Shown here one piece after another: positions 1 through 64,000 of a stretch of 64,000 nt of DNA (position 1 is the stretch's first letter; each line of letters opens with the position of its first letter). The stretch is taken from contig QPFY01000011.1 in assembly GCA_003665825.1 (NCBI GenBank), forward strand, positions 372,001 to 436,000. The letters are read 5' to 3'. The notes below the pieces were generated by a model, which saw nothing but the letters and a program-made list of their open reading frames with translations, was not told the DNA's origin and searched no databases. The stretch is from Microbotryum silenes-acaulis. Taxonomy: Eukaryota; Basidiomycota; Microbotryomycetes; Microbotryales; Microbotryaceae. Made by a program: the position numbers and the translations under genes.

Positions 1-511
1 GACCCTCTTGGAGGCGACGCAACCCACGAATCATGCTTTCGAATTCGAGCCGAATCCGATGATGCAGAATCAATACGGGATGCACTCGACCGGAACGATT
101 GCGACACCTCCGATCTTGCATGCCGATCCTGTGCAACTTGCTCATGCGTACCTTCACTTCGGAGGCGGTCCGGACCATCATCACCACCACCAAGCAAGCC
201 ACCTTCATCTCAACCATCGGTCCTCCCCACCGACCGGAACAAGAACAAGCACTCCACTTTCCTTCCCCTCCCCACCCTCCCTCACCCACCAAGTCTTCAT
301 CGACCACGCAGGCCCAACCACAACGACGACCGCCGAGGAGCTCATCTCCGCGGACCCGCTCCTCTCCTCCTCCATGATCCCAGCAGTGATGAATTGGGAT
401 CTATTGACGATGGGTATTGGGATCGGTTTGCCGAATGAGACGAGTCCGGGTTTGTCCGGTTCGGATTGGTTGTATTCGATGGATCTGTCGACTCATGCGG
501 GGGAGGGGTAG
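1..511 (+). CDS. C-terminal part of a probable transcription factor (5' end outside window)
   Basis: The frame is open from the left edge to the TAG ending at 511, so only the last ~169 residues are seen. The tail is low-complexity: a His run (HHHHH), Ser/Pro/Thr-rich stretches, and a short acidic/hydrophobic end containing NWDLLTMGIGIGLPNE. No DNA-binding domain is visible. Such a tail is typical of the activation region of fungal zinc-cluster or similar regulators, but that is inference from composition. Its neighbour 590 bp downstream on the same strand is a maltase-type alpha-glucosidase, an arrangement resembling MAL regulator/enzyme pairs. It could equally be an unrelated Ser/His-rich protein. 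Confidence 0.45.
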   Translation, partial: TLLEATQPTNHAFEFEPNPMMQNQYGMHSTGTIATPPILHADPVQLAHAYLHFGGGPDHHHHHQASHLHLNHRSSPPTGTRTSTPLSFPSPPSLTHQVFIDHAGPTTTTTAEELISADPLLSSSMIPAVMNWDLLTMGIGIGLPNETSPGLSGSDWLYSMDLSTHAGEG

Positions 512-1098
512 GGGGTGTCCTGAGCGCGTTAATTACTGATCGGATGGGTATCATTATGAGCTGCCTCTTAGGATGGTCTTCACTCTTGCGCTGTTGCTAT
601 AGTATGTTTTAAATTTCGTATAGTATGTTTCAAATTTCGAAAAGCTCAGAATGCATTCCATCAAGCTTTTGGACACTCTGACCCATCAGAGCAGGACACC
701 CACCCACCTGCACAAACGAGCTCATTTTGCTTTCCTCAGCGTCCTCGATATCATGAGAGGTCAAAGATCAAACTGATCTACTCTTACAACTGCACCAAAA
801 ACAAAGGATCGCTAAGACAAAAGTATGAGTTCACTGATTCACTAACCCAAACTGATAATTGGCTGAAGCCTGATGATGCTCAGATCGATAAACGGCCCCA
901 CGGCCCCCCGGCCCCGTCCCGGGGAATCTCACCCGCGATTTCGACACCGCCCATTTTGCGCATGGGCATACAAGTGGGGTTGACGTGCGGAGGTGATTGC
1001 TTAGCTAAGGGCGCTCTTGACGACGTCAGACTGCGGGTTGGTTGAGTTTCTTCCATCAACTACATCTACCTCTTGGTTAGCAAATAGCTTTGGACGGT
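512..1098 (+). promoter_or_regulatory. Intergenic region upstream of the alpha-glucosidase
   Basis: No coding signal. It holds the 3' flank of the upstream gene and the presumed promoter of the glucosidase. A GC-rich block at about 893-921 has repeated CCCC/GGGG cores (for example CCCCGTCCCGGGG). Cores of that kind are bound by Mig1/CreA-type glucose repressors in fungi, so carbon repression is a reasonable guess, not a demonstration. A short repeat, TATAGTATGTTT, occurs twice near 598-630. Confidence 0.3.
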
Positions 1099-3597
<2,499 letters not shown>

Positions 3598-4099
3598 AAG
3601 AGAGCAAGAAGAAGTAAAGAACAAGGAGGGGGGTTGCAAATCATCATCAAGAAAAGGAGAACAGCTTCCTCGCCGAGGATGGAGAGAGAAGCGTGGGCTA
3701 CACTGAGTCGGGAAAAGGGTCGTGAAACAAATGAGGCAAGCGAAGAGCAATAATGAGGCGAGAGCTAACATAAAGTGTTGAAAGAGCAAGTGAAGGCACC
3801 GCAAAAGATGGAGAGGTAAAGATTTGAGGGCACAAATATGGAAGTAATCGAAGAGCGGCGATCGAGGATGCAGTGAGGCGCTCCGGATCGGTTGGCGTCG
3901 GGTCGATTTGGTAAATGATCATTCGGAGTGATATACGACGTGGGCGGCACCCAACCTGTGGTGGCGTGAATGAAATGCGAAATTTGAGGTTGACGAGGAA
4001 ACAGACGAGATGTATATGGACGAATGCAAGAAGGTATGGGTGAGGTTGAAATGCGAAGGATGCGTGAGGGTGTCGAAGCGCGGGAGATTGAGCTGGTTA
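3598..4099. other. Intergenic space between convergent genes
   Basis: This 502-bp stretch separates the 3' ends of the alpha-glucosidase (plus) and the KH protein (minus). It is purine-rich on the plus strand just after the glucosidase stop (AAGAGAGCAAGAAGAAG). I see no gene, repeat or RNA in it. Confidence 0.6.
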
Positions 4100-7000
4100 T
4101 CAAAGGTCGAGGGACGAAACGGCACTTTCGACTTCATCGACGAACTCGTGCGACTGGTGAAATCCGCGTTCTTTGCGAAGCGGACCATGAAGACCAAGAT
4201 CGAAGGACTGAGCGAGACCGCGAGGTCGATGGTGACCCAAACCCGAGCGAGCACTCGCATGGCTGCTACCGCTGGCGATGGCACCAAAGCCGCCCGAAGC
4301 GCTCGCGGAAGGGCCATGCGAAATCTTGGGACCGACGTCGGAAGGGGAGGGGTGGTGACGTGCGACGGGGACCGCTGAACTGGTTGCACCCTCCGTTTGC
4401 GCGAAGCGAGACGCTGAAGACTTGGGGAATCCAGAGCCGGAGAACGCCGACGACGGACCTCCAAAGGTCGAGTTCGATGACGCGAATGGCGACGTTCGAG
4501 AGAGAGCACCCCAGCCGCGATGCGATGTCGTACTGCTGAACGAGGACGGGTTCGAACCGGGAGGGGGTGGCATACCTTGACCTTGCGATTGACTGGTCGG
4601 GAACGCCGACTCCGTGTTGGTCTGAAGTGACGAGGTCGGAGGGTAGAATCCAGGGTAGTCTTGGTTTGCAGAGCGGTATACGAACGAAGCCGCGTTACGA
4701 AGAGGTGACTGGCCAGGGGCGCCATACGTCGTGGTACTGGGTGCTTCAAAGATAGACTTGATGTTGGGCGACGAAGCCGCAAGGCGCAATTTGTGATCGA
4801 CGGTCGAGCTCAGATCTCTCACTGCATCGCTGCTCGAGGTGGCCAAGAGGTTGCTGTTAAAGAACGAGAACGAGTCGTTGAAAGCGTCGGGGCGAGGTCG
4901 CAACGAGCCGGGGTAAAGTTGGATCTTGCGCTGGACGAGGTACTCTTCGACCAGATCGCGAGCCGCAGGAAGGACCTCGATGTTGCTGCGATTGAGGTAG
5001 AAGCGGATGATCGTCTCGTCACTTGCACCCGAGCGGTCAACCCACGGCATGATCGCGACGTTGAAGTTGCGCTTGATGTGTTCCGTCAGCCCGACAAAGT
5101 CTTGCGAAAGAGTCAAGGCTGCCATCTCGGCGCTGTGGGGAATTCGGTACTCGCTTCGCCAGTCAAAGCAGGTCAAAGGTCAGCGCAAAGCTGGACACAT
5201 AGGCTCGACCAAATGGACTCACGCTTCGAAGGGCACATGGTCAAGAATCATCTTGGCCGCGATGTGAATTTGCGCCTCAGGTCCAAAGATCGAAACGACA
5301 TCGCTAGCCGTCTCCTTGTTCGGAAAACGGACCGTTGAGTTGGTTTTGGTCTCGATATCGTGTATGAAGATGCTCTTCTCGCCGAGGAGTGTTCGATGAT
5401 AGCGCCGCGGGATCGCCACCGTCTCCAGACAGAAATCCTTATCCTTGGGAGGGATCAACTCCATGACGGCTTGCTTGAGGTGCTCGAGGTTGAGCGCGTT
5501 CTTGGCCGGCGTACGCGCGATGACGTTGTCCTCGTTGTCGGCGTAGCCACCCAGAAGCGCAAATTCGTCGGCGTTGGAGAATTTAACATAGACACCGTAC
5601 TTTTTCATGATGCGCTGGATGTTCTTGCCGCCGACACCGATGATGCGCTTGTGATAGGCTTCGGGAACATGGAACGAAATCTCGGCCGGCAGCTCTTCTT
5701 GCAGCATCGTCAGGCCGTGCAAGGCCGAAACGTCATGACCGGCGATATCAATGAGGAAGTTGTAGTCGTTGAACGTCTCGAACTTGATCTTGACGTTGGC
5801 GGACTTCATGATCTTGTTCAACTTGCCGTTCTTCTTGCCCGAGATGAACTCGCGGTGCTCGTTCGCGAGCTCAATCTGGAAGCGAACCTCATGGTGGAAC
5901 TGCTGTAGGACCACAAAAAGCCGCCGAGTCAGCTAAGATCGCCGAATCAACTCTCAGCGTGCAGCTCACCTTCACAATGTCCGAGTCCAAGACAATCTGC
6001 ACGGCCGCTCGGACCTCGGATTCGAGACCGTGGAACTCGAAGCAGTTGCTCTTGAAGACGACTTCGGCGCCTGAAACCACGGCGATGTGACGGAGGAAAG
6101 GCTGGATCTGTGCCGGATTGAGGGCCGGAGGGGCCATGAAGGCGTCGAAGGTGATTGGAAGGAGCCAGAACGAAGCGACGTAGAATTCGCAAGCCTGTAC
6201 ACGTTCAAGTGGGTCTCGTGAGCGACTTGCCTCTCAGAAGTGAAGAGATTCCGAGAGCTCCTAGATGACTCACCAGGCCCATAATGGCGCGGATCGTGCG
6301 CTCGATGTGAACGCGGTGATCACCATACACCGAAATCATGCTCGCCTGACTGCCAATGGGAGGGAAGTTGATGAAGGTGCCGTTGTCGTGCATGATCTGC
6401 TTGAGGTCGTCTAGTCGAGCCGAGAGCATCCAGTCGACTTTGCGCGGCAAGATGGCTGTGTCACGCGAGATGACACACTTGCTCTGTGCGTAGCGGCGGC
6501 GCACGAAGAGTCAGCCTAGGGCATGCCGACATTGCGCACGATGAACATCGGGCGCCGAAGCAACAGACCTTGTGTATGGAGATTTGGAACAGCAGGTCGC
6601 GAGCTCGTTGCACGCCAAAAAACTCTCCAGTAATGTGGACAACGTTCTGCTTCATCAAGAGACTCGGCACCCTCTGACCAATGACACCCGACAACGACGT
6701 AGGGAAGTAGATGTTGGTCGCTGTTTCCTCCTGGATTTGTTGGATGACGCAGCGTCTACGACCGGCGATGATGTTGTGTAGCTTGTAATCGATCTCGCAC
6801 ATCTCATGGTGAAGTCCGCCCTGTATCATTGTCCATGTTGAAAAAGAGATCAATGAACTGATCACAGCTGCAGATGCGTTGGCTCAATACTCACCAGCTC
6901 ATCCAGAAGCACAAGCAGCTTCACCCTTGCATGCTCGACACTCTCGAAAGTGCCCGTGATGACGATCTCTACATTGCGCTCGGCTTCGAGGCCGAAGCTG

Positions 7001-8050
7001 ATGCTGTTGGCCGCGTGGCCAACGATAGCCAGGTGGGCACGGGTGACCGAGGCGATGTCGTCGAGTCGGCGTCGCATTTCGGGCTTGACGTTCTCCTTGC
7101 CATCGAGGACCTCGGAGCGCGGCACCTTGACGATCGACTTGCGCTGCGGTGAGAAAAAATCGAGGGGACTGTCAGCTCGAGAGAACTGCGAGGGTACAGC
7201 TTCATCGACAGTCATGACTCACTTTGAAGGGACTGTCTCGCAAGAGGTTGCCGCGTGCGCTCATGACGTGCTGATAATCACCACTGACGTGGAAGTTGTA
7301 CTTGCGGATCGCTGCATTCGTCGGATCCGCGAGCGCAGCAAGCGCTGGCCAAGATGGATTGTCCAATGGGGTGAAGGAGACGAGGCACTGGTTGGCGGTC
7401 ATCGCATCAACGCAGAGCTTTTGCATGGCTTCGTTCAGATCGGTCGAATTGGCTCGAGTCATCGAGAGTGCCGAAGAGGACGAGGCCGATCGAACAAGAC
7501 GGACCGAGCTCGAATCGCCGCAAGACGTGCCGAAGGGCCCGTTCGTCGCAGTTGTCTCTGTCAGAATCGATGAAGCTGCTGTCGAGCTCCTCCTCATCGA
7601 TGGGCCGCCTCCACCTTCGCTTGACGTTGACTCGGCCGCAGTGCCATCGGACGACGACGAGAGCGACGTGCGGGGGTTGTGCGACGACGAAGATTTGGAC
7701 AGGGAGGGCTGCGAGTTAGTTGGGAGCGGCCCACCGGGGCTGTCCTCGGAGAGAAGCGGCGATCTTTGCACGACGGAGCTGACAGTACGACGGTGTGACG
7801 CAGCACTGGTGTTGTTGGAGCTGGTCGGAAGTTGCGCGCGAGCCTGGGGGCCCCCGGTATGGTGATTCAAATCCGTATCGAATGAGGTCGACGGCGAATG
7901 CGACAGAATCTGCGCTTGGGCTTGGTGGTGGAGCCCCTGCTGGGGTAGATTGAAGCAGGTGGTGTAGATATCCTGTAGATTGAAAGGCGTTCTTCGAAGA
8001 TCAGTTGATGCCCTAGTCCGAGCCAGGCCCGGAGATCTTGACGCAGTCAT
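4100..8050 (-). CDS. Multi-KH-domain RNA-binding protein, 7 exons
   Basis: Exons (minus): 8050-7223, 7143-6895, 6820-6569, 6483-6274, 6194-5970, 5902-5223, 5132-4100; phases agree, giving 1158 residues. The first ~230 residues are Ser/Pro-rich and probably disordered. Exons 2 to 7 carry successive KH-like repeats; the clearest is in exon 6, with the GXXG-type loop in RIIGVGGKNIQRIMKKYG and another repeat ending in MPWVDRSGASDETIIRFYL. Several other repeats lack a clear GXXG loop and may be structural. The last ~220 residues are Ser/Gly/Pro-rich. Architecture recalls the fungal multi-KH family that includes yeast YLL032C and S. pombe Mug60; that family assignment is from memory and moderate. 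Start chosen as MTASRSPG at 8050, the last in-frame ATG before conserved-looking sequence; an upstream ATG at 8134 and a 5' UTR intron are possible. Confidence 0.85.
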
Positions 8051-10058
8051 GGAAGGGACGGACGCCTCCGACCAACCAACCGCACGCGGCCGGACGCGCT
8101 GCATGCCCCGCGGCACGCGCGCGTTGGCCTGCACACGCGCCTGCGCTCGGATAAGCGGTGACGACGTGAATCGGAGCTGTAAAATAAGGACTGACCATGA
8201 TGGCGGCGGCGGGTTGCCAGGAAGGATGCGGAATCAGGACGGCTACAACACTGGTATGGGTCCACGTCAACACAAGTGGGTGCTGGACGGGGTCGATATG
8301 GTCGGATGGCAAGGGGAGATGGAGTGCAGAGCCTATTTATAATCGGACGTTTGTCGAGGAAGGCGTCGTGCAATCGTCGTCGTCGTTGTCGTCGTGGCGT
8401 CGGTCGCACCGATCGAGTGCCGTGCGCCTAACGGAAAGGAGGTCGGATAGCTGCGCCGCACGGATCCGAAGCACTCGTTATGCACCTCGAGAAGAAGGAC
8501 CACACGATCGACCGCCTGCGAATGTAGCGCCGTTCTGAGTGCCCCCCTCTTTTGTGGTGTGGGGGTTCCTCAATCGGCCCCAGCGCAGCGGTCGAGTCGC
8601 TCAGGACCCTTCGAAGGCGGTCTCGGGTTGGCGCGTCGGCAGCCTGTGGCAGCTCGGTCGTCGGGCGTCGGTCGTCGGTCGTCGGTCGCACTCGCCGTCA
8701 CTGATGTCTTGTCGAACACGCCGGCAGGGAGCGAGATGACGACCAGACTGGGTCGAGAAGAAGCAAGGATCTTTGGTGCGGAGGGTATCACGGTCCGGCC
8801 GAGTTAGGGGAAGCAACACAGGGGGGTCGGGGGCAGAGTGCAAGTGATAGAATCACGAAGCGAGACACGAACCGTCGAAGCTCGAAGGAGCCCGCGCCGG
8901 GGCCGGGCGCCCAGGGCTAACTCATAATGCCGCATTTGGGTGCTCGATCAAACTTCCGTGCTAGCAATGTTGCATCGTTACAATCAGAATCAACTTGTCA
9001 GACTGATTTCCGACAGACTTCAGTACATGCTTGGTCGGTGACACAGGTTCAGGGCGCCCACTTGCCAGTAGTAGTCTCACAAAGGCTAATATAGTAGCGC
9101 TCGACGTTTTCCGATTCTTGGTCAGAGTTGTGCAAGTTCAAGTGGGGGTAAGACAGAAGGCTCGCGGACTTCGGGATCTGCTGAAATGACCATCAGTCTG
9201 ATGCACTCGCTACTCAAAGTATTATCGTATGCACTCATTGATCTCCTATCAATCCTTTTGATCCCAACTCTACACCAATTCATCACGTAGCGCTCCACGC
9301 ATATTGGCTCGGAGCCAAATATTTTTGAATTTTTGAGTTAGATCAGCCTCTCGGACGACGTGCATTGCATAGTTTCGACTCCACCATCGGATTGTAGCAA
9401 GCATTGAGTCGTCGCGATGTCGAGTAGGGTCTTGAGTTTGCAAGTCTCAATGAAATTGGGGCTACTATGTGGCGGAATTCTCGTTCAAACTCAGCTCACG
9501 TTGGTGCCGTCTCTCTCTCTCGAAGATGGAGTATGGTAGGTGACAAGGTTCAAAATGGCAACAACATCTGCACGATCTTTTTCCTAGTCGAGCATCGTTG
9601 AGCTGCGGAGCTGCGCATCTGTATCCGTTGCAAGGATTGCGAGTCGAGCAAACATGACTTGCTCACGCACAATTACTTTGTCGCCACAGAGCGCGGTCTG
9701 CCTGCCAGCTCGAGTCTTTTCTTGCCTTGGCGGGTGCGTTGCTGTTGTGCGCTGCCTTGCGCTCCCTCGCGCTCTCTTGCGCTGCGGTGGAGTGCGGTGG
9801 GGCCGTGTGAGGTGAGGTGACTCGCGCGGGCGGGGGCGTCGTCGGTTGCTTCCCCTCCACAACCCCCTTTCCTACCCAATAACTCTCCAACACAAAGTCA
9901 GTAGCTTCGCCCCGAGTATGTTAGCAGGGCTAATACAACCGACACTGACGTCCTGACTGCGCTGTATCGCCTGCGTCTGCTTTGGTGCGACGTCAACCCT
10001 CTACCCATCGCCGCGTTTCTGCTCCCCCTCCTCGCCTCCTCGCCTACCACGTCGACAG
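8051..10058. other. Two-kb intergenic region between divergent KH and RRM genes
   Basis: It must contain both promoters. Near the KH gene there are short GTC-type repeats: TCGTCGTCGTCGTTGTCGTCGT at about 8373-8396 and repeated GGTCGTC around 8656-8690. Toward the RRM gene, 9730-9800 has a loose repeat of TTGCGCTC/GCGCTCTC units. A CTCTCTCTCTC tract lies near 9510. No ORF here has the look of a gene, and no tRNA-like structure was recognised. Confidence 0.5.
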
Positions 10059-12419
10059 ATGTCTGCCAAGATCTGTGAGTCATCAGATGCAGCACCCGAT
10101 GGGATGGATCTGTACTGATCGTTTGGACGCCGGCTTGACGAGCTTGCAGACTGGTACGTGGTTCGATCTGCACCACTCGACCCGACCGCCACCACCCAAC
10201 CTTAGCCAGCTCCGGTGGCGCCAGCGCGACCAGCACGCATTCGTGGCACGGCGCCAGCTCGCACCCCAGTCGTCGCATTCTGACCATTTCATCACCCACC
10301 AACTCCAACATCGGACCTGTGTGACTGACTTGTTTTCTTGCTTTTCTCTGTCACCCTCTGTTGCTACTCCTTTTTCGTGCCACCAGCGGAAACCTCTCGT
10401 GGTAAGTGGTCGTTGGCTTTGGCTCTCGTCGTAGCTCTCTTGTGGCTGTGGTCACGGTCGCCTTTGTCCTGCGCCAATGCCGCGGGCCTGGCGCGCGAGT
10501 GTAAACTCCCGATTTTCACGCGCTGCGCTGCTGCGATGCGGGGGCCCTGACCCGGCAGCCAGCTAGCGCATCTTTCCAACGCGGCCGCGGTCTTGAACAG
10601 CAGCGGCTGACACTAGTTTTCGATCTTTGTCCTTTCTTTCAGGGGAACCAACACCGACTCGTTGCGTGATGCCTTCTCGCAATTCGGTCAGGTTCTCGAC
10701 TGCATCGTCATGACGTGAGTCTCTCCGGTCTCTAGCTGCCTAGTGCATGCTTGTGATCCAGTTATCCGTTCCTTTGTCCGACTTCACTGACGTTTCGGCT
10801 TTTATTCACTTTCACCTTGTTCAGCGAGCCCGGAACCGGTCGCTCGCGTGGTTTCGGCTTCGTCACCTTTGGCTCGCAAGCCGAGGCTGATGCCGCCATC
10901 GCCGCCATGCACGAGCAAGAGCTTGTGCGTACCTGTTTCCCGCCCCGCTCCTCTCCAGTACTGCACAGCAGCGCGGCCGTGGCTTCTGAGCACACATCTC
11001 GACTCCAAGTCCGGTTGAACGGGCACTCAAGATCTCGGCACCGGCACGGTGCGAGGTCCAAGGATAAGCCTAACCCTATCTGCGGCTCTCCACACTCCTG
11101 TTGACGCGGTGTGGTCACTGTCAGAAGCCCTAGCTGCGACCATGTCATACTCCCTCGCCATGTCCGTTCGGCACCGACGATGACGCCCGCGACGCGATCC
11201 CTAAACACCCGATCCCATGTTCTCGTGTTCCCGGTTTCCTGACTCTTCCTCGCGCTCTGCGTTCTCTCTCTCCTGTTCCTCTTCTGCCTTTCTGCATGTC
11301 TGTTGGATTCGCTTTCCCTTCGTTCTCGGATCGTGTCTGTGCCCGTGTGCCTTTCCCGCGCCTCGTAAACGTTTTCGCTTGCAAATTGCTTCGTTTACTT
11401 CGACTATCGTTCTGCACCTGTTCTGGGTTACTGATAATCACAGGGTAAGTCTTCCCTGCTCTTTTGCTTTGATCTCTGGCCCGAGCGGATGGCTGATACG
11501 GAACGGATACATTCTGCGCATCACAGACGGTCGACGCCTTCGCGTCAACATCGCCAACCAACGTGGTGGCGGAGGTGGAGGTGGAGGTGGAGGATGTGAG
11601 TAATATCTTTGCTCTTGCTCACTGTGCCGTCGTTGAGCGGGGCTCATGCGATACGTCCGGGTCGTGCTATAGACGGTGGGGGAGGATGTTAGTCACTCCC
11701 CTTTTATGACGCTCTTCATTGAGTTCTCATCGTTGTCGAGGAGGTCGCACGTTCGGCGGTCTGGTCTCGTCGCGCGGCCGCTCGAGATCTCGAATACCTG
11801 ATCTCGGGTGTTGAGCTCTGTTTTAAGTTCACATCGCTGACCGTACTCACTTCCTTGTTCGATCAATCTTAGACGGTGGCCAGGGTGGCGTGAGTGTTCA
11901 CGACACGTTCAGTTCACATCGGTGTATCAGCTAACCTCTTGCCCTTCCTACCCGACTTCACACAGTACGGTGGAGGAGGATGTAAGTCACCTTTGACACT
12001 AATGGCATCCTACCCGTCGTTGTCGGCAGACAAGCTTCGCTTTCCTGTTTCTGTCGAACACACGCGATTGCTCTGTGCTCGGGGCATTGGCTGACCTCGT
12101 AACTCGTCCTGGCTCCCACTAGACGGTGGAGGATACGGCCAACAGCAGGGTGGCTACGGCGGCCAGCAGTCCTACGGCTCGGGCGCCCCCTACGGCCAGC
12201 AATCTTACGGCCAAGGTGGCTACGGTGGCCAGCAAGGTTACGGCCAACAACAAGGTGGCTGTGAGTAGATGTTGTCTAGTTGATGCTTGATTCGCATTAC
12301 TGATGCCTGCCTGTCCCTCGTGCGATCGTATAGACGGTGGTGACGCCCAACAACCGGGCGGCTACGGCGCCCAGCAGGGCTACGGCGGCCAACCGGGCGG
12401 CCAGCAAGGCGGCTACTAG
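10059..12419 (+). CDS. Glycine-rich RRM RNA-binding protein, 12 exons with micro-exons
   Basis: Exons: 10059-10074, 10150-10153, 10387-10401, 10643-10714, 10825-10924, 11444, 11527-11595, 11673-11687, 11873-11889, 11966-11981, 12123-12260, 12334-12419. They total 549 nt, 182 residues. One RRM spans residues ~4-82: RNP2-like KIYCGNL, RNP1 RGFGFVTF, and the usual closing ELDGRRLRVNIAN. The C-terminal half is Gly/Tyr/Gln repeats (GGYGG, YGQQ). This is the layout of small stress- or cold-induced hnRNP-like proteins (CIRP, plant GRP7), which bind RNA and act in splicing, stability or condensates. Splice sites flank every exon. The 4-nt and 1-nt exons are required to keep the RRM in frame; without them RNP2 and the ELDG motif cannot be joined. 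The long introns around them suggest regulated splicing. Confidence 0.88.
10150..10153 (+). other. Four-nucleotide micro-exon (ACTG) of the RRM gene
   Basis: The string TTGCAG-ACTG-GTACGT gives an acceptor, four bases and a donor. It converts the split codon T of exon 1 into TAC (Tyr), and its last two bases TG join the C of exon 3 to make TGC (Cys), producing KIYCGNL, an RNP2-like strand. Direct joining of exon 1 to exon 3 shifts the frame. Confidence 0.7.
11444..11444 (+). other. Candidate single-nucleotide exon (G) of the RRM gene
   Basis: The sequence ATCACAG-G-GTAAGT sits 82 bp before exon 7. Exon 5 ends in phase 0 after CTT (Leu) at a GTGCGT donor, and exon 7 starts ACGGTCGACGC; one extra G is needed to read GAC-GGT-CGA (DGR) of the conserved ELDGRRLRV. 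A single-base exon supplies exactly that base and has good splice sites on both sides. Confidence 0.6.
11527..12419 (+). repeat. Tandem mini-exons encoding the Tyr-Gly repeat
   Basis: Exons 8, 9, 11 and 12 begin with ACGGTGG right after the acceptor and exon 10 with TACGGTGG. Exons 8, 9 and 10 are 15, 17 and 16 nt long and code for YGGGG, YGGQGG and YGGGG units. Exon 8 begins and ends in phase 1, as does the 9+10 pair, so each could be skipped with no frameshift. The pattern suggests past exon duplication with the introns retained. Confidence 0.75.
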
Positions 12420-13145
12420 AACAGCAACGTGCCGTAAATTTTCGTGCCTCATCTCGTTCTCTCGGATTGACTTGTCGTTCCCAATTGTATCGAAACACGT
12501 CTCCTAGTCGTGAGTTTTAGCCCCAAGCTCTTTGCGTGAGGAGCGCTTGATGTGGTGCTGATCGTGGGCCGCTCGGGTGATCAATCGCAGTCGTCTGCTT
12601 GCCTGGTCTCGTCTCGGTTCTCTTCATGCTCGATCACAAATGACCACCCCCTTCGATCTAGTCAATCTCTCGCTCGCCGCTCTGCTTCCCAAGGCTCGAA
12701 ATTACTTGTACCCTCTCTCGTCGCTTCGCTCTCGGTTCCTGATGATGCTTTCTCCAAAACCTCTCGTCTTCCCTTTGCATCTTCGCCCTCCTCTTCTGCT
12801 CCCCTCTCTACCGCCGATTTTATTCGCGTGTTTTGCACTTTCCAGTTGCTGTTTCGTTGTGTGGGGGACTTCTTTCTCTTCGGTTGGGCCAGTCTGGGTA
12901 GTCACCATCTTCCTCGTCTTGGTTTTTCGGAGTTTTCGCGGTCACTTGCCGTGATGGTTTTCGGGGAATGCAAAGAATAATTGGCCCTCTATATTCTGAA
13001 GCCCTATAGAGAGAGGGTAGAGGGAGTTTTGTGGGTCGACTCTTGGCAGTTTTTCGGGGAAGGCCGTGGCGCCTCTTGTCTCTCTCATTCACTCCGGCTT
13101 GCTCCACTCGAACTCGCCAGACTCAGCCCTCAGATATACCACAAG
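12420..13145 (+). other. Intergenic region between RRM gene and SRP54
   Basis: It holds the 3' UTR of the RRM gene and the promoter/5' UTR of SRP54, both on the plus strand. It is pyrimidine-rich (many CTCTC and TTCCTC blocks). Open frames here are low-complexity and not supported as genes. Confidence 0.5.
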
Positions 13146-15703
<2,558 letters not shown>

Positions 15704-17667
15704 CACTAGCAGCAATACCTTCTATGTAACTTACGTGAAATTGACTCGGTGAAACACCAGAATGAAGGGCAGGGACATGGCAGGAACGTGGCAGGCGCTG
15801 CTCAATCGGAAGCGCAACGACGGACCATGCTGGTCTCGAGATGGAACTTGATCTTGCGCTCCTCACAAACGTCCCTTACGCGATTCCATCCCAAGTCGTC
15901 AATCTCGGCAAAGCTCGCATCATACACGTGCTCCCCGTATCGACACAGTCCGAGGTGTTTTAGCGAGGGTGAGAACGAGCCGGTTTGCACGAGGGATAGG
16001 GTGTATCTGGCGAATGCGGTGCTGATCCGTGGAGACTCCATCCCAATCACGAACTTGAGTGTTCGCAACTTCCTCGTGTTTTGACTTCCTCAATACCGAC
16101 AGAACGCGTTTATTGGCGGTATCGCGACCTTCCGCTAGCCCTCCAGCGTGGTGTGAACATCGATGGGGAGCCGACCGGAAGGTTGCTTAATCGAGAGAAA
16201 TAGAACTGCTTCCTCGAGAACGAAATAGTGCTCGGCTCGTCGTTGTGGAGTAACCTGGTGTGTCTTTGTAGAGGCGGCGGTAGCATAGTACTGGAGGACC
16301 GTCCTTGCTACCGCACGCCTTGTTCGACCCTTCATCGTCATCGTGGGCCCGCCGAAGGTCGGTTTCCACGTGCTCAGCGCCCGGGGCTTCGTCTGCATGG
16401 AAGATCGACGTCCTTTTCACCGAACACAGATAGCAATTGGATGTAGTATTTGACCCTACCAGCGACTGAAGAAAAGTTTGAGGGTCGTCACTCCTGCCAA
16501 CCGTGCCATACGGTGGACGGTGTGAGCATCAACGGTCGATTCGCGCACCCGGTAAGTGAGGGTACATATGACCCCGCCCATGCGAGTGATGATCTTGCAG
16601 ACCACTCTCAAAGAAGAAAGCAAAGTTGAGACACTTCCCATCAAAGCTAATATTCGCGGGCCCGCGTCCGTGGAGCATACCTTGTTTGAGAGCTTTGAGT
16701 TGATCTTGTGAGGAAAAGCTCTTCGACTTTATCGCGGCCGACTTAGCCGACCCGACTTAACCAAAGAGAGCGCCTGAGCTTCGTCTTTGATGCGAATGAA
16801 AAAACAGAGTAGAGTTTGTGCGACGTCGAACCAGATTTTATGCACCAGAATAAGATGCAGGAACGCCGAAACGCCTCGGAGCCATAGTGCACGTGACAAC
16901 GGGCTGCGCTTCGGCCTACTTGGCGCAAAATGCGATACAGTAACTCGACAGGCAGCTCATCGATGGTGATCGTGGGGAGCGCAATAGAGCGTGTAGTAAG
17001 AAAGAGCCTCAGTAGGGAGGGGCTTGTTGTGGTCGAGCAATGGGCTTGCTGGCTCAGATTGCGGCCGAAGTCATGCTCCCGGCGTCACCGGAAACTCTAG
17101 GAGCTCTGCTGCGCTCGTCATGTGTTCAATGGTCGGTGACTCCTGCAGTCATTACGCAGTGAGCGAATTGGGACCGACGTAGACAAGGACGTACACTGAA
17201 GCCGAAAAACCCACCTGTCTAAGGCGGATTCAGGGACTGGTCTTCCACTATCCGCGAGAGCGAGACGGTCTCTCACTAGATCCCCTATCTCGAATTGCCC
17301 GTGGGCGGGGTGGTCGTCTCGTACTATCACTCGCACACACACCGAAGAAAAAAATCAAAAATCAAAATCGACGAAGTGGATCCGCACATGAACACACTAC
17401 GATGGAGGGTCACCTTGCGCAGGGTTGTCTTTCAAAGGAATCTATAAATTACCGAACGGGAAAACGAAGGAAGGGTGTGGCGCTTTCCGACACGACCCCA
17501 GGAGCAAATCAGAGGGCGACGGTGAACAAGGAAAAACTGCGAGACGCTAGAGTGCTAAAGTACGACGAAATGGTTAGGGGGGAGGGGTGATTGGAGCGGA
17601 ATAACTACGAGACGTAGGGCAATATGACCACAAAAGATGCCTCCACTGATGGGTGCGAGAGTGCATG
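15704..17667. other. Intergenic region between SRP54 and the Crz1-like gene
   Basis: Apart from the short minus-strand coding-like fragment at 15802-16086 (listed separately) I see no gene. Minus-strand open stretches at 16135-16398 and 16456-16644 have no recognisable product. The region could be the remains of a degraded gene. Confidence 0.4.
15802..16086 (-). pseudogene. Orphan C-terminal coding fragment, possibly F-box/LRR-like
   Basis: The minus strand is open for ~94 codons to a stop at 15802, and the product looks like a real protein end: SPSLKHLGLCRYGEHVYD, then a charged helix with EEIDDLGW-like spacing (ASFAEIDDLGWNRVRDVCEE). Repeated short Leu/charged ends of this kind close many basidiomycete F-box-type hypothetical proteins; the link is a weak resemblance. 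In frame, a TGA lies immediately upstream of 16086, preceded by a possible acceptor (TATTGAG). I could not build upstream exons, so this is either the last exon of an unresolved gene or a relic. Confidence 0.3.
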
Positions 17668-20455
17668 CTAGGTTTGTAACCCGACATCTTCAGCAGGCTC
17701 ATCAAATAGCGCGGGCTCATCGAATGGCGCGGTCTCATCGAATGGCGCGGGCTCATCGAATGCGAAGAGGAAGCCTTGCGCCTTGAGTTGCTCCACACAA
17801 GCCTGTCCGACATCGCTTCGGTCTGTCAATATAGCGAGTTGCCGTCAGTTAAGGATTAGGTAGACGCGGACCATCCATGTCGAAGCACGTACGATGTCGT
17901 TGCAAGGCATCGAGGCGAACAAACTCTCTTTTGCAAGGCTCGCAGCTGTAACGTCTGCGTTATCGAAAGGACGAGCGAAACAGGTGATAAATAAAGCAAA
18001 GCAAAGCAGAGGAGACCAGATTCATGAGCAACACACCTGAGATTGAGATGCAGCAACTCGTGGCGCTTGCAATCGTGCGACCTGGCAAAGGCCTTGTCAC
18101 ATCCAGGGTGGTGACACACGAACGGCTTCTCATTCCGATGCGCCCGCTGGTGGCCACGGAGATTGTAGCGTCGCGTGAACGTCTCCCCACAAAGATCGCA
18201 CACGAACTTGGCCTGCACGCCGGGATTGCGTCGCCGCATTGCGGCTTGGATCGTGGCCATCGTCGTCTTGCTTTCGAGAGAAGGTTGGGTGCCCCTTCGA
18301 CGCCCTTCAAGCGAATGCTGGCCTCCACCATCGCTGACCGAGCTCTGGCTGGACCGTCGTTCCTCGGTCCAAGCTGATGGAGACGCGACGGGGGACTGAT
18401 GGAATTGTGGCGCATGCTGGGGCCCCAAAAAGCTGTTGCTGGTCGAGGACGATCCACTCGCGGTCCGTTGCGGTCGGTAGTCTCCGCTCCTTTTGCGTGA
18501 ACTGTCAACGGAGGAAGTCCTCGACCCACGTCCTGACCCGTCTCTCGCCACCGCGATTCTGGCCAGAGTAGCCGCATCGAATGCACTGAAACTACCCCGT
18601 GATCCTTCCGCAGATCCATCCAAGCCATCGCCTTCTTGGCCAGGGGACCCGTCGTGATAACCGGTATGACTTCTCGATCTCCGATGGTTGGCCCCCGTTG
18701 CCCGGGCTTCCGCACGGGCGGTCTGGTCGAGCAACCCAGCTTCTTGGTACCCGGGCGTGCCCACGAAGGGCCTCCTGCCAATGACGCTGTGGCGACTCCG
18801 CTTGTCGAGTGAATGCTGTCGAGCGGGGTCGGGGGTGAAGGCATCGAAGCCGTCGAACACGGGCGTATTCAGATAGTCGTGCATGGCTGGTGGGGCCACC
18901 GAAGTCTGGAACACATCGAGCGGATTCATCGCCATTGGTGGTATTGTCGTGGATTGGGGCCAGAACATTGGTAGCGGGGCCGCGCTCATCGTTGGACCCG
19001 GCACGACGAACTGGCCTTGCCCACCGGAGGCCAAGCTCGGGTAGAAGTATGCGTAGGGTGCAGCCGTAGGTCCAGCCCCAGTTGAAGCGGGAATCGACCC
19101 CAGGATGGGGAATTTCGAGGCCGGAGGGTAGGCGGAGGTCGGTGATATCGCTGGATCGGACTGAGATCGCTTGCGCATCGGTGGGGGTTGGTACGGGGCG
19201 AGAGATGGACGAAAGGACGAGTTGTTGGGCGGCTGGGGCGAATATGACAGGGGTAAAGTCGAGGATCCAGCGGCCGACGAGGACCGGGCGAGGGACTCGG
19301 CTGCTGTGGCACTTTGGTCTGCAGAAGCTGGCTGAGTCGGAGGAAATTGCCGGGTCCCAGGTGCAATAGGCCGTGGGGTAAAGTCGGAAAACGAAGCGTT
19401 CTGTTGACGAAGACACAAAATGAAGCGCAGGATCCAAGTCAGTCCTCAGATGCCCGAACTGGACCGTCCGCTTCAAGTTTCGGGATGAGCTCACCTGATC
19501 TGCCTTGGCGGGCCATTCGTTCATCCCCAACATCCTTTCAAGCTCGAGAGTGGGCTGCCCTTTCTCCTTGGGTCGAGCCGTGTGAGGGGTTGGCTGGGTG
19601 ATGTTGAAGGAAGGACCGTCACTCGGGATCGCCAGTGGTGTCAAGGCCGGAGGAGAGAAGCGATAGTCGGACATCGCGCCCGAGGCCGGGGGCGACTCTG
19701 AGAGCATCCCCGAAGCGAAAAGCACGCCGGGGGAGGCCTTACCCCTGTTGAAACTGCCGGTCCCCGATCGCGGTGCACTCGAAGGCCTTCTCGAGGTCGC
19801 AAGCACGGTCGCTTGCTCACGTAGTCGAGTGAGGTCGGCCAGCTCCGTCTCCGTCTCCTGACGTGTGGGGCCCATCGATGAGGAAGGCCGAGAGCGCGAG
19901 CTTGCACTCCCACGTGCGCTGGCGTTGGCACTCGCATTCGCACTAGTACCTGCACTGCCACCATACTGGAATGGCGACTCGCTCCTCGTGCGGTCTGCGA
20001 TGACGGGGTCGAAGTCGAAGTCAAAGTCCATCTGGGACCCCGAAGCCGGGGCACCGGATGTGGAGCCTGCGACTGAGTCACCTGCTTCACTCGGTGCATA
20101 CGATGAAGCCGCATCGTCATGGTCCGCCGAGCGATCGCGGTACTGAAATCCGGACGATGAGTAGGCCGAAGTCGGGTCGTTCGGGGTGAGGAAGGGGAGC
20201 GGCTGGAAGACGTCCTGGTTGCTCAACTCTTGCTGGTAGTAGTAATCAAACGCCGAAGGTGGGCCACGCCCTTGCATAGCCGAGGTTCCCGGCTCGTTGT
20301 TGTAAGACGAGGGCTCGGAGAAGTGGTCGTGGTTGAACTGAGCCGACGACTCGTAGGATCCGACGAACGATCCGGCATAGGACGGCGTGCCGAACGCGTA
20401 GGCGCTATCGAGCGGGAATGCGGCATCATCGAATGCATTTAGGTCGTACTGCTGC

Positions 20456-20517
<62 letters not shown>

Positions 20518-21039
20518 GTGTTGCTGTTGCTGCTGCTGAAGTTGGTGCTGGTGCTGCTGGTGCTGAAGCTGAAGCTGGAACTGCTGCATCTGCTGCATTT
20601 GCTGCTGCTGGTCATGCTGCTGGAGGCTGTACTGGTGCAGGGGGATCGAGGCCGAGCGCGAGGATGACGGGTCCGGGGAGGACGTGCTGGCGAACGAGAT
20701 TGGCAGAGGCGAGGAGCCGGTCGAGCCGTTGTTCCCGTTGTTCGACGACGACGACGACCCCGCCGCGGTCATGTAGCTGGTCGACGACAGATCTCCGCGG
20801 CGGAGCACGTTGATAATGTCGTCCGAGGTCAAGGTGGCGCCTCCGCTGGTGCGGTCAGGCTGGGCGAGTGACGACAGCGAAGGGAACGAGAGCGTAGGCC
20901 CGACCTGAGGCGCCCCGTGTGCTGCTGATGGGTGAGCGTGCTGCTGCTGCATCGATGACGAGCTACCGGAGAAGGCCGGGTTCGCTTTGTTTATCATCAT
21001 CGTGTGTCGAAGCTGCGACAGCTCATCATCCGGGCCCAT
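17668..21039 (-). CDS. CRZ1: Crz1-like calcineurin-responsive C2H2 zinc-finger transcription factor, 4 exons
   Basis: Exons (minus): 21039-19495, 19400-18037, 17954-17893, 17822-17668; 1041 residues. Crz1 factors are dephosphorylated by calcineurin on calcium signalling, enter the nucleus and activate stress genes. The two canonical fingers are at about residues 914-966 (FVCDLCGETFTRRYNLRGHQ and PFVCHHPGCDKAFARSHDCK), typical of Crz1. A third finger spans the exon 2/3 junction (YSCEPCKREFVRLDALQRH) and lacks a second close His, with a Cys 9 residues after its His. The long N-terminal region has a Gln tract of about 22, Ser/Thr-rich blocks and candidate docking motifs LAIP (469-472) and PSFNIT (476-481). 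The C-terminus ends in four FDE(P/T)A repeats. Start MGPDDELSQLRH chosen because upstream in-frame sequence is the minisatellite. Confidence 0.88.
17693..17764 (-). repeat. 18-bp coding tandem repeat (FDE-P/T-A units) at the Crz1-like C-terminus
   Basis: Four near-identical 18-bp copies (plus-strand core GGCTCATCGAATGGCGC) encode FDEPAP, FDETAP, FDEPAL and FDEPAE, only a few codons before the stop. The first two changes are single-base substitutions, so the repeat is young. Confidence 0.85.
20449..20514 (-). repeat. Trinucleotide tract coding for polyglutamine
   Basis: A (CTG)n run on the plus strand, interrupted by two TTG units, encodes about 22 Gln (CAG with two CAA) in the Crz1-like protein. 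Further imperfect CTG-rich sequence continues to about 20615 and codes for a Gln/His/Leu-rich stretch. Confidence 0.95.
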
Positions 21040-21180
21040 CGTAGCAGTCTGGCCAAAGTCACGGAGGTGGCCCCCACGGATGGCGATCGAGAGAGTGGGG
21101 ACGGGGAACGGCGGCGAGATGAGGAGGCGAGAAACAACTCCCTCGCGCTGACCCGGTCCCGGTAGTCGCCCGCTCGCGCT

Positions 21181-21260
21181 GTCGCCTGCCGTCTCCTGCC
21201 GTCTCCTGCCGTCTCCTGCCGTCTCCTGCCGTCTCCTGCCGTCTCCTGCCGTAGCCTGCC
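21181..21260. repeat. Ten-bp minisatellite upstream of the Crz1-like gene
   Basis: Six perfect head-to-tail copies of GTCTCCTGCC occupy 21191-21250, flanked by one-mismatch copies GTCGCCTGCC (21181) and GTAGCCTGCC (21251). It lies 140-220 bp upstream of the predicted start codon, in the presumed 5' UTR or promoter. Confidence 0.95.
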
Positions 21261-22473
21261 GTCGCCCGTGGCCTGCTGCCTGTGGTGCCAGCCAGCTGGT
21301 GCCAGAGGGTGGCAGACTCAAATTGGGCCTGCGGGCTTGGGTTGGGGTCCCGTCAACGACTAGTAGTAGCCGCGCTGTCGGGCAGGTCAGGGCGCGAGCA
21401 GGCACAATTGTACAGAGCTTTGAACAAAAGTACAGCAGTAGTGTCGCCAGTGCAGTCCGAAAAGCTCGTAGAAGGCGGAAAATGCTGCCCGAGCTCAGGA
21501 GGCAACTTGACCCCTGGCTTGGGCATGAGCGCAAGAGCTGCTAGCTGAGACCCGGCTCGTTGGCTATTAACTTATAATTATAAACAATTTCACCGATTGC
21601 TGTAAGACCGAACTTGGACCGCCTGGCTCCTGGATTAAATATGAAGCTGCCCTAGGCGGGAATGCAGGTACATCCCCCTGCGGTGCGGCATTGCCAAACG
21701 TTGAAAATTCCGCAATCGAACGGCCGAGCCGAGGGTGCCCTTTCCCTCACCGCCCGCTCGGACCCACGAAAGCTGCACTCCGAGTCCTCTTGCGCTCTGC
21801 AGTGGGTTGCACGAGGTGAAATAATGAGGGAGCAGGTATCTGTCTACTTATAATTGAGTACCCGAGAGTTGCTCTAGCGCTCGCCCAAAGTCATCGTGGG
21901 TTGGTTGACATAGCAACTAGGTATTTCGTCAGAGAGAAGGCGGATCCCGTGCACGTTAATCGCTTCCGCGGGCCGGGCGGCCCCACACCCAAATATATGA
22001 GGCTGCTCAAAGCGATGCAGGACGTCAGTCCAGACGGTGCTTTTTCCCTTCGATTGCCGAAGCGGGGCGATGGTAAGTCTCTTTTCCGAAGTAGCGTAAG
22101 TGAAGCTACTGCAGTACCTAGATAGTATGCTAGCTCGTGATTCTCGCACGCATGTTGGGTGAATAAAAAAAACGCGTTACTCCTGGCGACGCCCCGTTCA
22201 GCTCAACTGCCCGATGAGTCGCGACCGATCACCGATCCATCGAAGCGTTTGGGGCAATGATAAGAGACCACAGGCTTCAATGTGTCTGTGGAAGCTCGAT
22301 AAGAACATGCGAACCAAGAATACACGATGTGGCAATTGCGAATGCCAGTAAAACAATGTGGGTCCGGGAATGATGCTACAGCGGCGCGTCACGGACCCTT
22401 GAGGACCGAGCTCGCACACGTGCACGACATATCGTTCAGGAGACGGCAGGCTGACATGCTGAGGCAAGCAGGC
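21261..22473. other. Intergenic region upstream of the Crz1-like gene
   Basis: Promoter of the Crz1-like gene (read to the left) and 3' flank of the coiled-coil gene. Somewhat AT-richer patches, for example TTAACTTATAATTATAAAC near 21568-21586. No gene recognised. Confidence 0.5.
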
Positions 22474-23556
22474 CTAATCTGAATCAGTACAGAACCCGTC
22501 GTCCTTCACGGCCATGCCTGGAACGACGCCGCGTTGCCGGACCACGGGGCCGCCTGGAAGGAGAGAAAGGTTTTCGGTCAGATCCAGACCCACATCACCC
22601 GACTATAAACGCTGCCAAGAACCAGTATCACCGCCTGGGGTCACTAACCAGCTTGTGGGGGCATTCTTCGCTTCTTGGGGGAGTCGCTGAGATCTTTGGA
22701 CCGAGCCAAAGCCGATCGACCTTCTTCATGGAGTTGTTCGATAGTGGCTTTACTCTTGCTCAACTCGCTTCGGACCCGATCCAGCTCCGCTCTCAGCTTT
22801 TCCAGTCGCTCCTTGACACGTGCACATTCCACAGCGTCCTTCGTGACCTAAGTCACACCCAGGCAATTTTTTACGTTAGAGCATTGAGTTTCCAGCGAAG
22901 TCAACTTGTACGGTCGCCTCACCTCGAGTCCAAAAGCGACAAAAGAGAATGGCAGCGGTGGCAGCTCGCAAGGTTCGAGGTCGACGTAGACCGCCAGCGA
23001 AGGAGTGATTTGGATTGTGAGCTGTGGGAAGAGGATTTATCAGATGGAAGAAATGATTTCGAACCGAAGAGTTTGCCACTCGCCTTGATCGTACCGCGTG
23101 AAGAGGGACTGCTCCAGGCAGCCGTGTAGCCGTCGACTTTAAGCTCCCCGTCGACGAAACTCGTACGGATGCGGGAAGGCATATCATGCGCCGAAACTGC
23201 TGATCCATCGATCTAAGGGTTCAACGACCCCATCAGACAATAATTCTGTCACGTCAGTGCCGAGCGGGTTCCCAGTCAAAGCTCAACAGTCCTCGTGTAC
23301 GGACCCGCATGGCCGCCTTGGCCTCCCCAGCTGTGTACACGGCCTCCCACCAGAGGTCCTTGCCTTCCGCAGATCCATCGCCGTCTCGGGTGCCTGCTAC
23401 GACAACCCATTTGACATCCTTGCAAGTTCCCTTTGGACCGCCTCTGTTGCGCAATGTAGAGAGCACGAGAAACCCCGAGCCTTTGCGCTCCGAATAGCAC
23501 GTCTGCTTCAGATTGCTAAGGTCGTCCAAGTTGATCTCGGGTGACGAAGCAGACAT
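22474..23556 (-). CDS. Small coiled-coil protein, possibly XRCC4-superfamily, 5 exons
   Basis: Exons (minus): 23556-23305, 23199-23095, 23021-22923, 22847-22649, 22553-22474; 244 residues with consistent phases. The N-terminal ~150 residues look like a small beta-rich head (GSGFLVLSTLRN, DLWWEAVYTAGEAK, then LTIQITPSLAVYVDLEPCEL in exon 3). Exon 4 is a coiled coil of about 45 residues (ARVKERLEKLRAELDRVRSE) followed by a basic cluster SPKKRRMPP that could be a nuclear signal. The last exon ends GFCTDSD. Head, coiled coil and basic tail is the plan of XRCC4/XLF-type end-joining proteins, but I see no diagnostic motif and SAS-6-like or other coiled-coil proteins are possible. Exon 2 is the weak point: another frame reads a more protein-like string but leaves exon 3 out of phase. 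Confidence 0.5.
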
Positions 23557-24215
23557 GGAGCGTTGGGCTGATGACCTCAAAGATGAAAGGGGTAGACTAT
23601 GCCCAGAGCGGGACGGCCAATCGCCCGTGCTACAGATGTCTGTGTAAGGGGAGCGCTGAGCTCCAGTGGCGCGCGTCGGGGACCGTCGCGTTGCGGTCTC
23701 AGATCTCAGATCTCAGGCACGTGACTCGGGTGTTCAACACGGCGGGGAGGGCTCTCAGAAGTCCCACTAGAGTCGTAGTTCTAGGTAGAGTTCTTTCCGG
23801 AGAGTTCGGCTCGACTACCAAGTTCATTCCCATCGTAGACACATCTTAACGCTGCGAAGTATATTCGAAACGAAGTGCGTACATAGATTTAACTGGTCCG
23901 CCGCCGGCAAGTTCGGCCGCTAGTACCGGACTCCTTCTAAGCCCGAACTAACATATTATCGCACTCCCCTATCCAGGCACCGAATGATCTACCTACATCC
24001 CTTAGGTCCCTAGGTAGATAAAGTTACCAAATCTGCGCCGTTATCTTTGCCACAGGTTCGCCCGTCGCATGGATTGCGACCGAAGTGAGCAAAGCTCACT
24101 GGACGAGCACGTGAGCTAGACGGGCTGTGGCAGGCAGGTACCTACCCAGGTAGACACGATACGTAGATACTGGGTACTAGGTGCCAGTGGACAAATCGGG
24201 ACCCATTTCAGCCGC
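23557..24215. other. Intergenic region with CTACCTAGGTA-like palindromes
   Basis: No gene seen. Several related short palindromic words occur: CCCTAGGTAGATA near 24009, CAGGTACCTACCCAGGTAGA near 24136 and TGGGTACTAGGTGCC near 24170. Similar words cluster again at 34.2-35.6 kb. Confidence 0.6.
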
Positions 24216-24627
24216 TTTTTTTTGTTGTATCAAGCCTGATTAGATTTCACATATTCGGTTATCTACGCAAAATCAATGTTTCTTGAAAAGGGGGGTTGGA
24301 CTTATGTAAAGTCATAGCTACTAGATCCATGCAGCCCCCACACTCCTGAAACCACCAAAAGTGTGATTCCAATCATGTGAGCACCAACCACCCTTCGTAT
24401 TCCACGGTGTTAAAGAATAGGCACAATCGAAAAAGAGAGAGAGGAGAGGGGAGGAAAATCAGGAGAGAAAACTCAGAAACTCCGTACTCATGAAAACGTC
24501 AAGTCATCATCTGGTCCAGAAGCTCGCCGTCTGGCAGACGTCGAAGTCGGAATTTGAGATGCGAGCGGACTTCGCGAGTAAGAAAGTACGGGGTTGGTAG
24601 GGGAATTTGATCCTTGTGCTGATGCCA

Positions 24628-25257
24628 TCAAGCAAGGTAGAGCTTGTTGAAAGCAATCGCAAGAACGACCCGAACGACGATGTAGGTCCGAGAGTCACGA
24701 CTTCCGCCACGCACCCGAGGAAGGCCAAGCATGATCTGAGGAGAGTCAACTTCGCCAGGTTGGAAGTCACCTGCCTGGCCAAGTGCAACCCTCAGCAGCT
24801 GCAAGGTCAGGCGCCAGAACTCACGTGAATGGTCACATTCAAAGTAGAAGTGCATGACGGTGTCTTGTTGGCCGCACTGTGGACACCCATCAGATGCAGT
24901 GTGACCATGGTGATGTTGCAGAACGCATGTCGGCGTCGCCCCGAAGATCAGCTTCCAGTGAACGTCCTTTTCGACCGCTGTTGCCCATTGACTGTTGAGC
25001 CAGGTCCAGAACTGTTGCTTCTGTGACTTTTTGAGATCTGTTGGCCACTTGAGTCGAGAGCTGTTGTCCAGCGAGGGATAGCGGGCCTCATTGATGAAGT
25101 GCCGCAGAGCTTTGATTGTAAAAGGACGGGTCGCGCCAAGGAACGTGTAGGTGCAGGGTCGTAGGAAGTAGCAGTCGCCAATGGCGGTCCGGACGGCGGC
25201 GGGCTGGGGCAATGCAGAGGCTATCGGAGAGCTAGCACTCACATGTTGAGTTGACAC
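24628..25257 (-). pseudogene. zf-RVT (zinc-binding, RT-associated) domain of the LINE element
   Basis: The frame contains CPQCGQQDTVMHFYFECDHS, the Cys-Cys-His-Cys arrangement of the zinc-binding region often found C-terminal to LINE reverse transcriptases. Flanking text (WTWLNSQWATAVEKDVHWKL) fits the family. The link to the RT runs through a third frame between 25374 and 25240, so at least two more frameshifts separate them. Confidence 0.8.
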
Positions 25258-25373
25258 GTGAGGAGTACACTCTGTAGGCTACATGAGCGCGAGCGCGCGC
25301 GGGCTTTCTCTTAGCTTCCTTCTGATTCGAGCGTTCTAACGTATTGAACCACCTCGAATCAGACGCCGAGATT

Positions 25374-27002
25374 CTAGATAACATCGGCCCAAAGCTTTTC
25401 CAATAACGACTCTGGTTGCAGGCCTGGGTTGACGGGGTCCCCTGTCGTCTGAGGCCTCCGGTAAAGATCGATGATTGCCCCAAACTTCTTGAGCCACTTG
25501 CGCGCATCGTCCGACAGGCCTTGTGGGTGTAAGGAAGGCAGAGTAGGTGGGATCACGAGCACCTCGGTCGACCGAAGGAGCTCTGGGAACACATAGGGCA
25601 GCATCAGTCGCGCAACGTTAATGACCTTCGTCCACCGCGCGTGGGCTGCGCGGCGAGGTGAGGCAATCAGTGTTGACCAAATCGATGTTTCTTCCGGATA
25701 TGTGCGCTCCCAGCTGATCCGTGCGAGTGTAGCCCAGATCGGCTCGAAGCCATGGGCAACGCAGTCCCAGAACTGGATCGCCATAGAGCAAACAATGTCC
25801 TCGATGCTCAGCAGGCCCAATCCACCAAGATCGCGACGGAGGAAGACCGCCTCTTTTGTCACGGGTCGGAAGGAGTCGTTGTGCCACACGAAGGAGATGA
25901 GCGCTTGTTCGAAAGCGTCGACGAAAGTGACGGGCGGGATGTCGAACGAGAGCAAGTGGATGACCCTCGAAGTGACATACGAGTTGGCGTACATCGCGCG
26001 AGCCTGTGGGGGAACATGTCGATTCCGAGTCGCCGCTGCCTCCAGTCGAGCGTTTGCTCGGTTGAGTGTCGTGCTCCAGAAGAGTGAGAGATTGCCGTCG
26101 ATGGAAACCGGATAGCCAGCCCAAGTCATGCACTCACCAGCGCGCACAGTAGCGATCCCGCTAGCCCGCTCGTCCTGAGTCCAGCCCAAGCCGAGAGGGA
26201 GAGCAGTCGTCTTGGCCGTGTTCGAGCGTCCGTTTGTAGCCAAGCGCCAATCGACGGCGAGACCAGTCAGGAGATCGAGTGCTGCCGGTGACGAGACGAG
26301 CACGATCGCATCGTCCGCAAAGGCGAGGTGGGTGAGGATTGCAGCCCGGGTGGGAAGAAATACTGCACTGAGATCAAGGGCAAATTTTCTCCTCACTAGG
26401 GCATCGAGGTAGGGCTCAAAGCACACGTTCCAGATGGGACAACTCACGGGATCTCCTTGCCCTTGCCCGCACAGCATGCGCACAGCCTCCGTGAGGTATC
26501 CATTGATGATGTAACGAAGTGACACCGATCTGTAGATAACGTTGAGAAGGCGAAGGAAGCGTTCTGGCGCTCCCATCGCTCGAAAGACGCTCATGATCCA
26601 GTCATGATCAACTAGGTCATATGCGCTTTCCTGATCCAGCGATAGGAGAGCCGAGTCAGCAAGGTCAAGGGAGCGAATTTGTTCAAGGAGCAGGGACAAG
26701 TGACTTCCCGCGTCTGAGGCCTTTCGACCAGGCATGAAACCATGTTGTGAAGGGGGAAGAACGGATGGCAGCACTTTGTTCAGCCTTGCTACGAGGACCT
26801 TGGTCATCAACTTGTACGAGCACTCGCGAAGGGTGATCGGGCGGTAGTACTTGAGGTCCGAGTAGTCAGCGTCAGGCTTTGACTTTTTGAGGAGGCGGAC
26901 AATTCCTTTGGTCATCGATTCAGGCAGAGCACCTTTCGTCCACGCCTCATTGCAAGTCGAGGCCAGTAGATCCGCAAAGACGGTTGGGGAGGACTGATAC
27001 AT
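25374..27002 (-). pseudogene. Reverse transcriptase domain of the LINE element
   Basis: Conserved RT blocks appear in order: YRPITLRECSYKLMTKVL, LSLDQESAYDLVDHDWIM, GQGQGDPVSCPIWNV and the catalytic LAFADDAIVL. The preceding block (KGRSPGASG) lies in a different frame that ends near 27,010, so a one-base frameshift interrupts the domain entry. A stop follows WADVI at 25374. Catalytic residues are kept although the frame is broken, so the decay is recent or the copy belongs to a once-active family. Confidence 0.9.
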
Positions 27003-27123
27003 CTCGACGGTAGCCCGCTCGCTCCTGGACTTCGGCCCTTGTCAGTCTTGGCAATTGCGGCTGCAAACTCGTCGGCAGTGAAAGGTTCCTCGAGCAGCTT
27101 GGCGTGTCGCGCAGTCATCGGCC

Positions 27124-28518
27124 TCATGAACCTTGAATCGGAGTGCTTCTTGCCTCTTGGTAAAGCGCGTCGTACGGGATCAAGAAGGGTAGAGCGAGCA
27201 GCTTCGACTTGAGCGGGATCGCGATCATCTGGCGTGTGGTGGTCTTGGAAGTATGCTCGCGCGTGGTCCAAGCACTTGGTAAGGTCCGTTGAGGGCGACC
27301 CATCCGCCAGACGAAGGTTGTCGATCTTGATGGCTGTTCGGCGAGCAGCGAGTCTCGTGCATGGACCGTGTGGGAGAGCTGCTCCTCCGAGCTGAGTTCC
27401 GGGATGTGCGCACGAATCCTCATTTGACGGGCTCGGTCGAGGATCAAAACCTTGGTCATGGCCACCAGATTTTGCCATTCGGCTCGTCTCCCGTCGTCGA
27501 AAGTACCGAGTGCTTCGAGCTCATGGATACGACGCTCGAGCGTTTCCTTTGTCGTCGAAAATTGCCGATTCAGGTGGCGAGCATGGTCACTCGAGGCAGA
27601 TCTGAGTCGAGACATCGCTTCCTCAAAAGCCGCAAGCGGATCGAGCGGGTGGGACTCGCGAGATGCGTCGATGATGAAAGGTATGCGAGCTGCAAAGGCT
27701 TCGTCGGCGTAGACTCGTGTGTTGACTCGTAGCAGCTGGGACGACGTTTCCGGGAGCGAGGGCAGGGCCGGCGTGCTTTTGGCGGATGGGCAGGCGATCC
27801 CCACATACACGGGGCGATGGTCCGAGAGGAGCGCGTCGAGGTACGTGGTCCCCGAGACCAGCAGATGAGCATGTTGTTCCGACAAGAGGATGTAGTCGAT
27901 GCGCGACCAGGACTTGATCTTGCCCGCCTGTTTATGCGGCCTGCTGAAGTGGTTCGAGTGAGGGTGCAGGTATCGGATCGTGTCGATCACAGCAAAAGGG
28001 AGCCGGCTGATGAGAGTACGCCAGTAGGTGGCGGCAGATCCAGACCGTCCCTCTGTAGAAAGTGATTTTCGATCCACCATTACGTTCGGACAGTCGTTCA
28101 AGTCTCCGGCGATGATCCTGACGGTCGTTTCGGGTTCTCGGTCGAGCGAAAAAGTGCTGAAGTGGGCCTTGCGTTCCTTCGGGTTCACGGGGGCATAGTA
28201 GTTCACGAACTGGTATTTCTGTGAATTCAAAAAGTAGTTGATAGTAAGTATTCGAGGGTCAGGAAAGTCTCGAAAAGTAGGGGAAAGGACGTACAGGCGG
28301 GAGCGCTCCGGGATGAGGGTGGCGACAAGGTCTCTGAAGAAGACCCGCCCTTTCCAACATCGCTCGAAGCGCTCCCGTTGTGATCGACTCTTTAATCCGT
28401 GCTCCTGTACAAAAACAATGGAAGGGGGTGGAGAGAGGGAAGAGAGGTAGACGAGGAAACGCTCCTGGCGCCCTAAGTCAGCAATAGAGTTTACATTGAA
28501 GGTGAGAAGGTGGTACAA
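27124..28518 (-). pseudogene. AP-endonuclease domain of the LINE element
   Basis: The frame opens with LLTFNVNSIADLGRQERF, the usual start of element-encoded endonucleases (the N of FNVNS helps bind metal). It continues through VFVQEHGLKS (catalytic Glu), IAGDLND (Asp/Asn), SRIDYILLS and SDHRPVYVGI (catalytic Asp/His). This enzyme nicks target DNA to prime reverse transcription. Beyond about 27,330 the frame loses sense while another frame (to 26912) carries the linker ending GRSPGASG, indicating a frameshift. No ATG lies in frame at the 5' end. Confidence 0.85.
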
Positions 28519-28534
28519 TCATTTTGGGTAGTTC

Positions 28535-28888
28535 TTAATTTGTGTCCATCAAGGACACTGAACCAGAAGATAGAGGAGAGGGTGCGAGCGCTGTTCCCTT
28601 CGGGGCGCGAGTGGTCGGCCTTTCGTACGGTGCCGGTCTCTTGGAGCGTGGTGAAGTCGGAGGTGCCAACGACGAGAGAGGTGTTGAAGACGGGATCGGG
28701 CTCGAATCAGCCGAGCTCAAGTGCGATGATACCGGGGTCGATAGAGCCGCCGCCAGCCCAAAGTCGTTGCTGATCGGTTTAGATGATAACGAGCTCGACC
28801 CCTGCTCTACTTCCATTGCTTGTTCATCCTCCGCCTCCTCTTCTTCCTGACTTCCATCCTCCTCCTTTTCCGCCGGACCGCTCCTCAT
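28535..28888 (-). pseudogene. ORF1 C-terminal fragment of the LINE element
   Basis: 117 codons, Ser/Pro-rich with an acidic start (EEDGSQEEEEAEDEQAMEVE), ending 16 bp before the endonuclease frame. No zinc knuckle or coiled coil is seen. Position just upstream of the endonuclease suggests the ORF1 tail; the sequence alone gives no function. Confidence 0.45.
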
Positions 28889-30605
28889 CTCCTCTTTCTG
28901 ACCGCCCCTTCCTTCGGCCCTATCAGCCGCATTCGGCTTGGTACGCCACTGCAGAGTTTGCTGACCCTCAAGAACGTGCGGAGCGCGCGCGAAACAGTTT
29001 AGACTGTAAAGAATTCACAACAAGGGCTCTAATTCGATTTTGCAATTATAGTCTCTTGGCTGGTTGAACGAAAAGTCCGAGTGCGCGAGAGTGCGCCCGT
29101 CTTTTGCCTCCCCCGCCGCGTCGCGTCGTCTGTGCCATCATCGTTATTATCCTACGTTCTCGCTTGTGCCAGCTTCGACGAAATGTATCTAGACGATACG
29201 GGTATCGAGCTCCTTGACGATGATTTCAAGCGCTCGAAGATGTCTTCAGCACGTCCCTAATCTCACTATTCGTGTCCCAGTGCCCCGTCTTTGACCATGC
29301 TTCGTCCCGGTCGGCATGAGGCATAGCGGTCCCTTCAAGTCGCGACATCCATAATAAATGCTCCGAAACGCTGTGTGGCAGCCTCAGATGATCGAACGCA
29401 AGCGTGTTTCCTTTCTCGAGCGGTGGGGTCGATGACCCTGCGCGGACGAAGTGGCTGCATTCCAGCCATCAATGCATGATCGACCCACGAACGGTTGTGA
29501 TACTCGCTTTACCTGTTCACATGCCTCGCGAATCCTGCATCAAACTCCGGCGCCCACTTCATACCCATCCAAGCCGAGCGACGACATATTGTGTCCCCTG
29601 ATGCGACTTGGTCTGCTCACTTACCTGCGACATTTCAGATCGCCCAGCTGCCATCTTGCCGGTCTTGCACCTCTCGAGGCAGCTCCGGTTGCTCAGCCAT
29701 GAGTCCCTTATACTCGTCTTACCTGTCCCTTTGTTCACTTTTTCGAGACATCAACTGGCATCACCAGATTCTCAATCTCACCATTCTCATGTGCCTGTGT
29801 TTGCGCGTCAGTTTCACCATTTCGGTACCCCTATCCGCCTGAATGTCGGAGTGTCGAAGCAGTTCTCGACCGAGTTATGATGGGCCTTCGAACACGATCC
29901 TTGTCTCTCGGCTGTCCGACACTACCTCATCACCTCGTTCAAGTGATTTGAATCCACATTTCACTCACTCACTTCAGGTAGATCTTTCAACCCTTCCACT
30001 GCACCGCGGTGGCCCCGGGTAGTACTCGACTCGGACTCCACCTGAGTCGGCCGGGTCATCGATCCCAAGTAGCGTAAGTCATGGGTCCTCGGATCCGGTC
30101 GCATTTGATTGATCGTGTTCACGCTACAGTGAACTACGACTTTGACTTCCATTCGACTCAACTTCTATCGGCACCCGGACAACCGGGCACGCTTGCAGGT
30201 TTGGGGGCCGCCGTCCCCCGGCTCCGAGTCCTTCGCGTCCGCGATGCACTGACTTCACGAGAGTGGTACCGCCGTCTGCAGAACGCTTCACCTAGTGAGA
30301 CGTAGTTATTTTCGATGCATTTCATCAATTGTACCGGCGTAGAGACCTGTTTTGCTAATTCCCTGTGTCCCTCTAACAATGAATTAAAAATTCTCGACAC
30401 GCGCAGCATTATGCAAATAGCTGAGAGGCTGAGAGCTTTCCAGCGATTCTCACACGGCGGAAGGTCTTGGCCGTACTTTGGTCATCGTCCTCTTCGCTTG
30501 CGCTTACCGGTATCTACTTGCCTCGCGCGTTTCACTCGTCGCACACACATCTTCACGACATCACTCTCGACTTTTCGCCCTCGGCGACCCTCGATCTCCC
30601 TCGAA
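28889..30605. other. Gene-poor region between the LINE and the kinase relic
   Basis: Short open frames (for example 29404-29601, 29608-29880, 30081-30305 on plus) show no domain, no splicing logic and poor composition. The stretch probably holds decayed sequence and the former promoter of the kinase-like gene. Nothing else recognised. Confidence 0.5.
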
Positions 30606-33381
30606 ATGGCGCCCAAAAGGCGCCCTCGCTCGAGTGCCTCGCCTGTTCGGGGTGGCAAGCGCCGCAACGTTCCCGACGTGAGTCGTGCCGAGCCGTGTTC
30701 CCAACCGTCCAAATGCACGACTTGCAACGTTTAGCCACCGCTGGACACGTCAAGTGACACCGCACTCGCAAGTTGCATCGCCATACTGTGTGCTAAGTCG
30801 AAGGGGACGAACCGCTGACGACATGTTGGGTGACGGCCTGTTTGAGGTCACAGTTCCGTGAGTAGCGTACGCCCTCACCGTCGTCGACATCGTCATCAAC
30901 ATCAGACTCGTCGTCGAAGTCAAAGCTGTCGAAGTTCCCACAGTCGTCACAGTCGTCAAAGTCGCCATGGCTCTCATCATCACCCTCCCAGTCGATATGG
31001 CCCTCGTCGCCACCGTCAAAGTCGTCTTGGCCCTCGATACCACGGTCAACGTCGTCTCCCCTTAGGTCGACCACACGGTCTTCGGTTTCTTCAGCAGTCT
31101 CACCGATCATCGCCGCGCTACAGGACGGGGTTCTTCTATTCGGCCCCGACAACGAAGCAGTGGACGAGCACTGGGTGCTCGAAAAGGGTATCATCCCGCG
31201 TGTCGTGATTCGTGCGACCTCGGCTTTGGTGCAAGAAGTGTTTGAGGTGGAGCAAACACATTCTGTCAGTATGGCCCAGCGTGCCCAGTCATCAGCGAAG
31301 GTGATCCGGCCTGGCCAGGACAAAGCCACGCGAGACCTTTACCGAGATCGTCTGAAGGAGGAACACAAGCTTGTAATGGCGACGGGCGCTCGCAGCTGGG
31401 TGCAGGGCATGGCACGACAGGTGCGTCGATTTCCACTGATCACGCCGAAATATCACCCCGCCTGACTCGGGCCCTGACCCATCTGACGCGCTCAATCCGC
31501 GCCCACAGGCTCAGGAGCCCGCGAGTGGAAGGCGCGGTCGTCCAAAGTTCAAGCTCGCGGTCGCGGCGGCCGAGCGCGCCCCCCGCCCCGTTGTCAAATT
31601 CGACAAGTTTGGCATGTGCTTTAAGTACTCGCACATCGAGGAGCAAGACCTGAGTTCAAAGCACTGCATGCACTTCCTGGCCTGCGACAGGACCAAGTTT
31701 GACAAGAGTCAAGTTCCGTGGGAGCGTGTGTTGGTGCCGTTCTCATTCGGCCTGTCCAGCCCAGCACCTCGTGGTGAACGTGACCGCGACTACGTGAAGC
31801 GTGCGCCTCAGCTCGTCAAGTTGATTCTCGATCTGCACGACCACGTCCTTCCCCGACCGAGCCGCATATTTGCTCCCGGTTTGGCTGTGAACGAACACGA
31901 TGCGCACTTGGTCGTCCTCGACCACGACGTGTGTCGGATCGCGGTCATCTCGGACTGCTGGGGCAGCGGCTATGGCGAGCTCTCGGCGACGCTGTCCATT
32001 CTCTTGGACCTGGACGTTTACTCGGCCGGCTTCGCACCCTTCCTTCGCTACAAATTCCCGCTCAGTGGGGGCGTCACCGCGGTCTCGTTGCTCAGCGCTG
32101 TGTTTCAATCGAGCTCACAACACGACAATTACGACCAGCAGCCAGTAGAGACCCCAACAAGGCTGGTAGGGCGCACGGTCGCATTTGAGGACGAGGAGCC
32201 AATCGAGCTCGTGTCGTGCTCGACTTCGGACAGCAACTCTGTTTTTGGGCCGTGCACGACCGTCTTTCGCTTGACTCGCCCAAGCCTCCACGAATCCGAG
32301 GGGGAAATTGGCAGCCGCTCATTCGTACTGCAAATGCAGCACGTCACGCCGAACTTTGTTGGAGGCGAAGCGGAGATGCTCCAATCGATCAATCTTGCGC
32401 ATGACTCGGGTGTTCTCCCGTCGGAGACCGTCAACCATCTCGCAATGCTTGAGGTCGCGACGTCTCTGCGCCCACATCGCTCTCAGGTCAACGACCACCT
32501 CTTGCCTAGGAGGAAAGCGACCGGTATACATGGCTACAATCGCGACAACATGCTCAGGATCAAAGTGATCCGGCGCACCCTCGATCTGCTCATCCTGCGC
32601 AACCCGACCCCTGTGCCCAGAATTCTCGCCAGTGGGCCCGGCATGTCTCTCGACTCACCCGCGCCGCTTGAGCACGTGCTCCAGGTTTGTTTTCGATCAA
32701 CTTCTGATCGTCTTGGTGGCTCTTCACCGTTGCGGCTTTTACCATCGGAATTTGGCTCTCGACAACATCCTCCACCACGAGGGCCACCTTGTTCTGTCCG
32801 GTTGGGGCGGCGGCGTGGCGGCTCAACCCGGCGAAGTAGTCCCCGCCGCAAAAACCGACGAGGACGGCGGCCTGTGGATGACGCGCTGGACGGCGCCTGT
32901 GAATGTGTTGAGGTGGAACTTGCTCGTGCCGGGTGATGACCTGCCCAACTATGATCTCTCGCACGCGCTCGAGTCGTCGGTTTATTGGTTCTTGCTTGTG
33001 CTGGGCCAGCTCATTGCGCCAGCCCGAGAAGCCATTTGGTCCGAAATGTTCTTCCAACCCGACCCGGCTAGAGACCGCGATCTCACGAGATTTACACTGC
33101 GCCGGGACGCTCTGTGGGCCGGAGAGCCGAATTTTGCACCCAGGTTCTGAGATCTCCTCCTCGCTTCGATCGGTCACGCACTTCCTGCACTCGCGGACTT
33201 GGTCGAATACATGACGCGACGGTGGCCCAAGCTCGATGCGCGTCGGACCAGGACCGAGACGGCGATTGCAGCGGTCCAACGCCAAGTCCGAAGGCTAGCG
33301 CAAGGAGCTGACCGGCGAGGAAGGCTCGGGACATTCATAGAAGCAATGAGCGACGTATACCATTCCTGGGGTCGCGCCTGA
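30606..33381 (+). pseudogene. FunK1-type (fungal-type) protein kinase relic with degenerate catalytic motifs
   Basis: Readable pieces: 30606-30677 (MAPKRRPRSSASPVRGGKRR), 30866-31420 (Ser/Lys-rich then VLLFGPDNEAVDEHWVLEKG), and 31509 onward. The long part resembles FunK1 kinases, a family expanded in mushrooms and relatives: an N-terminal module (FKYSHIEEQDLSSKH), then LVGRTVAF and a C-lobe. In the C-lobe the catalytic loop reads FYHRNLALDNIL (HRN, not HRD), the place of the metal-binding DFG/DWD reads VLSGWGGG, and the expected VAIK-type lysine site reads SFVLQMQHV. Near 32,685 the frame must shift by one base between HVLQ and FVFDQLL with no room for an intron, and a TGA at 33148-33150 interrupts an otherwise continuing frame that ends at 33381. 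It is probably dead; a single-base assembly error at 32,685 would still leave a pseudokinase ending at 33150. Confidence 0.7.
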
Positions 33382-35901
33382 ACGTTTGAAGGGGCACACG
33401 CGAGGCAAGAGACGAGGCTTTGGTTCATCGCCAATACAGGCGCCAGTCAGAGACTCAAGGACTGGCTCCGGCAGAGTTCAGAGGACCACCTCCACTCCTA
33501 AGTAGATTGTGGCCGGTTTCTCCCCCTCTCTCTGCGCTCTCGCAACGTCTTCGCTAATACTCCCACTCGGTTTCTGGCCTCTGGCTATAGTCAAGATTCC
33601 GAGTCTCGAACTTTCCCATCTACCTTTGCCTCGTTTCTTCTTTCGTCATCGTAACTCCTCTTGAACCGTTGTCTTCAACAACCCTCTTTCAACTGTCGTT
33701 TCGTCTCGGTCTTGCCTAGGCATTCATTCAAGGACGGTTGCTCCTTTTGTCAGGGGATCATCGCTTGGGGTCTCTTTCTTCGAGCCCTCTTTGGGCGCGT
33801 GGCCCACACTCCTGCTTTCCATGACTGAGCCCTGACAGCGTTCTCTTTTCTGCTGACAACTGCTTTGCACTTTACCTCGGTCATCCCTTGACCCAAAGTC
33901 TTGAAGCCAATTTCGAGGGGCGTCCCTGGGCGTTATGTGCTGGCGAAACTTCCTCTTTTCTATCGTCCAATTCGCAATGGTGTCAATCAGATACTGTGTA
34001 AATCGCATGTGCCGTGCCACCAGTTTTCGAAAGGTCAAGCGTTAGGTAGCTACTATAAGCCATGAAAATCATTACAGATTGAGAAGTTAGGAAACGCGTT
34101 CACAGCCGCGATTCTGACAGGGGCCAGCAAAGCTCGCACGGATTCTTATCACGCTTTTCTGCAAGTTTTTCCTTCGACTTATATGCTCAGCTTAAACATC
34201 ATTACCTGTCTAGCGTGTCGAGGACTTGGTAGGTACTAACTGACACATGTCTAGCTAGATTGACGTCTGAGTGGCTTGATTCTCGGGCAACGCTCGCCGC
34301 CGCCGTCGCTCCGATTCACCACTGTCGACTTATGTCCACCGACGGCTAGGTGTTTATGTTTCTTGATCCTATGCTCAGGTACCGATACGCCTTGTTAGAA
34401 GTACACAAATCACACAGGTGGACTCGGAGCGGCTGCGGGTGCAATAAAGGTCCTTAGTTTCGGCGGATCATGTGCTGTAGAAAACGACGCTAGTGAAGAG
34501 GTGGGAAGGGCTCAAAAGGTAGAAACCCGGCGCGTGGAAAACCATAAGTAAGATACCTAATACCTACCTGCCTAAGTACTTAGCACCCGTGATACTACGG
34601 TCTTACATTCGTACATAGTACAGGTACCTACCTAGGTCCACAATCTGGCAGGTAGGTGGTGCCTAGATATTCACCTGAGGTTCCGTAGGCTCGCGGAACT
34701 ACGCCCTTGAAGGACGACGTCCCCTTGTTGGCGACTGTTCGGGCAAGCGTGAATGTCCGTTTTCTAGTTTTTATTTCATCTGACTGGGGTCCTATTTTCT
34801 GTTGAAGTTGGCCACACGGACCAAATTGGTTCCCATTTTGGGGAACCGGTACACCCACGCGTGGTTGGTCAAACGCGCGCCTACCGTGCTCCACCCAAAT
34901 TAAACCTCCAGGGAGTCGTCAGTTTTTGAGTTCCTTCGTCGGCAAAGACTAGGCACCAGTGCCTACCTAGGTAGATACTCAGGTCAGGAGGCTTCGATAA
35001 TATAGGTACTGACCTATTCATCTATGTAAATACTCCATATTATGCAGAGCTTCCAAGTCCCGGAGGCCTCCTTCGCAACTCATAGCCATTAGTCATCGGT
35101 CACTTCGGCCGAGTTCTGGCCACAAAAGCACTCGGTAGCCCGGATTTGTTCTTGGGCATTGAATGTTGCATTGACCCCACATGCTTAAGTTGTTACTCGC
35201 CACTATCGGCGTTAGGTACCTAACTGCACCGTGTCTGGGCGGCCGCGTCAGAGACCGCAGAATCCAGATCTCCGAGCGCTGCCTGTTCGGTGCACTGCCT
35301 GGGCGCACAGAGCTGACAACTCCCTTCACGCTCTCACGAATGGTGATTTACGGTCTTCAAATCCCCTTTCGCAAGCGAACTTGATTTCTCGATTTTTATA
35401 CGGTGAAGGTACATATCTACTATGAGTACATCTAATTCGCTGTTCATCTCCGCTTCGATGGCTCGCATGACTATCAAGTGTAGCTCCCGACTGCCGAGCT
35501 GGAGTCGGGCCCGGTCGGTGGTGGGCTCTCATGACGCCGACTATATAATGGATTGTCAATGTCCGGGCTTGTTCCGGATCTCATGTTAAGTGGTACGTAC
35601 CTACCGGACTTAGGTACCGATCAACATCTACAACAGCACAAAGAGCGCGTGCCCCGCGCAAAAGCAGCCAGTCAATTCCAATACCACGGGTTCCGGACCC
35701 GGAGCCCGCACACTCACATTCCTCATTTGCTCAGAGGTATAGATTGACCCAGCGCGCGCGCCCGCCGCAGTGCCCGATGCGCCGCATTGTCGACGACCAA
35801 GCGCCGTCGAACGTCGAATTGTCGGACCTTCCATTGTTGACCTCTTGCTTCTCTTGTCGGCTTCTCCTTCACGCGTCCAGAATCGTGAGCCGTCGTAGAG
35901 C
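33382..35901. other. Intergenic region rich in CTACCTAGGTA-like palindromes
   Basis: No gene recognised in 2.5 kb. Related words occur repeatedly between 34.2 and 35.6 kb: GGTAGGTACTAAC (34229), CAGGTACCGATAC (34376), CAGGTACCTACCTAGGTCC (34622), GCCTACCTAGGTAGATAC (34960), TTAGGTACCTAAC (35213) and GTACGTACCTACCGG (35594). These match the words at 23.98-24.19 kb. The density is far above that of the coding parts of the window. Confidence 0.65.
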
Positions 35902-37706
35902 ATGGAGCTCAATCATCCATGTACCGCCATGCTGCTGGCCTTCTTGGTTGCTACGATTACCGTCAACGCATCGTCGCTGCCACGACCAGCGTCCCAGTTA
36001 GGCCATTCGCCTCAGCAGCCAGGTCGATTTCGATGTCACAGGCAAGCGGTCTGCGACCAACTTCGCCAACCCAAATCGCAAGGTGCGATGCAGGTACCTC
36101 TCAAGTCCGAATGCGTCAAGGACTATCGTTCAGGAGATTCATTTTGTGGTTTCTCTGGTGCCGCGTGAGTGCATGCTTGAGATCATGCGGTATTCCCCCT
36201 ACCCTGCCGCGCTCCGGACCGGAATGTTGCATGCAGCGTCGGCGTCGTCGGCGCGCGGGGTCGGTCGGTCGGTCGAAGCTTTGAAGCTTTGAAGTCCGGT
36301 GCTGGCCAATCTTTCTCGGATCCAGCGCTAAAACGGAGGTGCCAGGCCAACTCTGCACTAATCACTGACCACATGCTTGAACCATGCAGATGCTCAAGCG
36401 ATACCCAGTGCGATTTTGGACGTTGTAGCGGATCGCTTGAAAGTCCTGGCATCTGCCTGTAAGTGTCTGTCCTTCAAGTCCGAGGCCTGGACTCTGGCGC
36501 CTCTGGCGCTTTCCCGATATGCCGATCTCCTTTGGCCGCGCGCCGACTCGCGCGCCACCGCCGACGGCCCCCAAAACGTGTTTCCCTTCTCAGCCGAGTA
36601 GGCCTTACGCTGCGGCCGCCCGCGTCCGGCCGACTCGGAATACCCAACGTTATGAGAGAGGCCCCACCACCTCCTACTCCCATTCTGCGTGTGCGGCTCG
36701 TGCAATCTATACTGTCTATACGTGTATTCCCACCTCGTGACGCCAGCGATTGAGCCCTTGCGCACTTCGCATCAACTCTCTGACCAACCCCAAATTTGCG
36801 ACTGCGCAATTGCTGACTGCCTCTGTTTCTGCTCACTCGGTTCTGTCCGGACGCGCAGTGGTGGGCTTGGCGACGCATGTGAGGGATCCGAAGGTCCTGA
36901 CGATGCCATGTGCGCCGGCAATTTAGGTTGCTCGGGCCAAGCGGGCGACGGTCGGGCTGTTTGTGGTGGCATTGGCGCCGAGTGCCTATACTCGGGTCAA
37001 TATTCTCCAGAGGACACGCCGAACAACGCTGCCTGCGTCAGTGGTGAGTCGCGTGCCTTTTGACATTCCGTCATTCGTTATGCCCTTCATAGGCTAATCA
37101 AGTTGACTTGATGGTGAGGATGTCAGGTTTCTGCCATCCGGTTTCGCTCGCATGCGAAGATCCCGACATGGCCGCAGGTCGATCTGGCTCCAATACCGCC
37201 GATTATTCGGAGGAGGACAACGCATCGCAAGAGCTCGAGGCTCTGGGCCCCGTTGTCGCGAAAGAGCAACAGCTACGAGACCCGTCGGCTGCATCAAAGC
37301 CCGTGCCCCCAGCTCGAGTACCCGACGGCATGACCTGCCCTAAAGGGCTGTCCGCCTGCCCACTTCGCGCCGAACGCTCGTCGATCGGTCACGTCTTTGG
37401 CTGCGTCGACACCTCATCTTCCGTGAACCAATGCGGTGGCTGCAGCCCCGTGAGCGCGGGGCAATCCCTTGCCAACGAAGACACGTGGCGGGGGGTAGAT
37501 TGCCTCGCCCTGCGAGGCGTTGCCAGTGTCGCGTGCATCAATTCGAAATGCCAGATCTGTGAGCCTCTGGCTAGTTTGCATTGCTCCCGTCTTGAATCTA
37601 CGCTGATTGTCTTTGATCTCACATCCATCTCCGGACAGTCTCTTGCGCCCCGAACTTTGAGCTGGATCGTCTCTCAAGATCTTGCCGCCCCACACGCTAC
37701 TGGTAG
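35902..37706 (+). CDS. Secreted cysteine-rich PriA-like protein, 5 exons
   Basis: Exons: 35902-36164, 36390-36458, 36859-37043, 37127-37558, 37639-37706; 338 residues, phases consistent. The start has a signal peptide: MELNHPC then AMLLAFLVATITVNASS, with likely cleavage after NAS. Two Cys-rich blocks follow (CSSDTQCDFGRCSGS; CAGNLGCSGQAGDGRAVCGG), then a spacer and a C-terminal module CPKGLSACPL, QCGGC, GVDCLALRGVASVACINSKC, QIFSCAPNFELD. That module matches the fungal PriA family of extracellular or wall-associated proteins known from basidiomycete fruiting and cell-surface studies; precise function is unknown. An insertion lies inside the CGGC-to-DC segment. It could serve at the cell surface or as an effector-like secreted protein; that is inference. 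Confidence 0.78.
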
Positions 37707-38145
37707 ATGTCTTGCCACAACCTCGGGGCCTCACTTGAATCGACAATCTCTCTACCACCTTCGAACTCGCTTCATCGCGCCATTACGGATGCACCTCCTT
37801 CACTGTATACGGCTTCCGCCGCTCCACCTCGTTGGAACCCTCCATTCGTACTGGATGATTCTTCGCAGTTCTCTTTGTTGTATAGTGAAAAGTTGAACAA
37901 ACTTCGTGTGTTGTTGCATTCCTTGGCTCGATCTCGATGCCTTTCTTCATACCAGGGTACATATCTGTTGTCTGTGCTCGTTTACATAAATTTCCATTGT
38001 TATACTATTGAAAAGTGCAACAATGTCCAAATGACCGTGAGAACTCGCGGTGCACGGCTCTACAAGGACACTTCCGCGCGATGGATTGCATCGCGACTCT
38101 CGGTAATGTTGCCCCCGGTATTTCATAAGAAAACGTGCCCATGAA
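37707..38145. other. Intergenic space between convergent PriA-like and MED12 genes
   Basis: 3' ends of both genes meet here. A direct near-repeat is visible: TTGTTGTATAGTGAAAAGTTGAACAA near 37875 and TTGTTATACTATTGAAAAGTGCAACAA near 37996, each preceded by similar text, suggesting a local duplication of about 60 bp. No gene seen. Confidence 0.5.
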
Positions 38146-41100
38146 TCATGTCTTGGCCTTCTTTCGCGCCGCGGATGCGGCGTCTCGGTTGCTAGGTCGA
38201 CCCCTTCTGGCAGCCGGTGCTTTCGCCGCCACGATCTGCGCGATCGGCTCGTCCTCTTCGTCGCTGTCGATTACAACAACTTCGGGCGGATCCTTGCGTT
38301 TGGCACTGATTGTGGCGGAAGCGGAAGCAAGGGCAGCAAGGGTTTCCTCCCGCTTTTTGGCTTGCGCAGATGATGAGATCGCGGTCGAGGCTTGCGGGGC
38401 AGCTGCTGAGCCCGATGAGGCGCCCGCCGCCGGGCTGTGGGCTGCAGGAGCAGCGCTACCGGTATTGTTCGGATCGTACTTCGAAAGTTGCGCTTTGGCC
38501 GCCATTAACGTTCGACGGTGATCGCGCGCGGCGACACTCATGGCAATGCACGGGGTTTCGAAGTCAAAATTACTTTGGCGACCCCGCTCGAACGTGGCTT
38601 GATGCCCGGTAATAGCGTGGACGTGCGCTGCTGCGGTACTAAAGGGTGTTGCGGCCACCGTGAATCTGTTCCCGTTTGTCATCGTGCCCGAGCTCGCCGG
38701 GCCGTTGCGTACGTCCATAGCCGTAAGTGGAGGAATGACGGTCAATATTTTCGCTTCAAACCAGGCAAGGTCAAGTGGCCCGCTGTTGTGACGAGTCGTC
38801 TGAGGCGGTCCCGTATCGGCATGATCGACGAGATCCCATGGATTCGCAACAGGGAGAGTCGAGCCAGCTGCGTCGAACAGACGTTCGAGACGCAACAGGG
38901 CTGCTTCTGGCAGCGAATCCAGCTCGACCTCTGGCGCGATGATGGACTCGATGGACGGTAGCCGAAGGGACGGGGCCAAATCTGTCAGGCCAAACAGCAG
39001 GTGGGAACAAGTATCAAGTAGCACGGACGATAGCTCGACATCGTTTGGACAGTCACGACAAGATAGCTGTCACGAGGATAATTTGGTTGTGTCGTCAGCA
39101 CGAGCTGAGGAAGGCATAGCGCTGGAAGCAAGATAGACCCGAAGCTCTGATCAGAGCGCCAAGACTTCATGGTAGACTTACAGCTGCAAGCTTGGCACAG
39201 GGTATCAGACATCCTTTGAACAAGTCCACGGTCTCGGTAGCCGTTGGAGACACGGTCGTACTGCACCGGAGAGCGATAGCGAGCAGATGGACCGAATGCA
39301 AGATGGCTTCTCGAGATGAATTGACGCCTTCATCGACGAGCCCTTCGAGGCAACAACGGATCGCCGTCAGCAATTGGCGCAGTGGAGTGACCTGGCTCGA
39401 AGCGGAACTGGACTGGAGTAGTGTATTGAGCAAGCGCCCTGTACAGCGTAGCGTTGTCAAGCTGTGCGTGCGCCGCTCGATCGAAGCGGTCCTGGCGAGT
39501 CCATCGACAGCCTCGGCTAGACGGCTGAAGGCGACGCTGACGAGTTCATCTGAAGCGTGCCCGTGGTAACACTTGACGATCTGCTCTCCGAGGTATGTAT
39601 GTCCTTCGCCCGAGCAGACACGATCGAGGAAGTGGCGCGACAAGGTGTTGAGTCCTTCCGCTTTCTCGGCGTCGGAGATGGTATTGTCGAGGTCGAGGCG
39701 CTCGAGGGAGGCTTGCACCTCCACCTTGGACACGGCCAGGCGCCAAGTCGTCAAACCAGAGAGGAAGAGATCCCAGTCCTCGGTTGAGACGAGACTTGCC
39801 GGAATGGCTGTGCTGCTGTCTTTGAGAGTCAACAACAGGGCTGCGAGTAGCTTGGGACGATGCGCATTCGTCGCGAGCGGGGCGGCCCCCACGGCTGCGG
39901 TGTCGAGGACCGCCGACGCAAATACCTGAGGGTCGCGAACCACGGCGGTTTGAAACGCGGGCCACGAGTTGAGATGCACAAGTAGCATCCCCGTTGTTTG
40001 AGCACGTTCGTGCTGCCCGAGAGTAGTCCAGAAATCTTGTTGGACCGCAAGCGACGCGACGCACTTACCGAGCTCCGCTAGAGAAGCCTGGGTGAAGAGA
40101 CTCGCGCATCGGCTGTCGCCTCTTTGACGTTGGAGCAGAGCAGCGGGCGTGTTAGAAGGGTCTTCGGTCGATGCGAAAACTCCAATAGCATGCGAAGACC
40201 TCGTGATCAGACTTCCAAAGATATCCGTAATCGTATCGAGGGCTTGCAACAGAGTCGCATCGAGCGACGGAGCTTGGATCGGGGCGTGCGAGACGGGATT
40301 GGTCGGCGAGCTCGCGGCGTTGAGCAGCGTCCGCCAAACAGGGAGAATGACGAGCGTGATGAGTGCCGAAGGGGAGAGAATTCCGCCTGTGACGAGTTCT
40401 AGCAGTAAGATTGCGACGCCTGAACTCAGATGCGCTCCAAACGTAGCAATCATCGAGTAAGAGGGCATTTGCGCGATCCATTTGCCGATCTGCGCCTCCA
40501 GTCCGGTCGGCAGTCGTTCGTTGATCTCCCGCAAGAAACGAACAATTGTCGATGCCGAGACACCCGCGAGGAGCTGCACACTGCTTTCAATCGCAATGAC
40601 GGCCCAGTTCTCGAAGGCGTGGTAGCGGTACCAGAGGGTCGTTCCGAGTTGAGCGATGGCCTGAGGAGAGCTGTCGATCAGCAGCCCCTGCAGCTCGGGG
40701 AATCCCGCTGGCAGGCTCTGCTGTTGAGGGCGACTAGTCGAGAGAGACTGTCGAGACAAACACAAAGAGGTCAGCCCAATGAGCGAGTCGGAGTTCCTTC
40801 GAGAGAAGAGAATCCACTCACGAGGACCAGTTCCTGATAATCTTGCTCGAGCTTTGTCATATTCAAGGCGTCCAAGCATTGCGCTCGCCCAAACTGTCGC
40901 AGCAGCGCTATGAGCCGCTTGTCGTTGATTCCGTCCGCTTTCAGACCCTCATGAGCAATCAAAAGAGCCTGTCCAAGGGTTGGCAGAGCGCCCAATGCCG
41001 TCCAGCAGTCGAGGTTGCCTTCAATCAGATCCAGCACGCACGACAGCACATCGCGGGTTGGAGCGTGGATCAACACTACGAAAATGTATTGGAGCAGTCC

Positions 41101-43869
41101 GAAGTAATCTTCGACAGCAAGATACGTCTGGGTGAGTATCGCATGCTCCTCCGCCGTGAGGGCCATGTGTTCGTCTTTGGGCCGCAACAGTCGAGCCAAG
41201 CCCACCGGGATGGTGTCGCGCTGCAAGACAAGATGCATGCCGTTCTTGCCAAGGCCTGAGATGGCGTCTAGTAGCGTAGTGCAGTCACGGTCGCCCAGTA
41301 ACGCTGCAAGTGGATGACCTACCCGAACATGCTCAAGCGTGAGTCATCAAAGCTCCAGAAAGAACCAAGCATCGCAAGGACTGACTTTGTCCATCAACCA
41401 GGGAGGGCACGAGCCTGTATAGATCTCGGGTGGCATCCCCGAGCAAGCGCTCACTCTCGCTCCGACTAGCGGAGCTCACCTTGAGCGCCATGCGCTTCTT
41501 GGCTAACGGTCGACCAGATCCATCGTGTAAGGCAACAGTCTTGAGCAGCTTGATATGTATGGACGACGACTATACATCGAAGAGAGGTGGGGAGATCAGT
41601 CTACGTAGGTGCAGGAATGAAGAGGGGGGGGGGGGACTAGGCAATACATACTGGCTTGGAGGCACGCGACGCTTCCTCAGTTTCGCCTCTCGCTATCATG
41701 CGCTGAAGATACGACGAGTATCCGATAACATTACATCGGATCAGCTCCTCGAGTAAGAGCCGAATCTCGGCGTCCTCATCGCCAGCTTTCCTCGCCCCGC
41801 CGGTTCGGGCGCCTGAGTCGATCCAGTCGATGAAGACTCGCTCGATGTCGACGCGAGGTTGTTCGTCCACGTCCATGGTTTGCTTCTCCATAGCAATCAA
41901 GGCAGCAACAGCGTATCGCCTGTATGGGCCTGCTCGATCCCCGCATGTCGCCCAGGTGAACATCAGGGGCAGCTCGACCGGCAAACCACGCTTTCTCCGA
42001 CGCTTGTGGAACAGAGACTTGTGAACCTGCGCCATGAGCGTTGGAAAAGAGATGGAATCAAGCAATTGGATCGTTTCGTTGTCGTCGGGCTCGGACGAGT
42101 CCTCATCTTCAGTTCCTTTTGACGCCGCCTCTGACCGAACCTTGAGATCAGACATGTCGACTCGAACCATTTGCACCAATACGGGATCCTCAAGGCCGTC
42201 CAATAGCTTCGTCAGGGAGGAAGCGTACTGCGACCACAATGGTGCAGCTATGAATGCATCCGGTAATGCTACAAATGTTGATCGGATCAACGAGATGAGG
42301 GTTGATGTTGTCGCGGAATAGATCGAAGCTGGCGTAGTTAACGACACAAGGCTGTCCAGCCGCGCGAAGCAAGCCGCTATGAGTCGAGCAGAGAGAGGCT
42401 CGGATAAGAGGAATTCACCCAGGTATTCCTCGGCAAGGAAGAGGGCGAAAGGAAGTTGGCCAATGTTGGAGGAATCGATCTGATTGACCAAGGAGCGGAG
42501 GAAAGAGTCGCTGTCGAGTAGATGCTCCTCGTACAGAGCTTCGAGCAGGCGGAGACTGTGGGCAGCGGCGGGTTGGCTCGAGGTTCCCATTCTCACTTTT
42601 GTTCATACGAAGAACGAGACTCACGTGTAGGAGAACTTTGTGGTCCAGGCATTCCTCAGATTATTGTCCAACATGACGGGCTGCTTGGCCTGAGCTTTGG
42701 CGCTGAGCGTCGTCCGCAGAGGATGCGTAACCGTGGTCGGTGAGGTCAAGCTGGCTGCTGGTGCCTCATCAGTGGTAATCTCGGCAAGCTGCTTGCGCAC
42801 AAACTCTTGCACGATCAGAGTCCATTCCAAAGTATAGGAGGCCACTGCACTAGGTGCGCTTGCTGGTCGTTTCGCGATGTTGTTTTGCTGCAGGGATGAT
42901 TATGACGATGAGGTCAGTCCCACGAAATCAGATCCATTCAAAACCGGGCAAGTTTGCTCACTATCTCGAGTGCACCGAATGCTCTGACGAACCAAATCGC
43001 TCTCGAGAATGGCACCTTCTTGGAGTAGAACATCTCGAGGATTTGTTGTCCACGGTAGCCGTGGGGCACGATCGAGAAGAGTTTGGAAAGGGGCACGGCT
43101 GGATTGGACAAGTCGGTGAACCATTGCTCCCTCTTGGTATCGGTGACAATATTGCGTTTGGGAAGCTTGAAGGACGGAGGACTAATTGAGGAAAGATACA
43201 CGAAACATGCGATTTACGATAGACGGTAAGTGGCCCGGACCGGTGAGTATGAGAGGAGAGACGAGTGACGGACCCGTAGGTGGGGACCAGCTGCTGGGCC
43301 CGGTCCCTGACGGCGTTCGACAAGCGGGATAGATTGCCCAAAATGTCTTCGGATTTAAGTTTTTCGTAGATGAGCTGATGAGCCGAAAAAGTTTCGGTCT
43401 GTGCCAGTACACAAGTTCGATCAGCACAAGACCATCTGCCGTACAACGTGTTGGACATGGGGGTCAAGGCGCCGAGCTGACATACCTGCACAACGTTTTT
43501 GCCCCCGAATCCTGTCTTGACGGCGGTTTCGGTCAGTTGGTCCTCCTCTTGTCCGTCGCACGGTGCGTAGAACTGAGGGTAGATGGACGTCGACGCAGCA
43601 GCTGCTGCTGATGAGCTCGAGCTCGAGGTCGAAGCTCCTCCTGGTCCACTTCCACTTCCAGCTCCACCTTCAGCAGGTAGCCAAGGTGGTCGCCATGAAG
43701 GTGGTTCAAGGTGATACCTAGTCAGACCCTGTTGGCGCAGCACGTGGTCGAGCGGGCATGGCTGGAACCGATGCGAGTTGATCGGGGGCAACGCCGAGTT
43801 GGGATTCTGGGTCGGCGTCGGTAGTAAGGACGAGGGCAAGTGGCCACGACTTCCCAGCCGAGTTGTCAT
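38146..43869 (-). CDS. MED12: Mediator complex subunit 12 (Srb8 family), 9 exons
   Basis: Exons (minus): 43869-43486, 43398-43274, 43181-42962, 42887-42625, 42555-41652, 41569-41386, 41303-40822, 40747-39182, 39066-38146; 1682 residues with all phases consistent. MED12 belongs to the CDK8 kinase module of Mediator, which represses or tunes RNA polymerase II initiation in the nucleus. The Med12 signature is clear at the N-terminus: YHLEPPSWRPP, then YPQFYAPCDGQEEDQLTE with VKTGFGGKNVVQ, followed by TETFSAHQLIYEKL and SIVPHGYRGQQILEMFYSKK. The rest is mostly helical. The C-terminus has an acidic stretch VVIDSDEEDEP and a Lys/Arg-rich tail suited to nuclear import. The exon 4/5 junction has two in-frame acceptors (42591 or 42555); I used 42555, which gives a normal 69-bp intron. 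The intron before exon 6 has a run of 13 C. Diverges from the cysteine synthase gene. Confidence 0.93.
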
Positions 43870-44241
43870 CGTTCAAGACGAGCGACCAGCCCTCGATCCA
43901 ACGAGCCCGAGAAGAGGGAAAGAGAGAGACGGAGACGTCGGTCGTCGGTCGCACGAGCTAAGGGAGAGGAGTGCAGAAAGAGAAACCGAGCTCCAGCTCG
44001 AGTGTGGGGTTCAGAACGTTCAGCCCGACAGTGAGCTGCAGTGAGTGCCTGAGCTGGCCCGCTTCGGCCTGCCAGCCTGCCAGTGGGCCCGCCCGCAGCC
44101 GCCCGCCGCGCCCGGCCGACGTGCCGTTGAGGTGATCGAAGACGAGCCTCCTTTCCACCCCCACTCTCGCTTTGAGAACCTCCTGTCTCGCGCATTGCGT
44201 CGTACGCGTACTACCCCAGTCCCAACAGGTCACTCGGCACC
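43870..44241. promoter_or_regulatory. Divergent promoter of MED12 and cysteine synthase
   Basis: Only 372 bp separate the two start codons. The MED12-proximal part has GTCGGTCGTCGGTCGCAC at about 43936-43953, an 18-bp word also found upstream of the KH gene near 8670. The rest is GC-rich (CCGCCCGCAGCCGCCCGCCGC near 44090-44110). No TATA box seen. Confidence 0.55.
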
Positions 44242-46118
44242 ATGTTCCGCCCCACCGCGATCCGGTCTATCCTGCGGCCGACCTCGAGGCTGCTCTACGC
44301 CGAAGCCACCTCGTCGTCGTCCTCATCTGCAAAGTACCCGGCGTTGCAGCCCCACGCGCATTCGTTACCCGTAGATGGCTTCGTCGGAGCGGTCGGCAAC
44401 ACGCCCTTGATCAGGATCAACTCGCTTAGCGAAGAGACTGGATGCGACATTCTCGGCAAGGTACGCCTAGTCTCTTGGTAGCTTGTCTGCTCATTGATCA
44501 ATCTGCGTCGAATGCCGTCGCTTACCATTCATTGCGCTCACGGTACGACTCATCTCAACTTGCCTTCCACCTAGGCCGAATTTATGAACCCCGGAGGAAG
44601 TGTCAAGGACCGAGCTGCGTTGGGACTGGTGCAATGGGCAGAAAAGCAAGGTGTGTACATCTTGGCCCGTCGTGGGTCGGGTCGACGGCCACACCAGCCC
44701 AGCCGCTCACGTGACACGACATGATTCTCTGCAGGTCTTATCAAGCCCGGTGGAACGATCGTCGAAGGAACAGCTGGAAACACCGGGATTGGATTGGCGT
44801 GCGTGACGTCCACCCTGATTATACCGTCGAACGTCGTCTCGTTGGGTCACCGAGACTGAACCAGTTCTCTCGACCTATCCGTGCAGACACGTCTGCCGAG
44901 CTCGAGGCTACAAGTGTGTTATTTACATGCCCAACGCAAGTCCACCCACCAATGGTAAACGATATGTGCGTGTAGAACACACCGTCTAATTGTGCCTTCA
45001 ATCAACACACCCACAGACCCAATCGCAAGAAAAGATTGACCTGTTGCGCATGCTCGGCGCAGAAGTCTATCCGGTCCCTGGTGAGCACAAGCTGCCCCTG
45101 TTTTGGCGGAATGCCCATCTATTGACCGTGCATATACCTACACCAAAGCCGTTGCATTCGAGAACCCTGAAAACTACAACCATCGTAAGCCTACTAGCGC
45201 TTGACACGAGGCCCCGTGCCGCAGCTAACGTCCGAGTTGACACCATTTTCTTCTGCAGAGGCAAAGCGCCATGCCGAGCGGCTCGACAATGCTGCCTGGT
45301 GGGTCGACCATTGTGTGATTCAAGGCACTTACTGTTAGACTCGCACTGATCCTGACTTTGCGACCTTGCGCGCAGGGTGAACCAATTCGAGTTTGTCACC
45401 CGCCTCCACTGATCATCCAAGTGGCGGAAGCTGACTTGTTGCAAATCAACCTGCCAGCAATTACCATGGTAACCGACAAGCCCACATTGACACGACCGGC
45501 CCCGAAATTTGGGAGCAAACCCATCTCCTCCCGGGCGGTCTGCAAGCCTTCATCTGCTCCACCGGAACCGGCGGAACGCTCGCCGGCATTACCCGAATCC
45601 TCAAGGAGAAATCCGAGGGCAAAGTTCAATGCTGGCTCGCCGACCCTCCAGGCTCGTGTTTGGAATCCTTTATCAACCGAGGAACGCTCGATCGTGTTGG
45701 AGGCAGTATCACAGAAGGAATTGGACAGGGGCGAGTGACCGATAACCTCAAGCAGGACATCGACTTGCTCGATGGGGCCTTGTTCATCCCCGACGAAGAG
45801 ACGATCAGGATGATATACCATCTGTTGGACAAGGACGGTTTGTACTTTGGCGCTTCGACTGCGCTCAACGTTGTCGCCGCGAAGAAGCTCGCGCAAAAAC
45901 TCGGCAAGGGGTCCCGAGTCGTCACCGTCCTCTGCGACGGCGCTTACAGGTGCGTTGTAGTAGCGAGGAAAAGTTTTTCCTTTGTCACGCACATGTCTGA
46001 TCCATCTCGAAAACGCTGCAGGTATCAATCTCGTCTCTTCTCAAAGAAGTGGCTCGAATCAAAGGGCCTCCTCAAGGAAATCCCGGACCACTTGCAGAAA
46101 TACGTGGTGCTCGAATAG
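44242..46118 (+). CDS. Cysteine synthase-like PLP enzyme, mitochondrial type, 10 exons
   Basis: Exons: 44242-44460, 44575-44650, 44735-44798, 44887-44935, 45017-45080, 45149-45184, 45259-45298, 45376-45390, 45458-45949, 46022-46118; 383 residues, phases consistent. Family members form cysteine from O-acetylserine and sulfide using pyridoxal phosphate. The PLP-binding Lys84 is in [11 protein letters not shown]; the substrate loop reads [12 protein letters not shown] (Ala where many have Ser), and the phosphate-binding glycine loop is [10 protein letters not shown]. The N-terminus ([20 protein letters not shown]) is Arg/Ser-rich and acid-free, as in mitochondrial presequences. This matches the yeast Mcy1 / Neurospora cys-12 subgroup better than cytosolic cysteine synthases. 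The fourth intron starts with GC (AAC-GCAAGT) rather than GT, and exon 8 is just 15 nt. Confidence 0.92.
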
Positions 46119-46280
46119 AGGGATCCTGTTTGCCAATCAAAATTTTGAAGAGTTCAAGGGAAAGGAAAAGCAGAGATTGCATTGCGAGTGGGATTAACAG
46201 GTTTCTTAAGTACGGTCAGTCCGTCACACGAAAGAAAGAGGACATAGCTGTCCATGAAAGCACAATTTTGGCCTCTGGGT

Positions 46281-49200
46281 TCACGGATGTTGTGAAGTGG
46301 GTGCATACGAGCTCGGAGGCCGCGAATACTGGGAGGGGTACTGCTGCGGATAATGCTGAGGGTGCTGCTGCTGCTGCATACTCTGGTGGGGGTGCGGGTA
46401 CTGCGGTTGCGGTAGTGGGGCCGAGGAGGAAGACAAAAACGGTGCCGGTGGCTGCCCGTGCCCATTGCTGTATCCACCGCGGTTGCTGTAGTCACGATTG
46501 TTCGACGTCGATGGCGAGGGGGTGTAGTGGGAGTGATGACTTCCATCATGATCATTGAGCCGATAGTCTCGAGAACGGTCTTGGCTTCCGCCGCCGTACC
46601 CGCTGGAGTAGGAGCTCGTCGAATACGGTTCTCGCCCCCGCTCGCGATCGTAAGGCCTAGACGGAGGGTACGACGACGACGAGGAAGCCTGATGCGAAGA
46701 GTGGTGCGACTGCGATTGCTGGTGAAGATGTGGGCTACGATGTCCACCATTGCTCGCGCGAGGGATCGTCGGCAGCGAAGCGACCGAACTCGGGGTCGCT
46801 GAGGGACGGGAACCAGAGCCGCTCTCTGACAGTCTCGGCTTCTTGTGACTCGGATCGTCGTCTGTCGACTTGCGTTTGATCGAGGGCAGACCCCCACTGG
46901 CAGGAGGGTGTGGCTGGGTGGACGGGGCCGAGGTTACTGCGGGTGCATTCGAAGTTCGGCCCGTCAATTTCTCGTACATTGATCGAAGGCGATCGGTCTG
47001 AACCCTCCGAGGGAAGAAATGGGTCGTCCATTTCCCTGTGATATAGGCAAAACCCTAAATCAGTGATATTGCATCGAGCCGAGTCGATCCCGCGAAGAAA
47101 TAAAGGGCTCACAGAGGTGCTTGCGACGCTTCTCCTTGCTGCGACTTGATTCCTCGAGGTTCGCAGTGTATTCAATCCGCTGACCAATCGCCGAAAGGCA
47201 CTCCTTGAGGTGCGCAACCTTTTCGTCGCGTGAGTAGTCTTGCGTATCCAACTTGAGCCGCTTGAGCTCACGCTTTACGGGTCGCAGGAGATCTTTGCAC
47301 TCGGCCTCGTCCATACTCGCGTAGACAGAGTCATCGTCAGAACTGGAATCGGGTGCTACAGGTTTCTTCGGCTTCGAGGACGACGAGGTTGACCCCTTGT
47401 GTGGCTTGGGGATTTTCGACGACGCGGTTCCCAAGCTATCTCGTATGCGATCCCCAGCAATCTTGGGGCGAGGTGCTCCGGCTGATTTCGCCAGCAGAGA
47501 CGTCGACGACACATCACCACCTTGTCGGGTGGCCAGATACGTCTCGAGCAGGAGATGAAGTAGATAGTCGGCGCGACGGACGAGATGGATCGCATTGGGC
47601 AGTTGCCGCTTCGCGCTGTCCTCGGCTTTGATCTTAGCATCCTCGAGGAAGAACTTGCCCTGTAAGCCCAACTGCGGATCGTTCTCGATCGCTTCCCACA
47701 TCCCATGCCCGTGGCGCCAGACTCCGATCATTAACTTGGCGTCGTCGGCGACTCCCCACTCGCAATTCCAGTTAAGCGTCGCTTTGGTGTCTTCGATCGG
47801 GAACACCCACGCAGAGGGGTCGGGCAAAGGGTTGAGATCTGTTTGAGCAACTGTTCTTTAGCTATCAGGCCCACAAAATAGCAAGCACTGCTAAATCACT
47901 TGCATTGATGCAATAGCCTGAGCTCAGCCGCGCGCTGCAACACCGTCTCGGCGTTGATGATCGTGATAGATCTGTACGACACAAGCACTGCCTTGTTTTT
48001 CATCGCCACAGTGACCTCCTCGCCCGCCAACCGTTTCGTCTCCAGCAACTGCCGTTTCTCCTCGATCGCATCCTTGCAAATCTTGACCACGTCGTCAATC
48101 ATCTGCGTCACGACCGTGCGGTTCTTGTTCTCGAGTCGAGCATCTTTGACGATCGCGTCGTACCGATGTCGAATGTCGCCGAACCTCTGCAAAGCTCGCA
48201 CAAGCATGCGCAAATCACGATCCTTGAGCTCCATCGCTCGCTGCGCCTCCGTCTTGCGAGGGCCCCGCTTCTTCTTCTCTCCTTCACCCTTCATCGAATC
48301 CTTGTCCGAATCAGGCGACGAGCTCCGTGAATCTGCTCGGGAGCCTTGTTGGCCTTGGTACGCTCCAGGCGCGACTTGGGCTGCCGCCCTCCGTTGTGTT
48401 TGCGCCGCGATCGCCGCTTCCGTTTCTTCCTTGACGCGCTGCTCGTCGGCCTCGGCACGGATATCGGCGGGAATGATGTCCTCCCACGACGTCATGTCGG
48501 CTTTGACGTCCTGTACCGCAAATTGATTGAGAAACTCTTCGCCGCCGAGCGAGGTCCCCGTTGCTCCCGTGGCGGTCTCGTACGCCTCGGCTTCATTGAT
48601 GACTTCGTCGAGATCCATCTCTTCGAGCTTGGTTTGACCGGCATCCTGCTTGAAGATGTTAGCTGCTCCAAATTTGAGAATCTGAGATAGCTCGTCGCGC
48701 GTGTAGTTGTCCGGTCGCGAAGATGCGGCGGCGCCAAGATTCGTACCACTCGTGTCCATCTGGTTGACGACTGCGCACGTAAACGGATTGGTGTCAGCCC
48801 ACATACACCGGACACAAAACAGACAGATCGTAGAGCGAACCTACTAGCATATTCAAGCACCATCTTCTTCCTAGCTCTTTCCAACACATCCTCCTCGACT
48901 GTATCCTTGGTCACGAACCGATAAACGTTGACATGCGATTTCTGCCCGATACGATGAGCGCGAGCCATGGCTTGCAGATCGTTCTGCGGGTTCCAATCGC
49001 TGTCAAAGATGACGACGGTGTCGGCGGTTTCCAAGTTGATGCCTAGGCCACCGGCGCGGGTCGAGAGCAGAAAGACGAAATCGGGGGACTCGGGCGCGTT
49101 GTAGTGCTCGATGGCCTTGCGACGCGTCTCGGATGGCACGGTGCCGTCCAGCCGTTGGTACAAATAGCCTCGAAGAGCACAATAGTCGGACAAGATGTCG

Positions 49201-52012
49201 CTGAAGAACAACACGAATGATCGATCGTCAGCAAGTACGACCCCGAAAAGAAGTAGGCTCCGAGTCCACTCACAGCATTCGAACCATCTGGCTGAACACG
49301 AGGACACGATGTCCATCCGCCTTCAACCTTGCCAGCAACTTGTCGAGCAGAACCATCTTGCCACTGTTCATCACCAGCCCTTTGAGTGTCTCCTCCCTGA
49401 CATCCGACCTGATCTCGGCGCCTTCAAAAAGGAACGGATGGTTCGACGCCTTTTTCAGCTCCATCGCGATGTTGAGCAACGACACACTCGGGTTCGAGCT
49501 GCTCAATGCCTGGTAGTTGCGGGTCAAGATGTTTTTGTACCACCACATCTGCATCGTGGACATCTCCACGCGGAGGATGCGTTCGCTCTTGGTCGGTAGC
49601 TCCTTGATGACGTCGCGCTTGAGTCGGCGCAACATGATCGATTCAAGCTTGCCGTGCAGGTCGCGGATCTTTTCCTCCTTCTCCTCGTCGTTGAGATCGA
49701 AATCGCCCGCGAGTTCAAACTTATCCGGCGAAAGGAAGTGCATCAACGCGAGAAGTTCTGTAGACCGCTCACGCCAAATTAGCAACAAGCCCACGCGCGG
49801 TCAGCGCGATTAGGCAGTCACAGCCAGTACGGACCTTTGACGTTGTTCTGGAGCGGTGTCCCCGTGATGAGCAGCTTCGCGGCCGCACTAAAGCTCATGA
49901 GGGCTTCATAAAGCTGCGACTCGTTGTTCTTGAGTCGATGTGCTTCATCGATCGCCATGTACTGCCACTTGAGCGCGCCCAGGTCCGACTTGTCCTTAAG
50001 CACGAACTCGTACGTCGTCAGCAAGACGTTGAAGTTGGGCTTGCGACGATCGCCAAACTCGTGATCGCGGATCGTCTTACGACTGGGCCCGTTCCCCATG
50101 TAAGCGATAACGTTCAGATCGGGGGACCAATGTGCCAGCTGCATCTGCCATGCCGGCAGCGTCGACAGAGGAACAACAACCAGGAAGGGTCCGTACTGCT
50201 GTCGTTCGTGGAAGAGGTATGACAGGAACGAACATGTCTGCACCGTTTTCCCAAGTCCCATTTCGTCGGCTAAGATACCGTTCTCGCCCCTCGACCACAG
50301 ATACGCGAGCCAATTGAGCCCCGTCATCTGGAACTCCTTCAGCGTGCCGCCTTGAATATAATCGGGTTGCTCGACCAGTTTCCTGAACGGCGGTCTTGAT
50401 TTGCCGTAGTGCGTGCTCTTGTGAGGTAGATGTGCTGATCCAACGCGTTCGAGGAAGGACTCTATTGCTGGCGCAGCGATCGACCGAACGGTGTCGTGGT
50501 CTTCCCATGTGCACTCCGAGTAAGCCAAACCCCACCACTTGCAAAGGTATTCCAGGTGTTCGTGATCGATGTCGGCATTGGCGGGGGCGTTGCGTTGCGC
50601 CACGATGCGCTCGACCCGCTTGTACCCTTCCAGCTGCTCGGCCTGACGCTCCCTCTCGATCTCCAGGGCTTCGAGGTCTTCGCGGTTGGTGGCCGGGTCG
50701 TTGAGGATGCGCTGGCGGGTCGCCCACACCGTCTTGATGAAAATCTCGACGCGCTTGAAGCCCTTGAAACGTTTCAGGTATTCGTAGGTCTCCCAGGTGT
50801 TGTGAATGTGTGAATAACCCTGCCACTTGACCAGGAACCGCAGATTTCGACTCGGCTCGTCTTCAGGATCGTCCTCTGTTTCAAGACAGCCGAAGTCTGC
50901 GATTAGACAAAGGCTGCACAAAATATGAAGACCGACCGCGCTAGCACTGACCATGTTCGCCATCCCTCTTGTATGAGAACACACCATCGATACCGTCTTC
51001 GTCGTCTAGAGGCGACAGCGGCAACAGAAAAACTCAGTTCACGGCTCGCGACCACCTCGGTTCTTGATAGCACGACTCTCTTGACTCACTTTTCCCTTCA
51101 ATCACATAGCCGTGCCCCACATTAAAGTCATCGTCACTCAGGTCAACTTCCATGTGCTTCTCGTTGTAGTTTGGTAGCGCTTTTCCATTCCTCGACGAGA
51201 TCCTCGGCATGTCAAAGTCCGAAGTCGATCTCCCCTTCCCCTTGGAAGCCTTGGTGCTCTTGCTTGTCGTTCTCCTCGAGGTGGGCGCCGTGATTCGGGT
51301 CGGTTGTTTTTTCTTGGTGGTGTAACCCTTGTCGTTCTCATCGTCTTCCTCGGATGATGACGACGACGACGACGAGCTGGCCGACTGGTCCTCGGAGGTG
51401 CTTGCAATGTGAGACGTGCTGGAGATTGCTTTGCCTGAACCCCAATCAAGGCAAAGACGCAAAAGTAGGGCGAATTGATGAGCAGCGTTCAGTGATGGTG
51501 GTGGTGGTTATATCGACATACCTTTCCCTCTATTGCTCCGGCTCGGTGGCTCGGCACTGGACGAATCCTCGTCGTCGCCGTGGACCTGCACAGAGACGAT
51601 CTTTCGGCGGATGAGCAACGCGGCTCGGGCGACTCTATTTGGGGATGAAAGCTGATTGACCTTGATTGGCAGTGATGCGCGGCCCTGTAGGTAAGCAAAG
51701 CAAAGTCTCAAGTTCAGTGACAAGTTCTCGCCAGGGAGAGGGGTCAGATCCCGGAGCGAGGGCTTCGAAGTTGGAGGGGTTCCACTTTGGGGCGCCGGCG
51801 TTACACTGGCGCGGGCTGCGGAGTACGGCCGAGCACGAGGCAGAAAGAGACAGAAACAAGAAGCACTGACCGATCTTCTGACGCCATACAGTTCAGGATC
51901 ATAGTCTTCGGGTAAATCGAGTCTTCGAGTTGGTTTCTGACCGCCCGTGGTCGGCCCGGGAGTCGAGGCCGACGTCGTAGCTCGAGACCGGTCCCTTTCC
52001 CCGTGTCCTCCA

Positions 52013-52068
<56 letters not shown>

Positions 52069-52341
52069 CTCATCATCTTCATCGCCGTCATCATCACTCT
52101 CCTCGCTTTCATTGATCGAGAGATCTTGATCGTCGTCGTCAATGCTCATGTTGCCATGCCCGTCTTGTGGTGCCATACTCGCCAAAGTCGGAATCGGCTG
52201 AGGCGCGCCGACAAGCACCGACGAGGACGACGAGGCGGTCGGCGCGGCTGCTGCTACTGCATTCGGCGGCACCTCCACCCCGCCAGATACGAGTGGCACG
52301 GGCGGCGTCGGTGGCCCAGCAGGCAGTGGTTGCACCTGCAT
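46281..52341 (-). CDS. CHD1: CHD1 chromodomain-helicase chromatin remodeller, 10 exons
   Basis: Exons (minus): 52341-51871, 51684-51522, 51434-51090, 51005-50952, 50896-49835, 49757-49274, 49200-48845, 48770-47900, 47855-47113, 47035-46281; 1767 residues, phases consistent. CHD1 spaces nucleosomes over transcribed genes using ATP. Domains: acidic N-terminus with a run of about 18 Asp; chromodomain 1 ([18 protein letters not shown], ~363-400); chromodomain 2 ([17 protein letters not shown], ~460-477); SNF2 ATPase with DEMGLGKT (555-562), DEAH (661-664) and [10 protein letters not shown]; helicase lobe with [11 protein letters not shown] and RAHRIGQ; a SANT/SLIDE-like region; and the C-terminal CHD1 helical domain starting HLWKWTTHFF. 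The tail is Ser/His/Gln/Tyr-rich. The start is [11 protein letters not shown]. Exon 9 uses an acceptor CTAAAG, not the nearer CAAACAG, because only the former keeps the frame. Convergent with cysteine synthase, 162 bp apart. Confidence 0.96.
52015..52068 (-). repeat. Perfect 18-copy trinucleotide repeat coding for polyaspartate
   Basis: GTC repeated 18 times without interruption (plus strand) encodes an uninterrupted run of GAC (Asp) codons in the CHD1 N-terminus. The lack of any synonymous change marks it as recently expanded or length-variable. Confidence 0.95.
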
Positions 52342-53282
52342 ATTCGTAGCCAAGTCGAGTCGTGGTATAATTAGACCGTCGTCGTTTGCAGTGTGGCCTA
52401 CCGGTTACAAGCTCCCAAGCTGCAGGTCGTCGTCGACTGATCGGTCGCTGGTCCGGCACTCGTTAGCGGCCGATCGCGTTGAATTGAGCCGCTCCTGCTC
52501 GCTGGGGCGCCTTCACGTTTCGGAAAAATGCCAGGGCTAAAGGGTCGATCAGGCCGAGGCACAGTCGGTGTAGAAAGACCTGGTATCCAGAAGGTCGAGC
52601 CCGGCGAGGGAGATGGGGGGGTCAGAGCAGAGAACAGGCTAGCAGCTGCCACGAGAGCCAAGGCACTATCGAAAAGGTCCAGGGCAAGCAGGGACAAGCG
52701 CGCCTCAACCAGTGAGCAGCCCCGCTCGACGACAGCTTTGCGTCCTCCAGTGGCACCCGACAGTTGCGGTCTAGGCCGGAATTCAATACCTCCACGCTTT
52801 GGCAGGCCGTAGTTTGGGTAGCGGATGCAACAACGCACGAAGCACAGGTCGTAAAACAAAAGGGAGCAGCGAGGCGAGGCCCTGATTTGAGAACTCCGAC
52901 GAACGAGCAAAAGAAGGCTACAATAGCAACCCTCGAGCCTTCACTGGCACCGCATCCTTGGAGAAATTCAGATGTTACAGGCATCGGCGGACCGCGAACA
53001 CGCAGGGACACTGAGCTGGGCGGGGTTTGGTATCCAGAGACGCGGCCAAAGAGAGAGAGGGGAGCGGAGAGGGGTGGAGTGGAAAGGGGATTACACAATT
53101 AAACACGATGCCGCAACTCGAGGTGGAGGCTCGGCGCAGGATGTCGTAGCTTGGGAGGAAGACGAGTGTGGAAAGCTATAGGATCCATGAGTGAGTCAAA
53201 GGGATGGCGATAGTGCGACAACAGGGAACGACGAGCGCTGTTTTGTGGAGTCGAGGAAGGCGGTCGGAAGAGCCGGACCCGA
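52342..53282. other. Intergenic region between CHD1 and the PWWP gene
   Basis: Promoter of CHD1 (reading left) and 3' flank of the PWWP gene; both are on minus. No supported gene; a minus-strand frame at 52398-52910 is Ser/Pro-rich and without features. GAGAGAGAGGGGAGCGGAGAGGGG purine tract near 53050-53080. Confidence 0.5.
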
Positions 53283-55399
53283 TCAAGCCGTGACCTCGTC
53301 TTGAGGTGCAGTGGTGGCGGCGTCGTTCGCGGGAGAAGCATCGGCAGCCTTTGTGGTAGCAGATCCGTTGGTACCGTTGGTCTCGGTGACGCCCTCCATC
53401 TTGTCTTTGGATTCTTCGGCGGGCGCGCTCGAGTCGTTTGGTGTTTCTGTCGAGGCGGCGGCGAGGTCCTTGTGCTCCTCGGATTTGGCCGTACCGTCTT
53501 CTTTAGGCGTGGCTTGGCCAGACGGGTCGGTGAGCGAGGCCCACTTCTGTGCGAGAGCGGTTGATCGTTCACGGAACTTGTGCGTCTCCTCGTCCGGGAT
53601 CTGGTTCGGGTTGAGGAGTACGATACGCTTCAGCACTTTGGCGAGTTTCGATTCCTGCGCGAGCGCCAAAGCCAAGCAAGAATTAATTCTCCGACATGAT
53701 CAAAGGAAGAGAGAAGGAAGAGTCCCGAGGGATCGTAGCACGCACAGCGAGCCATTCGCGCTTCATGTCGAATGTCTCCATCGCGTCAAAGTACTCGCGG
53801 CACTTTGGCATCTCCTGTGGGTCAAAATGTGAAACCATGAGTTCGGTGGGATGACGAAGGTTAGGGATGGTGACTATGCTGTAATGACTGACATCGGCGT
53901 TCAGAGGGACTTCGTTTTTGTTGCTGAGAAAGACTTTTTGCAGCTTGTGGCGCCAATCGCGAACCTGCTTCAAGCCGGGATCGTCGACCTCGACGGCTGG
54001 GGTTGAGGGCGAAAAGGGTCAACCAAGCCAACATTCCGAGATGCTGGACCATGGCTTGGAACTCACGCGCAGGGGCAGGAGTCGGCTTGGACTTCTTCGA
54101 GGGAGGTGCGGCCTCGGCTTCTTCCTTCTCGACCTTCTTAGTCGATTTGGGAGGCGCCTGAGGGGGGGGGGGGGGGGGGGGGGGGGTGATCAGATATCCG
54201 GAAAAAAAAATCAGCGTTCAACGACCCGTCAACCGTGTGACACACATGAGGGTGCGTTCGATTCAGCACATCCGTGTGCATGAATAGTTGTGATGTACGC
54301 ACCCGGGTCTTGGCCAACTTCTCCAGCTTGGCCTTTTTCGCCTTCTTGTCCTCGACGGGATCCTTCTTGGCAGCAACGGCCTTGCGCTTCTTCGTCGCGG
54401 CCTTGCCCTTGCTACCACTAGCCTCATCCGCACTCGCGAGCATGTCCTCGTCATCATAGGCCGCGACGGCGTTGGCCTCGTCCTCTCGCGCCTTCAACCA
54501 TGAGCTCGGGTCTTTGGCGATTTTGTAGGCTTCGAGCAGGTCACCCTTCTTCTTGCTCGACGACGAGACGTAGGTATCGATCTCGTCCTTGGTGAGGGAC
54601 GAAATATCGCGCGGAGCAGTCCAGGCACTGTGGAACGATGCAAACAGGACCAAGTTCAGCCACAGCACGAGCTTGATCGTGCCTTGGGAGGCCGACTGCT
54701 CCACGCGTCGTCGGCGATGACGGGCGCTGGGCTGGAAAGCGGTTCCTCGGGGAGGCCGACGTACTAGTCACCTGTCGGGAAGAAGCGAACGAGGTAGGTC
54801 TTGGACTTGGGAGGCTGCTGGCTGCGAACATTGACAGGCGCGTCCTTGCCGTCGGTGATCTGTGATGATGCGAGGCCGTGTGGTCGAGGCGCGCAGGATC
54901 GACGAGGTCGAGGGGCCGGATGAGCCGAGGCAACGACAAAGAGAACGATGGGCGAGACGCGCGTCAAGGCGGAGGGAGAGGGGGAGGGGGGCAACGGTCA
55001 GCAATGGGCTCGCCTGTCTCGACGACTACATGCCTCGCGAGTCTCTGGAAGAGATCACCCAGGTTGCAGGATGCCATCGGGCGAGGTGCAACGATGCACG
55101 GCGTGCTGCCAGGGCCACTGGTCGCCGTGACATCCTGCGACAAGGGGCAGGGACGCCGTGCGTTGAGAGCATGGAATGGGATCTTACCTGACCAGGCCAC
55201 GATGGGTATCCCTTGATCTTGGCGAGCACCTACAAGTGCCAGTGATCGAGCGCGAAGAGGAATCGGTCGCACCGGGAGAGCGCGTCAGTCTCGATCCGAC
55301 ACCCACACCCGGACCAACGGGAGACGGCACGCGACGACATACAATATCACCCGGCGTGTACGACTTGTCCACTGACGGAGCGGCACCTTTCTTGGACAT
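53283..55399 (-). CDS. PWWP-domain protein with LEDGF/TFIIS-N-like domain, 8 exons
   Basis: Exons (minus): 55399-55343, 55229-55188, 54859-54765, 54627-54303, 54157-54067, 53996-53893, 53814-53746, 53654-53283; 384 residues, phases consistent. Residues ~13-80 form a PWWP domain: GDIVLAKIKGYPSWPGQI, then FFPTGDYAWT. PWWP domains bind DNA and H3K36-methylated nucleosomes. A Lys-rich linker (KGKAATKKRKAVAAKK, likely nuclear signal) leads to a helical domain with LKQVRDWRHKLQKVF, DEMPKCREYFDAMETFD and SKLAKVLKRIVLLN, like the integrase-binding/TFIIS N-terminal fold of LEDGF and HDGF-like proteins. The tail is Glu/Ala/Thr-rich. The likely role is tethering factors to transcribed chromatin, by analogy. 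The intron before exon 5 ends in an unusual run of 25 C. Exon 3 crosses an in-frame stop unless the GTACGT donor at 54764 is used. Confidence 0.88.
54162..54186 (-). repeat. 25-base homopolymer (C on the coding strand) as acceptor pyrimidine tract
   Basis: An uninterrupted run of 25 G on plus equals C25 on the coding strand, 4 nt before the acceptor AG of exon 5 of the PWWP gene. Polypyrimidine tracts are normally U-rich; an all-C tract of this length is odd and likely variable. Confidence 0.95.
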
Positions 55400-57284
55400 G
55401 ATGACGACGACGCTGGTCTACGGGAGGGGTTGGCCAGGGAAAGAGAGAAGGGTGAACGGGAAAAAGGGGGGGGGGGGGCAAGAAAGGGCGATCAACAATC
55501 AGGCTCGAGGCTGGGTGGGAGCAGGTGGACGCAGGGGGGGCGAACGCGACGGGAGGACCGACCCACGGCGCGCAAGCCCGCACCCGATGGACAGGAGCTC
55601 GAGATATGACCCGTGCTGGTCAATCGACAGGACCTACATGTGCGAGACGAGTTGAGGTCGGCGAGAGGCAGCGCAGTGATCTGACGTCGGTAAGGGCAGG
55701 TGCGTGAGCCAGGCCAAGCCTGCTGCCTTCCATTTTGGGCCGGGTTCGCGGCTTGCTCCAGCAGTGCTTCAGCTGGCTGCTGGGCAAAACTGCCAGCCGC
55801 TTTACGCGGCTGGCGTGGTGCCGCCTCGCCGCAGCCGAGGGGCTACCTCTCCACACGGCGCCGTGTCGGGCCCCCGCTCGGCGTGAGCTCCTCGTTGGCA
55901 CTGGTACGACGGTGGTTCACGCGGGTGAAACTGATTCCTGTATCAAGCAAGGGAGACGCCACTGAGCTCTCAATTTCTTCGCTTCCAGTACTACTTCATG
56001 ATGCTTCGCGGACTATTGCGACGACTACTTATGTACGCACGGCTCCCAGTACTATACTAAGGTGAATTGGTCAGAAACTTCCATGTTTACATCCAGAAGC
56101 AAACTGACGATTGAGCTTAGACGAATGAGTTCGGCTTTGTCAAGGCGGGCCACCGTTCCACTGTTGGCCCTGGCGAGGTCGATGCCGATGTTCTCGAGCA
56201 AAGTCGATGGCGAGCTCGCGTCGACCTGAGGGGTGGTGGCGAATTTGTGCGCGGGCGTTCGCAGCTCGAACAGAACGTCGAAATCTTCGAAAGAGCGCCC
56301 CTTGGGTTCGGACAGTCGGAATTAGCAGTATACGGTGCACAAATAGCAGACACTCGGTTGAAACAAACGGCAAAGCTGAGTTCCGGTCAGCGCTCGAAAT
56401 GTCGACTTGATGATCGTCCGAATCTCGGTCGTGCCGGCAGAGAAAAATCCAGTGAGTGAGACTTATTACAATCTTCCACGCTGTTCGCGGTCGACATACG
56501 GAGAGATTAGCAGATGCCTTTCTTGTAGAGCCGTTTCGCCTTTCGCATGATCATGTTGTGATCTGCGCATCACTGCACACGCCTCCTGCGTCAGTTCTTC
56601 CACTCGACCTGGCTACTGCTCGATCGCCGCTCAGATCGCTCGAGGAGTTAATAACCGCGGTCGACGTCTGGGTCTCATCTTTAGCGTTGCCTTTTGTTTC
56701 GATTTTTGTTCTGTTGGGGGTGCGAGCTGTGCGACGCCAGGTCCAAACTGTGTCAGCGTCTCCTTTTCCGACAGTCCCCGCGGGAGACGAGAGGGGAGGA
56801 GGGCTCGGTCGCCCAGCCCTGGCCACCGTGGTCATCACATCCCACTCACTCCTTTGTGTGCACGTGCAAAAAACACGGGGATAAGAGCTAAAAGATCGGG
56901 CCAGAGGTGAGAGTTTGGTAAGGAGGAAAAAAAAAGTTGGCTCCTGCGCGGGGCGGGGGGTCCACGAATCGGTGGGGCAGTCCATAATGTGCATCACACT
57001 GCTGCCGCTAGACCGCGGTTTTCAGTCTCATGGCATTATTTTCAGCTAGTCTTGTTAGAAGACAGAATCTTATATAGGCGCTAGATTCGCTAGTTTTTGC
57101 CTCCTATTTCCTCTAATCGGCTCCTAATCGCCGGCTCGTGATGACGCTACATCCGAGGTCAAATTCGAGTAGCTAGCACTTCAGCCAGTGATAGGGGATG
57201 GGACTTGCCCCGCCGTTAAGAAGGAGATACTTATTGAGCAGAGCAATGGATTTCGCCTCCACGCCTTCCGTTTCCAAGATAGTT
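55400..57284. other. Intergenic region upstream of the PWWP gene
   Basis: Promoter of the PWWP gene and 3' flank of the phosphatase gene. It contains a GC-rich hairpin (55792-55814) and a G-run at 55466-55478. Minus-strand open frames at 56117-56353 and 56551-56997 have no recognisable content. I find no convincing gene in 1.9 kb. Confidence 0.5.
55792..55814. repeat. Perfect 9-bp inverted repeat (hairpin)
   Basis: GCCAGCCGC-TTTAC-GCGGCTGGC: nine paired bases, seven or more of them G-C, around a 5-nt loop. It lies about 395 bp upstream of the PWWP start codon. It may be a protein-binding palindrome or a structured UTR; nothing else supports a function. Confidence 0.7.
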
Positions 57285-58506
57285 CTAGTTCTCCAACAAC
57301 CATTTCTCGACCTCCCACGCCCCTCCCCAAGGCACGGGAGTGCACTGCAACGGGCTTGTCTCCTTCTCGCTGATAATCCTCCTCGACAGCTCACGGTACA
57401 TCCTCACCAGCGCAACGTCACCCCTGTTGGATCCAGGATGACGTAAGTCAGCATTTCTCGTGATACGGCCCGGATTACTTCAGCTTTGTAACGCACTTCC
57501 GCAGCCTCAAAAGCGGGCAAAAGTCATTGCCTCCATCTCCAACGTAGACGACTCGGTCGTACGATTGCCACCCTCCGTTGCGAGCCATGTACGCATCCAG
57601 CTCTGCGCCTGTAGTATGCAAAGCCATCTCAGCTTCTGTTGATTATTTGCATGATTCTCGACATAGCCCCAACGAACCCTTGCACATATTCGGGCTGCAG
57701 CCAACTTTGCAGCCGTGCTGAGGCCCGTTCGGGTCAACTCGTCGGCGCAAGTCGAGGAGATTTCCCTTCCATTCGGCTGGGTTCGTGATGATTTCCTCAA
57801 AAAAGTTCTCCATGTTGTGGTGCTGTTGGATGTTTAGGGATCGAGGAACATGAATGAGCTCGGAGATTGGAGCTCGGTCAGGCCGGTGTCTGGAGGTACC
57901 TTGAGAATGGTGTTGATGTAGACGCTGTTGCTGTTGGACAAGCACAGGAAGCGAGTCTTAGATTCGGTGCGAGCTTTGGCGGTTTGCACTCCTCGCAACA
58001 TGGCAGGGTGCTGGAGGATAGAATGAGGATGCCCAACATGTCAGAAGATTCGTTCCACCGGAGGCTCCCGTAGGTGTTCCCAACAGTCGACGTACGACGG
58101 GGAGACCTTGCAACGACTCGATGATCTGTTGCTTCGTTGCACCCTTTTCGTTGAGTTTACGCAGGTGCAATGCTCTGTGGAAGCGAGAGTGAGGGGCACA
58201 TGGGGTGAGCCGGACGGTCGTTGCAGATCGTTAGAGAACGACACGTTCTCTTCGTTCGGAAAGGGGAGAAAGAGGGAACGCACACGTTGTCGGTCCATTG
58301 AACGGTCTTCTTGTGTTCCCTCAAGCTTACTCGCAACTTGGGATCGAGCACTTCGAGCACATATCGATCCGTGTCCTGATCTGTTGGAGGCGAGCACGAG
58401 CTGGACCACAGTCAGATATGTGTGCCGGAGAGCTAAGATTCAGAGCTTACTGACCTGCGAAGGACCAGTCAAAATCAAAGACGACTAATTGATTCTTGAC
58501 AGCCAT
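57285..58506 (-). CDS. HAD-family phosphatase of the PHOSPHO1/PHOSPHO2 group, 7 exons
   Basis: Exons (minus): 58506-58455, 58380-58284, 58174-58096, 58010-57900, 57822-57678, 57608-57497, 57423-57285; 244 residues, phases consistent, normal family length. HAD motif I is VVFDFDWSFADQDTDRY with nucleophile Asp11 and acid/base Asp13; motif II is LCLSNSNSVY; motif III is VVYVGDGGNDFCPLLRL. Cys-rich GCKVGCSPNMCKG before motif III is typical of this group. Members act on pyridoxal phosphate or phosphoethanolamine/phosphocholine; which one cannot be read from the sequence. The protein ends WGGAWEVEKWLLEN. The soluble, cytosolic location is assumed because there is no signal peptide. It diverges from the FKBP gene. 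Confidence 0.92.
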
Positions 58507-58888
58507 GATTCGTGGAGTGTGTGGGTGAGAAAGACGGATTGAAATGGGATCGGGGAAAGCGGAAGGAACTCGAGCTGCGGTGGAGGAGCGATTTTGGGCT
58601 AATGCGGGATTTCGCACCAAGAGTAATGGCAATTGAGCGTGTTTCGCACGGTGCGAAGTGTGGCGCGTGGGCGCGGAGGAGTGCGCTCGCTCAACTTTCG
58701 CCTTCTTCCCGCACTGTATACGCCCGCCGTATTACATTTATGTGAGTGGCCGCGTGTCCAATCTCGAGAGTATACATCGTGACTGATAGTCTTTCTTGTT
58801 AACGTCCTTCGATCGCACTCTCGATGACTTGCGACTGCCTGCTGCGATCCACATGTTTTCGCACTCGCTCCGCCGCAGATATCACAGC
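58507..58888. promoter_or_regulatory. Divergent promoter of the HAD phosphatase and FKBP genes
   Basis: 382 bp between start codons. Contains GCACGGTGCGAAGTGTGGCGCGTGGGCGCGG near 58648 and an AT-richer stretch around 58725-58740. No clear TATA box or repeated motif. Confidence 0.5.
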
Positions 58889-60609
58889 ATGTCTCTCATC
58901 CTCGGTCTTTGGTAAGCCGGAGATGGACTGCATTTATACATGATATATCGGCTCTGACCCGGAGCTTGATCCCATTCTCGACGTTTAGGTCTGTCACTCT
59001 CGAGCCGGGAAAGACCTACTCCCAGAACACAACCCCCGTAAGTTCTTTGGCTACCATCCGATTCCCAACGGATTGAGGAACGTGTACTCACTCGAGAACG
59101 GTTTCCTTCACAGGCTATCCAAATCACCAACATCTCGGTAAGTAGTATTTGCTACCGGAGCCCATCGCAGCTCTAGTATCACATTCCGCCACTTTTGCCT
59201 CGCTCTTCCCACTTTCCGTTCTCCGCGGAGAGCAGTCCCAGTCCCTCCACGACTAACATGTTGTCTCTTCCTGCCCCTAGTTCGGTGCCGAAGTCAAGGG
59301 AGATGCTCGCACCGTCGTCAGCATGAAGTATCCCGATTGGGACCCCGAGGATTCGGATGAGGAGGAAGAGGAAGAGGACGAGGATGAGGATGAGGATGAC
59401 GAGAACCCGGTCGAGCTGCCCAAGCTCATCACCAAGGAGACCGTCCTCGCCGTCTTGAAGCCCAACGGCACTGAACAGGTCCAAGTCAACATCAACTTGG
59501 TCGAGGACGTCGAGGTTGTCGAGTTCTCCATCACCGGACCCAAGTAAGTGTTTCCACTGCAGCCCGCTTACCCTCTCGTCGGTGCTCGGAGGGCCCACGT
59601 GGGGTCGGGGTCGCTCGCTCTCCGGGACTTCCACCCAATCTCGCGTTCTGACTCTTGCTTCCGTGACTGGTTTTATTGCACCCTCTCAGCCCCGTTCACT
59701 TGCTCGGTCACTACATCCGCCAAGAGGACTTTGACCAAGACCCGTACTCGGACTCCGAGTACGACTCGAACGACGAGTCGATCCCTTCGGACCTCGAGGA
59801 TGACGAGGACGAGGACGATGAGAGTGACCTCGAGGGTCTCTCCGGTTTGATCGACGACGACTCTGAGGATGAGGAGATGGACGAGTCACGCTTCGAGGAA
59901 ATCGCCCAGCCCAAGGCGAAATCCAACAAGCGAGCCGCCGAGGCCGCCCTCGAGGCCGGTGACGAGTCCATCTCTTCGACTCTGTCCAAGAACCAGAAGA
60001 AGAAGCTCGCCAAGAAGCTCAAGGGCGCCGATGGAGCTGCTGCTGCTGCCCCTGCTCCTGCTGCCCCCGCCGTGAAGGAAGTCAAGCCCGCTACCACCGT
60101 TGAGAAGGAGGCTCCCAAGAAGGTGCGTCTAGTCCATGAAGCCAGACTCCTACGAATGCCAGCTGAACGCAGCGTTGCTCTTCCATTGAACAGTCCGCCA
60201 CGCAGATTTTGGCCGGAGGTCTCCAGATCACCGACGCCAAAAAGGGTGACGGTCCCGTCGCGAAGAACGGCAAGAAGGTCGGCATGAGGTACATCGGTAA
60301 ACTTGAGAACGGCAAGATCTTCGACAGCAACACCAAGGGTGCCCCCCTCGTTTTCACGCTCGGCCGTGGTGAAGTCATCAAGGGCTGGGACCAAGGTCAG
60401 TCCGGTCGGGTCACGGCGTCAGCGGTGCGACGCCTGCAAGCATGTGCTGACAGTCCTCACGTTTTGCAACAGGTGTCCTCGGCATGGCCGTCGGCGGTGA
60501 GCGCAAGCTCGTGATCCCCGCTGCGCTCGCGTACGGAAAGAAGGGTACCCAAGGTATCCCCGGCAACGCAACCTTGATCTTCGACGTCAAGCTCGTCTCG
60601 GTCAAGTAA
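58889..60609 (+). CDS. FPR4: Nuclear FK506-binding prolyl isomerase (Fpr3/Fpr4 type), 7 exons
   Basis: Exons: 58889-58911, 58989-59037, 59114-59137, 59281-59543, 59690-60122, 60194-60395, 60473-60609; 376 residues, phases consistent. The N-terminus ([16 protein letters not shown] ... IQITNISFGAE) is the nucleoplasmin-like fold of nuclear FKBPs. Acidic blocks follow ([32 protein letters not shown]), then a Lys-rich linker with [12 protein letters not shown]. The FKBP catalytic domain is at ~264-376: [41 protein letters not shown] and [15 protein letters not shown]. Such proteins act as histone chaperones and isomerise prolines on histone tails in the nucleolus or chromatin. Yeast Fpr3 and Fpr4 are paralogues, so the symbol marks the type only. 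Confidence 0.93.
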
Positions 60610-61266
60610 ACGTTAAAGCCGCGAGATGGGTTGGATGAAAGCCAAAGAATCATGTGGGGGGGTGGACTACTTCCCCGGATCACAACCGTAAAACTATGAA
60701 GTGAAATTTATAGAATCAAAAGAAGAATACTCGGACTGTTACGCCTGTGTATTTTAGCTGTGGGCTCTGTTGCTCGCTGTCGTAATTTAGTCGAGCTCGA
60801 CTTGGAATGTGCTTCACCAGGTCTGAGAGCGGCACAGACTAAGCCCAATAAATAGACTTGAGCTAAATCCGAAAAGAAAACAACATGTTGAGATACGAGG
60901 CAAAATTTAGATCGGAGGAAAATTGCTCCACGTTTTGGGCGAGACCGGCGGTGCGTTCAAGCAGGGGGCGCTCGCTCGATCGCCCGATTGCTTGTTACCC
61001 ACTGCCCCCCACTGCCCCGTGCGATCACAGACCATCACGCGGATACGAGTACGCGCCGCGGCGAACAAATACAACCTCCTCATTCATATCAACAGACCGC
61101 TCGGGCTGTTCAAAAACTCTTGGCGCCACTCTCTTCAATCGAGGCCAGCACCTGCCAGCGAGACCGTCACAACGCGTGTCAGCTAGTATCCGCAGAGGCG
61201 TCATCAATCTCCAGCCGTCTGATCGTATACCGACCTCCAGCCACATCTACCTGATTGAACATCATC
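60610..61266 (+). other. Intergenic region upstream of the ArfGAP gene
   Basis: 3' flank of the FKBP gene, then promoter and 5' UTR of the ArfGAP gene. CCCACTGCCCCCCACTGCCCC near 60998-61018 is a short direct repeat. No gene. Confidence 0.5.
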
Positions 61267-63049
<1,783 letters not shown>

Positions 63050-63557
63050 ACCAAGAAGAATTCGGGCTGTTCTGCTCTAGTTCCTAGTCGCTTGTTGAAA
63101 CAGTTAAGACTCGATAGAGTCGCCTCAGATCGATCGCCAAGGGGTCCGTGCGAGTGACTTGTGGTGAGAAAGTCGACGACCTACAAGCTCACGCGCGCTC
63201 ACTGCTCGCGACGCCTTTCACGACGCAGCGTCGCAGTGACGGCGTTCTGCGATTCCTGTGCCAGCGTTGCACATCGAGACCCGTGGTGACCATCTCTGTT
63301 GGATACAGTTGTCGTGATCGTTGACCGTCCCCGTGCGAGGCCTAGGCTCTCCCCCTCTCTCCTCCGTTCCCTGCCGCTTGCCGCGTCGTCGTCACAGCCA
63401 ACCCCCTGCTCCCTCCCCCTCTGCTGCCATCGACTCGGTCGCACGACACACCCCACCCGGCATCCCCACCCACCCCTGCTGCGCCTAGCCGACGCCTAGT
63501 GATCTCACAGAGTAGGCTCGCATCGTAACCGTGGCGGTCATCGTGGCAGTCCAGAGG
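63050..63557 (+). other. Intergenic region upstream of the BRE1-like gene
   Basis: 3' flank of the ArfGAP gene and promoter of the next gene. Pyrimidine-rich (CTCCCCCTCTCTCCTCC at ~63349-63365) and with CGGTCGCAC at 63436. No gene. Confidence 0.5.
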
Positions 63558-64000
63558 ATGAACGGTACAGAAGAGACGATGTCGCCCGCCGCAGCCTTGT
63601 CCTCCGCGTTGCCGCTCTCGTCGTCGTCGTCGTCGCAGGCGCTCGCCGCTCGAAAGCGATTGACGCCCGCGCTGAGCACGACCACCCTCGACGCCACTTC
63701 CAACAAGAAACCCCGCCTCGACTCGGCGATCACTTCCAACGTCCAGGAGGATGACGAGGACAAGTCGGAACAGGAGATGCAGCTCGAGGTCAGTTCATCA
63801 CTTCTTCCTAGTCCGCGAAGGCTTGGGAGGGCGTCGCGGCGAATGCGTTCGAGAGCACACTCGACTGCACTCCCCGCACCCCCACAGACTCCAGCCATGA
63901 ACAGTTGAGCGCCCATTTTCTGACCTACACGGTTCTGTATTCCGTGATCACGTGTAGAGCTTTCGCAAGCAGGCCATCTGGCGCGAGATGCGAGAATATC
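63558..64000 (+). CDS. BRE1: N-terminus of a BRE1-like E3 ubiquitin ligase (runs off window)
   Basis: Exon 1 is 63558-63788 (77 codons), exon 2 begins at 63958 and continues past the right edge, in phase. The N-terminus is Ser/Ala/Thr-rich, then KKPRL, an acidic patch (EDDEDKSEQEMQLE) and SFRKQAIWREMREY. Fungal Bre1 proteins start with the same arrangement, a disordered N-terminus followed by FxK-x-AIWRxMxEYK. Bre1 with Rad6 monoubiquitinates histone H2B during transcription. The coiled coils and RING finger would lie outside the window, so the call rests on this short match. Confidence 0.65.

What the first reader, a model, noticed from the sequence alone, without database searches (positions are those of the whole stretch)
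11444..11444. A single-nucleotide exon in the RRM gene
Exon 5 ends in phase 0 at GAGCTT, and exon 7 starts ACGGTCGACGC. The conserved RRM ending ELDGRRLRV needs exactly one G between them. The intron contains ATCACAG-G-GTAAGT, giving acceptor, one base and a consensus donor, followed by a normal 82-bp intron. No ordinary alternative donor or acceptor supplies the missing base. One-nucleotide exons are known only rarely, for example in Arabidopsis APC11.
Basis: partly seen in the sequence, partly recalled or inferred. Interest (0 to 1): 0.85.

Follow-up and report, generated by a model that had tools for sequence, protein, structure and literature searches.

The report
Single-nucleotide exon in fungal RNA-binding gene
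A gene for an RNA-binding protein in an anther-smut-like fungus very probably contains an exon one letter long, and proteins of related yeasts suggest that this smallest possible exon is old and has been missed by gene annotation.

Summary
The gene is a glycine-rich RNA-binding protein with 12 coding exons (549 nt, 182 aa), in frame with the G at 11444 as a separate exon. That G lies between a good acceptor (TCACAG) and a consensus donor (GTAAGT) and is the only AG-N-GT in the 602-nt gap. It gives Asp in QEL-D-GRRLRV: 211 of 211 other listed homologs covering the site have no insertion there, 186 with Asp. The 10 listed proteins named as Microbotryomycetes all depart at exactly this junction by frameshift, run-off or insertion. 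Three metagenomic ORFs and the Sporobolomyces blumeae model are codon-compatible with AG|G|GTRNGT followed by a 70-98 nt intron, so the exon is probably shared by Microbotryales and Sporidiobolales. Precedents: plant APC11 and VPS55, Fusarium CYP621A. This is a new member of a very rare known kind, perhaps the first in Basidiomycota. No RNA evidence and no DNA of relatives could be examined here.

The parts
10059..10074 (+). Coding exon 1 (16 nt, MSAKI + 1 nt)
   Evidence: Joined frame; same N-terminus in P0009/P0010
10150..10153 (+). Coding exon 2, 4-nt microexon ACTG
   Evidence: cag|ACTG|gtacgt; gives KIYCGNLSW, as in P0009/P0010
10387..10401 (+). Coding exon 3, 15-nt microexon
10643..10714 (+). 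Coding exon 4 (72 nt, part of the RRM)
10825..10924 (+). Coding exon 5 (100 nt, part of the RRM), ends QEL, phase 0
10925..11443 (+). Intron 5, 519 nt, donor GTGCGT, acceptor TCACAG; only CTNAY branch-like site near its end is 9 nt from the AG
11444..11444 (+). Exon 6: single-nucleotide exon G, first base of the Asp codon in QEL-D-GRRLRV
11445..11526 (+). Intron 6, 82 nt, donor GTAAGT, CTGAT with its A 30 nt from the last G, acceptor TCACAG
11527..11595 (+). Coding exon 7 (69 nt, end of RRM and start of Gly-rich tail)
11673..11687 (+). Coding exon 8, 15-nt microexon of the tail
11873..11889 (+). Coding exon 9, 17-nt microexon of the tail
11966..11981 (+). Coding exon 10, 16-nt microexon of the tail
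12123..12260 (+). Coding exon 11 (138 nt)
12334..12419 (+). Coding exon 12 (86 nt) with stop TAG
10925..10928 (+). Four bases that the rival donor (GTACCT at 10929) would add to exon 5
   Evidence: in frame, donor score -0.11, 1.7th percentile

Best explanation
Position 11444 is a constitutive single-nucleotide coding exon. The pre-mRNA carries a long intron (519 nt), one G, and a short intron (82 nt). Both introns have canonical GT-AG ends, and the G becomes the first base of the Asp codon just before the last conserved stretch (GRRLRV) of the RRM. Shown here: the sequence, the splice-site quality, the frame requirement and the protein-level comparative pattern. Inferred: the order of events. 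The two sites are one base apart, so I take splicing to be sequential. I think the short intron 6, with its strong sites, is usually removed first by intron definition, leaving a normal acceptor ATCACAG|GACGG for the long intron 5. The reverse order would rebuild a good donor CTTG|GTAAGT and is also possible. Removing intron 6 first would also protect against skipping, since it removes the direct exon 5 to exon 7 alternative. The arrangement (long intron, G, short intron) is probably inherited across the class Microbotryomycetes.
For: Frame and residue: 182-aa open frame with the G, frameshift without it; of 232 proteins returned (lists capped), 18 of Microbotryomycetes type were set aside (10 by name, 8 unnamed because they read into the introns), 3 do not cover the site, and 211 of the remaining 211 have no insertion between L and D; 186 have Asp, 17 His, 4 Glu, 4 others. 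Splice sites: acceptor 70.8th and donor 75.8th percentile of 236 introns predicted in 264 kb of this genome. Ab initio: exon 11444 and the 82-nt intron appear in the best path at 4 of 4 penalty settings, joined to exon 5 at 2 of 4; in runs over the whole 264 kb it appears in the last of 5 iterations as the only 1-nt exon among 282 introns, and in none of the first four. Pfam RRM score: 79.1 bits with the G, 73.0 with the +4 donor, 71.5 (match ends at residue 69) when skipped. Relatives: Microbotryum saponariae P0009 and M. silenes-dioicae P0010 carry the direct-join frameshift, ELTVDAF and ELMVDAF, which argues against a one-assembly error; the P0010 difference implies GAC to GAT, silent in the 1-nt-exon frame. 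The 8 listed proteins of Sporobolomyces, Rhodosporidiobolus and Rhodotorula also depart from DGRR right after EL. Of the 10 sequences that run into DGRR, 9 cannot end the preceding intron as AG|GAC and 8 fit YAG|AC. S. blumeae P0014 reads EL-GTS, compatible with a retained G|GTACGTC and a 72-nt intron 6. Read-through ORFs P0223, P0231 and P0232 each have exactly one YAG|G|GTRNGT-compatible place, 73, 82 and 101 nt from the Asp codon (85 here), i.e. introns of 70, 79 and 98 nt (82 here); shuffle fractions 0.054, 0.051 and 0.017.
Against: No RNA-seq or cDNA was available. The relatives' DNA could not be read, only proteins, so their splice sites are inferred through codon degeneracy, and annotated models may contain junction codons. 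Ten segments were scanned for the signature and 3 hit; the other 7 are spliced models or too short to reach it and show none. The 60-120 nt zone was set after seeing the hits; without it, 8% of shuffles reach 3 hits, with NAG in place of YAG 13%, and with any base between the sites 32%; the donor form of this window (GTRAGT) is compatible with none of them. Rhodotorula sphaerocarpa P0122 does not exclude an ordinary AG|GAC intron. The only CTNAY branch-like site near the end of intron 5 lies 9 nt from its last G, unusually close: 2 of 125 predicted introns with a CTRAY site are at 9 nt or less, median 26; the true branch site may be non-consensus and further upstream. The splice model was trained partly on this window (64 of 264 kb), splits this gene at 3 of 4 settings, and at 2 of 4 feeds exon 6 from a spurious exon at 11296-11334 instead of exon 5.
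Confidence: 0.91

Rival explanations
1. Single long intron with a donor 4 nt downstream (exon 5 to 10928, donor GTACCT, acceptor at 11527): in-frame protein with ELVHGRRLRV and no 1-nt exon.
For: It keeps the whole frame open with GT-AG ends. Pfam still recognises the RRM at 73.0 bits. The P0010 base change would be silent here too (CAC to CAT).
Against: Donor score -0.11 against 5.03 for GTGCGT, 1.7th percentile, GTACCT in 0 of 236 predicted donors. All 11 donors of the proposed gene model read GTNNGT. It adds a residue where 211 of 211 other listed homologs have none. In the 7 relatives that read EL-Val-Arg, the next codon is Pro, Leu or Phe, so a donor at +4 there would have a pyrimidine at its third base. 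It leaves the AG-G-GTAAGT unexplained.
Confidence: 0.04
2. Exon 6 is not used: exons 5 and 7 are joined directly, as in the deposited Microbotryum models, making a protein with a truncated RRM and an out-of-frame tail.
For: P0009 and P0010 read this way up to the tail. The shifted frame stays open to a stop at 12505, in the last coding exon continued into the 3' region (211 aa), so no early stop would mark it.
Against: It cuts off the end of the RRM match and shifts the Gly/Tyr-rich tail out of frame; the deposited models return to the Gly-rich frame further downstream.
Confidence: 0.02
3. Another cassette exon of length 3n+1 inside the gap restores the frame instead.
For: 14 others of up to 199 nt are formally possible.
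Against: The next best scores 5.59 against 11.5 and inserts extra residues (QRGH), where other listed homologs have none.
Confidence: 0.01
4. A one-base assembly error: the true genome reads CACAGGACGG and there is one ordinary intron.
For: A GG to G miscall would look like this.
Against: Two other deposited Microbotryum proteins show the same frameshift. Codon reading in 9 of 10 Sporidiobolales-type sequences excludes AG|GAC. It would leave the AG-G-GTAAGT (0.0023 expected per such intron) as coincidence.
Confidence: 0.01
5. The 1-nt exon is real and also a regulated frame switch: inclusion gives the full RRM protein, skipping gives a 211-aa isoform with a broken RRM and a different tail, possibly as autoregulation of an RNA-binding protein. 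Not exclusive of the best explanation.
For: The skipped frame is open for about 140 codons. Intron 5 is long (519 nt against a median of about 80 for predicted introns), and about 440 nt by my count in P0223. Autoregulated splicing of such proteins is known in plants (recalled).
Against: No isoform data. The open frame may simply follow from Gly-rich codon composition (not tested).
Confidence: 0.08

Closest known systems
Arabidopsis APC11 single-nucleotide exon (Guo and Liu 2015, PMC4674806; parts 1 and 2 of 3 read)
   Same: One-base constitutive exon in a gap annotated as one 422-nt intron, 333 nt after the upstream junction (long intron, base, short intron); needed for frame; missed by annotation
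   Different: Base is A; proved by cDNA and protoplast constructs; plants; unrelated gene
Plant VPS55 1-nt microexon (PMC8831610; passages read)
   Same: Deeply conserved 1-nt microexon missing from reference annotations; donor GTRAGT conserved
   Different: Supported by RNA-seq and RT-PCR; transcripts with and without it in some lineages; plants
Fusarium CYP621A single-nucleotide exon (Nelson and Syed 2026, PMC12940212; parts 1 and 2 of 3 read)
   Same: Fungal, AGGGT core (AG|G|GT), conserved protein motif needs exactly one base, most deposited models wrong there
   Different: Ascomycota, P450 gene, central base of a Gly codon, 139-nt intronic region in F. graminearum, 18 supporting SRA reads
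Placozoan mitochondrial cox1 single-base exon (PMC5436844; search listing and start of abstract only)
   Same: One-base exon
   Different: Mitochondrial; the abstract mentions trans-spliced cox1 introns
Recursive splice sites (zero-nucleotide exons, AG|GT; recalled, and discussed in PMC4674806)
   Same: Acceptor and donor back to back in a long intron, sequential splicing
   Different: Here one base lies between the sites and is needed in the coding frame

Membership tests
Nuclear single-nucleotide exons | One base flanked by a canonical acceptor AG and a canonical donor GT | tested here: met
   TCACAG|G|GTAAGT, 71st and 76th percentile of 236
Nuclear single-nucleotide exons | The base is required for the reading frame and restores a conserved motif | tested here: met
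   weaker in-frame alternatives exist
Nuclear single-nucleotide exons | Better than the alternative splice arrangements examined | tested here: met
   15 cassettes ranked, the +4 and +10 donors scored; GC-AG and AT-AC combinations were listed but not scored
Nuclear single-nucleotide exons | Conserved in orthologous loci at DNA level | tested here: inconclusive
Nuclear single-nucleotide exons | Transcript evidence (cDNA or RNA-seq) | not testable with these tools
   No reads held
Recursive splice site (zero-nt exon) | Acceptor AG directly followed by donor GT with no retained base | tested here: not met
   AG-G-GT, and the frame needs the base
Glycine-rich RNA-binding protein (one N-terminal RRM plus Gly-rich tail) | Single RRM_1 at the N-terminus | tested here: met
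   PF00076, 79.1 bits, residues 5-75 (first 88 residues scanned)
Glycine-rich RNA-binding protein (one N-terminal RRM plus Gly-rich tail) | Gly-rich C-terminal region | tested here: met
   translation: tail from about residue 83 is Gly/Tyr/Gln-rich

The most novel reading that the evidence does not exclude
An ancient fungal single-nucleotide exon: the long intron - G - short intron arrangement was present in the common ancestor of Microbotryales and Sporidiobolales and has been kept in an RNA-binding protein gene ever since. It would be the first single-nucleotide nuclear exon reported in Basidiomycota and could be followed in many species. A further, less likely extension is that skipping of the G is used as a frame-switching control of this RNA-binding protein.
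Probability: 0.75. Interest if true: 0.7.

Novelty: new member of a known kind. Interest (0 to 1): 0.6.

Why it matters
Single-nucleotide exons are the lower limit of what the spliceosome can splice, and I found only three nuclear cases described. This one lies in a gene for a small RNA-binding protein and appears to be shared within a class of fungi that includes genetically tractable yeasts such as Rhodotorula toruloides (tractability recalled). So the order of splicing, the role of the branch site and the reasons for keeping such an exon could be tested directly. It would also explain why the 10 listed proteins named from this class all depart from the family at the same place, and it argues for gene predictors that allow one-base exons where a frame is short by one at a conserved motif.

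Tried and rejected
Intron 6 as a copy of a repeated intron: an 87-nt genome search finds only itself. Paralogs with the same structure: of 23 matches in the genome, 2 are this gene; the other 21 have at most 47% identity and none looks like a close duplicate. RNA families in the window: none at gathering threshold. DNA of relatives: a genome-contig scan gave 3 bacterial loci (29-41% identity, two of the three matching almost only the low-complexity tail), not used; viral contigs gave none. Literature: eight searches of an open-licence library; judged from the listings, none of the papers concerns a nuclear 1-nt exon in Basidiomycota, Microbotryum or Rhodotorula. I read parts of two papers and passages of a third; the others, including two on fungal mitochondrial genomes that use the words single- or one-nucleotide exon (PMC12308204, PMC8208691) and one on Phanerochaete P450 genes (PMC1184071), were seen in listings only. 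A first unsupervised splice model over-predicted introns (908-922 in three of four rounds, G at +5 only 0.63) and was replaced. I considered the open frame of the skip product as evidence for regulation and set it aside as possibly composition (not tested). R. sphaerocarpa P0122 is ambiguous: its Glu before Asp fits AG|GAC or AAG|AC, so a single ordinary intron there is not excluded.
Full report
WHAT IS THERE. On the + strand, 10059-12419 encodes a glycine-rich RNA-binding protein in 12 coding exons of 16, 4, 15, 72, 100, 1, 69, 15, 17, 16, 138 and 86 nt. All 11 introns are GT-AG and all 11 donors read GTNNGT. The joined frame is 549 nt and gives 182 aa, with one RRM (PF00076, 79.1 bits) and a Gly/Tyr/Gln-rich tail. 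Exon 5 ends GAG CTT in phase 0. Exon 7 starts AC GGT CGA CGC. The single G at 11444, in ATCACAG-G-GTAAGT (11437-11450), supplies the first base of GAC and so gives QEL-D-GRRLRV. Without it the frame moves to ELTVDAFASTS and runs, without an early stop, to 12505 (211 aa).

IDENTITY. The best-matching Microbotryum proteins are from M. saponariae (P0009) and M. silenes-dioicae (P0010), 100% identical over 82% of the queried residues 1-84. The genome (29.85 Mb, 88 contigs, unnamed) is therefore probably from Microbotryum or a close relative. Microbotryales and Sporidiobolales are both orders of the class Microbotryomycetes. I looked up S. blumeae and M. silenes-dioicae; that Rhodotorula and Rhodosporidiobolus also belong to Sporidiobolales is recalled.

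IS IT CHANCE? I trained a simple gene model (frame-specific 4th-order coding model, donor and acceptor matrices, intron lengths) without supervision on 200 kb of fetched genome plus the window. In the last round 236 of 282 predicted introns passed the flank and length filters and gave the matrices: G at +5 0.86, YAG 0.89. The acceptor before 11444 scores 4.96 (70.8th percentile) and the donor after it 6.54 (75.8th). Two AG-G-GT sites of that quality, this one included, occur in 528,000 stranded nt, so 0.0023 are expected in a 602-nt intron; with the laxest thresholds and any middle base the figure is 0.076. The gap contains no other AG-N-GT at all. Genome-wide, YAGGGTRAGT occurs 155 times on both strands, against 267 for the reversed control. 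With no homology information the best path uses exon 11444 and the 82-nt intron at 4 of 4 penalty settings. It joins exon 6 to exon 5 at two of them (penalties 4 and 5); at the other two a spurious exon at 11296-11334 takes exon 5's place. In the runs over the whole 264 kb, the last of five iterations predicted exon 11444 as the only 1-nt exon and the first four predicted none. The model is not perfect on this gene: it is split at three of four penalties, other exons vary, and the window is part of the training set.

ALTERNATIVES. A donor 4 nt downstream (GTACCT at 10929) gives an in-frame ELVHGRRLRV, and other combinations exist. GTACCT scores -0.11 against 5.03 for GTGCGT and is the hexamer of 0 of 236 predicted donors. 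It lowers the RRM score from 79.1 to 73.0 bits and inserts a residue where 211 of 211 other listed homologs covering the site have none; 186 of the 211 have Asp, 17 His, 4 Glu and 4 something else. That count starts from 232 proteins (the best 120 of 284, the best 120 of 128, 10, overlapping). Three did not cover the site and 18 were set aside beforehand: 10 named as Microbotryomycetes, and 8 unnamed ones that I recognised because they read into the introns, so the set-aside is partly by outcome. Two unnamed proteins close to this class, P0013 and P0017, stayed in the count and read ELDGRR without interruption; whether they come from cDNA or from intronless genes is unknown. Of 15 stop-free, frame-restoring cassette exons in the gap, the 1-nt exon scores 11.5 and the next 5.59. 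A longer exon ending at 11444 in this frame meets TGA TAA at 11432-11437 (sequence).

RELATIVES. The 10 listed proteins named as Microbotryomycetes all depart from the family exactly after EL. P0009 and P0010 (Microbotryum) have the direct-join frameshift, ELTVDAF and ELMVDAF. Rhodotorula toruloides P0015 and Sporobolomyces carnicolor P0121 run off without DGRR. Sporobolomyces johnsonii P0012, S. blumeae P0014, S. ruberrimus P0016, Rhodosporidiobolus nylandii P0020, R. poonsookiae P0054 and Rhodotorula sphaerocarpa P0122 carry unrelated insertions of 15-68 residues before DGRR. P0010 implies ATGG instead of ACGG at the start of exon 7, i.e. GAC to GAT, silent if one base precedes it; the +4 rival would also be silent (CAC to CAT), so this does not tell the two apart.

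CODON-LEVEL READING OF THE RELATIVES. Seven sequences continue from EL with Val-Arg (GTNCGN, compatible with the donor GTGCGT seen here): P0015, P0122, P0124, P0223, P0224, P0225, P0227. Six others do not (P0012, P0014, P0016, P0020, P0054, P0121), as expected if their models splice there. Of ten sequences that run into DGRR, nine have a residue before Asp that cannot be NAG, so the intron before exon 7 does not end AG|GAC if the model is contiguous there; eight fit YAG|AC. P0020 (Arg) would need GAG|AC, and P0122 (Glu) is ambiguous. The S. blumeae insertion begins Gly-Thr-Ser, which fits a retained G|GTACGTC with a 72-nt intron 6; 95 of 2701 tripeptides in such sequences (3.5%) fit by chance. 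Of ten segments scanned, the three metagenomic ORFs that reach far enough back from exon 7 without a splice (P0223, P0231, P0232) each contain exactly one YAG|G|GTRNGT-compatible place, at 73, 82 and 101 nt from the Asp codon, against 85 nt here, i.e. introns of 70, 79 and 98 nt against 82. The other seven (spliced models, or too short) contain none. Shuffle fractions for a hit within 60-120 nt are 0.054, 0.051 and 0.017; I chose that zone after seeing the hits. Without it, 8% of shuffles of the ten segments reach three hits, 13% with NAG, and 32% reach the observed four with any middle base. All three fit GTRCGT (0.3% of shuffles reach three hits) and none fits GTRAGT. Each also has a CTRAY-compatible site whose C is 30, 30 and 41 nt before the Asp codon, against 33 here; no null was computed for that. 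Intron 5 is about 440 nt in P0223 by my count. I read this as one inherited arrangement: long intron, G, short intron. DNA of these species could not be obtained here, so this step is inference.

HOW IT MOST LIKELY WORKS. Shown: sites, frame, conserved residue. Inferred: sequential splicing, since an acceptor and a donor one base apart can hardly be occupied together. Intron 6 has a typical length (82 nt; median of predicted introns 81), a strong donor, a normally placed branch-like site (30 nt) and the better acceptor (91st percentile), so it is probably removed first by intron definition. That leaves ATCACAG|GACGG, an ordinary acceptor for the long intron 5, and it removes the competing exon 5 to exon 7 join. 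Guo and Liu (PMC4674806, parts 1 and 2 read) also favour intron definition combined with stepwise removal, and cite a potato invertase mini-exon whose second intron leaves first. A weak point is that the only CTNAY site near the end of intron 5 is 9 nt from its last G, where only 2 of 125 predicted introns with a CTRAY site are that close. Either a non-consensus branch site upstream is used, or this closeness is part of how the site is handled.

WHAT IS KNOWN. Nuclear one-base exons with transcript support: plant APC11 (PMC4674806) and VPS55 (PMC8831610, passages), and Fusarium CYP621A, described in 2026 as the first in a fungal gene (PMC12940212, parts 1 and 2), which has the same AGGGT core. 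I found none reported in Basidiomycota in the listings of eight searches of an open-licence library; papers outside it were not searched. The finding is a new member of this rare kind. What it would add is a case in a small RNA-binding protein gene, likely conserved across two orders, in organisms where it can be tested.

VERDICT.

Noticed in passing
window 10150-10153: A 4-nt microexon (ACTG) in the same gene, followed by a 15-nt exon at 10387-10401; S. carnicolor P0121 has an insertion between KIYC and GNLSW, suggesting that this junction is shared and also mis-annotated there.
   Followed up: partly
window 11673-12419: Tail begins with tiny exons (15, 17, 16 nt); exons 8, 9, 11 and 12 all start ACGGTGG (exon 10 TACGGTGG), mostly after a phase-1 T, as if one exon-intron unit had been duplicated.
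   Followed up: no
window 11430-11443: The branch-like CTGAT lies only 9 nt from the end of intron 5, much closer than in other predicted introns (median 26).
   Followed up: partly
window 11527-12505: If the 1-nt exon is skipped, the shifted frame stays open for about 140 codons through the whole tail, giving a 211-aa product without an early stop.
   Followed up: partly
P0009, P0010, P0012, P0014, P0015, P0016, P0020, P0054, P0121, P0122: These ten deposited proteins, all those named as Microbotryomycetes in the lists, depart from the family at the same junction and probably need correction.
   Followed up: yes
L030 4660-4666: The gene model predicts a 7-nt microexon here; not checked against homologs.
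   Followed up: no
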